From Lachnospiraceae bacterium (GTDB taxonomy: Bacteria; Bacillota; Clostridia; Lachnospirales; Lachnospiraceae): a DNA stretch of 50,932 nt. Position numbers and translations under genes: made by a program. Positions within the stretch are counted from its first letter, which is position 1, and each line of letters starts with the position of its first letter. The stretch spans positions 1 through 50,932 of the forward strand of contig JAFQMS010000029.1 in the NCBI GenBank assembly GCA_017396145.1, read 5' to 3'. Below are positions 1 through 50,932 of this stretch, piece after piece. The notes under the pieces were generated by a model. That model saw only the letters and a program-made list of their open reading frames with translations. It was not told the DNA's origin and did no database searches.

Positions 1-1
1 C

Positions 2-1657
2 TGGAGTAATATTAATCCTAATAGTATATCAACACATTTGGATGATAAAAATGTTTATTATGGATATGGAGAAGCCCATGACCACACATATAATTTCAAT
101 ATAACCAAGGCGGTAAAAGGCTGGATGGTTGGAAATATGAATAAAAATAAAGGGATTGTGCTGAAACTGGATAATAGTGTGGAGTCAGGAACATCAGAGG
201 TTGTAAGAGCCTTTGGTTCATACAATAGAAGTTCAGGACAGCCATACTTAGTTGTAAATTATAATACAACAGGGGATTTACCGTTTGCTGATAATACCTT
301 GTATTTTAATAATTGGTTAGCCGGCACATATCTTGGATATGACACAACAAATTTGTCTTTGGTTCGTGGAACACTAACTAGTTTGGGAAATGACATAAAA
401 TGGGAGATTAGAAAGGTGGATGGTGGATATATAATTCGTTCTAAAGCAGACACGACAAAGTATCTGGCATCTCCGGTTGATACATCATCAATAACAGCAG
501 AAGTTGTTAATGTAAAGGATATGTCCATACCAGAGAGATGTAAATGGACAATGACAAAGTTGGAGGATGGTTATTGTACGATACGGAACATATATAGCGA
601 AAGATACTTGTACCAAAACGGTACGAATGCAGGACTTGCATCTACTTTAGGTACTGTAGGAACAAGTGGTTATAGGCAAAGGGTATGGAGATATGCATCA
701 ACAGGTTATTATGGAACAAGTAGTAGTTCTACAAAGACAGAACTTAACAGTAACTTTACAGTTGATACCTGTTCTATATTTGCGGGAGAAAGTATTATAC
801 CAACAATAAATATAAGTCCAAGTAATGCATTATGGGCAGACGCAACAGATTTTTACTATAGCGGATATGATACTACAAAAATCTCGTATGACATACTCAC
901 AGGGACATTTACCAGTATATCTACATCTACGAGTATGTACAGTACTCAGGTGACAGCGACACATAGAGTTACGGGATTAAGTAAGACGTTTACGTTTGTC
1001 GTGAATCCAAAAGCGCAATTGATTGGTGTAGTGCCACCTACAAGTGAAGAGGATACGAATTCGTGGATATATACGGTACAACCTACAGTGGAAAGTATTG
1101 GATATAGCGAAGCTGTAGGGAATTATGGTTCCTATACGACGAGTGCAATGAAAAACTATCTAAATAATAATGAAAATGGTTTGTTTGTAATCAAATGTCA
1201 TGGGATACTTAACGGTTCAGATGAACCAAGCTTAATAATATCTCATGCTAGTAATTCATCAGCACCTAATCCGTTAAATATTGAACTAGGTATAAATGAT
1301 TTTAATGATATAAATCTGCAAAATATGAAATTATGTGTATTTGCAGCATGTCATTCAGGGCACGGTGGAGAAGGATACAATAATCTTCCAAATGCAGCGG
1401 TAAATGCTGGTGCAGAGACAGCTATAGGGTTCAAGGACAGAATAGCAGGTGGTTCAATTATTTTGGATTCATTAATTGAAGATAAAACGGACACTTGGTT
1501 AGAACACTTCTTTTTATGGATGGAACAAGGAAAGACAGTTGAAGAGGCGTGTGAAACTTTAAAATTATTTTTTCAAAGACCCGTAGATGATATTTTATAT
1601 GACTCTTATGGATTTGATAAGTATTATATTGCAGGTAACAAGGAACTAACTTTTTAA
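2..1657 (+). CDS. Secreted CHAT/caspase-like protease with DNRLRE and ricin-type regions (5' partial)
   Basis: The reading frame is open from base 2, so the true start lies upstream and only the C-terminal ~551 codons are present. The first ~85 residues resemble the end of a DNRLRE domain (NITKAVKGWM, SSGQPYLVVNY). Next is a ricin-like beta-trefoil stretch of about 130 residues with GGYIIRS and GYCTIRN blocks, then an Ig-like beta region. The last ~200 residues look like a CHAT/caspase-fold peptidase: a His motif (VIKCHGIL, His about residue 400 of the partial frame) and a Cys motif (CVFAACHSGHGG, Cys about 450), then AETAIGFKDRI. Family knowledge makes these the His/Cys dyad. DNRLRE and ricin modules suggest cell-surface or extracellular action. 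A lipoprotein and a membrane protein follow closely, so all three may form one surface unit. The substrate is unknown. Confidence 0.72.
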   Translation, partial: WSNINPNSISTHLDDKNVYYGYGEAHDHTYNFNITKAVKGWMVGNMNKNKGIVLKLDNSVESGTSEVVRAFGSYNRSSGQPYLVVNYNTTGDLPFADNTLYFNNWLAGTYLGYDTTNLSLVRGTLTSLGNDIKWEIRKVDGGYIIRSKADTTKYLASPVDTSSITAEVVNVKDMSIPERCKWTMTKLEDGYCTIRNIYSERYLYQNGTNAGLASTLGTVGTSGYRQRVWRYASTGYYGTSSSSTKTELNSNFTVDTCSIFAGESIIPTINISPSNALWADATDFYYSGYDTTKISYDILTGTFTSISTSTSMYSTQVTATHRVTGLSKTFTFVVNPKAQLIGVVPPTSEEDTNSWIYTVQPTVESIGYSEAVGNYGSYTTSAMKNYLNNNENGLFVIKCHGILNGSDEPSLIISHASNSSAPNPLNIELGINDFNDINLQNMKLCVFAACHSGHGGEGYNNLPNAAVNAGAETAIGFKDRIAGGSIILDSLIEDKTDTWLEHFFLWMEQGKTVEEACETLKLFFQRPVDDILYDSYGFDKYYIAGNKELTF

Positions 1658-1669
1658 GGAGGATACAAT

Positions 1670-2449
1670 ATGAAAAAAATTATATTTTTACTATGTATTA
1701 TTTTGACATTTACCGCTTGTGGTAGTCGTAAAGAAGCAAATGTAGTAACTGAAAATAATAAAGAAAAAGATTATGTAGTTAATTATACTCAACTACAAGG
1801 GGGTAAACTTGAGAATGTAGAAAAAGAAAAAACGGTAGAGTTTTTAGGCGAAGAATATCAAGGAAGTTATAGTATATCAGAATTGCAGCCATTGCATATT
1901 GACGGGGTTGACGGATACACAGGGGAGAAAGATGGAAGAGTAATTTACTTTGAGGTTGATAGAAAAAGTGGAGAACTTTATAGAATTATGGGACTGAAAG
2001 ATGTTTGGTGTGAGGAGGTTTCAACAAAAACCGAAGAAGAATATGAAATGATAGCAAGGAACATAGCAAAAGAATATGCAGACATAACAGAGTGGGACAT
2101 GACATTGGAAATGGAGGAAGGGGAGCATCCAACAAGAAGTTATACTTTCTGTAAAAAGTATGGAGATTATTTGTCTGCTAATATCATTTATATTCAATTG
2201 AATGAAAATGGAGAAATGTTTGGAATAGAGGTAAATCTATTGGAGATGGGGGATGATGAGATTGAAGCATGGGTTGACCAATTTGACGAGAAAACGGCAG
2301 ATGAGAAAGTTATCAACAAGATGCTTACAGAAAAATCGAAAGAAGTAACTATTAGGGGAAAAATAATTGTTCAAAATGGAGAAAGTATTGCAATGTGCTA
2401 TTCTTTTGAGGATATTACAGGAAGCTATTGTCTAGTTACAATGGAATAG
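1670..2449 (+). CDS. Lipoprotein of unknown function, possibly PepSY-like
   Basis: A 259-residue protein with a lipoprotein signal: MKK, a hydrophobic stretch, and the lipobox FTACG with Cys about residue 17. It should be lipid-anchored outside the membrane. The mature part is acidic and has two segments that look like repeated alpha/beta units ending in 'basic-strand-G' patterns (GRVIYFEVDRKSGELY near residue 90; NIIYIQLNENGEMFGIEV near 180). These recall PepSY-like modules, but this is a weak resemblance. The ribosome binding site AAGGAGG lies 6 bases before the ATG. It starts 12 bases after the CHAT-protease gene, so the two are almost certainly cotranscribed. It could be an inhibitor, chaperone or anchor for that protease; nothing in the sequence decides this. 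Confidence 0.7.
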   Translation: MKKIIFLLCIILTFTACGSRKEANVVTENNKEKDYVVNYTQLQGGKLENVEKEKTVEFLGEEYQGSYSISELQPLHIDGVDGYTGEKDGRVIYFEVDRKSGELYRIMGLKDVWCEEVSTKTEEEYEMIARNIAKEYADITEWDMTLEMEEGEHPTRSYTFCKKYGDYLSANIIYIQLNENGEMFGIEVNLLEMGDDEIEAWVDQFDEKTADEKVINKMLTEKSKEVTIRGKIIVQNGESIAMCYSFEDITGSYCLVTME

Positions 2450-2462
2450 AAAGGGTGATACT

Positions 2463-2834
2463 ATGAGAGTCTTACTAGGTTACTTACTATATTGCTTAAT
2501 ATTTATAGTTATTGCTTTAGTATATGCTTTTATTTGTTTTTACATAAATAGAAAACTGGTAAAGACATTGCCGTATCTAGGTGTGATAACAGTTTTTTGG
2601 TTGTTGTTACCTTGGGATGGAAAATTTTCTAGAATAGAATATGAAAATATCTATAGGTGGTTTCTTGTAATTAGAGATATTATCTATGTAATTGTTAGTG
2701 TGGGGATGCTTGCTCTAGCAATGAAAATGTCAAGAAAGAAGCATTTGATTATTAGAATACTGTATTGCGGAAGTGTTTTGGCATTTAATCTGTATTGTGC
2801 ATATGGTGGAAGGATACATTGGATAGGATTGTAA
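2463..2834 (+). CDS. Small integral membrane protein, unknown
   Basis: A 123-residue protein with about four predicted membrane segments (residues ~3-26, 36-50, 68-86 and 96-114) and short polar loops. No family is recognised. AAAGGGTGA lies at a normal distance before the ATG, and the gene starts 13 bases after the lipoprotein, making it the last gene of the CHAT-protease unit before a bidirectional terminator. Its position suggests a role with its two neighbours, but its function is unknown. Confidence 0.6.
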   Translation: MRVLLGYLLYCLIFIVIALVYAFICFYINRKLVKTLPYLGVITVFWLLLPWDGKFSRIEYENIYRWFLVIRDIIYVIVSVGMLALAMKMSRKKHLIIRILYCGSVLAFNLYCAYGGRIHWIGL

Positions 2835-2855
2835 ATACAGAAAATAATGATAATG

Positions 2856-2900
2856 ACAAAAAAGATGCAACATAGATTTTTGCTATGTTGCATCTTTTCT
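2856..2900. terminator. Bidirectional intrinsic terminator
   Basis: A perfect 11-bp stem (GATGCAACATA at 2864-2874 with TATGTTGCATC at 2884-2894) is flanked by A-runs on the left and T-runs on the right, so it can serve both the convergent membrane-protein gene and the symporter gene on the other strand. Confidence 0.85.
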
Positions 2901-4307
2901 TTATTTCTTCATTTTCTCAAAATATTTCTTAGTTTCACTTACAACCACACCGCTTAAAGTAATAACTGCTATAAGGTTAGGTATCGCCATCAGACCGTTT
3001 AGTATATCGGCTATAGTCCATACTGCAGATACTGTCATAAATGGTCCAATAAACACTGCAAGAATATATATAATCTTATATGCTTTTAAAGCTTTTGGCT
3101 TATTGCCTATTATGTATTCAAGACATTTTTCGCTATAATAATTCCAACCAAGAATGGTTGTAAACGCAAAGAATACAAGGCACATCATAAGGATGAATGC
3201 AGACATTCTTTCAGGGAATGGAAGTCCCATCTGAAATGCTTTGGTTGTTACTGCGACGCCTTCTAATCCCATATCCCATGCACCTGTAATTACTATAGAG
3301 ATTCCGGTCATTGAACATACAATGATTGTATCAATTATCGTTGCTGTCATTGATATAAGGCCTTGTCTGACAGGCTCATCTGTTGAAGCTGTAGCAGCTG
3401 CGATTGGTGAAGAACCAAGACCTGCTTCGTTAGAGAAAATACCTCTTGCCACACCTTTTTGCATTGCTATCATCATAGCACCCAGAGCACCACCTGCTGC
3501 GGCTCTAAGTCCGAAGGCGCTTTCAACTATTTCGCTTATTGCTGCAGGGACTTTTGTGATGTTGCATCCGATAATTGTAATAGCACAAAGTACATAAGTG
3601 ATAGCCATAAATGGTACTACTACCTGGGCAACACTGGAGATTCTTTTAATACCACCAAGAATAACCATGGCTGCACATATGGTTAGAAGCACGCCTGAGA
3701 TTATTACAGTATATGAATAATCTCGACCTAAAATAGTTGTAGACCAAGAGTTGTCTGGGTCAAAGAAGTTATTAACTGCACTGGTAATTCCGTTAATCTG
3801 AGTAAATGTACCAATTCCAAGAAGACCTACACCTACACCTAATACTGCAAATATTACAGCAAGCCATCGAAAATTCTTACCCATACCTTTTTGAATATAG
3901 TAGAATGGACCGCCTACGATACGACCATCTCTTGTTCTATGTCTGAATTTTACTGCAAGAAGACATTCCGAATACTTAGTTGCGGTGCCTATTATTGCAG
4001 CAACCCACATCCAAAAAAGTGCGCCAGGACCACCGGCAACAATGGCTGTTGCTACACCTACGATGTTACCTGTACCGATTGTGGCAGAAAGAGCGGTGCA
4101 AAGGGCAGCAAAACTTGAAACTTCTCCTACACCTTCCTTCTTCTCGTTAGAGAAGAGGTATTTGAAAGCTAAGGGAAATTTTCTAATCTGAAGTCCTCTA
4201 AGTTTTATAGTAAGGATAAGTCCTACAGTAAGAATAAGGACGATAAGAGGAATACCCCATACGATGTTGTCAATTTTGACTAGTATTTCATTAAGTGTGT
4301 TAAACAT
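2901..4307 (-). CDS. Sodium:alanine/glycine symporter (AGCS family)
   Basis: A 468-residue polytopic transporter with the AGCS hallmark regions: N-terminal NTLNEILVKIDNIVWG, the ATIGTGNIVGVATAI loop, GGPGALFWMWVAA, and the IFSNEAGLGSSPIAAA signature near residue 290. It should cotransport alanine or glycine with Na+ (some homologues use H+) across the cytoplasmic membrane. Length matches the family (about 450-540). It is a single-gene unit, divergent from pepD, which releases amino acids from dipeptides, so both may serve amino-acid supply. Substrate cannot be read from the sequence. Confidence 0.9.
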   Translation of the reverse strand: MFNTLNEILVKIDNIVWGIPLIVLILTVGLILTIKLRGLQIRKFPLAFKYLFSNEKKEGVGEVSSFAALCTALSATIGTGNIVGVATAIVAGGPGALFWMWVAAIIGTATKYSECLLAVKFRHRTRDGRIVGGPFYYIQKGMGKNFRWLAVIFAVLGVGVGLLGIGTFTQINGITSAVNNFFDPDNSWSTTILGRDYSYTVIISGVLLTICAAMVILGGIKRISSVAQVVVPFMAITYVLCAITIIGCNITKVPAAISEIVESAFGLRAAAGGALGAMMIAMQKGVARGIFSNEAGLGSSPIAAATASTDEPVRQGLISMTATIIDTIIVCSMTGISIVITGAWDMGLEGVAVTTKAFQMGLPFPERMSAFILMMCLVFFAFTTILGWNYYSEKCLEYIIGNKPKALKAYKIIYILAVFIGPFMTVSAVWTIADILNGLMAIPNLIAVITLSGVVVSETKKYFEKMKK

Positions 4308-4531
4308 GTGTGCATTTCCTTGTGTTGATTTATTTAAGTTTATTAATAAAAAAATACTTTAATGATATAATAATGTTTAAGTGTTAAAAATTTAACGCTA
4401 ACGCTAAATAGTTTAGCATAGATTTGAGATGCATACAATAAATTAGTTGAAATATTTAGTGAAAAAAATAACATTGTATGATAGAATTATAAAAGATGTG
4501 AGAATCACTTCGGAATGGAGAAACAATTATT

Positions 4532-6025
4532 ATGGAAAATATTCGTTCGGCGGAAGCTGTGTTTAATTATTTTAAGAGTTTATGTGGAATTCCTCATGGT
4601 TCAGGAAATACCAAGATGATAAGTGACTATCTTGCGTCATTTGCCAAAGAACTAGGATATGAGTATATTCAAGATGAATTGAATAACTTGATTATTTTTG
4701 TGCCTGCAAGTGACGGATATGAACAAGAGGAACCTCTTATTATCCAAGGACATATGGATATGGTATGTGAAAAGACTCCTGATTGTAATATAGATTTTAA
4801 AAAAGATGGGCTTGAGGTTGTTAATGATGGAATATATTTATATGCTAAGAATACAACTCTTGGTGGAGATGATGGAATAGCTATTGCTTATGCTATGGCT
4901 ATTATGGCTGACAAAGAGATTAAGCATCCGGCGTTAGAGGTTGTGTTCACTGTGGACGAAGAGGTTGGAATGGATGGAGCAGCATTCGTTGACCTTAGTA
5001 TGTTGAAGAGCAAAAAACTTATTAATATAGACTCTGAGGAGGAAGGCATTTTCCTTACTAGTTGTGCTGGTGGAAGAAATGTTTGTGGTGATTTTGAATT
5101 TTCTTATGACAATATGAAGGGCTTAAAGGGCAAGATTATAATTGATGGCCTTAAAGGAGGACATTCAGGTTGTGAGATTGATAAGGGCAGAGCTAATTCT
5201 AATATGCTTATGGGTAGATTGCTTCTTGCTGCGAAGAATGTGGTTAAAGATAGTGACAATAATATTGGCACGAATTATGAAAAAGATAAACTCTTTGCAG
5301 TTATGTCAGTTAATGGTGGTTTGAAGGATAACGCGATTCCAAGAAGTACTGTACTTGATATTGTGTTTTCTGAATGTGTGAGAGAGGATATAGTTAGTCT
5401 TGTAGAAGAACTTGAATGTAAACTTCGTAATGAGTATCAGGCTTCTGATGGAGAGGTTAGAGTAAGTTTTATAGTGGAAAACGATGATGACACTGAAGAA
5501 TATAAAGTTTTGTCTGATGAGAGTGAAAGAAAACTTTGTATGATTCTTAATAATGTACCTAACGGTATACAAAGTATGAGTATGCATGTTAAGGATTTGG
5601 TGGAAACATCATTAAATCTTGGTATATTAAAGACCACAGATGAGGGACTTTACATTAGTTTTGCGGTGAGAAGTTCTATAGATAGTGCTAAGGAATATCT
5701 GTCAGACAGACTTTCAGACTTTATAGAATTCCTTGGTGGTAGGGTTAAGGTGTCAGGTGATTATACCGGCTGGCAATACCGAGAGAATTCTCCTTTAAGA
5801 GATAAGTTTATTGCCAACTATGAAAAACTTTATGGTGAAAAACCACAGGTGACAGCTATTCATGCAGGACTTGAGTGTGGTATTCTTGCAAGTAAGATTG
5901 AGGATTTGGATTGCATATCATTGGGTCCGGATATTTTAGATATTCACACAGTGGAGGAAAAACTTAATATAGCATCAACATTAAGAACATGGAATCTTTT
6001 ATTGCATGTTCTTGCAGATAAGTAA
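4532..6025 (+). CDS. pepD: Aminoacyl-histidine dipeptidase / cytosolic nonspecific dipeptidase (M20C)
   Basis: A 497-residue M20-family metallopeptidase that hydrolyses dipeptides such as Xaa-His in the cytosol. Visible zinc-site motifs are GHMDMV (His about 77), GGDDG (bridging Asp about 115), VDEEVG with the catalytic Glu pair (about 145) and NIDSEEEG (about 170). The lid-domain motif GGLKDNAIPR is near residue 265 and a C-terminal HAGLECG holds the final metal His. Length fits the PepD subfamily. A GGAG sequence precedes the ATG. The gene stands alone, divergent from the amino-acid symporter, and ends at a strong hairpin terminator. Confidence 0.93.
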   Translation: MENIRSAEAVFNYFKSLCGIPHGSGNTKMISDYLASFAKELGYEYIQDELNNLIIFVPASDGYEQEEPLIIQGHMDMVCEKTPDCNIDFKKDGLEVVNDGIYLYAKNTTLGGDDGIAIAYAMAIMADKEIKHPALEVVFTVDEEVGMDGAAFVDLSMLKSKKLINIDSEEEGIFLTSCAGGRNVCGDFEFSYDNMKGLKGKIIIDGLKGGHSGCEIDKGRANSNMLMGRLLLAAKNVVKDSDNNIGTNYEKDKLFAVMSVNGGLKDNAIPRSTVLDIVFSECVREDIVSLVEELECKLRNEYQASDGEVRVSFIVENDDDTEEYKVLSDESERKLCMILNNVPNGIQSMSMHVKDLVETSLNLGILKTTDEGLYISFAVRSSIDSAKEYLSDRLSDFIEFLGGRVKVSGDYTGWQYRENSPLRDKFIANYEKLYGEKPQVTAIHAGLECGILASKIEDLDCISLGPDILDIHTVEEKLNIASTLRTWNLLLHVLADK

Positions 6026-6058
6026 GCGTATGATAAGTTAATATACTCTAACAGGTTA

Positions 6059-6093
6059 AGAGACATTGTTGAATGTAACAATGTCTCTTTTTA
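6059..6093 (+). terminator. Intrinsic terminator of pepD
   Basis: A perfect 12-bp stem (AGAGACATTGTT and AACAATGTCTCT) with a 6-base loop is followed by TTTTTA. It starts 34 bases after the pepD stop codon. Confidence 0.88.
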
Positions 6094-6144
6094 CTTATTC
6101 GTACAGGATAACCATTATCAAATATTTGCACTAAACAACTTTGT

Positions 6145-6762
6145 TTATCCAAGACAATTTGAACTTCTATCAAATGCAGGGTTAAATGCATAGAAGTTGT
6201 TGGAATCAAGGTGATCATTTACAATCTGCAGACACTCGCCAAAGCGCTGGAAGTGTACAACTTCTCTTTCTCTTAAGAATTTTAATACATCACATACATC
6301 AGGTGAATCTTTACATAGTCTTAAAAGGTTGTCGTAGGTTGTTCTTGCTTTTTGTTCTGCTGCCATATCTTCTGTCAGGTCAGTTATAGGGTCGCCTTTA
6401 GATTGAAGATAGGCTGTAGTAAAAGGTGTGCCACCGGCAGATTGAGGATAGATTCCTATAGTATGATCTGTGTAGTACGGAGCAAAGCCGCAGTCTTCAA
6501 TTTGTTTCATTGTAAGGTTTCTGGTAAGCTGCTTAACTATACTTGCTATGATTTCCATATGAGCAAGTTCTTCTGTACCAATGTCAGTTAGTGCAGCGCA
6601 GGCTTCTTTATAAGGCATTGCATATCGTTGAGAAAGATAGCGAAAAGAAGCAGCAGCTTCACCATCTGGACCACCATACTGGGAAATGATAGCCGTGGCT
6701 AACTTTGGGTTGGTCTCTTTGATGTTTACAGGGTACTGTAGTCTTTTTTCATAAATCCACAT
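6145..6762 (-). CDS. cotJC: Spore coat protein CotJC (manganese-catalase-like)
   Basis: A 205-residue ferritin-like protein of the CotJC/manganese catalase family, found in the inner spore coat. It begins MWIYEKRLQYPVNI, the standard CotJC N-terminus. Metal-site helices include EAAASFRYLSQ (near 35) and GTEELAHMEII (near 63), with a later EREVVHFQRFGE. A longer frame adds nine residues, but AAGGAGG sits inside that extension, 8-9 bases before this ATG, so the shorter start is right. The ATG overlaps the cotJB stop codon by one base (TAATG), indicating translational coupling. Expected expression is in the mother cell during sporulation (family knowledge). Confidence 0.93.
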   Translation of the reverse strand: MWIYEKRLQYPVNIKETNPKLATAIISQYGGPDGEAAASFRYLSQRYAMPYKEACAALTDIGTEELAHMEIIASIVKQLTRNLTMKQIEDCGFAPYYTDHTIGIYPQSAGGTPFTTAYLQSKGDPITDLTEDMAAEQKARTTYDNLLRLCKDSPDVCDVLKFLREREVVHFQRFGECLQIVNDHLDSNNFYAFNPAFDRSSNCLG

Positions 6763-7007
6763 TAGCACATACCTCCTTCCCAAGGCCAAGGGCTGTTAAC
6801 CCAGTCAAAATAATTCTCGTTTTCGTTACAATTTGCAGTCAAAGGACCATATTGTTGTTCGTAGTTTTCCACTGCTTCTTTGTACATACTTCTATAGACA
6901 TGATATGCTTTGAGTGCAGCTTTATCACATGGATGAGTATCAAGATATAGAATGATGTCATATAAAACAAGACCAATACTTGCAAGTGATTTAACAGTAT
7001 TGTTCAT
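6762..7007 (-). CDS. cotJB: Spore coat protein CotJB
   Basis: An 81-residue protein of the CotJB family, beginning MNNTVKSLASIGLVLYDI and ending WVNSPWPWEGGMC, the conserved tail of the family (aromatic NSPWPWEGG). It is a partner of CotJC needed for coat assembly. AAGGAGG lies 7-8 bases before the ATG; an upstream TTG would add seven residues that contain this ribosome binding site and is rejected. The start overlaps the cotJA stop by one base and the stop overlaps the cotJC start by one base. Confidence 0.92.
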   Translation of the reverse strand: MNNTVKSLASIGLVLYDIILYLDTHPCDKAALKAYHVYRSMYKEAVENYEQQYGPLTANCNENENYFDWVNSPWPWEGGMC

Positions 7008-7195
7008 TATCTTTCCCTCCTTCCGCAAAACTTTAGATTTAGTTCAGGAAATGCTGTTCCACAATGCAATGCTTTAACTGGTTCGTATAGGGTGCTCCAT
7101 TGCTGGATGGGTACATAAGCCATTGCTATAGGATTATTTGAGTAACTATCTCTCATAGGTCGGCAACTGTGATTATAAGAATAACAATTTTTCAT
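7007..7195 (-). CDS. cotJA: Spore coat-associated protein CotJA
   Basis: A 62-residue protein matching the CotJA family: AMAYVPIQQWSTLYEPVKAL followed by GTAFPELNLKF, where the family pattern is 'AMAYVPWQ.W...Y....AL..GT.FPEL..PF'. It is the first gene of cotJABC, with one-base stop/start overlaps throughout. The ribosome binding site (GGAAGA) is weak. The promoter must lie in the 86 bases shared with the divergent phosphodiesterase gene; a mother-cell sigma factor is expected, but I could not assign -35/-10 boxes with confidence. Confidence 0.88.
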   Translation of the reverse strand: MKNCYSYNHSCRPMRDSYSNNPIAMAYVPIQQWSTLYEPVKALHCGTAFPELNLKFCGRRER

Positions 7196-7281
7196 AATTA
7201 TCTTCCATTTACTTTTTTTATATTTTATGATAATAAATAGTAAAGGTTACGAATAAAATAGTCAGAAAGGGCTTTTTAGTT

Positions 7282-7827
7282 ATGAGATTAATGATAGCTT
7301 CAGATATACATGGAAGTGCATATTACTGTGAAAAAATGATAGAAACTTATGAAAAAGAAGGAGCGAACAGACTTATTATTCTTGGAGATATTCTTTATCA
7401 TGGTCCTAGAAATGATTTGCCTAAAGAGTATGCTCCCAAGAGAGTTATTTCTATGTTGAATAATATGAAAGAGAATCTGCTTTGTATTAGGGGTAATTGT
7501 GATACAGAGGTGGACCAGATGGTATTAGAGTTTCCTGTGCTTGCAGATTACGGGGTGTTATTGTTTGAAAACAAAATGTTTTATCTTACACATGGACACA
7601 GATACAATGAGACTAATGTATTACCTATGCCTAAAGGAAGCATTATGATGAACGGACATACCCATGTACCTAAGTTTGCTTCATATGAGAATTACACCTT
7701 TATTAATCCAGGGTCAGTATCTATCCCAAAAGAAAACTCTCCTCACAGCTATGTGATAATAGAAGGAGGAGAATGTGTGTTTAAAGATATAGAAACTAAT
7801 ATGGAATATGAAAGGCACACAATATAA
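7282..7827 (+). CDS. yfcE: YfcE/MJ0936-family metallophosphodiesterase
   Basis: A 181-residue calcineurin-like phosphoesterase. The metal-binding motifs are in order: SDIHG (residue 7), LGDILYHGPRN (34), RGNCD (near 73), THGHR (near 105) and NGHTHVP (near 126), which matches YfcE family phosphodiesterases in both spacing and length. It should hydrolyse phosphodiester bonds with Mn2+ or similar metals; the physiological substrate is not established for the family. It is divergent from cotJABC and convergent with the SpoVAF-like gene, so it is probably monocistronic. Confidence 0.85.
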   Translation: MRLMIASDIHGSAYYCEKMIETYEKEGANRLIILGDILYHGPRNDLPKEYAPKRVISMLNNMKENLLCIRGNCDTEVDQMVLEFPVLADYGVLLFENKMFYLTHGHRYNETNVLPMPKGSIMMNGHTHVPKFASYENYTFINPGSVSIPKENSPHSYVIIEGGECVFKDIETNMEYERHTI

Positions 7828-7847
7828 GAAAAAGCGAAACTAGATAA

Positions 7848-9380
7848 TTAGCGCATCTTATGAGTTGTTTCTTTCCAAATGTTAGCTGGTTGTGCCTTTG
7901 GCGTTGTATAGCGAAATACCAGAGTCTTTAGTGCCTTGAAATTGAAAGGGTATAGAGGCCAAAAGTAACTTTTGCCGCCGAAGGTAGGAGTAGTTGTTAA
8001 TGAAAGAGTAATAAGAACCACTCCTAATAAAAAACCGGCGATACTATGGTTTAAGCAACCACCGATGCCTGTAGTAAGCACAAGCATCAATCTGTAAAGG
8101 CGCAAGGCGTCTCCAAATTCTACATAGGGTAGTGCCAGTGTTGCTAAAAGAGTTAGTGCTTCGTAGAAGAGAATTTCCGTGGAGGCCCAATTAAGGGTGG
8201 TGGCAATGTCTCCAATAATTAGTCCGCCTACAATTGAAAGGGAACTACTATATCCTGAAAAGGAATGGGCGCTGGCATACTTGAATAAATCCAGACCCAG
8301 TTCTACAAATAAAACATAAATAAACATTCTTATAAAGGATATCTCATCTCCTGTAACTGAACTAAGCCATTTAGGGAGAGCGTGTTGCATACTTCCTAAT
8401 AGTAAAAAGAATGGCATGAGAAACACGGAAGTAAGGATTGAAACGAAACGAATAAAACGAATGTAATTGCCTACTGCAGGGTTCTTGTAGTAGTCTTCTG
8501 GACTTTGTGTGTACTGAAACAATGTGGTTGGAAGAACTAACACATAAGGGGAAGTATCAGTGACTATGGAGATGTATCCTTCGGAGAGATAACTGGCAAC
8601 TACATCAGGACGTTGTGTCGAAACCATAGAGGGCATGGGATTGTACCATCTTTTTTTGACTAAAAGTTCTTCTATACTTTTATGCCCCATGGTAATACCG
8701 GATAGTTTGGAGGTTAAAAGGGTTTCTTTAACTTTTTTTACAAGTTCAAAGTCACATTTACCATGGATGTATCCAATGGATACATCTGTTTTTGTTTCTG
8801 TGCCAAGACTTATTCGGTCAAATATTAAATCACAGTTACGAATGCGACGTCGAATAAGCGCTGTATTAGAGGTTAGTGACTCGGTGAAACTATCCTTTGC
8901 CCCTTTTGTAACTATTTCAACATCCGGTTCACTTATGCTTCGACTGGGATAATTACGGCAATCTAGAACGATTGCTTTATCAAAACCATCTATGAATAGT
9001 ATGCTTGGACCGCTTAATATGTGTTTTAATATTTTTTCCCAAGAATCACATAACTCCGCCTGACCATATGTTATCTTAGTGTTCATAAACACTTCTATGT
9101 CGTTTATTGCGTAATCTGATGAACTGTCTTCTATCAATAGGTCAGAAAATATTAGTTGCAAAACATCATTATTAATTAAACCGTTTACACCAATCCAATA
9201 TGCTCTGTTGTGCCCTATGTTAAAGTTTCTGATTAATACATCGGAAGCTGTTTTAAGGTGTAGTTTTTCGGTAAGATAGAGTATGTTAAGTGATAAGTTA
9301 TTGGAAAGTTTGTCTGTTTTATTCAAGTCATTAAGATGACTGGATTCGCGTGGGGTGCTTATGTTGTCAGAATTGTTCAA
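7848..9380 (-). CDS. spoVAF: Spore germination protein, GerA/SpoVAF family
   Basis: A 510-residue GerA-family membrane protein. The cytoplasmic N-terminal half carries family blocks (ILFIDGFDKAIVLD, TESLTSNTALIRRRIRN, ISLGTETKTDVSIGYI). The C-terminal half has about five membrane segments starting near residue 310 (PAVGNYIRFIRFVSILTS, IIGDIATTLNWAS). The block YYKNPAVGNYIRFIRF and the ending SYFWPLYPFNFKAL fit SpoVAF better than GerAA, but no other spoVA gene is in the window and a GerXA role is possible. It starts at TTG; AAGGAG is 8 bases upstream and no ATG is well placed. It probably acts in the inner spore membrane during germination. Confidence 0.82.
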   Translation of the reverse strand: MNNSDNISTPRESSHLNDLNKTDKLSNNLSLNILYLTEKLHLKTASDVLIRNFNIGHNRAYWIGVNGLINNDVLQLIFSDLLIEDSSSDYAINDIEVFMNTKITYGQAELCDSWEKILKHILSGPSILFIDGFDKAIVLDCRNYPSRSISEPDVEIVTKGAKDSFTESLTSNTALIRRRIRNCDLIFDRISLGTETKTDVSIGYIHGKCDFELVKKVKETLLTSKLSGITMGHKSIEELLVKKRWYNPMPSMVSTQRPDVVASYLSEGYISIVTDTSPYVLVLPTTLFQYTQSPEDYYKNPAVGNYIRFIRFVSILTSVFLMPFFLLLGSMQHALPKWLSSVTGDEISFIRMFIYVLFVELGLDLFKYASAHSFSGYSSSLSIVGGLIIGDIATTLNWASTEILFYEALTLLATLALPYVEFGDALRLYRLMLVLTTGIGGCLNHSIAGFLLGVVLITLSLTTTPTFGGKSYFWPLYPFNFKALKTLVFRYTTPKAQPANIWKETTHKMR

Positions 9381-9449
9381 AGTGAAGTCTCCTTTTCGCT
9401 AATACAAATTATTAGTATTAATGTTTCCTAAAAGGAGGAATTTATTCTC

Positions 9450-9650
9450 TTGATAGGGTGTAACGCTTGTAAATCCTGTTGGAGTATCTTATACTATATC
9501 TATTATCAGTACTTAAAAAAAGATGAACTGGCAGTTAGATACAATGTCAGGTTGATGGATGATTTGAAATGGAGATGGTGTTGTGAGAGTGAGATTAATT
9601 CTAGTAATTATGTTATTAGCAAGTATTATGACAGGATGCGATGGGGATAA
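9450..9650 (+). CDS. Possible small Cys-rich protein (doubtful)
   Basis: A 66-codon frame with a TTG start and AAAAGGAGGA about 10 bases upstream. It starts MIGCNACKSCW and is rich in Tyr, Trp and Cys. It overlaps the first 67 bases of the lipoprotein gene in another frame. The good ribosome binding site argues for translation, possibly as a leader peptide; the overlap and absence of a recognised family argue against a functional protein. Confidence 0.22.
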   Translation: MIGCNACKSCWSILYYIYYQYLKKDELAVRYNVRLMDDLKWRWCCESEINSSNYVISKYYDRMRWG

Positions 9651-10434
9651 AGATAAGGAGAAAGAAACTAAGGCTCCTACAGTCACAGACCATGTAGTGG
9701 AAACTCAGACTCCGGATAAAACTCCGCACCCTAATGGAGAAACCCTGCTCCCAGGCAGCACGGTGTTGCCGGAAGATAATACTATGCCACCATATGAACC
9801 TACAGTCACACCGGGGGAACAGACTCAAATGCCAGATTCAACAGCGGATGTGGATAAAGAACAGGCGGATGAAGAAAACACACAGTCAAAGGAAGATGAA
9901 TATAAGTATGTTCGGGAATACAGTTTTGGAAAAGATGTGGACTTAGTACAACAAAACAGGTGTGAAGTTCAGGTTGAAAAAAGGATTAGTTTACTGAAGC
10001 TGTCGGATACACGGGTGTGGGTTGAGGATAACAAACTGTATATAGGATACAATGATGATAGGTATGGAGAAATAATAGATTTTGTGACGAAGAAAGGTGA
10101 GATTTCTTTTAGATATAAAGAAGAATTTGAGGTGTTTAATAAAGACAAAATAGACAGTATTACTATTAAAAAGGATTACCTGGATAATGAAATAATGGTG
10201 TTTTTACTTGCTGATGATTATGCAGAAACATTTTATAAATTTACTTCGGAGCATATTAACGGATGGTTTATACTCAGTTGTGACGGAGTTGATATTATGC
10301 AGATTAATATAGATATGCCTGTAGAAAATGGAGAGTTTAGTGTGGTTAAGGTGCCTGAAAAGCATGTGCTTGATTTATTTCCTGCGTACATCTTGTCAGG
10401 CACGATAATAGAATTAAATCCAACCACCATCTAA
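9583..10434 (+). CDS. Lipoprotein with SecD P1-like extracellular domain
   Basis: A 283-residue lipoprotein. It starts at GTG, with GGAG about 8 bases upstream; a second GTG two codons later is also possible. The signal ends at MTGCD, with Cys about residue 19. Residues ~20-110 are a Pro/Thr/Glu/Asp-rich linker typical of wall-spanning stalks. Residues ~125-283 look like the extracellular P1 domain of SecD: a first half of the form 'R...L.LSDTRVWVEDNKLYIGY' and a second half with ETFYKFTSEHINGWFIL, then DGVDIMQINIDMP and a terminal LSGTI. This is pattern resemblance, not a proven homology. No membrane segments of SecD are present. The 3' end overlaps the convergent SDR gene by 21 bases. Confidence 0.65.
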   Translation: MRVRLILVIMLLASIMTGCDGDKDKEKETKAPTVTDHVVETQTPDKTPHPNGETLLPGSTVLPEDNTMPPYEPTVTPGEQTQMPDSTADVDKEQADEENTQSKEDEYKYVREYSFGKDVDLVQQNRCEVQVEKRISLLKLSDTRVWVEDNKLYIGYNDDRYGEIIDFVTKKGEISFRYKEEFEVFNKDKIDSITIKKDYLDNEIMVFLLADDYAETFYKFTSEHINGWFILSCDGVDIMQINIDMPVENGEFSVVKVPEKHVLDLFPAYILSGTIIELNPTTI

Positions 10435-11145
10435 GCCAATGATTTGACCGGTAAGATAAGAGTTTTTATGAGTTAACTGATATACAAGGTCTGCTACTTC
10501 TTCAGGTGAACCAAGCCTTCCGGCAGGGATTTCATCGACTAATGACATAAGTTCGTCATCAGTTAGAAAATGATTCATTTCGGTGTCTATGGCACCACAT
10601 GCAATTGCATTTACTTGAATATTACTTGGAGCCAGTTCTTTTGCCAGCGCCTTGGTAAGGGAATTCATGGCTCCTTTTGTTGCAGAATATGCAACTTCGC
10701 AGGATGCACCGGCAACACCCCATACAGAAGAAATGTTGACAATTTTACCGTATTTGTTAGAAACCATATAAGGAATTCCCAAAGAGGTAATATTGTACAC
10801 TGATGTTAAATTGGTACGAATTATTCTGTCCCAATCTTGTGGTGACATCTCTGAGAATAAACCTATATAGGATATTCCAGCGTTATTAATTATAAGGTCT
10901 GCGCCACCATATGCCTTTTTTATCTGATTAAATAACTCTTTAGCATTGTCGTACACACCTATGTCTCCAAGATAGGCAAGACAGGATGTCTGATAACTTT
11001 CTATTTCTTTTTTTGTGTTAAGCAATTGTTCCTTAGAACCAGAACAGTTAATTACCACATTGTAATTCTTTTTAGCGTATTTTATTGCAATTGCTTTACC
11101 GATTCCTCTTGAAGAACCTGTAACAAGTACTGTTTTTTTGTTCAT
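10414..11145 (-). CDS. SDR-family reductase, probably EF-P 5-aminopentanone reductase (YmfI-like)
   Basis: A 243-residue short-chain dehydrogenase with the NAD(P) motif TGSSRGIG (near residue 8), NNAGIS (near 85) and catalytic Ser-Tyr-Lys in NISSVWG and YSATKG (about residue 152). It ends GQIIGLDGGWI. General annotation would be FabG-like 3-oxoacyl-ACP reductase. The blocks NISSVWGVAGASCEVAYSAT and LAKELAPSNIQVNAIACGAI look closer to YmfI, which reduces 5-aminopentanone on elongation factor P; the absence of fatty-acid genes nearby agrees. The start was moved four codons inward because GGAG overlaps the longer start. Confidence 0.8.
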   Translation of the reverse strand: MNKKTVLVTGSSRGIGKAIAIKYAKKNYNVVINCSGSKEQLLNTKKEIESYQTSCLAYLGDIGVYDNAKELFNQIKKAYGGADLIINNAGISYIGLFSEMSPQDWDRIIRTNLTSVYNITSLGIPYMVSNKYGKIVNISSVWGVAGASCEVAYSATKGAMNSLTKALAKELAPSNIQVNAIACGAIDTEMNHFLTDDELMSLVDEIPAGRLGSPEEVADLVYQLTHKNSYLTGQIIGLDGGWI

Positions 11146-11182
11146 AATAATCTCCATTCCGCAGGCATTTATTTATATTCTT

Positions 11183-11191
11183 ATTATAACA
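11183..11191 (-). promoter_or_regulatory. Extended -10 promoter of the SDR gene
   Basis: On the minus strand TGTTATAAT (TGn plus a perfect TATAAT) lies about 38 bases before the SDR start codon. No convincing -35 hexamer is seen at 16-18 bases. Confidence 0.5.
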
Positions 11192-11222
11192 TAAACAAAA
11201 ATAAATGACATTAACAATCTTA

Positions 11223-11252
11223 TTGCCACTTTCCAAAGTTTTGTGTTATACT
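11223..11252 (+). promoter_or_regulatory. Sigma-A-type promoter of the LytR_C gene
   Basis: TTGCCA (11223-11228) and TATACT (11247-11252) are separated by 18 bases and precede the LytR_C gene by about 62 bases. Confidence 0.5.
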
Positions 11253-11314
11253 ATCCGTTGAATTATATTTTGGAATATGGATTTGTAATGTAATAAAACA
11301 TGTATGGAGGAAAT

Positions 11315-12490
11315 ATGAACAATAAAGAACTTCAAAAAATATTCTTTAAGACATTTTTGATAACAGTGGTTTCGATGCTTATTCTTTCATTTGTAAGTAT
11401 TGGAACATATATGCTTATTATTAAAGGTTTTACTGTGGAAGATGAAGCAACCTATGAGACAGGTGGCAAGGAAGTTTCTATGATTAGTGATGTGCGTCTT
11501 GGCAGCACATATCTTAATCTTATATACAGTGCTAATGAAACTGACAAGGTAATTGATAATGTGGCAATTGAAGTGTTTAATGCCAAGACAGGTAACTTAG
11601 ATATTGTAACATTGCCGGCTAATACTGAATACACCATGTCTGATACACTTTATAAAAGACTTAGTGCAGTAAATCCACAGATACCTCAGGTGATAAAGAT
11701 TGGCAATGTTTTGCAGTATTTTGATGCGCCTGAAGCATACCAGTATGGACAGATTATTGTTGAGGATATGCTTGGGATAGAACTAAGTTTTTATACCAAG
11801 ATTACAGATACCGTGTTTGGTGATTATCTTGAAGCAAAAGAAATGGACATTTATTCGCCTGATGCTAAAAAGTACACTTATTCAGTGCTTTGTATGTCTT
11901 CTTATATCAAGAATGACATTATGGAAGCTGATATTGATAGTGATAATATAACAGCGTTTTTAACTAAAATTAATTCTTTAGTTTCTTCAAATCTTACCAA
12001 CTCTAATAGACTAAGTTACAAAGATGCATATCTGAAAGTATCTTTGGATAAGGTATATTATTGGCATGCATTTGGAAAAGATAATACTGATAATAGCACA
12101 TTTGAAATAGATGCTAAACAGACTAAGTCTTTGATTAAGGATATTATGAAGAATTCCGCGTATACGCAAACTCAAGAAGAGTATAATAAACTTATGGAGA
12201 AAACTTTGAATTCTTCTTCAAAAGATTTGAATATTAGAGTTTTAAATGGCGCTGACTATGCGGGACAGGCTGGCAAATACAAAAATATTCTTAAGGAAGC
12301 AGGGTATAAGGTTGTATCCGTTGGAGATAATGATGAGGTTTTAGATTCTTCCATGATAATAACTAAGGATTCTAATACCGGATACGATTTATTAAAATAT
12401 TTTGATAATGCACAGATTAAAAAGGGAGATGTTCCAGAGGGTATAGATATTCTTGTTATTGTTGGTAAGGCGGATATCATTAAGGAATAA
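11315..12490 (+). CDS. Membrane-anchored LytR C-terminal-domain protein without intact LCP domain
   Basis: A 391-residue protein with one N-terminal membrane segment (residues ~10-38), the rest extracytoplasmic. Residues ~300-390 form a LytR_C domain (NIRVLNGADYAGQAGKYKNI, then GYKVVSVGD and DILVIVGK). The ~240 residues between resemble an LCP (LytR-CpsA-Psr) fold only faintly (LPANTEYTMSDTLYKRLS); I do not see the conserved Arg/Asp residues needed for wall-polymer ligation. It is probably an envelope protein, perhaps regulatory. The start is the ATG after GGAGG; a longer frame begins five codons earlier but includes that ribosome binding site. The YitT gene follows after 38 bases. Confidence 0.7.
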   Translation: MNNKELQKIFFKTFLITVVSMLILSFVSIGTYMLIIKGFTVEDEATYETGGKEVSMISDVRLGSTYLNLIYSANETDKVIDNVAIEVFNAKTGNLDIVTLPANTEYTMSDTLYKRLSAVNPQIPQVIKIGNVLQYFDAPEAYQYGQIIVEDMLGIELSFYTKITDTVFGDYLEAKEMDIYSPDAKKYTYSVLCMSSYIKNDIMEADIDSDNITAFLTKINSLVSSNLTNSNRLSYKDAYLKVSLDKVYYWHAFGKDNTDNSTFEIDAKQTKSLIKDIMKNSAYTQTQEEYNKLMEKTLNSSSKDLNIRVLNGADYAGQAGKYKNILKEAGYKVVSVGDNDEVLDSSMIITKDSNTGYDLLKYFDNAQIKKGDVPEGIDILVIVGKADIIKE

Positions 12491-12528
12491 TTGTACAAAA
12501 TATTAAGTGGGGGTAATAGAGTAAGTAT

Positions 12529-13401
12529 ATGAGGGAAAGGGTTTTGACTATATTTAAAATTGTGGCAGGTGGAATATTGCTTGCCATGGCTGTTAACTTT
12601 GTATTTGAACCATCAGGGATGGTTACAGGCGGGGTAAGCGGCATCGGAATTATTGTGAAAAATGTTACTCAAAAACTTCCTTTGGTTGGAAGATTCGCAA
12701 GTGGTGTTCCGGTGTGGCTTACCTGTTTTATTTTGAATTTTTTTCTTTTTATTGCAGGTTACTTTGTTATGGGAAAAGAGTTTATAAGGGGGAGTATTTT
12801 AGGGGCAGGGGCGTTTAATATCGCTCTTTATGTTATTCCTGTATATCCTGTACAAGCACAGGATGATTTTTTGGCGGCTATATTTGGGGGAATTTTAAAT
12901 GGGCTTTCCATAGGACTTGTAATGTCGTCTAATGCGTCAACAGGTGGTAGTGATTTGCTTGGAAACATCATATATAAAATCAAACCATTTATTAGACCGG
13001 CCTATGTACTTATGATTACAGATGCTCTTATTATTGCCATGGGTGGCGTTGTGTTTGGAGTTAATAAGGCATTGTATGCAATAACGGCAATATTTATTTC
13101 TGCCAAGGTTACAGATATGATTTTGGAAGGACCTAAAGGTGGCAAACTTGTATATATAATATCTGAAAAATGGGAAATCATTGCTTCTGACATTATGAAA
13201 AACATGGAAAGAGGGGTAAGTAACATAAAAATTAAGGGAATGTACACAAAAAATGATAAAAATATGTTGGTTTGTGTTGTTTTTACAAGGGAATTACCTG
13301 CATTAAAAAGAAAAATTAACCAAATTGATGAGTCTGCTTTTGTTATAATTTGCAATGTCAGAGAGGTAAAAGGAGAGGGTTTTATTAAAAAATTACAGTA
13401 A
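12529..13401 (+). CDS. YitT family membrane protein (DUF161 plus DUF2179)
   Basis: A 290-residue protein with about five or six membrane segments in the first ~195 residues, including the family signatures NFVFEPSGMVTGGVSGIGII and SNASTGGSDLLG. A soluble C-terminal DUF2179 domain of ~90 residues follows (KGMYTKNDKNMLVCVVFTRE). Length and architecture are typical of YitT/YqfU proteins, presumed transporters of unknown substrate. The start ATG is preceded only by a G-run (GTGGGGG) about 15 bases upstream, so initiation may be weak or coupled to the LytR_C gene. Confidence 0.85.
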   Translation: MRERVLTIFKIVAGGILLAMAVNFVFEPSGMVTGGVSGIGIIVKNVTQKLPLVGRFASGVPVWLTCFILNFFLFIAGYFVMGKEFIRGSILGAGAFNIALYVIPVYPVQAQDDFLAAIFGGILNGLSIGLVMSSNASTGGSDLLGNIIYKIKPFIRPAYVLMITDALIIAMGGVVFGVNKALYAITAIFISAKVTDMILEGPKGGKLVYIISEKWEIIASDIMKNMERGVSNIKIKGMYTKNDKNMLVCVVFTRELPALKRKINQIDESAFVIICNVREVKGEGFIKKLQ

Positions 13402-13623
13402 AACCTTAGAAATATAGTGAAATTAACTATAAATTAGAATGTTTCTAAATTTGATATACAAAATAGACAAAAGGCAAAAATTTTATTTGTTCATTTGCGA
13501 TATGGTATTAATTATTTATTTGGTGTATCATATGTTTAATGTAAATGGCTATGATATATGTTCATTTGACTAATAATATCAGAAGATATTTAAAAAATTA
13601 TATTATTTACGGGAGGATTTTTA

Positions 13624-14736
13624 ATGGCTAGTTTATCATTAAAGAACATTCAGAAAACATATTCTAACGGTTTCGTTGCTGTTAGAGACTTCAACCTTGA
13701 GATTGAAGACAAAGAATTCGTTATCTTCGTAGGACCATCAGGATGTGGTAAGTCTACTACACTTCGTATGATCGCAGGTCTTGAAGATATCACTTCAGGC
13801 GAGTTATGGATCGGAGATAAGATGGTTAATGACGTAGAACCAAAGGATAGAGATATCGCAATGGTATTCCAGAACTACGCATTATATCCACATATGACAG
13901 TATATGAGAATATGGCATTTGGTCTTAAATTAAGAAAGACTCCAAAGGATAAGATTGATAAGTTAGTTCATGAAGCTGCTAAGATTCTTGATATCGAGCA
14001 CCTTCTTAACCGTAAGCCAAAGGCTTTATCAGGTGGTCAGAGACAGCGTGTTGCCATGGGTCGTGCTATCGTTCGTGATCCTAAGGTATTCCTTATGGAT
14101 GAGCCTCTTTCAAACCTTGATGCAAAGCTTAGAGTACAGATGAGAATTGAGATTTCAAAACTTCATCAGAGACTTGAAACTACAATTATCTACGTTACAC
14201 ATGACCAGACAGAGGCTATGACTCTTGGTACTAGAATCGTTGTTATGAAGGATGGTGTTATCCAGCAGGTTGACTCACCAGACAGATTATACTCTAAGCC
14301 AAACAACTTATTCGTTGCAGGATTCATCGGATCACCTCAGATGAACTTTATCGAGTGTAAGGTTGTTAAGTCTGGAGAAGATGTTGTTCTTATGTTTGGT
14401 TCTCACTCAGTTAAGGTTCCAGATAAGAAGGGCAAGATTCTTGTAGACGGAGGATATGAAGGAAAGACTGTTATCCTTGGTATTCGTCCAGAAGATATCC
14501 ATGATGAAGAAATCTTCCTTAACCAGAACCCAGATACAATCGTTGATGCAACTATCAGAGTTTACGAAATGCTTGGTGCAGAAGTATTCTTATACTTCTC
14601 AATCGACCAGTTTGAAATCACTGCAAGAGTTAACCCTCGTACAACTGCAAGACCTGGAGATAACATTAAGGTTGCTCTTGACTTATCTAAGATGCACTTA
14701 TTTGATAAGGAAACTGAAGAAGTTATTTGTAACTAA
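13624..14736 (+). CDS. msmX: Carbohydrate ABC transporter ATPase, MsmX/UgpC type
   Basis: A 370-residue ABC ATPase with Walker A GPSGCGKST (near 39), Q-loop FQNYALYPHM, signature LSGGQRQRVAMGRA (near 135), Walker B VFLMDEPLSNLD and switch His THDQTEAM. A C-terminal MalK-type TOBE regulatory region of ~130 residues is present (GIRPEDIHDEE near 298). No permease or binding-protein genes are near, so it is probably the shared ATPase energising several sugar importers, as MsmX does. Codon choice is biased to ATC, TTC and CGT, unlike most neighbours, implying high expression. GGGAGG precedes the ATG by 7 bases. Confidence 0.9.
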   Translation: MASLSLKNIQKTYSNGFVAVRDFNLEIEDKEFVIFVGPSGCGKSTTLRMIAGLEDITSGELWIGDKMVNDVEPKDRDIAMVFQNYALYPHMTVYENMAFGLKLRKTPKDKIDKLVHEAAKILDIEHLLNRKPKALSGGQRQRVAMGRAIVRDPKVFLMDEPLSNLDAKLRVQMRIEISKLHQRLETTIIYVTHDQTEAMTLGTRIVVMKDGVIQQVDSPDRLYSKPNNLFVAGFIGSPQMNFIECKVVKSGEDVVLMFGSHSVKVPDKKGKILVDGGYEGKTVILGIRPEDIHDEEIFLNQNPDTIVDATIRVYEMLGAEVFLYFSIDQFEITARVNPRTTARPGDNIKVALDLSKMHLFDKETEEVICN

Positions 14737-14763
14737 TCAAAAGTTGAATATATACAATCAAAG

Positions 14764-14787
14764 TCCGGCGAGTTTCGCCGGATTTTG
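14764..14787 (+). terminator. Intrinsic terminator of msmX
   Basis: A 7-bp GC-rich stem (TCCGGCG and CGCCGGA) with a 5-base loop is followed by TTTTGTG, 27 bases after the msmX stop codon. Confidence 0.85.
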
Positions 14788-14896
14788 TGTTATTATTTAG
14801 TAAGCATTAATCTAAAATCTTGTGGTTTACTTTTACCAAAAATCGTGATAAAATTTAAGTATTAATGGGTATTTTACCAAAAAAGGAGTGGCATAG

Positions 14897-15985
14897 ATGA
14901 TATCGAATCAGATACTACAAAATACAATAGAAGGTTTACAGGTCATTACAAGAGTTGATATATGCGTGATGGATGTGGAAGGTAAGGCACAGGCTAGCAC
15001 ATTCAATAACCCTGAAGAATACGAAAGTGCAGTTTTATCTTTCGTAGATTCTCCGGCAGATAGTCAGGCGTTGCAGGGATATCAGTTTTTTAAGGTATTT
15101 GATGAGAATCAACTTGAATATGTTGTTCTTGTTAAGGGAGACAGTGAAGATGTCTATATGATAGGCAAGATGGCTGCATTCCATATACAGAATTTACTTG
15201 TGGCATATAAGGAAAGGTACGATAAGGATAACTTTATTAAGAATCTCCTTCTTGATAATCTTTTATTGGTTGATATTTATAACAGAGCAAAGAAACTACA
15301 TATTGATACAGATGTAAGAAGAGTTGTATTTATTGTAGAAACTAAGAATGATAAAGATACTAATGCACTTGAAACTATTAGAAGTTTGTTTTCTGCTAAG
15401 ACAAAGGATTTTGTGACAGCTGTTGATGAAAAGAATATTATTCTTGTTAAGGAAGTTAAACCTAATGAGACATATGAAGATATGGGCAAAACAGCAAGAA
15501 CAATTCTCGATATGATTAATTCTGAGGCTATGGCTAAAGTGCATGTTGCATATGGAACCATTGTTAACGAGATTAAGGATGTGTCGAGGTCGTATAAAGA
15601 AGCGAAGATGGCTTTGGATGTAGGTAAGATTTTCTATAATAATAGAAATGTTGTTGCATATGGAAGCCTTGGAATTGGAAGACTTATATATCAACTTCCA
15701 ATGCCACTTTGCAAGATGTTTATTAAAGAGATATTTGAAGGCAAGTCACCAGACGAATTTGATGAAGAAACTCTTACAACCATTAATAAGTTTTTCGAGA
15801 ACAGTTTGAATGTTTCAGAAACTTCAAGACAACTTTATATTCATAGAAATACTTTGGTGTATAGACTTGATAAGTTGCAAAAGAGCACCAATTTAGATCT
15901 TAGAGTTTTTGAAGATGCAATAACCTTTAAGATTGCTTTAATGGTTGTTAAGTATATGAAGTATATGGAAAACCTTGATTACTAA
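14897..15985 (+). CDS. CdaR/PucR-type transcriptional regulator
   Basis: A 362-residue regulator. The first ~110 residues are a sensor region related to sugar-diacid recognition domains. A central GGDEF-like CdaR domain follows (~residues 125-250, with KVHVAYGTIVNEIKDVSRSY). The C-terminal PucR-type helix-turn-helix holds NVSETSRQLYIHRNTLVYRL (near 313) and continues to FKIALMV. AAAAAGGAGTGG precedes the ATG. It follows msmX and its terminator and precedes ftsE by 29 bases. The ligand is unknown; control of msmX or of the downstream cell-wall genes is possible from position only. Confidence 0.82.
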   Translation: MISNQILQNTIEGLQVITRVDICVMDVEGKAQASTFNNPEEYESAVLSFVDSPADSQALQGYQFFKVFDENQLEYVVLVKGDSEDVYMIGKMAAFHIQNLLVAYKERYDKDNFIKNLLLDNLLLVDIYNRAKKLHIDTDVRRVVFIVETKNDKDTNALETIRSLFSAKTKDFVTAVDEKNIILVKEVKPNETYEDMGKTARTILDMINSEAMAKVHVAYGTIVNEIKDVSRSYKEAKMALDVGKIFYNNRNVVAYGSLGIGRLIYQLPMPLCKMFIKEIFEGKSPDEFDEETLTTINKFFENSLNVSETSRQLYIHRNTLVYRLDKLQKSTNLDLRVFEDAITFKIALMVVKYMKYMENLDY

Positions 15986-16014
15986 ATATAATGCAAGGAA
16001 AGGATGTCTTATTG

Positions 16015-16752
16015 ATGAGCGAATACAATGATATTTTAAACCAGTTTCGCGAAGAGGAGCCTCCGATAATAGAATTAGAGGGGGTTTCAAAGGCATATCA
16101 AAAAGATGTTGATGCAATTAAAGATGTGAGTTTTAGCATAAAAAAGGGTGAATTTGTCTTTATCGTTGGAAAGAGTGGTTCGGGCAAATCCACCCTTATT
16201 AAGCTACTACTGAGAGCAATATCTCCTACTAAAGGTAAGATATATGTTAATGGTAGAGAACTTTCAAGAATGCACAGAACAAGTATTCCTAAACTTAGAA
16301 GAAAAATCGGAGTAGTGTTCCAAGATTTTAAATTACTAAATGATAGGAATGTTTTTGAAAATGTTGCCTTTGCTCAGCGAGTTATAGAAAAATCAGCGAG
16401 AGAGATTAATAGAAACGTTCCAGCGGTTCTGTCTGTGGTAGGACTATCTGATAAGTATAATTCTCTTCCTAATGAATTATCAGGTGGTGAAAAACAAAGA
16501 GTTGCAGTGGCAAGAGCTTTGGTTAATAATCCTATGATTTTACTTGCTGATGAACCTACAGGTAATTTAGACCCTAAGAATTCATGGGAGATAATGACGC
16601 TTTTAGGAGAGATTAACAAAAGGGGAACAACGGTTATAGTTGTTACTCATAATGAAGAGATTGTGAATGTAATGCAAAAAAGAGTAATTAAGATGGAAAA
16701 TGGTCATCTTGTTAGTGATGTAAGAAAAGGTGGTTACGAAAATGAAACTTAG
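16015..16752 (+). CDS. ftsE: Cell division ATP-binding protein FtsE
   Basis: A 245-residue ABC ATPase with Walker [10 protein letters not shown] (near 52), Q-loop [19 protein letters not shown], signature [15 protein letters not shown], Walker [14 protein letters not shown] and switch THNEE. The Q-loop text is typical of FtsE. About 20 extra residues precede the usual FtsE N-terminus. The start chosen (MSEYND) fits the AGGAAAGGA position; an upstream ATG at 15991 is less likely. FtsE drives FtsX, which activates an extracellular peptidoglycan hydrolase; that hydrolase candidate is encoded two genes downstream. The 3' end overlaps ftsX. Confidence 0.9.
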
Positions 16753-17653
16753 AACATTAGTGTATAGTGGAAAACAGGGTGTAAAGAGTATCTATCGTAA
16801 CAGACTTTTTTCCTTGGCTGCAATAGGCACAATTACTGCAAGTCTGATTTTGTTTGGTTTCTTCTTCTTTATTACAGAGAACTTGTCTCATATAGTTGAC
16901 AGACTTCAGACAGAAGTGGCTGTTTCAGTTTTTTTTGAACCGGGAGCATCTGATGAAGTAGTTGCTAATATTAAGACTCAGATAGAATCAAGGGCTGAAG
17001 TAGCGGAAGTAGTATATATTTCGCCGGAAGAGGCTTTGGAGATATATAAAGAAAACAATAATCAGGGAGAAGAGTTTTCTGAAACATTTAAGGATGTTAA
17101 TCCTCTAGAAGAGTATGATTCATATACAGTGTACTTAAATGATGTAGATATGCAGGAGTCTTTGGTTTCTTATATAGAGAGATTGGAAGGTGTACGTACT
17201 GTTAAGAATAATGAGAATGTGGCAAAGAACTTTTCGGTGTTTAATAGCGCGGTGGGATATGTATGTACTGCCATAATTGTCTTGCTTATTGGAATTGCTA
17301 CATTTTTAATTAGCAATACAATATCTACCGGAATTTCAGTAAGGGCAGGCGAGATTGAGATAATGAAAAATATTGGTGCTACAGACTTTTTTATTAGAGC
17401 ACCGTTTTTAGTAGAGGGGATCTTAATAGGATTTTTGGGCGCACTGGTACCTATAGGGATATTGTATCCAATATATGGTAGGATTGAGGGATTTGTAGCG
17501 GAAAAGTTAGGGAATACGCTTGGAGGCAAACTTGAATTCCTCCCTGTTGGCGAGGTATTCGGTAAAATGGTACCTATAATGCTTGCAATAGGAGTGGGAA
17601 TAGGAGCAATAGGAACTATGGTAACTCTGAGAAAGAAGATTAGAAGATACTAA
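16742..17653 (+). CDS. ftsX: Cell division membrane protein FtsX
   Basis: A 303-residue FtsX protein: N-terminal YSGKQGVKSIYRNRLFSLAA, first membrane segment (~residues 20-45), an extracellular domain of ~125 residues, and three membrane segments in the C-terminal half with the FtsX motif GEIEIMKNIGATDFFIRAPF. It transmits ATPase action of FtsE to the extracellular hydrolase. AAAGGTGG lies 7 bases before the ATG chosen; a GTG four codons earlier overlaps that site. The start lies inside the end of ftsE (11-base overlap), so translation is coupled. Confidence 0.92.
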   Translation: MKLRTLVYSGKQGVKSIYRNRLFSLAAIGTITASLILFGFFFFITENLSHIVDRLQTEVAVSVFFEPGASDEVVANIKTQIESRAEVAEVVYISPEEALEIYKENNNQGEEFSETFKDVNPLEEYDSYTVYLNDVDMQESLVSYIERLEGVRTVKNNENVAKNFSVFNSAVGYVCTAIIVLLIGIATFLISNTISTGISVRAGEIEIMKNIGATDFFIRAPFLVEGILIGFLGALVPIGILYPIYGRIEGFVAEKLGNTLGGKLEFLPVGEVFGKMVPIMLAIGVGIGAIGTMVTLRKKIRRY

Positions 17654-17667
17654 AAAGGAGAGATATA

Positions 17668-19080
17668 ATGATAAACAAGACGAAAGTTAAGTTTGGATTT
17701 AAGAAAATGCTAATAACAACTACTGTTTTGACTTTGTGTTGTAGTTTTCTATTGAGTTATGGCGGATATCATTCAAAGGCCGATGATATTAAGGATTCGG
17801 AAGAAAAGATTAGCGAATTGGAGAAGAAGGAAGAAGAGGCTAAAAAAATCCTTGCTGAACTTGAAAAAGAAAAAGGAAATATTGAAAAATATGTAGAAAA
17901 ACTTGATGTGCAGGTGAGTCAGTTATCCCAAGAGATTAATAAACTTTCCAAAGAGATATCTCAATGTGAAAAGGATATTGAAAGTACTAAGATTGAGATA
18001 GAGAAGGCTCAGGCGGAAGAGGATGCGCAGTATGAAGCAATGGTTAAGCGCATACAGTATACATATGAGAATGGAAATGATAACTATATTGAGATAATCC
18101 TTGGTTCAGAGAGTCTTGTTGAGTTAATTAATAATGTAGAATATGTAGAAAAGATTTCAGAATACGATAGGAATATTTTAAAAGGATATCAGAAAGCAAA
18201 GGATAAGGTTATAGTTAAGAAGGCACAACTAGAAAACCAGTTGACAACATTAAACGATAAACAAGCACAGGTTAAACTTGAGAAGGAAACCGTGGAAAAA
18301 CTTGTTGGTGATAAGGAAAAAGAGATATTAGCATACGAAAAGAAGATTTCAAATAATGAGGCACAACTTAAGGAATATGTAAGTCTTAAACAACAGGAAG
18401 AAGAGAACTTAGAACGACTGTTAGAAGAAGAAAGACAAAGAATTCTTGAAGAAGAAAGAAAACGTAAAGAAGAGGAAGAAAGAAAGCGTAAGGAAGAGGA
18501 AGAAAGAAAACGTAAAGAGGAAGAAGAGAAAAAGCGTCAAGAAGAAGAGGAAAAGAAAAAGCAAGAACAAAATGCCAATAATTCAGGCGATGGTAATAAA
18601 GAAGAAACAGATAACGATGATAAAAAAGAAGAAACTGATAATAAAGAGGAAAACAATGATTCTTCTCAGTCAGGAAGCACTGTTAAAGAGGATTACTTGT
18701 GGCCATGTCCTGACAGTTCAAGGATAACATCGGTATTTGGATATAGAAAACCACCTACAGCAGGGGCAAGTAGTTATCATCAAGGTATTGATGTTGGCGC
18801 TCCATCTGGTTCAAGAATAGTTGCAACAAAGAGTGGTGTTGTTACATCTGTTTATGTGAGTAGAGCTTCTGGTAACTCGGTTGTTGTTTATCATGGAGAT
18901 GGGGTGTTTACATACTACTTCCATTGCTCTGCCATATTAGTGGAATCGGGGCAAAGTGTTAAACAGGGAGAAGTTATTGCGTTAGTTGGTAGTACAGGTT
19001 ATTCTACAGGACCACATTTGGATTTTAGAATTAATATTAATGGAGAATATAAGGATCCGCTTAAATATGTTTCTCCATAA
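17668..19080 (+). CDS. PcsB/CwlO-like peptidoglycan hydrolase: coiled coil plus M23 domain
   Basis: A 470-residue secreted protein. An N-terminal signal segment (residues ~13-34) is followed by a long coiled coil (~40-245), a highly charged linker with EERKRKEE repeats (~260-300), an Asn/Glu/Lys spacer, and a C-terminal LytM/M23 domain (~350-470). The M23 motifs are HQGID (zinc His/Asp), YYFHC (catalytic His) and GPHLDF. The usual last motif is HLHF, so the second His is replaced by Asp here. The position directly after ftsEX and the coiled-coil design match the FtsEX-activated hydrolases PcsB (streptococci) and CwlO (bacilli). AAAAGGAGAG precedes the ATG. Confidence 0.88.
   Translation: MINKTKVKFGFKKMLITTTVLTLCCSFLLSYGGYHSKADDIKDSEEKISELEKKEEEAKKILAELEKEKGNIEKYVEKLDVQVSQLSQEINKLSKEISQCEKDIESTKIEIEKAQAEEDAQYEAMVKRIQYTYENGNDNYIEIILGSESLVELINNVEYVEKISEYDRNILKGYQKAKDKVIVKKAQLENQLTTLNDKQAQVKLEKETVEKLVGDKEKEILAYEKKISNNEAQLKEYVSLKQQEEENLERLLEEERQRILEEERKRKEEEERKRKEEEERKRKEEEEKKRQEEEEKKKQEQNANNSGDGNKEETDNDDKKEETDNKEENNDSSQSGSTVKEDYLWPCPDSSRITSVFGYRKPPTAGASSYHQGIDVGAPSGSRIVATKSGVVTSVYVSRASGNSVVVYHGDGVFTYYFHCSAILVESGQSVKQGEVIALVGSTGYSTGPHLDFRININGEYKDPLKYVSP
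18451..18524 (+). repeat. Three 24-base in-frame repeats in the hydrolase linker
   Basis: Near-identical units encode EERKRKEE three times in a row. They build a highly charged helical linker between the coiled coil and the M23 domain. Such repeats can vary in copy number between strains. Confidence 0.6.
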
Positions 19081-19109
19081 AGCAAAACCGTTGGTTATGG
19101 AGAAAGTAT

Positions 19110-20504
19110 ATGAATAAAGAAATGTTAGAAACAAATTCCTCGAATAATGCACAAGATATTGAAGAATTAGAGGAAATTATTAAAGAGATTGAGAAAACAG
19201 AAGAGATTGTGGAGCAGCAGGAAAAGGAGAAGCAACTTAAAAAGACACTGAGTGAAGATGACAAGCCGGGCAGCAGAGAAAGTTTTTTTTCCGGACTTTA
19301 TACTGGAATGGTTATGTTGGCGACTGTGGTGATGATTGTGCTTATACTTGTGATGCTTATAGGAGATAAAAGAATAGCGTTTATTGATGCAGATGCTACA
19401 AAATATGATTATCCGCAGACTAATGAGAATATTTCCAAGGATATGGGGAATATTTCTGCCAAAATAGAGTACATTGCTTCTGTGTTATCGGAGTATTATT
19501 TGGAGGATGTTGATGATAAGAGGATGATAGAGGGAATATATGCAGGAATGGTGGCAAGTCTTGGAGATGTGTATTCTATATATTTACCAGGAGAAACATA
19601 TGATGATTTGATGGAAGAAACAGAAGGTGTGTATTCCGGAATCGGTAGTATTGTAAGAACAAACAGTGACGGTGAATTGGAGATAGAATCTGTAACTAGC
19701 GGTAGTCCAAGCGAAGAGGCAGGATTAAAAATAGGCGATGTTTTTTTGGAGATTGACGGGGTTTCGTTAAAAGGACTTAAATCAGAGGAAGCAGTGACAC
19801 TTATGCGCGGTGAGGAAGGTACTAGTGTAACTGTAAAGATTAGGACAAAGGAAGGCGAAGAAAAAGAAATCACCTTAAAGAGGGAGAGTGTTGAAATTAT
19901 AAGTGCTACCCACGAAATGTTGGAAGATGGAATAGGGTATGTAAAGATTTCAGGTTTTGAAATTAACACAGTAAAACAGTTTAACAAAGCCATAACTGCT
20001 TTAGAAAAGGAGAACATGAAGGGGTTAATAATTGACCTTAGAGGTAATCCGGGAGGAGTGCTTTCATCTGTATCTGGTATTGCTGATCGTATACTTCCAA
20101 AGGGATTAGTTATGTATACGGAAGATAAGCATGGTAATTTAGTTGATAAAGTAGAGTCTACAGACGATGAAAGTATAGAATTACCAATAGTTGTATTGAT
20201 TGATAAAAACAGTGCCAGTGCCTCAGAGGTTTTAGCGGGGGCTATTAAGGACAGGGATGCCGGTAAACTAGTGGGAAAAACAACATTTGGAAAAGGTATT
20301 GTACAGTCTTTGGTAGCAATGAAAGATGGTTCTGCAATTAAACTTACAACTGCGAAGTATTATACTCCAGATGGACACTATATTCACGGAAAAGGTATTG
20401 AACCAGATTTTGAAGTGGACTTTGACGGGGATAAGTATTATAATGATGGAATTGATACTCAATTGGAAAAAGGAATTGAAGTATTAAAGGAAATGATAGA
20501 ATAA
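19110..20504 (+). CDS. C-terminal processing peptidase (S41) with PDZ domain
   Basis: A 464-residue membrane-anchored protease. Residues 1-60 form an acidic cytoplasmic coiled region, longer than usual; a membrane segment spans ~68-90. The PDZ domain (~165-250) includes GVYSGIGS, SPSEEAGLKIGD and the G-hairpin. The S41 core has YVKISGFEINTVKQF, LIIDLRGNPGG (near 310), the serine motif NSASASEVLAGA (near 366) and lysine motif GKTTFGKG (near 388), the Ser-Lys dyad of Ctp proteases. It is homologous to CtpA/CtpB/Prc. B. subtilis also places a ctp gene after ftsEX. It may trim FtsX partners or hydrolases outside the cell. Confidence 0.9.
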   Translation: MNKEMLETNSSNNAQDIEELEEIIKEIEKTEEIVEQQEKEKQLKKTLSEDDKPGSRESFFSGLYTGMVMLATVVMIVLILVMLIGDKRIAFIDADATKYDYPQTNENISKDMGNISAKIEYIASVLSEYYLEDVDDKRMIEGIYAGMVASLGDVYSIYLPGETYDDLMEETEGVYSGIGSIVRTNSDGELEIESVTSGSPSEEAGLKIGDVFLEIDGVSLKGLKSEEAVTLMRGEEGTSVTVKIRTKEGEEKEITLKRESVEIISATHEMLEDGIGYVKISGFEINTVKQFNKAITALEKENMKGLIIDLRGNPGGVLSSVSGIADRILPKGLVMYTEDKHGNLVDKVESTDDESIELPIVVLIDKNSASASEVLAGAIKDRDAGKLVGKTTFGKGIVQSLVAMKDGSAIKLTTAKYYTPDGHYIHGKGIEPDFEVDFDGDKYYNDGIDTQLEKGIEVLKEMIE

Positions 20505-20523
20505 ATATGAAAGGTATTGAAAG

Positions 20524-21789
20524 ATGAAATTTATTGCAACACCGGTAAAGGGAATGAATGATTTTCTCCCTGCAGATATGAGACTTAGAGAATATACATT
20601 ATCTATGATTAAAGAAATATACGCAAGTTATGGATTTGCCCAGATTGAGACTCCGGCAATGGAACACATAGAGAATCTGACAAGCAATCAGGGCGGAGAG
20701 AATGAAAAACTCATCTTTAAAGTTATGAAAAGAGGAGCTGACCTTGCAAGGGCATTAGAAAAGGAGAATGGAGAATTAGCGGACAATGGTCTTAGATACG
20801 ACCTTACGGTTCCGTTATCCAGATATTATGCTAACAATAGCAATAACTTACCATCACCTTTTAAGGCGTTACAAATTGGCAATGTATGGAGAGCAGACAA
20901 GCCACAAAAGGGAAGATTTCGTCAGTTTACCCAGTGCGATATAGATATATTAGGAGATGACTCAATACTAGCAGAGATAGAATTGATTGGGGCTACATCT
21001 ACGGCACTTTACAAGATTTTATCTCAGGTGAATATTAAGGATTTTACGGTTCACATTAATGACAGAAGAATTCTAAAAGCAATGACTTTGTATGCAGGAT
21101 TTCCTGAAGATAGTCAGGATTTAGTTTATATAATTCTTGATAAACTAGATAAGATTGGAGTGGAAGGCGTAAAAGAGGCGCTTCTTAAAGAGGGCTTTGA
21201 CGAAACCAGTGTTAATAAATATGTAGAGATATTTGATAGATATAGTCAAGGTGTGAATGCTAAAGAATTCTGCAATTTCTTAAATCAAGATTATATTAAT
21301 GATAAGATAGTGGAAGATGTTGACACGATTATTTCCTGCGTTAGAACGATGACAGATAAAGGTGTTAAGTTGGTGTTTGACCCTACTTTGGTTAGAGGAA
21401 TGTCTTACTATACAGGAACTATATTTGAAATAACTTTGGATAATTATAATTTTTCAGTTGCCGGTGGTGGAAGATATGATGAAATGATAGGAAAATTCAG
21501 CAATCAGAAGGTTCCTGCATGTGGTTTTTCCATTGGATTTGAAAGAATTATTACTATATTAAAAGATTTCGAGGCTGAAAAGTTTATTGATAACAAGAAT
21601 AAGAAGGCTTTCCTTATAGATAAGAAAGTTTGTGTTCAGACAATGACTGAAGTTTTCGAAAAAGCAGCGGCTCTTAGAAAAGAAGGATGGACAGTAACAG
21701 TTCAGCCGCTAAAGAAGAATGCCAAATTCCAGGTTGAAAAACTAGAGGCAGACGGATACGGTGATATAGAAAAAGTATTTGAAAAATAA
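20524..21789 (+). CDS. hisS: Histidyl-tRNA synthetase
   Basis: A 421-residue class II aminoacyl-tRNA synthetase charging tRNA-His. Class II motif 1 is near residue 40, motif 2 is QIGNVWRADKPQKGRFRQFT (near 118), and the histidine-specific motif is LVRGMSYYTGTIFEI (near 290) followed by AGGGRYDEMIG. A short C-terminal anticodon-binding domain (~335-421) is present, which favours HisS over the regulatory paralogue HisZ. The start spacing from ctp is 19 bases. The C-terminal domain looks somewhat divergent, so an ATP-phosphoribosyltransferase regulatory subunit is a remote alternative; no his biosynthesis genes are nearby. Confidence 0.87.
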   Translation: MKFIATPVKGMNDFLPADMRLREYTLSMIKEIYASYGFAQIETPAMEHIENLTSNQGGENEKLIFKVMKRGADLARALEKENGELADNGLRYDLTVPLSRYYANNSNNLPSPFKALQIGNVWRADKPQKGRFRQFTQCDIDILGDDSILAEIELIGATSTALYKILSQVNIKDFTVHINDRRILKAMTLYAGFPEDSQDLVYIILDKLDKIGVEGVKEALLKEGFDETSVNKYVEIFDRYSQGVNAKEFCNFLNQDYINDKIVEDVDTIISCVRTMTDKGVKLVFDPTLVRGMSYYTGTIFEITLDNYNFSVAGGGRYDEMIGKFSNQKVPACGFSIGFERIITILKDFEAEKFIDNKNKKAFLIDKKVCVQTMTEVFEKAAALRKEGWTVTVQPLKKNAKFQVEKLEADGYGDIEKVFEK

Positions 21790-21811
21790 TATTTATTGAA
21801 TTAATAGAATT

Positions 21812-21859
21812 AAAAAGTGTGATTTTGTCAAATAAAAGACAGATGTCACACTTTTTTTT
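21812..21859 (+). terminator. Intrinsic terminator after hisS
   Basis: AAAGTGTGA and TCACACTTT form a 9-bp stem followed by a run of T residues, about 25 bases after the hisS stop. Confidence 0.75.
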
Positions 21860-21897
21860 ATGCAAAATTCCGTATTTGCGAATATTATGTTTTTTTG

Positions 21898-21926
21898 TTG
21901 AATTGATAACAAAAGTTTGTTAAAAT
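21898..21926 (+). promoter_or_regulatory. Promoter of the malate/fumarate-Hdr operon
   Basis: TTGAAT (21898-21903) and TAAAAT (21921-21926) are separated by 17 bases, 110 bases before the first gene. A Rex half-site sequence TTGTTAA (21917-21923) overlaps the -10 box. Confidence 0.6.
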
Positions 21927-21966
21927 AATGTCATGTGTGTGGGGAAGGTTTCTTTGTTAAAAAACA

Positions 21967-21984
21967 TTGTGAAAAAATTAACAG
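21967..21984 (+). promoter_or_regulatory. Candidate Rex (NADH-sensing repressor) operator
   Basis: TTGTGAAAAAATTAACAG matches the Rex consensus TTGT(G/T)AA-N4-TTAACAA at all but the last base. Two further TTGTTAA half-sites lie at 21917-21923 and 21954-21960. The site lies in the transcribed leader, about 50 bases before the mdh start codon. Rex normally represses fermentation genes when NADH is low relative to NAD+, so it would fit a pathway that disposes of NADH. Confidence 0.55.
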
Positions 21985-22035
21985 AGAATAATTAAACTAA
22001 GATACTATTACTCATGAAATAAGAAAGGAATTGAC

Positions 22036-22980
22036 ATGAATAAGATTACAGTAATTGGTACAGGTAGTGTAGGTTCTACAATAGCTTATACTTTAGCGAT
22101 TGAAGGCCTTGCATCGGAAATTGTTATGATTGATATTAATGGAGACAAAGCATTAGGAGAGGCATTGGATATTCGTCAGGGTACACCATTTGGTCATCCA
22201 TGCACAGTTCAGGCAGGTAATTATGCTGATGCAGCAGGTTCGGATATTGTTGTTATTACATCAGGAATTGCAAGAAAAGAAGGACAATCAAGACTTGATT
22301 TAGCTCAGGTGAATATCAATGTAGTAAAATCTATTACTCCAGAGGTTATTCGTTATGCGCCAGATGCAACTTATGTTATAGTAAGTAACCCGGTTGATGT
22401 ATTGACATATGCATTTTGTAAATACTCAGGACTTCCAGAACAAAGAATAATAGGTTCTGGTACAATATTAGACACTGCTCGTCTTCGTTCTAGAATTTCA
22501 GAGTATTACTCTGTTAATCAGCAAAACGTTCATGCTTATGTATTAGGCGAACATGGAGATTCTTCATTTGTGCCTTGGTCTATCGCTAACATTTCCAATG
22601 TGCCGGTAGAAGATTATAGAAATTCTTTATTAAATACAAGACGAGATTTTCCAGACTTAAATAAGGATGAAGTTGAGGAATATGTTCGTAAGTCAGGAGC
22701 AAAGGTTATACAGAGAAAGGGAGCTACATTTTATGCTGTATCAATGTCGGTATGTCACATCTGCAAATGTTTATTAAGTGGTATTGATACAACATTGACA
22801 GTTTCTACAATGTTACATGGTGAATACGGAATTGATGATATTTGCTTAAGTTTATTAAATGTTGTAGGTAAAGATGGTGCTCATAGTAAAGTAATGCTTC
22901 CTCTCAACGATAGAGAACTTGAGGCATTGAGATATAGTGCGGACAGTCTTAGAAATGTAATTAATAGTGTAAAACTTTAA
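22036..22980 (+). CDS. mdh: Malate dehydrogenase of the lactate dehydrogenase-like family
   Basis: A 314-residue NAD-dependent 2-hydroxyacid dehydrogenase. The Rossmann motif is VIGTGSVGSTIAYTLA (near 5), the catalytic His lies in LGEHGDSSFVPWS (His about 173), and the substrate loop is GIARKEGQSRLDL. The residue that discriminates substrates (102 in LDH numbering) is Arg80 here, the malate/oxaloacetate type; lactate dehydrogenases have Gln. Substrate-binding Arg109 corresponds to Arg86. By overall similarity it would be labelled L-lactate dehydrogenase, but the Arg and the fumarase downstream point to oxaloacetate reduction. It is the first gene of the operon. GAAAGGAA precedes the ATG. Confidence 0.78.
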   Translation: MNKITVIGTGSVGSTIAYTLAIEGLASEIVMIDINGDKALGEALDIRQGTPFGHPCTVQAGNYADAAGSDIVVITSGIARKEGQSRLDLAQVNINVVKSITPEVIRYAPDATYVIVSNPVDVLTYAFCKYSGLPEQRIIGSGTILDTARLRSRISEYYSVNQQNVHAYVLGEHGDSSFVPWSIANISNVPVEDYRNSLLNTRRDFPDLNKDEVEEYVRKSGAKVIQRKGATFYAVSMSVCHICKCLLSGIDTTLTVSTMLHGEYGIDDICLSLLNVVGKDGAHSKVMLPLNDRELEALRYSADSLRNVINSVKL

Positions 22981-23079
22981 GTTACACTATAGATATGTTT
23001 GCAAAGCAGTTAAAAAGCGTTTGTAAAACATTCATATTAAAAATGAATATTAATTTGATAATAGAAAGGACATAAAAAT

Positions 23080-24456
23080 ATGGAATATCGTATTGAACAT
23101 GATTCTATGGGTGAGGTTAAGGTGCCAGCTGATGTATACTGGGCTGCACAGACACAGAGAAGCCATGAGAATTTTGAAATAGGTGTAGGTATAGAAACTA
23201 TGCCAAAGGAAATAATCCATGCGTTTGGTGTTTTAAAGAAGGCTGCTGCCATTGCTAACAATGGTCTTAAGCCGGAAAAGATGACAGATGAAAAACTTAG
23301 TGCAATTAAAAAAGCATGTGATGAAGTAATGTCAGGAGTACTCAATACTCATTTTCCACTTGTTGTATGGCAGACAGGTTCAGGCACACAGTCTAATATG
23401 AATGCTAACGAAGTTATTGCTAATCGCGGTAATGAGATACTTGGACAGAAACTTCTGCATCCAAATGATGATGTTAATATGAGTCAGTCATCTAATGATA
23501 CCTTCCCAACAGCAATGCATATTGCTGCTGTTATAGCATTGGAGAATAAGTTAATTCCAGCAGCTAAAGAACTCATTGAAACATTTAAGCGTTTAGAGAC
23601 CGAGAATGAAGGAATTGTAAAGAGTGGTAGAACCCACCTTCAGGATGCAACACCTATTACATTTACTCAGGAGATAAGCGGATGGCGTTCAAGTCTTGAA
23701 AAGGATGTTGAATTATTAAACCGTGCAGTAGAGCCTCTTTATGAATTGGCTCTAGGTGGAACTGCGGTAGGAACAGGACTTAATGCTCCTGCAGGATTTG
23801 CAGAGAATGTTGCAAAGGAAATTGCCAACATTACAGGCAAGCCATTTGTTACAGCAGTTAACAAGTTCCACTCACTTACTTCTAAGGATGAATTAGTATT
23901 TGCTCACGGAGCAATCAAGGCTTTAGCTTGCGATATGATGAAGATTGCTAACGATATTCGTTGGCTTGCAAGCGGACCAAGAGATGGTCTTGGAGAAATC
24001 TTCATTCCAGAGAATGAGCCTGGTTCATCAATTATGCCAGGTAAAGTTAACCCAACACAGTGCGAGGCAGTTACAATGGTGGCTGTTCAGGTAATGGGTA
24101 ATGATGTAGCAGTAGGAATGGCTGCATCGCAGGGTAACTTTGAACTTAATGTATTTATGCCAGTTACAATATATAACTTCCTTCAGTCAGCAAGACTTCT
24201 TGCTGAAGCAATAGTTTCATTTAATAAGAACTGTGCAGTAGGAATTAAGGCTAATAAGGAAAAGATGCATCACAATCTTCACAACTCACTTATGCTTGTC
24301 ACAGCACTTAATCCATACATTGGATATGAGAACGCTGCAAAGACAGCTAAGAAAGCATTTAAGGATAATATTTCTTTAAAAGAAGCTTGTGTGGAACTTG
24401 GATTCCTTACAGCAGAGAGATTTGACGAAGTATTCCATCCAGAAGAGATGGTTTAA
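23080..24456 (+). CDS. fumC: Class II fumarate hydratase
   Basis: A 458-residue fumarase C, interconverting malate and fumarate without an Fe-S cluster. Signatures are [16 protein letters not shown] (near 100), [14 protein letters not shown] (near 131), [12 protein letters not shown] (near 186) and the superfamily motif [11 protein letters not shown] (near 318). Length is normal. AGAAAGGA precedes the ATG. It follows mdh by 99 bases and precedes the Hdr genes by 51 bases, in the order of the reductive branch of the citric acid cycle, so it probably feeds fumarate to the reductase encoded at the end of the operon. Confidence 0.95.
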
Positions 24457-24507
24457 ATAAGATGATTATCATCAATAAAATTTGCTTAGGCATGAAAGGA
24501 TAAAACT

Positions 24508-25293
24508 ATGAAAGCAAGTTATTTTCCAGGATGTACCCTGAAAAATAAGGCAACCCACCTTGATATTTATGCAAGAAAATGTGCCGATGTTTTAGGTGTT
24601 ACATTAGAAGAAATTGAAGAGTGGCAGTGCTGTGGTGGTGTGTTTACAACATCTAAGGACGAAGTAGCTACAAAGCTTTCTTCAGTGCGTGCCCTCAAGG
24701 AAGCAAAGGCAAAGAATCAGCCTTTGATAACTGTGTGTTCAGCTTGTCATAACGTGATTAAACAGACTAATCATGCAATGGAAGATACACAGTTTGCAGA
24801 CAAGGTTAACAGATATATGGGAGAGGATGCATATGATGGAAGTGCAACAGTATATCACTATCTTGAAATGCTTCGTGACCTTGTAGGATTTGACAAGATT
24901 AAAGAGAAAGTGGTTAATCCACTTACAGGCAAGAAAATCGGTGCTTACTATGGTTGTCTGTTACTTAGACCTAATAAGGTTATGCAGATGGATGACCCTG
25001 AGAATCCACAGATTATGGAAGATTTTATCCGCGCTATTGGTGCAGAGCCTGTAGTGTATGCATATCGTAATGAATGTTGCGGCGGATATATTGCAATGGA
25101 AGACCCTCAGTCAGCAAAGAAAAAGAGTAACAGAGTAACTGAGTGCGCACAGATTGCGGGAGCAGAAATGATAGTTACTGCCTGTCCACTTTGCAAATAC
25201 AATTTAGTTAAGAACGGCTCTGAACTTCCAGTGATTTATTTCACAGAATTGTTAGCCGAGGCTCTTGGAGTAAAGGAGGTTTCTAATGAATAA
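24508..25293 (+). CDS. hdrB: HdrB-like subunit with two CCG domains
   Basis: A 261-residue HdrB family protein. Both CCG motifs are complete: Cys9, Cys41-Cys42, Cys77 and Cys80, then Cys150, Cys190-Cys191, Cys226 and Cys229. In methanogen HdrB these motifs ligate the unusual non-cubane [4Fe-4S] clusters where disulfide is reduced. Here they could reduce a thiol/disulfide carrier or pass electrons to the fumarate reductase subunits. It overlaps hdrC by 8 bases, after GGAGG in its own 3' end. Related CCG domains also form the C-terminal half of methanogen thiol:fumarate reductase TfrB. Confidence 0.9.
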   Translation: MKASYFPGCTLKNKATHLDIYARKCADVLGVTLEEIEEWQCCGGVFTTSKDEVATKLSSVRALKEAKAKNQPLITVCSACHNVIKQTNHAMEDTQFADKVNRYMGEDAYDGSATVYHYLEMLRDLVGFDKIKEKVVNPLTGKKIGAYYGCLLLRPNKVMQMDDPENPQIMEDFIRAIGAEPVVYAYRNECCGGYIAMEDPQSAKKKSNRVTECAQIAGAEMIVTACPLCKYNLVKNGSELPVIYFTELLAEALGVKEVSNE

Positions 25294-25678
25294 TAAGATG
25301 CAAAACCTTCGTGATGAGATAATCTTAAGAAGTGGTGTTAATCCATCAAAATGTATGGCATGTGGTAAGTGTTCAGCAACTTGTCCTGCATATAACGAGA
25401 TGGAATACCATCCACATCAGTTTGTAAGTATGGTAAAGAGCGGAGATATTGAGCCATTACTGGCTTCTGATTCTCTATATAAATGTCTTACTTGCTTTGC
25501 TTGTGTTGACAGATGCCCAAGAGGCGTTGAACCTGCAAAGTTAGTTGAAGCAGTAAGACTTGCAGCAATTAGACAGCAAGGAGCCAATCATCTTAAACCT
25601 GATATGGTTCCAGATATGTTAGACGACGATATGCCACAGCAGGCAATTGTAAGTGCATTTAGAAAATATACTAAGTAA
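25286..25678 (+). CDS. hdrC: HdrC-like ferredoxin subunit
   Basis: A 130-residue HdrC with two [4Fe-4S] motifs, CMACGKCSATCP (near residue 18) and CLTCFACVDRCP (near 66), separated by HdrC-type text (FVSMVKSGD, LYKCLTC). It should carry electrons between HdrA and HdrB in the cytosol. It is shorter than many methanogen HdrC proteins but typical for bacterial Hdr clusters. The ribosome binding site GGAGG lies within hdrB; hdrA follows after 15 bases. Confidence 0.9.
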   Translation: MNNKMQNLRDEIILRSGVNPSKCMACGKCSATCPAYNEMEYHPHQFVSMVKSGDIEPLLASDSLYKCLTCFACVDRCPRGVEPAKLVEAVRLAAIRQQGANHLKPDMVPDMLDDDMPQQAIVSAFRKYTK

Positions 25679-25693
25679 GGAGGAAAAGACAAA

Positions 25694-27688
25694 GTGCAAA
25701 GAATTGGTGTTTTTGTATGTTGGTGTGGAAGTAACATCGCAGCTACAGTAGATGTACAGGCTGTTGCCCAGGCACTTAAAAATGAGCCGGGTGTAGTCTT
25801 TTCCACTGACTATCAATACATGTGTTCCCAAGCGGGACAGGATATGATTAAAGAAGCAGTTGCAGAGCATAATTTAACAGGAATCGTAGTATGTTCTTGT
25901 TCACCACGTATGCATGAGGCTACATTCCGTAAGACAGCAGCTGCAGCGGGACTTAACCCATATATGGTAGAGATTGCAAACATTCGTGAGCAGTGTTCAT
26001 GGGTTCATAAGGATATCCCAACAGGTACAGAGAAAGCAATTATTCTTGGAAAGGCAGCGGTTGCAAAGGTTAATTTGAATACTCCATTAACTCCAGGAGA
26101 GTCGCCAGTAACAAAGAGAGCTTTAGTTATCGGTGGTGGTATCGCAGGTATTCAGACAGCGCTTGATATTGCAGATGCAGGTTTCCCTGTAGATATAGTT
26201 GAAACAAAACCAACAATTGGTGGTAAGATGGCACAACTTGATAAGACATTCCCTACTCTTGACTGTGCGGCTTGTATTCTTACTCCTAAGATGGTTGACG
26301 TTGCCCAGAATGATAAGATTCGTATTTTCTCATACAGTGAGGTTGAGGAAGTATCAGGCTTCGTAGGTAATTTTGATGTAAAGATTAAGAAGAGAGCCCG
26401 TTACGTAAAAGAAGATTTATGTACAGGCTGTGGAGCCTGCGTTGAAAAATGTCCAATGAAGAAGGTTCCTAACGAATTTAATCTTGGCATGGACAACAGA
26501 CCAGCAATTTATATTCCATTTGCACAGGCAGTGCCAAAGGTGGCAACAATAGACCCTAATGCATGTAATATGCTTAAGAATGGTAAATGTGGTCTTTGCG
26601 CAAGAGTATGTACTGCAGGTGCAATTGATTATACTCAGAAAGATGAAATAATCGAAGAGAAGTATGGTGCAATTGTTGTTGCAACAGGCTTTAATCCAAT
26701 TAGTATGGATAAGTTTGATGAGTTTGCTTACAGTCAGTCGAAAGATGTTATTACTTCATTAGAATTCGAACGTCTTACTAATGCAGCAGGCCCTACAGCA
26801 GGTAAGCTTGTAAGACCTTCTGACGGAGAGCATCCACATACAATAGTGTTCGTACAGTGTGTTGGTTCGCGTTGTGAGAACTGTGCAGAAAAAGGTAAAG
26901 AGTACTGTTCAAAGATTTGTTGTATGTATACTGCAAAGCATGCAATGTTAGTTAGAGATAAATATCCGGATATAGAGACTTATGTATTCTATATTGATGT
27001 TCGTACACCAGGTAAAAATTTCGACGAGTTCTACCGTAGAGCAGTTGAAGAATATGGTGTTAAGTATGTTAAGGGTATGGTTGGTAAGGTGTCTCCTGAA
27101 GGAAAGAAACTTAAAGTTCAGGCATCAGACTTACTTAATAACAAACAACTTAATATAGATGCTGACCTTGTAGTTTTAGCAGCAGCTATTGAGCCTGATA
27201 AATCAGCTCGTCCACTTGCTACAATGCTTACAGCAAGTATGGATACTAATGATTTCTTTACAGAAGCGCATCCAAAGCTTCGTCCTGTAGAAAGTCCAAC
27301 AGCAGGTGTATTCTTATCAGGTGCATGTCAGGGACCTAAGGATATTCCAGAGACCGTATCTCAGGCAGGTGCTGCAGCATCTAAGGTTATAGGACTTCTT
27401 GCTAAGGATAAACTTACAGGTAATCCATGTATTGCAAGTTCTGATGAGAATATGTGTAACGGATGTTCTTCTTGTGAAAGAGTATGTCCATACGGAGCAA
27501 TTACTTATGTAGACAAGGAATTCCGTATGCCAGACAGAACTACTAAGGTTCGTAGAGTGGCACAGGTTAATCCTGCAGTATGTCAGGGTTGTGGTGCTTG
27601 TACAGTTGCTTGTCCATCAGGTGCTATGGACCTTCGTGGATTTGCAAGCAATCAAATAATTGCGGAGGTGGATGCAATATGCAAATAA
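25694..27688 (+). CDS. hdrA: HdrA-like flavin-bifurcating subunit
   Basis: A 664-residue HdrA. An N-terminal domain with Cys clusters (CWCGS, VCSCSPRMHEATFR) is followed by an FAD-binding GGGIAGIQTALD (near 146), the HdrA-specific TLDCAACILTPKM (near 189), an inserted ferredoxin domain (CTGCGACVEKCP near 243; CGLCARVC near 300) and a C-terminal ferredoxin domain (CNGCSSCERVCP near 586; CQGCGACTVACP near 630). In known Hdr complexes this FAD splits electron pairs between a high- and a low-potential path. It starts at GTG, preceded by AAGGAGG at correct distance. The 3' end overlaps flxD by 10 bases. Confidence 0.93.
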   Translation: MQRIGVFVCWCGSNIAATVDVQAVAQALKNEPGVVFSTDYQYMCSQAGQDMIKEAVAEHNLTGIVVCSCSPRMHEATFRKTAAAAGLNPYMVEIANIREQCSWVHKDIPTGTEKAIILGKAAVAKVNLNTPLTPGESPVTKRALVIGGGIAGIQTALDIADAGFPVDIVETKPTIGGKMAQLDKTFPTLDCAACILTPKMVDVAQNDKIRIFSYSEVEEVSGFVGNFDVKIKKRARYVKEDLCTGCGACVEKCPMKKVPNEFNLGMDNRPAIYIPFAQAVPKVATIDPNACNMLKNGKCGLCARVCTAGAIDYTQKDEIIEEKYGAIVVATGFNPISMDKFDEFAYSQSKDVITSLEFERLTNAAGPTAGKLVRPSDGEHPHTIVFVQCVGSRCENCAEKGKEYCSKICCMYTAKHAMLVRDKYPDIETYVFYIDVRTPGKNFDEFYRRAVEEYGVKYVKGMVGKVSPEGKKLKVQASDLLNNKQLNIDADLVVLAAAIEPDKSARPLATMLTASMDTNDFFTEAHPKLRPVESPTAGVFLSGACQGPKDIPETVSQAGAAASKVIGLLAKDKLTGNPCIASSDENMCNGCSSCERVCPYGAITYVDKEFRMPDRTTKVRRVAQVNPAVCQGCGACTVACPSGAMDLRGFASNQIIAEVDAICK

Positions 27689-28113
27689 AAGAATATAAGC
27701 CTTTAATAGTAGCATTTTGCTGTAACTGGTGTTCATATGCCGGTGCAGACCTTGCAGGTAATAATAGACTTAATTATCCGGCTGAAGTAAAGATTATCCG
27801 TGTCCCATGTTCTTGTAGAGTTAATCCAATGTTTATACTCCGTGCTTTCCAGCGTGGAGCAGATGGTGTAATAATCTGCGGATGTCATCCGGGAGACTGT
27901 CACTATACTTCAGGTAATTACTATACACGCCGTAGAATGGCACTTCTGTTCTCAATGCTTGATTTCTTAGGAATCGAGAGAGAACGTACTCGTGTAGAAT
28001 GGGTATCAGCAGCAGAAGGTGCTAAGTTTGCAACTACAATGAATGATTTCGTGGAAAAGGTTGCATCCCTTGGTGAGAATAAGAGATTGGAGGATCTGCG
28101 ATGCAAAAGATAA
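27679..28113 (+). CDS. flxD: FlxD / MvhD-like [2Fe-2S] subunit
   Basis: A 144-residue protein of the MvhD/FrhD family (delta subunit of methyl-viologen-reducing hydrogenase), known as FlxD in bacterial Hdr-Flx complexes. Cys motifs are FCCNWCSYAG (near 13), PCSCRVNP and CGCHPGDCHY (near 62). It links the electron donor module to HdrA. A longer frame starts ~100 bases earlier inside hdrA but has no ribosome binding site; the ATG after GCGGAGG, overlapping the hdrA end, is chosen. No hydrogenase subunits are present, so the donor is not H2. Confidence 0.9.
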   Translation: MQIKEYKPLIVAFCCNWCSYAGADLAGNNRLNYPAEVKIIRVPCSCRVNPMFILRAFQRGADGVIICGCHPGDCHYTSGNYYTRRRMALLFSMLDFLGIERERTRVEWVSAAEGAKFATTMNDFVEKVASLGENKRLEDLRCKR

Positions 28114-29099
28114 CTTTAGAAAGTTTAGTTGAAAAAGCAGTTTCTCTGCTTGAAAATGGTACAGTAACATCTGTACTTGGATGGAAAAAGGGCGAGTTTG
28201 ACTATGATATCACTCCTGCAGTTTTTGAAAGTGCAGATGAACTCAAAAAAGATTTTGTATGGAATGATTTTTGTGGAGCAAACTTCTCAAAATATCTCGT
28301 GTCAAAGACTTGTAAAAGCGAAGGAAAGATACTTGTTTTCTTAAAGCCTTGTGATACCTACAGCTTTAATCAACTTCTTACTGAGCATAGATTTGACAGA
28401 GAAAAGGTATATGCAGTTGGTATTCCATGTGAAGGAATGGCTGATATAAATAAGGTTAAGGAAGTTGTGGGAGACGGTATTTCAAAGATTGAAAGCAACG
28501 GAGACGACCTTGTTGTTACAACAATCTATGAGGACGCGCCTGTAAAGGTTACTTGCAAGGATGTTCTTGCAGAGCGTTGTGTGAATTGTAAGAGTAAAAG
28601 ACATGTAGCATATGATGAACTTCTTGGAGAAGAAGGAGAAGTTATTGCAAGCGAGCGTTTTGATGAAGTTGAAAGACTTGAGAAAATGACTCCGGAGGAA
28701 AGATTTGCTTTCTGGCAGAATGAACTTTCAAAGTGTATTCGTTGTAATGCCTGCCGTGATGTATGTCCTGCATGTACTTGTGAAAAGTGCGTGTTTGACA
28801 ATCCAAATTCAGGAGTAGAAAACAAAGCAGCATCTAACAGCTTTGAAGAGAAGATGTTCCATATCATTCGTGCCTTCCATGTGGCAGGACGTTGTACAGA
28901 CTGTGGAGAGTGCTCAAGAGTATGTCCACAAAACATTCCACTTCATTTGCTTAATCGTAAGTTTATTAAGGATATTAATGAATTCTATGGTGAATATCAG
29001 GCGGGTGCTGAGGTTGGTCTTAGAGCACCACTTGTAGATTATACTTTAGAAGATTTAGAGCCTGGTGAAGTATTTGACAGGAGGGATAACAATGCGTAA
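28101..29099 (+). CDS. flxC: FlxC-like iron-sulfur protein
   Basis: A 332-residue 4Fe-4S protein resembling FlxC of bacterial Hdr-Flx complexes and, more distantly, beta-type subunits related to F420 hydrogenase and sulfite reductase A. Cys motifs include ERCVNCKSKRHVAY (near 152), CIRCNACRDVCPACTCEKC (near 213) and CTDCGECSRVCPQNIP (near 263). It overlaps flxD by 13 bases and flxB by 8. Family knowledge places it as an electron relay between the NAD(P)H module FlxA and HdrA. Assignment to C rather than B is by order and length. Confidence 0.8.
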   Translation: MQKITLESLVEKAVSLLENGTVTSVLGWKKGEFDYDITPAVFESADELKKDFVWNDFCGANFSKYLVSKTCKSEGKILVFLKPCDTYSFNQLLTEHRFDREKVYAVGIPCEGMADINKVKEVVGDGISKIESNGDDLVVTTIYEDAPVKVTCKDVLAERCVNCKSKRHVAYDELLGEEGEVIASERFDEVERLEKMTPEERFAFWQNELSKCIRCNACRDVCPACTCEKCVFDNPNSGVENKAASNSFEEKMFHIIRAFHVAGRCTDCGECSRVCPQNIPLHLLNRKFIKDINEFYGEYQAGAEVGLRAPLVDYTLEDLEPGEVFDRRDNNA

Positions 29100-30117
29100 A
29101 TGTTTAGTTGAAGATATTAATAGTGTATTAGCACAGATTAACAAAGCAGCAAAGGTTTATCTTCCTGTTGACGGAACAGATGGAAAGGCTCGTTTTGAAG
29201 AGTGGGCAGAGGGGAAAGAATGGAGTAATGCCCTTAATACAGAAAGAAGTGCTAAAGACTTTTTCTTCCCACAGACAGAAAACCTTATGGAGTTTAAGAC
29301 TGAGGGAAAGAATATTGAGATTATAGATATCAGAAGCGATAAAGATGATTTTGTTATCTTTGGCGTTCGTGGATGTGATGTAAGAAGTTTCGATATTTTA
29401 GACAGAGTATTCTTAGTGGAGCCAATAGACAGTTTCTATAAGGCACGCAGAGAGCATGGAATAATTATCTCTGTTGCATGTGGAAGACCTTCAGAGACTT
29501 GCTTTTGTGGAGCATTTGGTATAGATGCATCTAATCCGGCAGGAGATGTTACTGTATGGAGAACTAAAGAGGCTGTATACTGGCAAAGCAACACTGATAA
29601 GGGTGAAGAACTTCTTAAAAAGGTTGAAGGTCTTACAGATTGCGACGAAGCAGCAGTGGAAGAGGAAAAGGCTAAGATTAAAAAGATTATGGATAAGTTG
29701 CCTTTGGCTAACTTATCAACTGAAGACTTTGGCGCAGGAAAGACTATGGAATTATTTGATTCAGATAAATGGAAGGATTTATCCGAAAGTTGTCTTGGAT
29801 GCGGAACATGTACTTTCGTGTGTCCAACATGTCAGTGCTATGACATAAAGGAATTTAACGCAGGTAAGGGCGTAGTAAGATTCCGTTGCTGGGATTCATG
29901 TATGTATTCTGATTTTACTCAGATGTCAGCAGGCCAGCCGCGTTTATCTCAGCTTGAACGCTTCCGTCAAAGATTTATGCACAAACTTGTGTACTATCCT
30001 GAAAGAAACGATGGAATATATGGATGCGTAGGATGTGGAAGATGTCTTGCTAAATGTCCGATATCTATGAATATCGTTAAAGTAATGAAGTCACTAGGAG
30101 GTAAGGATAATGAGTAA
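29092..30117 (+). CDS. flxB: FlxB-like iron-sulfur protein (AsrA family)
   Basis: A 341-residue protein of the anaerobic sulfite reductase A (AsrA)/FlxB family: GVRGCDVRSFDILD (near 98), CFCGAFG, and two cluster motifs CLGCGTCTFVCPTC (near 240) and CVGCGRCLAKCP (near 316). It probably moves electrons from FlxA toward FlxC/FlxD. The start was moved nine codons inward, after GGAGGG. It overlaps flxC by 8 bases and flxA by 8 bases. No sulfite reductase catalytic subunit (AsrC) is nearby, which argues against a sulfite reductase. Confidence 0.85.
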   Translation: MRKCLVEDINSVLAQINKAAKVYLPVDGTDGKARFEEWAEGKEWSNALNTERSAKDFFFPQTENLMEFKTEGKNIEIIDIRSDKDDFVIFGVRGCDVRSFDILDRVFLVEPIDSFYKARREHGIIISVACGRPSETCFCGAFGIDASNPAGDVTVWRTKEAVYWQSNTDKGEELLKKVEGLTDCDEAAVEEEKAKIKKIMDKLPLANLSTEDFGAGKTMELFDSDKWKDLSESCLGCGTCTFVCPTCQCYDIKEFNAGKGVVRFRCWDSCMYSDFTQMSAGQPRLSQLERFRQRFMHKLVYYPERNDGIYGCVGCGRCLAKCPISMNIVKVMKSLGGKDNE

Positions 30118-30943
30118 TGTATCAGAAACTTTAATCCCTAAGATAGGCGTGATTACAGATGTTCGTATTGACACACCTGATATAAAGACTTTCAGAGTGG
30201 TAACACCTGATGGTGTGAAGCCATTTGACCATAGACCGGGACAGTGTGCAATGCTTTCTGTACCTGGTGTAGGTGAGGCTATGTTCTCAATTACATCATC
30301 ACCTACCAATACAGAATTTATGGAATTTTCCATTAAGAAATGTGGTTGCGTTACAGATTGGCTTCATCAGGCAGAGGTTGGTCAGCAGATAACAATTCGT
30401 GGACCATATGGAACTCCATTCCCTGTTGACGATGAATTTGCAGGAAAGAACCTTTTATTCATCGCAGGTGGTGTTGGTCTTGCTCCACTTCGTTCAGTAA
30501 TTAACTATTGCCGTCACTACAGCGACCGCTATGGCAAGATTGACATTGTATACGGTTCTCGTAGTAAAAACGATTTACTAGATTATAAAGAGATTGTAGA
30601 TGAATGGACTAAAGACGCTAATGTAGATGTTCATCTTACAATAGATAATCCACAGGAAGGCTGGGATGGTCATGTTGGATTTGTTCCTAACTATGTTAAG
30701 GAACTTGGATTTGACACAGATAAGACTGTAATCCTTTGCGGACCACCAATTATGATTAAGTTCACACTTGATGGTTTATGCGACCTTGGATTTGAAAAAT
30801 CACAGATTTATACAACTCTTGAGATGCGTATGAAATGTGGAGTTGGTAAATGTGGAAGATGTAATGTTGGTTCAAAATATATTTGTAAAGATGGTCCGGT
30901 ATTCCGCTTTGATGAGCTTGATGAGTTGCCGGATGAGTACTAG
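30110..30943 (+). CDS. flxA: FlxA-like FAD/NAD(P)H-oxidising subunit (AsrB/PyrK family)
   Basis: A 277-residue ferredoxin reductase-type flavoprotein. FAD-binding residues are near 45-75 (HRPGQCAMLSVPG). The NAD(P)-binding domain has FIAGGVGLAPLRSVIN (near 117) and CGPPIMIKFTL (near 210). A C-terminal [2Fe-2S] site is CGVGKCGRCNVGSKYIC (near 243), as in AsrB and dihydroorotate dehydrogenase electron-transfer subunit PyrK. This is the expected entry point for NADH (or NADPH). The flxB stop overlaps its start. It ends 42 bases before the FrdB-like gene. Confidence 0.88.
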   Translation: MSNVSETLIPKIGVITDVRIDTPDIKTFRVVTPDGVKPFDHRPGQCAMLSVPGVGEAMFSITSSPTNTEFMEFSIKKCGCVTDWLHQAEVGQQITIRGPYGTPFPVDDEFAGKNLLFIAGGVGLAPLRSVINYCRHYSDRYGKIDIVYGSRSKNDLLDYKEIVDEWTKDANVDVHLTIDNPQEGWDGHVGFVPNYVKELGFDTDKTVILCGPPIMIKFTLDGLCDLGFEKSQIYTTLEMRMKCGVGKCGRCNVGSKYICKDGPVFRFDELDELPDEY

Positions 30944-30985
30944 GAATAATTCCTAAAGCAAATAGTTTCGAAATGGAGGAACACT

Positions 30986-31660
30986 ATGAGTAATATGGTT
31001 AACATTTTCCTTTTTGGAAAGAAATATGAGGTACCAGAGAATCTTACTATTATGAGCGCAATGGAATATGCTGGTTATCAGCTTGTTAGAGGTTGCGGAT
31101 GCCGTAATGGTTTCTGTGGTGCCTGTGCAACAATCTATCGTATTAAAGGTGATAGAGAATTAAAGGCATGTCTTGCTTGCCAGACAAAGGTTGAAGATAA
31201 TATGTACATCGCTACATTACCATTCTTCCCACTTGTTAAACAGGTTTATGATATGGAGAAAATTAAACCTACAGAGGCTGTTATGATGCAGCTTTACCCT
31301 GAGATTTATGCTTGTATCGGATGTAATGCTTGTACTAAGGCATGTACTCAGGAACTTAATGTAATGCAGTATATTGCATATGCACAGCGTGGTGATTTTG
31401 AGAAATGTGCAGAAGAGTCATTTGACTGTGTAATGTGTGGCGTATGTTCATCTCGTTGTCCTGCAGGAATCTCTCATCCACAGGTTGCTATGCTTGCTCG
31501 TAGAATTAACGGTAAGTATCTTGCTCCAGGATGTGGTCACTTAGAAGACCGTGTTCAGGAAATTAAAGACGGAACATTTAATGACTTAATTGAAGCATTA
31601 ATGCAAAAGCCAGTAGAAGAAATCAAAGAACTTTATAATAACCGTGAAATCGAGAAATAA
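30986..31660 (+). CDS. Fumarate reductase-type iron-sulfur subunit (FrdB/TfrB N-terminal-like)
   Basis: A 224-residue Fe-S protein. A plant-type [2Fe-2S] domain holds CRNGFCGAC (near 38) and a later CLACQ. It is followed by two cubane motifs CIGCNACTKAC (near 111) and CVMCGVCSSRCP (near 150). The layout is that of succinate dehydrogenase/fumarate reductase subunit B, with standard CxxCxxC motifs in both cubane sites. In methanogen TfrB a similar module is fused to a CCG domain; here the CCG protein (HdrB) is separate. It should hand electrons to the flavoprotein downstream. The start is after TGGAGGAAC. Confidence 0.82.
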   Translation: MSNMVNIFLFGKKYEVPENLTIMSAMEYAGYQLVRGCGCRNGFCGACATIYRIKGDRELKACLACQTKVEDNMYIATLPFFPLVKQVYDMEKIKPTEAVMMQLYPEIYACIGCNACTKACTQELNVMQYIAYAQRGDFEKCAEESFDCVMCGVCSSRCPAGISHPQVAMLARRINGKYLAPGCGHLEDRVQEIKDGTFNDLIEALMQKPVEEIKELYNNREIEK

Positions 31661-31672
31661 GGAAAGGAGACA

Positions 31673-31807
31673 GTGTGAAAAATCACATTGATATGATGAT
31701 TTTTCACACACCTATTTGTGACGCAGGCATCACAAATAGGATTTATCGCAGAGCTGAATCTGAAATTCAGCTCGCGATTCCTTCGGCAAAAAAATTGCCT
31801 GCGGAAT
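31673..31807 (+). other. Four consecutive hairpins between the FrdB-like and FrdA-like genes
   Basis: Stem 1 is 13 bp perfect (31673-31685 with 31697-31709). Stem 2 is 11 bp perfect (31711-31721 with 31730-31740). Stem 3 is 9 bp perfect (31751-31759 with 31765-31773), extendable by 3 bp past a bulge. Stem 4 is two 5-bp helices around a 3x3 internal loop (31777-31807). Stem 4 ends directly against the GGAG of the next gene (31808-31811). None is followed by a T-run, so they are not ordinary terminators. They may control mRNA stability, processing or translation. Confidence 0.75.
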
Positions 31808-31817
31808 GGAGATTAGT

Positions 31818-33422
31818 ATGTATTCAGAGGAATTTAAAGCATCCCTTGCAGCAGTAGAAGCAGCAAGAGATAACAACATAGCTCTTGAGCCTGCCCGTAT
31901 GACTGCACAGCAGAAAGAGGATTTATTAGCAGCATATCATCCAGACTATAAGAAGGATGAGTTTGCTGAACTTAAAATAGGACCTAACAAAGGTGAAAAG
32001 GTGCCTACAGAGTTAGCACAGACTTTACAGGCTCACAGCCGTATTTCATCAGATAGCGTGGATTTAGAGAATCCAGATTATGATGTTGATGTACTTATTA
32101 TCGGTGGTGGCGGTGCCGGTACTTCAGCAGCTATCGAAGCTCACGAGGCAGGAGCTAATGTAATGATAGTTACAAAACTTCGTGTTGGTGATGCTAACAC
32201 AATGATGGCTGAGGGTGGAATTCAGGCAGCAGATAAGCCTAATGATTCACCAGCAATTCACTTCGTAGATGCATTTGGTGGCGGACATTTCGCAGCTAAG
32301 AGAGAGTTACTTTCTAAGCTTGTGTGTGATGCTCCAGAGGCAATCCAGTGGTTAAGTAATTTAGGTGTTGAATTTGATAAAGAAGAAGACGGAACAATGG
32401 TTACTACTCATGGTGGTGGTACATCTCGTAAGCGTATGCATGCAGCTAAGGACTATTCTGGTGCAGAAATCATGAGAACTCTTCGTGATGAGGTTATGAA
32501 CCGCCAGATTCCAATCGTTGACTTTACTTCAGCAATTGAATTAATTCTTGATGAAAATGGTAACGCAGCAGGTGCTGTTCTTATGAACATGGAGACTAAG
32601 GATTTACTTGTTGCGAAAGCTAAGACTGTAATTATTGCAACAGGTGGTGCAGGTAGAATGCATTATCAGGGCTTCCCAACTTCTAACCACTATGGTGCAA
32701 CAGCAGATGGTCTTGTACTTGGTTACAGAGCAGGTGCTAAGCTTCTTTATGCTGAGACTTTACAGTACCATCCAACAGGTGCTGCATACCCAGAGCAGAT
32801 TTTCGGTGCATTAGTTACTGAGAAGGTTCGTTCACTTGGTGCAAAGTTAGTTAACTCAAAGGGTGAAGTATTCATGCATCCACTTGAGACTCGTGATGTT
32901 GCAGCAGCTTCTATCATCAGAGAGTGCAGCACAAGAGAGAACGGTGTAGACACTGGCAATGGTCAGGGTGTATGGCTTGATACTCCAATGATTGAAAAGA
33001 TTGGTGGAGAAGGAACTATCGAAAAACGTATCCCAGCTATGATGCGTATGTTCGCTAAATACGGAATCGATATCCGTAAAGAGCCTATCTTAGTATACCC
33101 AACACTTCATTACCAGAATGGTGGTCTTGATATTACACCAGACGGAATGACAACTAATGTGAAGAACCTCTTCGTAGCCGGTGAGGCAGTTGGAGGAATT
33201 CATGGTAGAAACCGTCTTATGGGTAACTCATTACTTGACATCATTGTATTTGGTCGTGGTGCAGGTATCAGCGCAGCTGCAGCAGCTAAGGAAGCTAATG
33301 TAGGTAAGCTTACATTAAAGCATGTTGATGCATTTGAGGCTGAAATTAAGGCAGCAGGTATTGAGACTGAGGAAGTATCTCCAAAGTTATTACCTAACTA
33401 TACAAAGCAGAAGAATATATAA
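31818..33422 (+). CDS. frdA: Soluble fumarate reductase flavoprotein (FrdA-like)
   Basis: A 534-residue FAD protein of the fumarate reductase/succinate dehydrogenase A family. A ~90-residue N-terminal extension precedes the FAD motif IIGGGGAGTSAAIEA (near 95). Catalytic residues of the family are present: His318 (QYHPTG), Arg359 (ETRDVAAA), His431 (HYQNGG) and Arg466 (RLMGNS). The His that binds FAD covalently in FrdA/SdhA is replaced by Asn127 (ANTMMAEGG), so FAD should be non-covalent. The C-terminal helical domain of FrdA is largely missing. No membrane anchor gene follows. An upstream in-frame ATG overlaps the GGAG; the later ATG is chosen. Confidence 0.85.
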   Translation: MYSEEFKASLAAVEAARDNNIALEPARMTAQQKEDLLAAYHPDYKKDEFAELKIGPNKGEKVPTELAQTLQAHSRISSDSVDLENPDYDVDVLIIGGGGAGTSAAIEAHEAGANVMIVTKLRVGDANTMMAEGGIQAADKPNDSPAIHFVDAFGGGHFAAKRELLSKLVCDAPEAIQWLSNLGVEFDKEEDGTMVTTHGGGTSRKRMHAAKDYSGAEIMRTLRDEVMNRQIPIVDFTSAIELILDENGNAAGAVLMNMETKDLLVAKAKTVIIATGGAGRMHYQGFPTSNHYGATADGLVLGYRAGAKLLYAETLQYHPTGAAYPEQIFGALVTEKVRSLGAKLVNSKGEVFMHPLETRDVAAASIIRECSTRENGVDTGNGQGVWLDTPMIEKIGGEGTIEKRIPAMMRMFAKYGIDIRKEPILVYPTLHYQNGGLDITPDGMTTNVKNLFVAGEAVGGIHGRNRLMGNSLLDIIVFGRGAGISAAAAAKEANVGKLTLKHVDAFEAEIKAAGIETEEVSPKLLPNYTKQKNI

Positions 33423-33446
33423 AATTCAAGTATCAAAACATTCATT

Positions 33447-33485
33447 GCCCACATATGCTTGCATATGTGGGCATATGACTTTTTG
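33447..33485 (+). terminator. Terminator of the Hdr-Flx-Frd operon
   Basis: A perfect 12-bp inverted repeat GCCCACATATGC / GCATATGTGGGC (33447-33458 and 33461-33472) with a 2-base loop is followed 7 bases later by a T-run, 25 bases after the frdA stop. Confidence 0.75.
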
Positions 33486-33689
33486 ACACGATACAATATG
33501 AGTATGTAAGTGGGGCGAAAGCACCACGATATACGAATATTGTGTAGGATTGCGCCTGAAAAGGAGAGGGGGGGTTGTTTTGTTTGTTCGCTATGTGGTG
33601 GGAGAAATGTGCTTGAAAAGATGTGGTGAGTGTGTTTAAAAAGGGTATGGTGGGGTTTATTTTACTTATTCGGTATGTAGGGGATGCGT
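33486..33689. other. Non-coding G-rich stretch
   Basis: No gene is seen. The plus strand is unusually G-rich and T-rich, with loosely repeated text of the kind 'TATGTAGGGGATGCGTCTGAA' at about 33538, 33592 and 33674 in diverged form. A similar phrase (TATGTAGGGGATGC) recurs at 35454-35467 before blaI, so this may be a decayed dispersed repeat. Confidence 0.4.
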
Positions 33690-33975
33690 CTGAATCATAT
33701 AGTATAGAGCTGATTACGGTTGTTTTATATAACTTAATTGTGTTGACCGTATAAAAGAAAGAGTGTTTACGGTGTTTATTTGGAACTTGCAGTTTTTGAA
33801 CGTAATAATACTTTATATGTTACGGTGGAACTGTTAGAAGCATGTAATTCGACCGTAAAGTATAAGAAAACTTACGGTCGAATTATTGGAAGAATGCAAG
33901 TCGACCGTAAAATGTAAGAAATTTTACAGTTAAATTATCGAAAATATATAAGTTGACCGTAAACTGCCGGTCAAT
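33690..33975. repeat. Tandem array of 52-53 bp units with internal dyad symmetry
   Basis: The phrase T(T/C)GACCGTAA or a close variant begins at 33743, 33796, 33849, 33901 and 33953, a spacing of 53, 53, 52 and 52. In each full unit TTACGGT (or TTACAGT) follows 23-24 bases later, so every unit can fold into a hairpin. The best is at 33846-33884, with a stem of about 14 bp (AATTCGACCGTAA with TTACGGTCGAATT). A degenerate unit precedes (TTACGGT at 33714). Units diverge in their second halves. It lies in a gene-free gap before hicAB. Confidence 0.8.
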
Positions 33976-34052
33976 CTTTGTTCTAATCTTTTTTACAACA
34001 CTAATATCAGCCCAACTATGATTACAAGTAGCAAATCAAAGCGTCCCTATCA

Positions 34053-34436
34053 TTAAACATTTAACTTATTTATCAGGGCTTCTTCTAATAAGCGAGAAAA
34101 ATTAATGTTTTCTGCTTCTGCTTTCTCATTAAGCCAGCTTGGTATGGTGAGTGTTTTCTTTATTCTTTTAGTTGCTAATTTCTTGCGGTATTCATTAAAA
34201 TCAACATCCACATAAGTTAGAATATCGCCGGATTGCATTTCAAAAGAAGTACTGTCTGGCTCTGGAATATCCTTTCCCATATCATGTAGAGACATTCCCA
34301 TAGCACCTATAACATCTCGTGCCATATATAGAGCATCAGCAATGTCTTTGCCTTGGGTATTGCAGTTGAAGTCTGGAACAGAAACAAAGTAGCCGTATGC
34401 GTCAGGTGTTAGTATTATTTTATATGCTTTTCTCAT
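34053..34436 (-). CDS. hicB: HicB-family antitoxin
   Basis: A 127-residue HicB. The N-terminal HicB-type fold reads YKIILTPDAYGYFVSVPDFN and TQGKDIADALYMARDVIGAM. A C-terminal DNA-binding part (TIPSWLNEKAEAENINFSRLLEEAL) looks like a ribbon-helix-helix/Arc type. It neutralises HicA and likely represses the operon. The start after GGAGG was chosen; a longer frame runs back through hicA without a ribosome binding site. It follows hicA after 13 bases. Confidence 0.9.
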   Translation of the reverse strand: MRKAYKIILTPDAYGYFVSVPDFNCNTQGKDIADALYMARDVIGAMGMSLHDMGKDIPEPDSTSFEMQSGDILTYVDVDFNEYRKKLATKRIKKTLTIPSWLNEKAEAENINFSRLLEEALINKLNV

Positions 34437-34449
34437 TGCATTTCCTCCG

Positions 34450-34620
34450 TTATAAATTTCTTCTTTTAATGATAGCCTTCGCCAGGTTTTCGCTAATTTC
34501 TTTATGGCGTGGTATAGGTTCGATTTCTGTGCCGTTGGTGTATATGTCATGATTGCCACCATGCTTTAGAAACCACCAACCTTTATTATGAAGCATTTTT
34601 ATTAAAATTTTTCTTTTCAT
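34450..34620 (-). CDS. hicA: HicA-family toxin (mRNA interferase)
   Basis: A 56-residue HicA with a double-stranded RNA-binding-like fold: KMLHNKGWWFLKHGGNHDIY carries the catalytic His in GGNHDIY, followed by PIPRHKEISENLAKAIIK. HicA cleaves mRNA when free from HicB. The start follows AAAGGAGA at 5 bases; a 14-codon longer frame extends through the promoter and is rejected. It is first in the operon, the usual hicA-hicB order. Confidence 0.9.
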   Translation of the reverse strand: MKRKILIKMLHNKGWWFLKHGGNHDIYTNGTEIEPIPRHKEISENLAKAIIKRRNL

Positions 34621-34633
34621 ATGTTCTCCTTTG

Positions 34634-34662
34634 AGTATACGTGTTAAATACGTGTATGTCAA
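34634..34662 (-). promoter_or_regulatory. hicAB promoter with probable HicB operator
   Basis: On the minus strand TTGACA (34662-34657), a 17-base spacer and TATACT (34639-34634) form a near-consensus promoter. Within the spacer the phrase ACGTGT is repeated (plus-strand TACGTGTTAAATACGTGTA), a natural site for autorepression by HicB. The -10 box is only about 13 bases from the hicA start, so the leader is very short. Confidence 0.65.
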
Positions 34663-34788
34663 GTTGCTAAGAGTTAGATGTAAATTATATCTCTAATAAT
34701 ACATACCCTTGAAATATTCAAAACGTGACAGGAAATAACGATATTTTTGGGCTCAGAATTCTTGAATACCAGATGTGTATAGAATATA

Positions 34789-35074
34789 ATGTTAGTATGT
34801 CAACTAGGTTTTGGGAGGGCTGGAAGGGAGTTTACTCTAATTACTATAAAAAAAGCAGGGTATGATGCAGATAAGCTAACTATGGTATTTTTATTCTTAA
34901 CACAAGCATACATATACAAAAGAATGAAACTTGTTAAGGGGTGAAAAATTTGAAACCATTTTTGAATTGGATATTGATAATTCTTTTGAGATTTCTTCAA
35001 TGCGATTGGCGGGAAGAGACTTATCTAATCTTGAAATAAATATTGTTTTGAATAAAATGAATGAAATGAATTGA
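34789..35074 (+). pseudogene. Remnant of an unidentified gene with one-base frameshift
   Basis: Frame one from the ATG at 34789 reads MLVCQLGFGRAGREF and on to YIYKRMKLVKG, then stops at 34942. The next frame over continues naturally as GEKFETIFELDIDNSFEISS and ends NKMNEMN at 35074. Removing one G from the GGGG run at 34938-34941 joins the two into ~95 codons. No family is recognised and no good ribosome binding site is seen, so it is probably a decayed 3' fragment. Confidence 0.4.
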
Positions 35075-35086
35075 TGAGCAAACAAC

Positions 35087-35130
35087 AATCCCACTCTAAG
35101 ATGTACTGTGACATACATTAGAGTGGGATT
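35087..35130. terminator. Hairpin between two gene remnants
   Basis: A perfect 12-bp stem, AATCCCACTCTA (35087-35098) and TAGAGTGGGATT (35119-35130). On the minus strand it is followed by a T-rich stretch (TTGTTGTTTG), so it could terminate the HTH remnant on that strand. Confidence 0.6.
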
Positions 35131-35153
35131 TATAAGTAATAAGTATGCTTCTT

Positions 35154-35396
35154 TTATAATGGCGACAGCTGATGGTCAAACAAAGTTTCATTAATGACTT
35201 TTATAGATTGATTATTTTGAATTCCAAAGATTATTATGGAATCTCGTTTGAGTTTTGGAAACAAAGGAGAGAACTCTGCTACCCTTAGTGTTTCGTTGGT
35301 TTCCTCTAGGTTAAACCCTGCACCGATACAGATGGAGATGAGTTTGTTTCGGGAAGGGGAACGCTTACCGGAAAGAATCTGATAACCATAGATTCC
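35154..35396 (-). pseudogene. N-terminally truncated helix-turn-helix (XRE-like) protein
   Basis: An open frame of about 80 codons on the minus strand with no start codon. It reads GYQILSGKRSPSRNKLISI, then GAGFNLEETNETLRVAEFSP and KRDSIIIFGIQ, ending HQLSPL. This is the C-terminal part of a helix-turn-helix protein family common in Lachnospiraceae (pattern YQI.SG.R.PSR.KLI...LEET...L). The N-terminal DNA-binding helices are gone: an in-frame stop and a terminator hairpin sit where they should be. Confidence 0.6.
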
Positions 35397-35426
35397 TCAG
35401 AATGTAAGTTCTGAGGAATTTTTTTG
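35392..35426 (+). terminator. Intrinsic terminator or attenuator upstream of blaI
   Basis: A perfect 11-bp stem, ATTCCTCAGAA and TTCTGAGGAAT (35392-35402 and 35409-35419), with a 6-base loop is followed by TTTTTTTG. No intact plus-strand gene precedes it closely. Confidence 0.8.
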
Positions 35427-35481
35427 AATTCCGAGAATTAATATGTATCAGAATATGTAGGGGATGCCGATAAATAATCAT

Positions 35482-35527
35482 TTGACAATGTTGGACTATT
35501 GTGATAGTATGGACTATAGAAATAGTC
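35482..35527 (+). promoter_or_regulatory. blaI promoter with two dyad operators
   Basis: TTGACA (35482-35487), 17 bases, then TAGTAT (35505-35510) is a near-consensus promoter. Two ACTAT-N4-ATAGT dyads lie at 35495-35508 (overlapping spacer and -10) and 35513-35526 (just downstream), centres 18 bp apart. BlaI/MecI repressors bind paired short dyads like these; the sequence differs from the staphylococcal TACA/TGTA type. Confidence 0.7.
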
Positions 35528-35580
35528 TAGATGAAGAAAAAATTAATTATGCAAGAAAATGCTCAGAAAGGAGGAGTACC

Positions 35581-35937
35581 ATGCAAGAAAAATTGTTTGA
35601 CAGTGAAGTTAAAGTAATGGAAATTGTGTGGGAGAAGAGCCCGATTTCCGCAAAGGAGATTAGCTTAATTGCAGCCGATACAATAGGGTGGAATAAGAAT
35701 ACAACTTATACGGTAATTAAAAAGCTGGAAGCGAAAGGATTTATTAACAGAGAAGACCCTGGTTTTATTTGCACTCCACTTATATCAAGGGAAAAGGTGC
35801 AAAAGGGAGAAGCAAAATCATTAGTAAAGAAAGTGTTTGGTGGCTCTAGAAAAGCCTTATTCTCAGCACTATTGGAGGATGAACCGTTGTCGGAAGAAGA
35901 AGTTGTAGAGCTTCGTAAGCTAATTGATAAAAGGTGA
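35581..35937 (+). CDS. blaI: BlaI/MecI-family repressor
   Basis: A 118-residue winged-helix repressor. The N-terminal DNA-binding part reads EVKVMEIVWEKSPISAKEIS and NTTYTVIKKLEAKGFI; the C-terminal part is a dimerisation helix region (FSALLEDEPLSEEEVVELRK). A strong AAAGGAGGAG sits before this ATG; a frame running 39 codons further upstream covers the promoter and is rejected. It overlaps the ribosome binding site of the protease gene that follows. The repressor is probably inactivated by proteolysis by that protein. Confidence 0.9.
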   Translation: MQEKLFDSEVKVMEIVWEKSPISAKEISLIAADTIGWNKNTTYTVIKKLEAKGFINREDPGFICTPLISREKVQKGEAKSLVKKVFGGSRKALFSALLEDEPLSEEEVVELRKLIDKR

Positions 35938-35942
35938 TAGCT

Positions 35943-36857
35943 ATGCTACAGGAAGTATTTTATTGGATATTTAATATGAGTATAATTGCAACCTTTACAG
36001 GTGTGCTGGTTATGATTATCAGACAAATTAAGAAGATTCCAAGAAGAATCACGGTTTTTTTATGGATAATACCATTTCTTAGAATGACTCTTCCAGTTGG
36101 GGTGAATAGCCCCTATAGCCTGATGACTTTTTTATCTAAGGTTGCTACTAGAACAGTTGTTGTGTATGAGCCAAACGAGAATGATAGAATATCAATGATG
36201 AATATAGTTCAGGCAGCGGACACTTATTCTCCGATAACTTATAAGGTAAATGTCCTCGAAAAGGTATTTGACATTGCCTCTGTTATATGGATAATAGTGG
36301 CGATTGTAATATTGCTGGTACTAGCTATTACATATTTTGCAACTATTAATGAAAATAAAGCTGCTTCCCATTTCAAGGATAATATTTATTTTTCGGAAAA
36401 GGTGACATATCCTGCGGTGTACGGAATTATAAACCCCAAAATCATTCTTCCACTGGCATATAAAGAAAAAGATGTAGATTTGGTTGTGCTTCACGAAAGG
36501 ATGCATATAAAAAGAGGAGACAATCTGTGGAGAATCTTAGCATTTGCAATTGTGGCAGTGCATTGGTTCAATCCATTTGCATGGGTATTCTTTAAACTAT
36601 TTCTTGCAGATATTGAATTGGCTTGTGACGAGAGAGTTCTTGCAAAGCTGGGGGATGGCGGTGCAAAGGAGTACGCAATTTCTTTGCTGGAAAGTAGACA
36701 AAAGACCAGTTTATTTGTCTCAGCCTTTGGTGGAGCAAGGATACGAGCAAGAATTGAAAACATTCTTTCTTACAGAAAAATGACGGGTTTATCCTTGATA
36801 GTATTTATAGTGTTGCTAGGTAGTATTTTTTATGTGTTGCTTACAAATGCAGAGTAG
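35943..36857 (+). CDS. BlaR1-family M56 metalloprotease without penicillin-sensor domain
   Basis: A 304-residue membrane protease with about four membrane segments (residues ~5-25, 35-50, 110-135 and 275-300). The zinc motif is HERMH (near 185) in VVLHERMHIKRGD, with ELACDERV further on (near 225). The C-terminal extracellular penicillin-binding domain of true BlaR1/MecR1 is missing, so the signal sensed is probably not a beta-lactam. It should cleave or trigger cleavage of the BlaI-type repressor next door. The ATG at 35943 follows AAAGGTGA. No beta-lactamase gene is linked. Confidence 0.85.
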   Translation: MLQEVFYWIFNMSIIATFTGVLVMIIRQIKKIPRRITVFLWIIPFLRMTLPVGVNSPYSLMTFLSKVATRTVVVYEPNENDRISMMNIVQAADTYSPITYKVNVLEKVFDIASVIWIIVAIVILLVLAITYFATINENKAASHFKDNIYFSEKVTYPAVYGIINPKIILPLAYKEKDVDLVVLHERMHIKRGDNLWRILAFAIVAVHWFNPFAWVFFKLFLADIELACDERVLAKLGDGGAKEYAISLLESRQKTSLFVSAFGGARIRARIENILSYRKMTGLSLIVFIVLLGSIFYVLLTNAE

Positions 36858-36893
36858 AGAAGTTGGTGTATTAACTTTAGAATGGAGGGTATT

Positions 36894-37278
36894 ATGAAGA
36901 AAATCAAGTTTAGGGAGTGGTGAGTACATAGCAAAAAACTGGGCAGTAACCAAAATGATAATCATTGATGAGTCAGATAAAGTACTTAAAGAAATAAAAC
37001 ATAGTGGATCCATAACTACAGGGTTGGGAGTTAGGGATGGATGTGTAGAATGGGAAATATTTAGTTCTGATAAAGTGGATTATTATGCGGTAAAATGTGA
37101 GGGTGAGGAAATGCTGTCAGGTCATGGATATACATCAGGAGGTATCTACAAAATTATATTTGATAAAAGAGATGTGGTAGATAAGAAAGAAAATGCAAAG
37201 ATAATATATTGGAATATTGTAAATTGGCAAATGCCCCTTAAAAAGGGGCATTTGTGTTTTAAAAGGTCATTTTTCTGA
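36894..37278 (+). pseudogene. Frameshifted small gene after blaR1-like gene
   Basis: A good start (GGAGG, 6-7 bases, ATG at 36894) reads only MKKIKFREW before a stop. One frame over, an open reading frame continues without a break for ~125 codons (SGEYIAKNWAVTKMIIIDES ... SGHGYTSGGIYKIIFDKRD). Deleting one A in the AAAA run at 36900-36903 would join them. The protein part looks like a beta-rich domain and lacks a signal peptide, so an internal deletion is also possible. Function is unknown. Confidence 0.5.
37228..37260 (+). terminator. Intrinsic terminator of the blaI operon
   Basis: A perfect 12-bp stem, CAAATGCCCCTT and AAGGGGCATTTG, with a 3-base loop is followed by TGTTTT. Confidence 0.85.
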
Positions 37279-37292
37279 TATTAAGTATCTGT

Positions 37293-39809
37293 TTAAGAAG
37301 TTTTATCATTATATAAATTATAATAGACAGCTTGGTATCCGGTAACTATAGAGCCGTCGTTTAATTCATAGTTAACGCATACAAGGTATTCATTATATCG
37401 CTTAATATCTTCAGCTGCATCTGCTGGATTATAACCGAAATATCTTAGTATGACCGCTTCCGATGGAAGTTTTAACGGATTTGTAAGAATGGCTAAAATT
37501 TCTTGAGCCAAAATATCATCGTATTTAAGTTCCTCTGGATAAAATGTCCATTGACGTTCGGAAATTCTGACATCTAATTCACATTCTTTAAGTGCATTTA
37601 CTGCAAATGTGGTACAGTTATTAGATGTCAAGTTATAATTATCAGTAGGATAGGTTTCTTTAAATTTGAGAAGTTTATCAACTTGCTCGTCATTGATAAC
37701 AAATGTTTTAGCTACTGTAAATTCTGGCACACTTTTGTTTTCGGTGTCATCTTCGTTAGAGAGTAATTCTATTTCGTCAAGTATTTTTCCGTTTACTGTT
37801 TCAAGAGATAAGGCTAAAAGAGCCTCATTCATATCCGTGTCAGAGTAATATCCAAAGTATTCTTTGTTTCCATTAGAATAGTCTATTCCAAGATAACTAT
37901 GTCCATGTCCGCCAAAATCCCTATATTTACCATTTAACAAAGAAGGTAATATGTCTTCGTATTCGCCATTAAAAAAGCCTGTGTTAAGATCTGAAATGAG
38001 TGAAACTATAGCATCATTATATATACACATTCTACTATTCCAAAGTGGTTGTTTTGTAAAGAATGTAACGGTTGTTTCGCCTTTAAAGAAGTAATCTTTG
38101 TAGAGATCCATACTTGCAAAAACATCGGCATCGTTTGGAGTAGGATCCAGCGCATCTTTAAAACCATCTTTATCTGTGTCATCACATATTGGTGAAGAAT
38201 TTAGATAAATTGCTGTTCTAGAGGATACATTATTATTATCCCATTCGCATATGTATCCATGGTTTTCTTTACTAAATTCGTCAGAGTCGCCTTCCTTTTC
38301 GCCATCATTCCATGTGTAATCATTCCAAGTCATAAGTTCGGCGTAGTCTTCCCCTGCGTCCCCGTTGTTTGGCTCACCGGACTTCCAGTTTTGATATTCC
38401 CAAGGTTCGCCTGTAATCCATACCCATTGACCTTCTTTAGTTATGTCTGTTGCACCTAGCCAATAGCATTTTTTATCTCCGTTGGATATCAGAGTTTTAA
38501 CAAATTCTTGTTCTTCATGAGAAGTAATAGTTAACATGTAGCCGCCCATACTTTCGCAAAAGGCTTGTACGTCAAGCCAATTATATCCTTCATCATAAAC
38601 CATGTAATAGTGGTTATTAAATTGAAACGCATCTTCTGGAATTCCAGCAACATAGTTTATTACAACTTCTTCACCATTTTTAATGCCATCACCATCTAAA
38701 TCATCATTTGCCTGCACTTCTTCATATGATTGATTGCCGAAAATTGTTGTTCCGGTTCCGGTTCGAATTGTGCCATCGCACATAAGTTTTGTGATATAAT
38801 CCGTAATACCGTCATTATTGCTGTCTGTTCCATTATCTAAGGAGTCGTCTATTTCATATTCAGATTTTGTGTATGTTGCGTATTCACTTTTATCTAATAA
38901 TATATATTTTGAAAAATGAGTTGTTTTTATAGTTGCCTTGTTGCCAGTTACTGTAGTATCAAGTTCATACCATCTTTGAGTATCTTCATTTAAACAGTAG
39001 ATAGTTGGCTGAAAATTAGGTTTTGACAGAAGCGAATTATCAAATTCGAAACTTATAGAAGCTAAACCAATATCTCCATTTGTGAGGTACTCAAATGCGG
39101 GTCCTATATATCCCGGAATTGTATCATTAATTAAAGAGTTACTTAAAACAGGTGTAATTGAGATAGATTCTGCTGCTGCACCACTTGCAGATAATTCAAC
39201 AGATGCGGTTATTTTTTGGCTTGTACAGTTCGTAGTAATGGAAAAGCGTTCGTTGAATTCAGTAGGCTTTGTGCCATTAGCCACTTCCCAACTATCTGAA
39301 GCACCGTCATCATCAGTGTCTTTTTTTAATGGGTCAGTAGAATATGTATTAATTTCTTCTGAATCGTCTAAACCATCAGCATCAGTATCAGAAGAGGTTG
39401 GACTAGTTCTTAGTTCTACTTCCTTACAATTACTAATCCCATCTTTGTCATTATCTTCATCAGAGTCCGTAGTATTGTTGTTATCAGAGTCTGCTAGAAG
39501 AGGATTAGTTAGAGTGTATATGATTTCGTTATAATCTGAAATGCCGTCTTTATCGGTATCAGTTGTATAATCTGAGTTTTCAAAACAATCAGGAATGTCG
39601 TTACCGTTGGCATCCAAGTTACCATCAACGCCTTGAGTTGGCTGTGGTGTAGCCGTGTTTTTTTGAGTATACACGCTCCAGGTTACTTTATCCTTTGATT
39701 TGTCGTTGCTGCTGTCCTTTTCGTCAAATACGCCAAAGGCAAATAATGTACCGAAAAGACATACAAGGGCTAGAATTACAATAGCAATGATTATTATTTT
39801 TTTCTTCAC
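37293..39809 (-). CDS. Surface protein: TSP3 repeats, C-type lectin domain and permuted papain-like domain
   Basis: An 838-residue membrane-anchored surface protein. One N-terminal membrane segment (residues ~4-27) is followed by Ca2+-binding thrombospondin type 3-like repeats (DTDKDGISDYNE, DTDADGLDDSEE, DTDDDGASD; ~65-185). A beta domain (~190-315) and more Asp-rich repeats (~325-380) precede a C-type lectin fold (~393-523) with WLGA, the sugar motif EPN (about 479) and WND. The C-terminal ~250 residues hold FGGHGHSYLGID (His about 635) and NNCTTFAVNAL (Cys about 731), the His-then-Cys order of circularly permuted NlpC/P60 (papain-like) enzymes. It starts at GTG after AGGAGG. It probably binds glycans and cuts an amide bond; the target is unknown. 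Confidence 0.75.
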   Translation of the reverse strand: MKKKIIIIAIVILALVCLFGTLFAFGVFDEKDSSNDKSKDKVTWSVYTQKNTATPQPTQGVDGNLDANGNDIPDCFENSDYTTDTDKDGISDYNEIIYTLTNPLLADSDNNNTTDSDEDNDKDGISNCKEVELRTSPTSSDTDADGLDDSEEINTYSTDPLKKDTDDDGASDSWEVANGTKPTEFNERFSITTNCTSQKITASVELSASGAAAESISITPVLSNSLINDTIPGYIGPAFEYLTNGDIGLASISFEFDNSLLSKPNFQPTIYCLNEDTQRWYELDTTVTGNKATIKTTHFSKYILLDKSEYATYTKSEYEIDDSLDNGTDSNNDGITDYITKLMCDGTIRTGTGTTIFGNQSYEEVQANDDLDGDGIKNGEEVVINYVAGIPEDAFQFNNHYYMVYDEGYNWLDVQAFCESMGGYMLTITSHEEQEFVKTLISNGDKKCYWLGATDITKEGQWVWITGEPWEYQNWKSGEPNNGDAGEDYAELMTWNDYTWNDGEKEGDSDEFSKENHGYICEWDNNNVSSRTAIYLNSSPICDDTDKDGFKDALDPTPNDADVFASMDLYKDYFFKGETTVTFFTKQPLWNSRMCIYNDAIVSLISDLNTGFFNGEYEDILPSLLNGKYRDFGGHGHSYLGIDYSNGNKEYFGYYSDTDMNEALLALSLETVNGKILDEIELLSNEDDTENKSVPEFTVAKTFVINDEQVDKLLKFKETYPTDNYNLTSNNCTTFAVNALKECELDVRISERQWTFYPEELKYDDILAQEILAILTNPLKLPSEAVILRYFGYNPADAAEDIKRYNEYLVCVNYELNDGSIVTGYQAVYYNLYNDKTS

Positions 39810-39953
39810 TTTTTAATAAACCTCCTGTTTAAAATTAAGGGTAGAAACCTCAGTTCTCATTATATACAAAATGATGTATGTATGTCAAAAACTGTTTTTA
39901 TATACTTAAACGATGTTTTGGGTTAGGTTTAGGGGAATTTTTATGTGAGAAAT

Positions 39954-39995
39954 CGAACTTTTGTTCTATACATTTTAAAGCGAATGTGGTATAGT
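39954..39995 (+). promoter_or_regulatory. SOS (LexA) box and extended -10 promoter upstream of uvrB
   Basis: CGAACTTTTGTTCT (39954-39967) contains the perfect dyad GAAC-N4-GTTC and matches the Gram-positive LexA box. The extended -10 TGGTATAGT ends at 39995. LexA bound here would cover the -35 region. The promoter reads through a RhuM remnant into uvrB, 200 bases downstream. Confidence 0.7.
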
Positions 39996-40010
39996 AATAA
40001 CAAGTGGTAA

Positions 40011-40175
40011 ACTATTATATACGCCGAAGAAGAATTAGACGAAAAAGCAACTTCCGAGTATTTCTCGGTAGTTCAAAAAGAAGGAACTCGAGAAGTTAAT
40101 AGAAAAACTAAGTGTTACAATTTGGATGCAGTTATTGCTGTGGGATATAGAGTTAGAACGATATTTGAAAGGTGA
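40011..40175 (+). pseudogene. RhuM-family protein fragment
   Basis: A ~54-codon open frame without start codon reads EEELDEKATSEYFSVVQKEG, then REVNRKTKCYNLDAVIAVGY and RVRTIFER before a stop. The text is characteristic of RhuM/virulence-type proteins (VQKEG.REV.R....YNLD.II.VGYRV), whose genes are often mobile. Both ends are missing. It lies between the SOS promoter and uvrB. Confidence 0.7.
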
Positions 40176-40193
40176 ATAAAAAGAGGTGATTTC

Positions 40194-42188
40194 GTGGAAG
40201 AGACACAGGGAATTTTTAAATTACATTCAGATTATGCCCCAACAGGGGACCAGCCTCAGGCTATAGAGAAGTTAGTGCAAGGCTTTAAAGAAGGGAACCA
40301 GTTTCAGACACTACTTGGTGTGACGGGCTCTGGTAAGACATTTACCATGGCTAATGTTATTGCGGCAATGAATAAGCCTACGCTGGTTATAGCCCACAAT
40401 AAGACTTTGGCAGCGCAACTTTATGGTGAGTTTAAGGAATTCTTCCCCGAGAACGCAGTAGAGTATTTTGTGTCATATTATGATTATTACCAGCCGGAAG
40501 CATATGTGGCTTCAACGGATACTTATATAGAGAAGGATTCGTCTATCAATGACGAGATTGATAAGTTGCGACATTCAGCAACGGCAGCCCTCTGCGAGAG
40601 AAGAGATGTTATTATTGTGGCTTCAGTGTCTTGCATATACGGACTTGGTGCGCCTATTGATTATAATAATATGGTGTTGTCTTTGCGACCTGGAATGATT
40701 AAGGATAGAGATGAGGTTATCGAAAGACTTATTGATATTCAATATACAAGAAATGAGATTGATTTTAAGAGAGGTACTTTCCGTGTTAAGGGAGATACCA
40801 TTGATATATATCCGGTTTCTCAGGAAGGAACAGGTATAAGGATAGAATTCTTTGGAGATGAAGTGGACAGAATAAGTGAGATTGATACACTTAAAGGTAA
40901 TGTTAAGTGTCAGTTGGAACATATGCTTTTATTTCCGGCTTCTCACTATATTGTTCCGCCAGAGAAGATGGATGAGGCAATTACTAATATTAAGGCTGAA
41001 CTTAAGGAGAGAGTTGCTTATTTTAAAAGTGAAGATAAGTTAATTGAAGCACAGAGAATTGCTGAGAGAACTAATTTTGATATGGAGATGCTCAAAGAGA
41101 CAGGGATTTGCTCGGGAATAGAGAATTATTCAAGACATTTGGCAGGACTCCCGGCAGGATGTCCGCCATACACATTGATGGATTATTTTCCAGAGGATTT
41201 TATTATAATGGTGGACGAGTCTCATATTACAATTCCACAGGTTCGAGGAATGTATGCCGGGGATCAGTCTCGTAAGACAACATTGGTGGATTATGGTTTT
41301 AGGTTGCCATCAGCAAAGGACAACAGACCACTGAATTTTGACGAGTTTGAAAGTAAGATTAATCAGATGCTTTTTGTATCAGCAACTCCATCTGTGTATG
41401 AGAAAGAACACGAACTTCTTAGGGTTAATCAGGTGATTAGGCCTACAGGGCTTTTGGACCCGCAGGTAGATGTAAGACCGGTTGCAGGACAGATTGACGA
41501 TTTGGTGGGAGAGATTAATAAAGAGATTGCAGGAAAGAATAAGGTTATGGTAACAACCCTGACTAAGAAGATGGCGGAGTCATTAACTGATTATCTTAAA
41601 GAAGTGGGAATTAGAGTGAGATATCTTCACTCAGATATTGATACTTTGGAGCGTTCTAAGATAATTAGAGAGATGAGAATGGATGTATTTGATGTGCTTG
41701 TAGGTATTAATCTTCTCAGAGAAGGACTTGATATTCCCGAAGTCACACTGGTTGCTATACTTGATGCAGATAAGGAAGGTTTCTTACGTTCAGAGACTTC
41801 CCTCATTCAGACTATAGGTAGAGCTGCCCGTAACAGTGAAGGTAGAGTTATAATGTATGCTGATGTTATGACAGATTCCATGAAGAATGCCATTAGTGAG
41901 ACTAACAGAAGAAGGGCGATTCAGGAGGCATATAATAAGGAACATGGAATTACTCCACAGACAATTAAGAAAGAAGTAAGGGAATTAATTAGTATTTCTA
42001 AGCAAAGTGAGGCTTCTGGTGAAGAACTTGCTAAGGACTTAGAATCTATGTCATATAAGGAACTTAAGAAGTTAGAGCAGACTGTGACTAAGAAGATGAA
42101 TATGGCGGCCTGCGAACTTAACTTTGAAGAAGCAGCTATTTACAGAGACAAACTGTTTAAGATAAAACAGCAGATAGATCAGATATAG
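40194..42188 (+). CDS. uvrB: Excinuclease ABC subunit B
   Basis: A 664-residue DNA repair helicase-like protein. It has Walker A GVTGSGKT (near 41), the beta-hairpin region [11 protein letters not shown] (near 92), motif [10 protein letters not shown] (near 340), helicase motifs in [12 protein letters not shown] and [10 protein letters not shown], and a C-terminal UvrC-interacting UVR motif ([20 protein letters not shown]). It loads onto damaged DNA with UvrA and recruits UvrC. It starts at GTG, after GAGGTGA. uvrA follows after 13 bases. Confidence 0.97.
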
Positions 42189-42201
42189 AAAGGCAAAGAA
42201 T

Positions 42202-45054
42202 ATGAGTAACAATATTAAAAAGATTGATGGCCCTTGTATTTCTATTAGAGGTGCTAAAGAACATAATCTTAAAAACATAGATTTGGATATACCAAGAAAT
42301 AAATTCGTTGTGCTTACAGGACTTAGTGGTTCTGGTAAGTCATCATTGGCATTTGATACTATTTATGCAGAAGGTCAGAGAAGATATATGGAGTCTTTGT
42401 CTTCATATGCAAGAATGTTTTTAGGACAGATGGAAAAGCCTAATGTAGAGAGTATTGAAGGACTTTCTCCTGCTATTTCCATTGACCAGAAGTCAACTAA
42501 TAGGAATCCTCGTTCTACTGTGGGAACTGTAACGGAAGTGTACGATTATTTTAGATTATTGTATGCAAGAGTAGGTATTCCACATTGTCCAAAGTGTGGA
42601 AATATTATTGAAAGCCAGACTGTAGACCAGATGGTGGATGAGATAATGAAGTTAGAAGTGGGCACTAAGTTTCAACTCCTTGCCAGTGTTGTAAGGGGAA
42701 GAAAGGGTGAGCATGTTAAACTTTTTGAACAGGCAAAAAGAAGCGGTTATGTAAGAGTAATTGTAGATGGGAATATGTATGATTTGTCAGAGGAGATTAA
42801 ACTTGATAAGAATATTAAGCATAATATAGACATTGTTGTTGACCGTCTTATTATTAAAGAAGGTATCGAAAAAAGATTGAATGATTCTATAGAAACTGTA
42901 CTTAAACTAAGTGATGGACTTTTAGTAGTTGATATTATTGGCGGAGAGCAACTTAAGTTTAGTCAAAGTTTTTCATGCCCTGATTGTGGGATTAGCTTAG
43001 ATGAACTAGAACCTAGAATCTTTTCTTTCAACAATCCTTTTGGTGCGTGTCCTGAGTGCCACGGAATAGGAATTAAGATGGAATTTGATGAGAATCTTAT
43101 GATTCCAGATAAGAGACTTAGTTTTAACGAAGGTGCAGTTGCTGTTGTTGGGTGGGCATCTTCTTCCACAGAGGGTAGTTTTAGCCACAGTCTGTTGGAG
43201 GGACTGGCAAGAGAGTATGGATTTGATTTAGATACTCCATACAAAGATTTGCCTGATAAGGTTAAAGATATATTTATCAATGGTACTGGCGGTAAAAAGG
43301 TTAAGGTATACTATCAAAGTCAGCGTGGTAAGGGTGAATATGATGTGGAATTTGAAGGCCTGATTAAGAATGTTCAGAAAAGATATAGAGAGACTTCTTC
43401 AGAGACTATGAAAGCAGAGTATGAATCATTTATGCGTACCACACCATGTAAAGTCTGTAAAGGAATGCGACTTAAACCAGAGTCGCTAGGAGTTACTGTT
43501 GGAGATAAGAATATCTATGAGGTATCAATGTTGTCCATTAAAAAACTTGCTGAATTTATGGATGAATTAACTCTGACAAAGACACAGGAAAAGATTGGAC
43601 ATATGATAATTAAGGAGATTAAGGCAAGGGTAGGATTCTTGATTAATGTGGGATTAGAATACCTTACACTTGCAAGAGCAACAGGAAGTCTGTCCGGGGG
43701 AGAAGCCCAGAGAATTCGTCTGGCAACCCAGATTGGTTCAGGACTTGTTGGTGTGGCATATATTCTGGATGAGCCAAGTATTGGTTTGCATCAAAGAGAC
43801 AATGATAAACTTTTGTCTGCCCTTAGTAATCTTAAAGAACTGGGAAATACTCTTATTGTTGTTGAGCATGACGAGGATACTATGTATGCTGCGGATTATA
43901 TTGTAGATATAGGACCGGGAGCGGGGCAACATGGTGGTGAGGTTGTTGCCTGTGGTGACGCGAAGGAGATTATGAAGTGTAAGGAATCTGTAACAGGTGC
44001 GTATCTTAGTGGACGAATTAAAATTGATGTTCCAAGTAAGAGAAAAGAACCAACTGGATATCTGAAGATAAGAGGGGCAAGGCAAAACAATCTTAAGAAT
44101 ATAGATGTGGACATTCCATTAGGAGTTTTTACATGTGTTACAGGTGTGTCTGGTTCGGGAAAGAGTTCTCTGATTAATGAAATTCTTCATAAGGAACTGG
44201 CGGTAAAACTTAACAGAGCAAGAATGATTCCCGGAGATTTTGATTCAATAGAAGGAATGGAAGCCCTTGATAAGGTTATTGATATTGACCAGTCTCCTAT
44301 TGGAAGAACACCAAGGTCTAACCCTGCTACCTATACGGGAGTTTTTGATATGATTAGAGATTTATTTGCAGCAACTACAGATGCAAAAGCAAAGGGTTAT
44401 GGTAAGGGAAGATTCTCTTTTAATGTTAAAGGTGGAAGGTGTGAAGCCTGCAGTGGTGACGGTATACTTAAGATAGAGATGAATTTCTTACCAGATGTAT
44501 ATGTGCCATGTGAAGTTTGTGGTGGCAAAAGATATAATAGAGAGACTCTAGATGTTAAGTATAAAGGAAAGAGTATCTTTGATGTTCTTGATATGACAGT
44601 AGAAGAGGCGCTTACATTTTTCGAGAATATACCAAGTATAAAGAGAAAGATGGAGACTCTTAATGATGTTGGATTGTCATATATTAAACTTGGACAGCCA
44701 TCAACCACTTTATCTGGAGGTGAGGCACAGAGAATTAAGTTGGCTACTGAACTTTCAAAGAAAAGTACCGGAAGAACTATATACATTCTTGATGAGCCGA
44801 CTACGGGACTTCATTTTGCAGATGTTCACAAACTTGTGGATATACTGGCAAGACTTACTGAAGGTGGTAATACAGTGGTTGTAATCGAGCATAACTTAGA
44901 TGTTATTAAGTGTGCGGATTATATTATTGATATTGGACCTGAGGGTGGAGATAATGGTGGAACAGTGATTGCCACAGGGACACCGGAGGAAGTTACTAAG
45001 GTGGCTGCTTCCTATACAGGAAAGTATATTAAGAAGATGTTAGAACGTGAATAG
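42202..45054 (+). CDS. uvrA: Excinuclease ABC subunit A
   Basis: A 950-residue damage-recognition ATPase with two ABC modules. Walker A sites are [14 protein letters not shown] (near 40) and [13 protein letters not shown] (near 650); signatures are [12 protein letters not shown] and [12 protein letters not shown]. Zinc-binding Cys pairs are visible (CPDCG ... CPECHG near 255-280; CEACSGDG ... CEVCGG near 750-775). Full family length. It forms the A2B complex with UvrB and shares its SOS promoter. The start follows AGAAAGG. Confidence 0.97.
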
Positions 45055-45120
45055 TTTTTTGTAGTACTTGGTGGTAAAATAAATGATGAATTAATATAAA
45101 GAAGAATGGAGTAAATACTA

Positions 45121-45711
45121 ATGGATAAATGCAATAGTTTTTTTGCCATGATGTCGAGAATGAAATATATAGAAAGATGGGCGCTTATGCGTAATTCCAG
45201 ACCTGAAAATATTAGTGAACACTGTCTTGAAACGGCCATGATTGCTCATGCTTTAGTGGTTATTAGCAACAAGAAGTTTGGGAACAACTATGACGCATCA
45301 AAGGCGGCGCTCATAGCCTTGTATCACGATGCATCAGAGATAATAACAGGGGATATGCCTACTCCGGTAAAGTATTATAACGATGATATCAAAGAAGCAT
45401 TTAAGAGTGTTGAAGATATTGCCAGTAGAAGATTAATAAATATGCTTCCGGATTATATGAAAGACGAGTATGAAAGTATTTTCTTTAAATGCGAAGAGGA
45501 TAAGGCTTTGTGGAAATATGTTAAGGCAGCGGACAAACTTTCTGCATATATAAAATGTATTGAAGAGGATAATGCGGGAAATAAAGAATTCATTAGTGCT
45601 AAAGATTCTATATGGAAGATAATTAATGAGATAGATATGCCAGAGGTGAAAGTCTTTATTGAAGACTTTATTCCTGCATATGGAAGAAATCTTGATGATT
45701 TGTGTAAGTAG
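45121..45711 (+). CDS. yfbR: 5'-deoxynucleotidase of the YfbR family
   Basis: A 196-residue HD-domain phosphohydrolase that removes phosphate from deoxyribonucleoside 5'-monophosphates. The N-terminal MSRMKYIERWALMRNSRPEN and NISEHCLETAM (metal His) match E. coli YfbR closely, followed by ALYHDASEIITGDMPTPVKY (HD pair) and AADKLSAYIKCIEE with the distal Asp. Length fits. It follows uvrA by 66 bases and may help recycle nucleotides released by repair, though this is inference from position. Confidence 0.92.
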   Translation: MDKCNSFFAMMSRMKYIERWALMRNSRPENISEHCLETAMIAHALVVISNKKFGNNYDASKAALIALYHDASEIITGDMPTPVKYYNDDIKEAFKSVEDIASRRLINMLPDYMKDEYESIFFKCEEDKALWKYVKAADKLSAYIKCIEEDNAGNKEFISAKDSIWKIINEIDMPEVKVFIEDFIPAYGRNLDDLCK

Positions 45712-45730
45712 TTAAAGAGTCAATAAATAG

Positions 45731-45765
45731 AACTGCCAATGCTTTATTAAGATTGGCAGTTCATC
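45731..45765. terminator. Convergent-gene hairpin
   Basis: AACTGCCAAT (45731-45740) and ATTGGCAGTT (45752-45761) form a 10-bp stem between yfbR and the convergent regulator. The T-run is weak on the plus strand and better on the minus strand. The same stem sequence recurs after mscL. Confidence 0.65.
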
Positions 45766-45781
45766 TGTCAACTTCGATTAA

Positions 45782-46123
45782 TTACATGGGTTGCTTTATC
45801 TTACTAATACTAGATAATACTTTGTAAACCTCATTTAATTCAGAACAAGAATAAGTTCTTAGTAATTGTATAACCTTATTTAACTCCGGGGTGTAGATTG
45901 TTGCCGGCATACTATCACAATCGTTAATAAGTTCAACGGGTGAGACATTGAGAGCCAAGGAAATCTGAAGAAAGACATCAAGAGTAGGACATTTTTCCCC
46001 ACGTTCAATCTGCCCCATATAGTTTGATGATATACCTGCCAGTTGAGCAAGTTCATCTTGGCTTAGATTATGCTGTTTGCGAAGTTGACGGATACGTTCT
46101 TCAACTAGAAAAGTTGAAATCAT
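45782..46123 (-). CDS. XRE-family transcriptional regulator
   Basis: A 113-residue repressor-like protein. Residues ~8-65 form a helix-turn-helix: IRQLRKQHNLSQDELAQLAG, ISSNYMGQIERGEKCPTLDV and ISLALNVSPVELI. The C-terminal ~40 residues (NKVIQLLRTYSCSELNEVYK) are probably for dimerisation. The start was moved five codons inward because GGGGGTG overlaps the longer start. It is divergent from the DUF2339 membrane protein gene; a 15-bp inverted repeat in the shared 205-base gap may be its operator. Confidence 0.88.
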   Translation of the reverse strand: MISTFLVEERIRQLRKQHNLSQDELAQLAGISSNYMGQIERGEKCPTLDVFLQISLALNVSPVELINDCDSMPATIYTPELNKVIQLLRTYSCSELNEVYKVLSSISKIKQPM

Positions 46124-46182
46124 TGGTGACACCCCCATGTAAGATAATCTATATGTATTATTATATATGTAATGTAGAAATG

Positions 46183-46230
46183 ATACTATACCTAAACTAT
46201 TACATTTTTGTAAGGGTTTAGGTATAGTAT
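46183..46230. repeat. Perfect 15-bp inverted repeat
   Basis: ATACTATACCTAAAC (46183-46197) pairs exactly with GTTTAGGTATAGTAT (46216-46230) across an 18-base gap. It lies between the XRE regulator and the DUF2339 gene, just upstream of a promoter. It could be a regulator binding site; a factor-independent terminator is unlikely because no T-run follows. Confidence 0.8.
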
Positions 46231-46244
46231 TTAAGATATATATG

Positions 46245-46253
46245 TGGTATAAT
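46245..46253 (+). promoter_or_regulatory. Extended -10 promoter of the DUF2339 gene
   Basis: TGGTATAAT combines a TGn extension with a perfect TATAAT, 76 bases before the start codon. The -35 position falls on the right arm of the 15-bp inverted repeat. Confidence 0.6.
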
Positions 46254-46328
46254 TTTTATTTAGGAATAACACAGAATTTAAACTTTTAATGAGTCCTAGT
46301 TAATATTTGAATAATAGAGGTGATTGTT

Positions 46329-48554
46329 TTGGATAAAGCTAAACTTAATCGATTATTGATGCTTGAGAATAGAATACTTGATAGTAGAAAAAGTCTTGTT
46401 CTTATGTCGAGACATCTTGATAACACAGATACAGATTTTTTTCGCTATAAGATTGCTATGCTTGAGCAGGAAGTAGAAGACATGTCAAGGCAGATTCGAT
46501 ATATGAAGGGCGAATGTTCAAGTATGGAAGATTTAGAGCCAAGATATGTGAAAAAAGAATATGTAGTAACCGAACCTGCTAATGCTACTGCTACTGCAAA
46601 AACTGAAGATTCTGTATCAAGAGAAGTTGTTGCTTCAAGTGTTAATAATACATCTTCACAAATAATGGATACATTTGAAATAGAGAATACATATTATGAC
46701 AACTTTAATTCCTCTGTAAAGACATCAACACAAGAAGAAAGTAACCATGACTTTGAGAAGACTTTTGGTAAATCATTTATGGGAATTGCTGCTTCTGTGC
46801 TTATATTTATAAGTATTGTTTTATTTGCTACACTTTTATTGCCTATGTTTGGAGATGAGGCAAAGATGGCAATAATGTATGCAGTTAGTGGGGCATTTTT
46901 AGGTATAGGAGCATTAAGATTAAATAAAGATAAAGACGACAGGTTTAATATTGCACTCACAGGTTGTGGATTTGGTGCAATGTTTATCTCCTTACTATTA
47001 AGTAATATATACTTTGAAGTGCTAGGAGATATTCCGCTATATGTTATGATTGCTATCTGGGGTGTAATTATTTGCATATTTGCTAAGAATAAGAATTTTG
47101 TATTTCAGATTATTGGAGAAATTGGAATTATAGTTGCTACAGTATTTGGATGCATATTATGTGTTAGTGGCAAGGATGAAGCAAGATTTTTGGCTTTACT
47201 TATTTTTTACGGAATAACATCTGCAATATTCTATTTCGTTAATTATGAGAAAGAATATGAGGATAATATATGCTATCATGGTTTTGCAGCTATTGGTGGT
47301 ATGGTGTTAACTATTGGTTGCGTGGGAATTGCAGGTGATAATTCTTTAGTATGTATGATAATCGCATTAATTATTCAGATTTTAAACATAGTGGGAATTA
47401 TGAGCCATAGATTGGATAAGCCGCAGATAAGTTTTGGAGTGATTACTTCTTTGGAATTGTTCAGTGTGGCTATAATATCGTTGTATGTGTTTGAAAATGA
47501 AAAGATATGGGGATTAGTTACATACTTAATTGGAATGATAATGATATTTGCTGTAAGTATGAAGAAAGCCAATAGCAAATCTGGTTTAGAACTTATATCA
47601 GGGGCCAGTGCTATAGTAGCGTTAATAGGACTTGGGGCAAATGGAACTGCTTATAATTATGGTGTGGTTTTCCTTATGATAATACCATTGCTAGTATATG
47701 GTTATGTTAGGAAATACAGTATTAGCAAATATATGGGACTAGCCATAATGGGCGTATATATGTTTATTTATGATGGAGATATTAGAGGACTGCATTTTGT
47801 ATTAATGCTTGTTGCATTTGCAGTGGCATATATATGTATGTTTGTGTTTAAAGACCAGTATAACAAAGAATACAAGTCACTTTTACATATAGGCGCACTG
47901 TTATTGATAGTATCACAAATGGGAGATGCATTATGGGAGATTCTAGGAAGGGAAGAATCTTCTTTAGATGTGGTAGAAAGTATAGTATATGTTTCTTTCT
48001 TCGTATTAAATACAATATGCTATAAGAGCAGATTTGTCAGCAATTCAATTACAGGAGAGAAAGACGAAAACAAAGAAATCTATACTATAGCCAATGTATT
48101 TGCTATGGCAATGGGATGTATGTTGATAAGTGAGCCTGGCTCAATGGGATGTCATTTTGTTAATATATTAGTAGCGTTGGCAGCATTTTTGATTGATACT
48201 AAAAAGATACTTAATAAAAACTCTGAAAATGTTGCCGGTAATGTATATATTGGTGGTAAGTTTACTGTACTTTTGATAGTGGTGCTTAATTCATTTACAT
48301 CACCTAATTATGTGATAAGTATTGCATGTCTTGTGTTAGCAATACTGTTGATATTAGCAGGATTTAAAGGTGAATATAAGTATTTAAGAATCTATGGTTT
48401 AGGACTTACTATGATAAGTATATTCAAATTGTTGATGGTTGATATAACTTATGCTAACACTTTAGGAAATGCTATAAGTTTCTTTGTATCAGGTGTTTTA
48501 TGCTTTGCAATAAGTATGATATATAACTATCTGGATAAGAAAATGAAAAGATAA
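46329..48554 (+). CDS. DUF2339-type polytopic membrane protein
   Basis: A 741-residue protein. Residues 1-65 form a cytoplasmic coiled coil (LLMLENRILDSRKSLVLMSR ... EQEVEDMSRQI), followed by a Ser/Thr/Glu-rich linker to ~145, then about 20 membrane segments. The arrangement of coiled coil, linker and very many membrane segments, with KTFGKSFMGIAASVLIFISI at the first segment, fits the DUF2339 group, whose function is unknown. It starts at TTG, 5-6 bases after GAGGTGA; a GTG three codons earlier overlaps that site and is rejected. Confidence 0.7.
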   Translation: MDKAKLNRLLMLENRILDSRKSLVLMSRHLDNTDTDFFRYKIAMLEQEVEDMSRQIRYMKGECSSMEDLEPRYVKKEYVVTEPANATATAKTEDSVSREVVASSVNNTSSQIMDTFEIENTYYDNFNSSVKTSTQEESNHDFEKTFGKSFMGIAASVLIFISIVLFATLLLPMFGDEAKMAIMYAVSGAFLGIGALRLNKDKDDRFNIALTGCGFGAMFISLLLSNIYFEVLGDIPLYVMIAIWGVIICIFAKNKNFVFQIIGEIGIIVATVFGCILCVSGKDEARFLALLIFYGITSAIFYFVNYEKEYEDNICYHGFAAIGGMVLTIGCVGIAGDNSLVCMIIALIIQILNIVGIMSHRLDKPQISFGVITSLELFSVAIISLYVFENEKIWGLVTYLIGMIMIFAVSMKKANSKSGLELISGASAIVALIGLGANGTAYNYGVVFLMIIPLLVYGYVRKYSISKYMGLAIMGVYMFIYDGDIRGLHFVLMLVAFAVAYICMFVFKDQYNKEYKSLLHIGALLLIVSQMGDALWEILGREESSLDVVESIVYVSFFVLNTICYKSRFVSNSITGEKDENKEIYTIANVFAMAMGCMLISEPGSMGCHFVNILVALAAFLIDTKKILNKNSENVAGNVYIGGKFTVLLIVVLNSFTSPNYVISIACLVLAILLILAGFKGEYKYLRIYGLGLTMISIFKLLMVDITYANTLGNAISFFVSGVLCFAISMIYNYLDKKMKR

Positions 48555-48666
48555 GAGGTAATAATTTGATTGACAACATAAACTGAAAATATTACTATGG
48601 GTTTATGGAATTAATGGGGAAAAGAGTACAAATAATGCCAAGGATAAGAAGAAACGGAGAAGTATT

Positions 48667-49170
48667 ATGTCAAAGAAGAACGAAAAGAATCAGAGTAATT
48701 CAGAGAGCAAAGTAGAAGGAACTAAAGAAACAGCAGTTGCTAAGAACAAGAAAAAGACAAAAGGATTTATCAATGAATTTAAGGAGTTTGCAGTTAAAGG
48801 TAATGCAATGAGCATGGCAATCGGTGTGTTAATTGGTGGTGCTTTTAGTGGAATCGTAACTTCATTTACCAACAATATTTTAAATCCTGTCTTAAACTGC
48901 TTTGGTAAGGTTGACAGTTCAGATGTGGCTAAGCTTGCCATTAAGGTTAAAGGTCAGTCAATTGAGATAGGTGCATTTTTAGCTGATATCGTTAACTTCC
49001 TTATTGTTGCATTTGTTGTATTCCTTCTTGTTAGGGGAATGAACGCACTTGCTAACATCGGTAAGAAGGAAGAAAAACCAGCACCAAAGACTAAGAAGTG
49101 TCCATATTGTAAGAGTGAAATTGCAATTGATGCAGTTAAATGTCCACACTGTACAAGTGATGTGGAATAG
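48667..49170 (+). CDS. mscL: Large-conductance mechanosensitive channel MscL with zinc ribbon
   Basis: A 167-residue MscL. A ~33-residue Lys/Asn/Glu-rich N-terminal tail precedes the channel core: FINEFKEFAVKGNAMSMAIG, VLIGGAFSGIVTSFTNNIL (first membrane segment) and IGAFLADIVNFLIVAFVVFL (second). It opens under membrane tension. After the second segment the usual cytoplasmic helix is replaced by a zinc-ribbon: CPYCKSEIAIDAVKCPHC (near 142). GGAGAAG precedes the ATG. The gap of 112 bases from the DUF2339 gene holds no other gene. A strong terminator follows. Confidence 0.93.
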   Translation: MSKKNEKNQSNSESKVEGTKETAVAKNKKKTKGFINEFKEFAVKGNAMSMAIGVLIGGAFSGIVTSFTNNILNPVLNCFGKVDSSDVAKLAIKVKGQSIEIGAFLADIVNFLIVAFVVFLLVRGMNALANIGKKEEKPAPKTKKCPYCKSEIAIDAVKCPHCTSDVE

Positions 49171-49195
49171 TGAGATGCTATTAGAATGAGAATGT

Positions 49196-49249
49196 AAAAC
49201 TGCCAATAATGTTAGAGTATTAACCCGACATTTATTGGCAGTTTTTTTT
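49196..49249 (+). terminator. Intrinsic terminator of mscL
   Basis: AAAACTGCCAATAA (49196-49209) and TTATTGGCAGTTTT (49232-49245) form a 14-bp stem followed by more T residues. The core AACTGCCAAT is shared with the hairpin after yfbR. Confidence 0.88.
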
Positions 49250-49330
49250 GACTCTTTGTAACAGTTAGGGTATAGTTTATCCCAAAATAATTATTATGTA
49301 CAAAAAAGTTCATAAATTAAGGTAAAATTT

Positions 49331-49513
49331 TGTTGAAAAAAAATTCAACATCTGATTAATTTCGTGATGAAAAATTAAAAAGAATGTGATAAAATGTTTG
49401 AGTAAAAAACGCAATGTGACAACGCGCCTACTAGCAAAAGCGTATTAAAGTGAGTAGCACTTGCAAAAGCGTGAAAGCACAGTGTGAAATTTCCAATAAA
49501 GGAGAAGAAATTA
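49331..49513 (+). promoter_or_regulatory. guaA promoter and long leader with repeated elements
   Basis: A short palindrome TGTTGAA-N6-TTCAACA (49331-49350) precedes an extended -10 box TGATAAAAT (49387-49395). The leader of about 110 bases holds a 10-base direct repeat GCAAAAGCGT at 49434-49443 and 49463-49472. CTACT (49428-49432) can pair with AGTAG (49453-49457), or AAGTG (49448-49452) with CACTT (49458-49462), two mutually exclusive folds. It does not fit the purine riboswitch consensus. A regulatory leader is possible. Confidence 0.45.
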
Positions 49514-50806
49514 ATGAAACAAGATATGATAGTAATTTTAGACCTTGGAAGTACCGAGAACACTGTTCTTGCCCGTGCCATTCGTGATATGGGTGTCTAC
49601 AGCGAGATTCATCCACATGATATTACAGCAGATGAACTTGGTAAATTAGAAAATGTTAAGGGTATCATCATCAACGGTGGAGAAAACAGAGTAGTTGACG
49701 GCGTAGCAATAGATGTTAATGATGAGATTTACTCATGCGGCATCCCGGTTATCGCAATTGACCACGCACCAGCAAAATGTGCTGATAAGTATGACACAAT
49801 TCCTTCAGATGATGTAATCAAAGCATTTGTATTTGATACATGTAAGTCAGAAGCTAATTGGAACATGAAGAATTTTGTTGAGGACCAGATTGAACTTGTT
49901 AGACGCCAGGTAGGAGATAAAAAGGTATTACTTGCGCTTTCAGGCGGTGTTGACTCATCAGTAGTTGCAGCATTACTTATTAAGGCAATTGGTAAGCAAC
50001 TTGTATGTGTTCATGTTAACCATGGACTTATGAGAAAGAATGAGTCAGAAGGTGTTGTTAAGTTATTCAGAGATGAACTTGACGCTAACCTTATCTATGT
50101 AGATGCTACAGACAGATTCCTTGGAAAACTTGAAAATGTAGCTGACCCAGAGCAAAAGAGAAAGATTATCGGTGGAGAATTCATCCGCGTATTTGAAGAA
50201 GAAGCTAGAAAGCTTGAAGGAATAGATTATTTAGGACAGGGAACAATCTACCCTGACATTATCGAAAGTGGTACAAAGACTGCAAAATGTGTTAAGTCAC
50301 ACCACAACGTAGGAGGACTTCCTGAAGACCTTCAGTTTGAATTAGTTGAGCCACTTGCACAGCTTTTCAAGGACGAGGTTCGTGCCTGCGGTATCGAGCT
50401 TGGCTTACCAGCAGAGATGGTATACCGTCAGCCATTCCCAGGACCAGGACTTGGTGTACGTTGCCTTGGAGCAATCACTCGTGACCGCCTTGAGGCAGTT
50501 CGTGAATCAGACGCAATCCTTCGTGAAGAGTTCGCTAAGGCAGGCCTTGACAAGAAAGTATGGCAGTACTTCACAGTAGTACCTGACTTCAAAGCAGTAG
50601 GTGTAAGAGACAACGCAAGAAGCATGGGATACATGGTTGTAATCCGTGCGGTTAACACAATCGATGCAATGACAGCAACAATCGAGAGAGTAGACTACGA
50701 AATCTTAGAGAGAGTTTGCGACAGAATCACAGCTGAAGTGCCAAGTGTAAACAGAGTATGTTATGAGTTGACAAAGAAGCCAGTGGCAACGATAGAGTTT
50801 GAGTAA
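49514..50806 (+). CDS. guaA: GMP synthase with collapsed glutaminase domain
   Basis: A 430-residue GMP synthase (XMP to GMP, ATP-dependent); usual length is ~510-525. The ATP pyrophosphatase domain is intact: LALSGGVDSSVVAALL (near 138), VNHGLMRKNE, and the C-terminal dimerisation domain ends in RVCYELTKKPVATIEFE. The N-terminal glutaminase domain is only ~115 residues. It keeps MIVILDLGSTENTVLARAI and GIIINGGENRV, but the catalytic Cys loop (normally GICYGMQ) reads IPVIAIDHAP, and the His and Glu regions are absent. It should use free ammonia or a separate glutaminase. The start follows AAAGGAGA; an earlier in-frame ATG has no ribosome binding site. Confidence 0.93.
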   Translation: MKQDMIVILDLGSTENTVLARAIRDMGVYSEIHPHDITADELGKLENVKGIIINGGENRVVDGVAIDVNDEIYSCGIPVIAIDHAPAKCADKYDTIPSDDVIKAFVFDTCKSEANWNMKNFVEDQIELVRRQVGDKKVLLALSGGVDSSVVAALLIKAIGKQLVCVHVNHGLMRKNESEGVVKLFRDELDANLIYVDATDRFLGKLENVADPEQKRKIIGGEFIRVFEEEARKLEGIDYLGQGTIYPDIIESGTKTAKCVKSHHNVGGLPEDLQFELVEPLAQLFKDEVRACGIELGLPAEMVYRQPFPGPGLGVRCLGAITRDRLEAVRESDAILREEFAKAGLDKKVWQYFTVVPDFKAVGVRDNARSMGYMVVIRAVNTIDAMTATIERVDYEILERVCDRITAEVPSVNRVCYELTKKPVATIEFE

Positions 50807-50932
50807 GGAGTAGTGCTAAAAAAGTCCAGTATTTATGCGGTTTCCAAACAAATTTGTTTAAGTGCTGGCAACGATTTGGCAACAGATTTTCCTTATTCAA
50901 TGAATAAGATTACTTTATGTGCATAAGAAAAC
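50807..50932. other. Non-coding end of window after guaA
   Basis: No gene is seen. A 10-base phrase TGGCAACGAT from the guaA 3' end (50784-50793) recurs at 50866-50875, and TGGCAACAGAT follows at 50877-50887. A 14-base palindrome AAACAAATTTGTTT lies at 50846-50859. The 3' end of guaA is a known integration site for mobile elements, so these could be attachment-site traces. Confidence 0.35.

Follow-up and report, generated by a model that had tools for sequence, protein, structure and literature searches.

An Hdr-Flx-fumarate reductase operon in a Lachnospiraceae bacterium: a candidate soluble, electron-bifurcating NADH:fumarate reductase

Introduction

Acceptors that drive the reduction of ferredoxin include crotonyl-CoA, caffeyl-CoA and heterodisulfide. 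Some gut Clostridia are abundant succinate producers and, to our knowledge, the energy gain from fumarate reduction in quinone-free fermenters is unsettled. An operon of the type analyzed here, the "succinate operon" of Pseudoclostridium thermosuccinogenes, was published with the same hypothesis of its function in 2020, with reference to a 2019 preprint (Koendjbiharie and van Kranenburg); according to the available text, the operon was up about 4-fold at low CO2, with significance lacking for some subunits (PMC7282089). Direct electron shuttling to fumarate reductase has likewise been proposed for gene clusters of tubeworm symbionts (available parts of PMC6315080 and PMC11636981). For Blautia luti, an NADH-dependent fumarate reductase is only assumed in the accessible part of the report, where activity was measured with methyl viologen (PMC12773636).

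Results

We analyzed a window of 50,932 nt, contig JAFQMS010000029.1 of a Lachnospiraceae bacterium (GCA_017396145.1), to which all coordinates refer. Open reading frames (ORFs) and profile searches agree on eleven genes on one strand in the order mdh-fumC-hdrB-hdrC-hdrA-flxD-flxC-flxB-flxA-frdB-frdA, as the original prediction had it. The features are as follows.

22036..22980, + strand: mdh, putative malate dehydrogenase, LDH-like (Ldh_1_N and Ldh_1_C domains; Arg80)
23080..24456, + strand: fumC, class II fumarase (TIGR00979, 714.9 bits, above cut-off)
24508..25293, + strand: hdrB, two CCG cysteine-rich motifs (PF02754, two stretches)
25286..25678, + strand: hdrC, two 4Fe-4S motifs (TIGR03290, E 1.4e-17, below its cut-off)
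25694..27688, + strand: hdrA, presumed FAD bifurcating subunit, GTG start (match to 5odc_A; E359/K415)
27679..28113, + strand: flxD, MvhD/FlpD-like subunit (PF02662, E 9e-56)
28101..29099, + strand: flxC, 4Fe-4S subunit (Fer4 dicluster matches and position)
29092..30117, + strand: flxB, sulfhydrogenase-beta-like 4Fe-4S subunit (PF17179, E 4.6e-30; NF040829, E 5e-50, below cut-off)
30110..30943, + strand: flxA, FAD/NAD(P)H-binding electron entry subunit (PF00175, PF00970, PF10418)
30986..31660, + strand: frdB, subunit with one 2Fe-2S and two 4Fe-4S clusters (Fer2 and Fer4 domains)
31672..31822, + strand: four-hairpin leader element, dispersed, ending in the Shine-Dalgarno sequence and the frdA start codon (fold, repeats, two-sided changes, model)
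31818..33422, + strand: frdA, flavoprotein of the non-covalent-FAD type with an N-terminal extension of about 85 residues (FAD_binding_2)
33446..33473, + strand: terminator-like hairpin (12 pairs, 6 G-C)

The intergenic distances from mdh to frdA are 99, 51, -8, 15, -10, -13, -8, -8, 42 and 145 nt. The last of these becomes 157 nt with the frdA start at 31818, which we prefer to the opening of the ORF at 31806 since it is preceded by GGAG and agrees with the start in relatives. The nearest ORF of at least 90 aa 3' of frdA opens at 34053 on the opposite strand, so that frdA is not followed by an anchor subunit of the usual size, and the predicted lack of a membrane anchor gene holds. As to the proposed single promoter and strong terminator, the 12-pair hairpin is present, with a T run that is both short and offset. 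The promoter-like site at 21898 is weak evidence, since scanning the region gave 32 such sites and shuffled sequences gave 36.5 (sd 5.5).

The earlier gene list also has to be amended, since a 150-nt hairpin element parts frdB from frdA. The region 31655-31835 folds with a z score of -7.4, the element is repeated elsewhere in the genome, and two-sided changes are seen in its hairpins. It scores 169.7 bits with model R1, in which the window copy is itself included.

We consider it probable, at roughly 0.66, that the operon encodes a quinone-independent, soluble NADH:fumarate reductase that bifurcates to ferredoxin, with the reductive branch from oxaloacetate to succinate as one unit. Oxaloacetate would be converted to fumarate by malate dehydrogenase and fumarase, and a soluble complex would oxidize NADH at FlxA and pass electrons through FlxB/FlxC and FlxD to the FAD of HdrA. 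Bifurcation there would send one branch to ferredoxin and the other through HdrC, HdrB and FrdB to the FAD of FrdA, where fumarate would be reduced to succinate. The calculated free energy of the putative overall reaction, 2 NADH + fumarate + Fdox -> 2 NAD+ + succinate + Fdred, is about -33 to -53 kJ/mol, with the NAD and fumarate potentials taken from the available text of PMC5861303. Reduced ferredoxin would be spent by Rnf or a hydrogenase. We infer the physical complex, the direct transfer from HdrB to FrdB, the bifurcation, its direction and the preference for NADH over NADPH.

The first gene looks like a malate dehydrogenase, as had been predicted, on residue evidence that favors malate and against a profile score that does not. 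Its product exceeds the cut-off of the NCBI L-lactate dehydrogenase model TIGR01771 (333.9 bits; cut-off, 303.55). However, Arg80, which we take to be LDH position 102, is Arg in 45/45 operon homologues rather than the Gln of L-lactate dehydrogenases, and on this residue we set the lactate assignment aside. Gln occupies the position in four distant paralogues from operon-bearing genomes (G001, G043, G457 and G462), and a further paralogue of 52% identity (G463 C6) also has Arg there.

All seven subunits of an FlxABCD-HdrABC complex are encoded together in the operon, and the closest solved chain of FlxA is the gamma subunit of sulfhydrogenase 1. Before residues were counted, we dropped those that lacked a stop codon or covered less than 85% of the window protein; the remaining rows include duplicates from double fetching, with 126/135 distinct for FrdA (by the last 200 residues), 121/131 for FrdB, 74/76 for HdrA and 77/78 for HdrB. 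HdrA matches the solved HdrA chain 5odc_A over nearly its full length (686 bits), and its FAD domain carries E359 and K415, which align with E356 and K409 of that chain (positions counted by hand). Such a Glu/Lys pair is a proposed mark of bifurcating HdrA, according to the available part of PMC12054007. The pair is present in 76/76 rows, one of which (L141) belongs to an Hdr-Flx set without frd nearby; the pair thus marks HdrA, not fumarate coupling. These counts bear on the possibility of a soluble NADH:fumarate reductase that does not bifurcate, either transferring electrons straight to fumarate or consuming ferredoxin and NADH together (confurcation). Electron transfer from NADH to fumarate is strongly exergonic on its own, and bifurcation is not demonstrable from gene content. 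Nevertheless, the invariant bifurcation residues argue against such an enzyme, as does a full HdrA with all cluster motifs, which would presumably be superfluous for plain transfer, and we regard it as unlikely.

HdrC keeps its eight cysteines in 76/76 rows, and all five solved chains matched by HdrB are HdrB proteins. The ten cysteines of the two CCG motifs of HdrB are kept in 77 to 78 of 78 rows, as expected if HdrB had retained disulfide reduction, an observation that counts against our preferred reading. It favors instead a dithiol carrier between Hdr-Flx and FrdBA: HdrB would reduce the disulfide of a DsrC-type protein or a small thiol, and the thiol would reduce fumarate through FrdBA, alone or with HdrB, in the manner of thiol:fumarate reductase. 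DsrC has been proposed as the acceptor of Hdr-Flx in Desulfovibrio (accessible text of PMC10920352), and the best NCBIfam match of FrdA is TfrA. This match (347 bits) is below the cut-off of 718, and the TfrB model reaches 40.1 against a cut-off of 385. Moreover, searches with NCBIfam and Pfam profiles found no CCG domain in FrdB, the C terminus of the TfrB model matches HdrB instead, and the operon itself holds no extra gene of at least 90 aa for a dithiol protein. A dithiol carrier therefore seems rather improbable to us.

Quinone-linked fumarate reductases and complex II have a 3Fe-4S site at the position of the second cluster of FrdB. Here, both 4Fe-4S cysteine sets, including the four cysteines of the second cluster, are complete in 131/131 rows, with no 3Fe-4S motif. 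The AF2 model of FrdB (pLDDT, 87.7; pTM, 0.66) gave partial matches to Fe-S proteins, with a TM score to the query of at most 0.31 among the 50 matches listed. The FrdA model (pLDDT, 88.8) has E. coli FrdA (1kf6) as its top Foldseek match. The N-terminal extension, confidently folded in this model, matched nothing in Pfam up to E 0.01 or in the PDB up to E 1. In an alignment with E. coli SdhA, the His, Thr, Glu, Arg, His and Arg residues that we take to form the substrate site are all present; H322, E339, R363, H435 and R470 occur in 135/135 rows and T338 in 134/135. The flavin-linking His position is Asn in the window protein and in 134/135 rows. Judged by these residues, FrdA is of the non-covalent-FAD type with its active site kept. 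E. coli FrdA without the covalent flavin link loses succinate oxidation and keeps fumarate reduction. This argues against a complex running in reverse and oxidizing succinate at the cost of reduced ferredoxin, which we consider highly improbable even though Hdr complexes are in principle reversible.

The operon is widespread and tightly conserved in near relatives. Of the 80 nearest named FrdA loci (the best 80 of at least 560, hence biased to close relatives), 59 have at least 7.3 kb upstream and 21 are too short to judge; all eight genes hdrBCA-flxDCBA-frdB stand upstream of frdA in 58 of the 59, and they also precede it in 8/8 loci of related genomes. The gene set is therefore not a matter of chance. 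At E 1e-60, frdA was found in 9/61 related genomes (our own included), every time beside hdrA, and all nine carriers are among the 10/61 genomes with hdrA at E 1e-40 (hypergeometric p of about 6e-10, uncorrected for relatedness). The suggested check that frdA be kept next to hdrA/flxA was thus borne out among these relatives.

A different picture emerged from a hand-picked, nonrandom sample of the phylum (19 FrdA loci from 18 of 42 matching genomes, weakest first, then spread): the full gene set was present in 1 of the 19 loci fetched at length, L143 having just 3.2 kb upstream. FrdBA occurs without an HdrA match in 3/14 genomes (G439, G127 and G464). Both G439 and G127 are 99% complete and gave no HdrA match at E 1e-40; FrdBA thus does not need Hdr everywhere. 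No Hdr-Flx genes lie within 10 kb upstream of frdBA in L047, whose 1.2-Mb genome (completeness unstated) yielded no match to HdrA. Elsewhere, FrdBA adjoins a b561-type cytochrome, a NapC/NirT-like cytochrome, or fumarase and malic enzyme, and relatives of FrdA adjoin PrpF, MmgE/PrpD or AtuA genes; some of these proteins may thus act on a substrate other than fumarate. Such loci would be consistent with FrdBA and Hdr-Flx being separate enzymes that share an operon, FrdBA drawing on ferredoxin, flavodoxin or another donor. The near-absolute linkage of frdA and hdrA in relatives and the transfer of hdr-flx-frd as a block speak against it, as do loci L154 and L159, where hdrBC are the sole Hdr genes adjoining frdBA, an arrangement which suggests that HdrBC may be the direct partner of FrdBA. 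We consider separate enzymes very unlikely.

Block transfer is apparent from a comparison with UvrA of the same contig, whose identity is 82% within the genus and falls to 61-65% in six genomes that carry near operons. All nine hdr-flx-frd proteins have the opposite pattern. In a concatenated tree the AU test gave p 0.0001, for a group chosen after the identities had been seen and by a quick method without a mixture model. These comparisons show that the operon arrived in this genome horizontally, as one block.

The window genome has an rnf cluster as a possible ferredoxin outlet (RnfD by profile; the other five genes by eye on contig C30). Co-occurrence with rnf, another suggested check, is nevertheless uninformative because RnfD is present in 50/61 related genomes. 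Neither RnfD nor the complex-I/Ech 49-kDa subunit was matched in G008, a relative (96% complete) that carries the operon. Ech or complex I was rejected as an outlet, with no 49-kDa match in the nine operon-bearing genomes among the 61. A search for MenD gave matches above cut-off in the window genome and G001 (2/14 genomes). Judged by eye, the window copy belongs to a glycan cluster that also holds glycosyltransferases and an ABC-2 exporter, and we do not count it as evidence for a menaquinone link. Phosphoenolpyruvate carboxykinase (PEPCK; PF01293) occurs in 9/14 operon genomes and is partial in three (G000, G001 and G014); in the window genome (58.5% completeness) the match is weak and lies at a contig end.

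Discussion

Gene content, the missing anchor, rnf and conservation all fit the predicted bifurcating NADH:fumarate reductase, and the residues able to break the idea (the HdrA pair, the FrdA site and the Mdh Arg) did not do so. The coupling is inferred, however, and FrdBA without an HdrA match in other Bacillota counts against it. If the reading is true, fumarate would join crotonyl-CoA, caffeyl-CoA and heterodisulfide as an acceptor able to drive the reduction of ferredoxin, and it would be necessary to recalculate the yields of gut and industrial bacteria that form succinate. We also lean slightly toward a broader view, in which the C4 branch with a soluble bifurcating fumarate reductase would be a mobile block of gut Clostridia that keeps energy as ferredoxin in quinone-free fermenters. 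FrdBA would then be a plug-in acceptor, joined in different lineages to full Hdr-Flx, HdrBC alone, enlarged HdrA-like proteins or membrane cytochromes.

Among known systems, thiol:fumarate reductase TfrAB resembles the operon through the TfrA match of FrdA. TfrB, however, carries its own CCG domain, a function that would reside here in the separate HdrB. Quinol:fumarate reductase FrdABCD shares the fold and active site of FrdA, whereas the operon has no anchor gene, covalent-FAD His or 3Fe-4S motif. The FlxABCD-HdrABC complex of Desulfovibrio comprises the same seven subunits and is proposed to use NADH to reduce both ferredoxin and another acceptor, DsrC (accessible text of PMC10920352); the fumarate reductase there is a separate, menaquinol-oxidizing enzyme (available part of PMC4215793). 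In tubeworm symbionts and Thioflavicoccus, the reductive tricarboxylic acid (rTCA) clusters, likened here by description, have flxABCD-hdrABC interspersed with tfrAB, but they belong to gammaproteobacterial CO2 fixation with korABCD and their reductase is named TfrAB (available parts of PMC6315080 and PMC11636981).

By gene content, with fumC, hdr-flx and frd in one operon, the locus is of the P. thermosuccinogenes type. As far as the available text of PMC7282089 goes, that operon comprises fumarase (RS03365), Flx-Hdr (RS03360-30; seven genes if the tags run in fives) and fumarate reductase (RS03325-20), functions that follow the same order in the window when matched by locus tag. Fumarate reduction is hypothesized there to be coupled to ferredoxin, as it is here. 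Its list is without mdh and ends in a hypothetical gene, possibly a transporter; the window operon begins with mdh and has no such gene. The idea of an Hdr-Flx fumarate reductase is thus already in print, unproved, and what is new here is the conservation counts, the residues, the putative identity of the first gene and the block transfer.

Operon content and conservation

ORF calling and profile searches bore out the eleven genes placed on one strand by the original prediction: mdh, fumC, hdrB, hdrC, hdrA, flxD, flxC, flxB, flxA, frdB and frdA, closely packed on the plus strand at 22036-33422. The terminator claimed for this operon has a counterpart in a terminator-like hairpin on its 3' side, but the promoter-like site upstream belongs to a class no commoner than in shuffled sequence. 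The genome to which the window belongs, as contig C17, is 1.38 Mb in size and 58.5% complete, and rnfCDGEAB is apparently present in it (RnfD by profile, the other five by eye). A MenD-like protein gene in the same genome (L169, C29:72000-90000) lies, by eye, in a surface-glycan gene cluster and not in a menaquinone cluster.

Linkage of frdA to hdrA was evident among the related genomes. All 9 of the 61 related genomes carrying the frdA family were among the 10 carrying hdrA; in the tenth (G022), the Hdr-Flx subunits were 31 to 56% identical to those of the window, and no frd was found beside the cluster in the 19 kb read. Scanning one genome per species yielded at least 560 confirmed frdA relatives. 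Among the best 80 of these, which favor close relatives, hdrBCA, flxDCBA and frdB lay upstream in 58 of 59 loci with enough upstream DNA, and loci with at least 9.6 kb upstream (n = 57) had fumC in 49 cases and mdh in 41. Gut samples from ruminants, horses or chickens were named in many record titles among the matches listed, and a Ruminococcus flavefaciens assembly in one (L092).

FrdBA in other gene neighborhoods

In a phylum-wide draw, FrdA matches were found in 42 of 398 genomes, our own included, 39 of them at >700 bits. We fetched 19 hand-picked loci from 18 of these genomes. The full Hdr-Flx-frd set was present in one (L146), hdrBC alone in two (L154 and L159), and hdrBCA-flxD on the opposite side in two (L151 and L157). 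Two more combined hdrBCA and flxD with weak FlxC-like matches and enlarged HdrA-like proteins containing several FAD/NAD-type and 4Fe-4S domains, which are possible alternative electron inputs:

L150:7622-12091, enlarged HdrA-like protein of 1489 residues, between hdrBC and frdBA
L160:7532-10744, enlarged HdrA-like protein of 1070 residues, between hdrBC and frdBA

No hdr gene was found at the remaining 12 of the 19 loci, including L143 with just 3.2 kb upstream. Neighbors at such loci included b561-type cytochromes with PrpF and MmgE/PrpD (L142), a NapC/NirT-like cytochrome (L153), a two-subunit fumarase and malic enzyme (L156) or pyruvate carboxylase (L152). Of 14 genomes having FrdBA without the full neighbor set, 11 had an HdrA match somewhere and 3, two of them 99% complete, had none at E 1e-40. 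Given these varied neighbors and the genomes with FrdBA yet no HdrA match, FrdBA seems to be a module that is served by several donors; in lineages near that of the window, the donor looks to be Hdr-Flx.

FrdA relatives adjoin MmgE/PrpD, PrpF or AtuA-family genes at L149 and L142. In some Bacillota, flavoproteins of this family may act as reductases of other unsaturated di- or tricarboxylates.

Residues of the encoded enzymes

FrdA could be aligned to complex II flavoproteins, and its predicted structure (mean pLDDT, 88.8) gave E. coli FrdA as the first Foldseek match. Substrate residues were kept in 134 to 135 of 135 rows (aligned homologues), and the flavin-linking His position was Asn in 134 of 135, a loss that, by work on E. 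coli, favors fumarate reduction over succinate oxidation. Whereas quinone-linked enzymes have a 3Fe-4S site, the Cys sets for two 4Fe-4S clusters were complete in all 131 FrdB rows.

Both CCG motifs of HdrB were present in 77 to 78 of 78 rows. HdrA E359 and K415 were found in 76 of 76 rows, including L141, a locus without frd; counted on the alignment, they are the counterparts of E356/K409, a Glu/Lys pair proposed to mark bifurcating HdrA (PMC12054007).

The first enzyme scores as a lactate dehydrogenase in profile searches. Its classical specificity position is Arg in all 45 operon copies and Gln in four distant paralogues (G001, G043, G457 and G462), which supports malate as the probable substrate and hence a fumarate-making pathway; one G463 paralogue has Arg, as in the operon copies.

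A hairpin element between frdB and frdA

The frdB-frdA gap, at most 60 nt elsewhere (130 rows), is occupied in the window by a dispersed element:

31672-31822, plus strand, ~150-nt element with four hairpins

Its fold z was -7.4, two-sided changes affected 6 of 50 pairs across five copies, and a search of five copies gave no Rfam match over the element at E up to 1. Seven further copies lie in the same genome on contigs C47, C33, C5 (two), C9, C52 and C46 (L162-L167 and L171; L167 and L171 are weak matches). All eight end in a Shine-Dalgarno sequence and start codon, and the genes that follow are unrelated (e.g., gatB, a YhaM-like exonuclease and an Xre-type regulator). The element looks like a portable structured leader with its own ribosome-binding site. 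Its last ~30 nt with the Shine-Dalgarno, lacking the hairpins, also occur at 11143-11174 (minus strand) before the start of a gene named by eye as a short-chain dehydrogenase.

Probable transfer of the operon

The UvrA protein of the operon's contig shares 82% identity with that of a same-genus genome and 61 to 65% with those of six genomes with near operons (the seventh, G458, gave a partial hit only). All nine hdr-flx-frd proteins run the opposite way, with 49 to 79% identity to the same-genus operon (L016) versus 65 to 94% to L019, L024 and L027. A five-protein concatenated tree of the window and 35 loci placed the window in a 17-row group whose other members all lie between L019 and L055, and an alternative tree grouping it with seven loci of its relatives was rejected (AU p 0.0001). 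The most likely history is thus acquisition of the operon in one block, as would be expected for genes working together. The window's mdh and fumC are also closer to L019, L024 and L027 than to L011 and L017; neither was found in the same-genus operon (12 kb upstream). One copy in a record titled Treponema (L085) fell inside the Clostridia copies, reflecting either cross-phylum transfer or a mis-binned contig.

Proposed coupling and known systems

The scheme that fits best is a chain from NADH to ferredoxin and fumarate via FlxA and HdrA. Electrons from NADH would enter the putative complex at FlxA and pass through FlxB/FlxC and FlxD to the HdrA FAD, from which one branch would reduce ferredoxin and the other would run through HdrC, HdrB, FrdB and FrdA to fumarate. 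Taking the NAD and fumarate potentials given by PMC5861303, we calculated -53 to -33 kJ/mol for two NADH and one fumarate with ferredoxin at -400 to -500 mV. We conclude that the operon is real and conserved and that the original prediction is likely right in outline.

Among the titles and abstract openings listed by searches of open-licence literature, we found no report of a biochemically shown bifurcating fumarate reductase. The operon arrangement and the coupling hypothesis are already in print. In tubeworm symbionts, tfrAB is interspersed with flxABCD-hdrABC, and direct shuttling to fumarate reductase has been suggested (PMC6315080, PMC11636981). The window operon is a further member of a system that had been proposed before.
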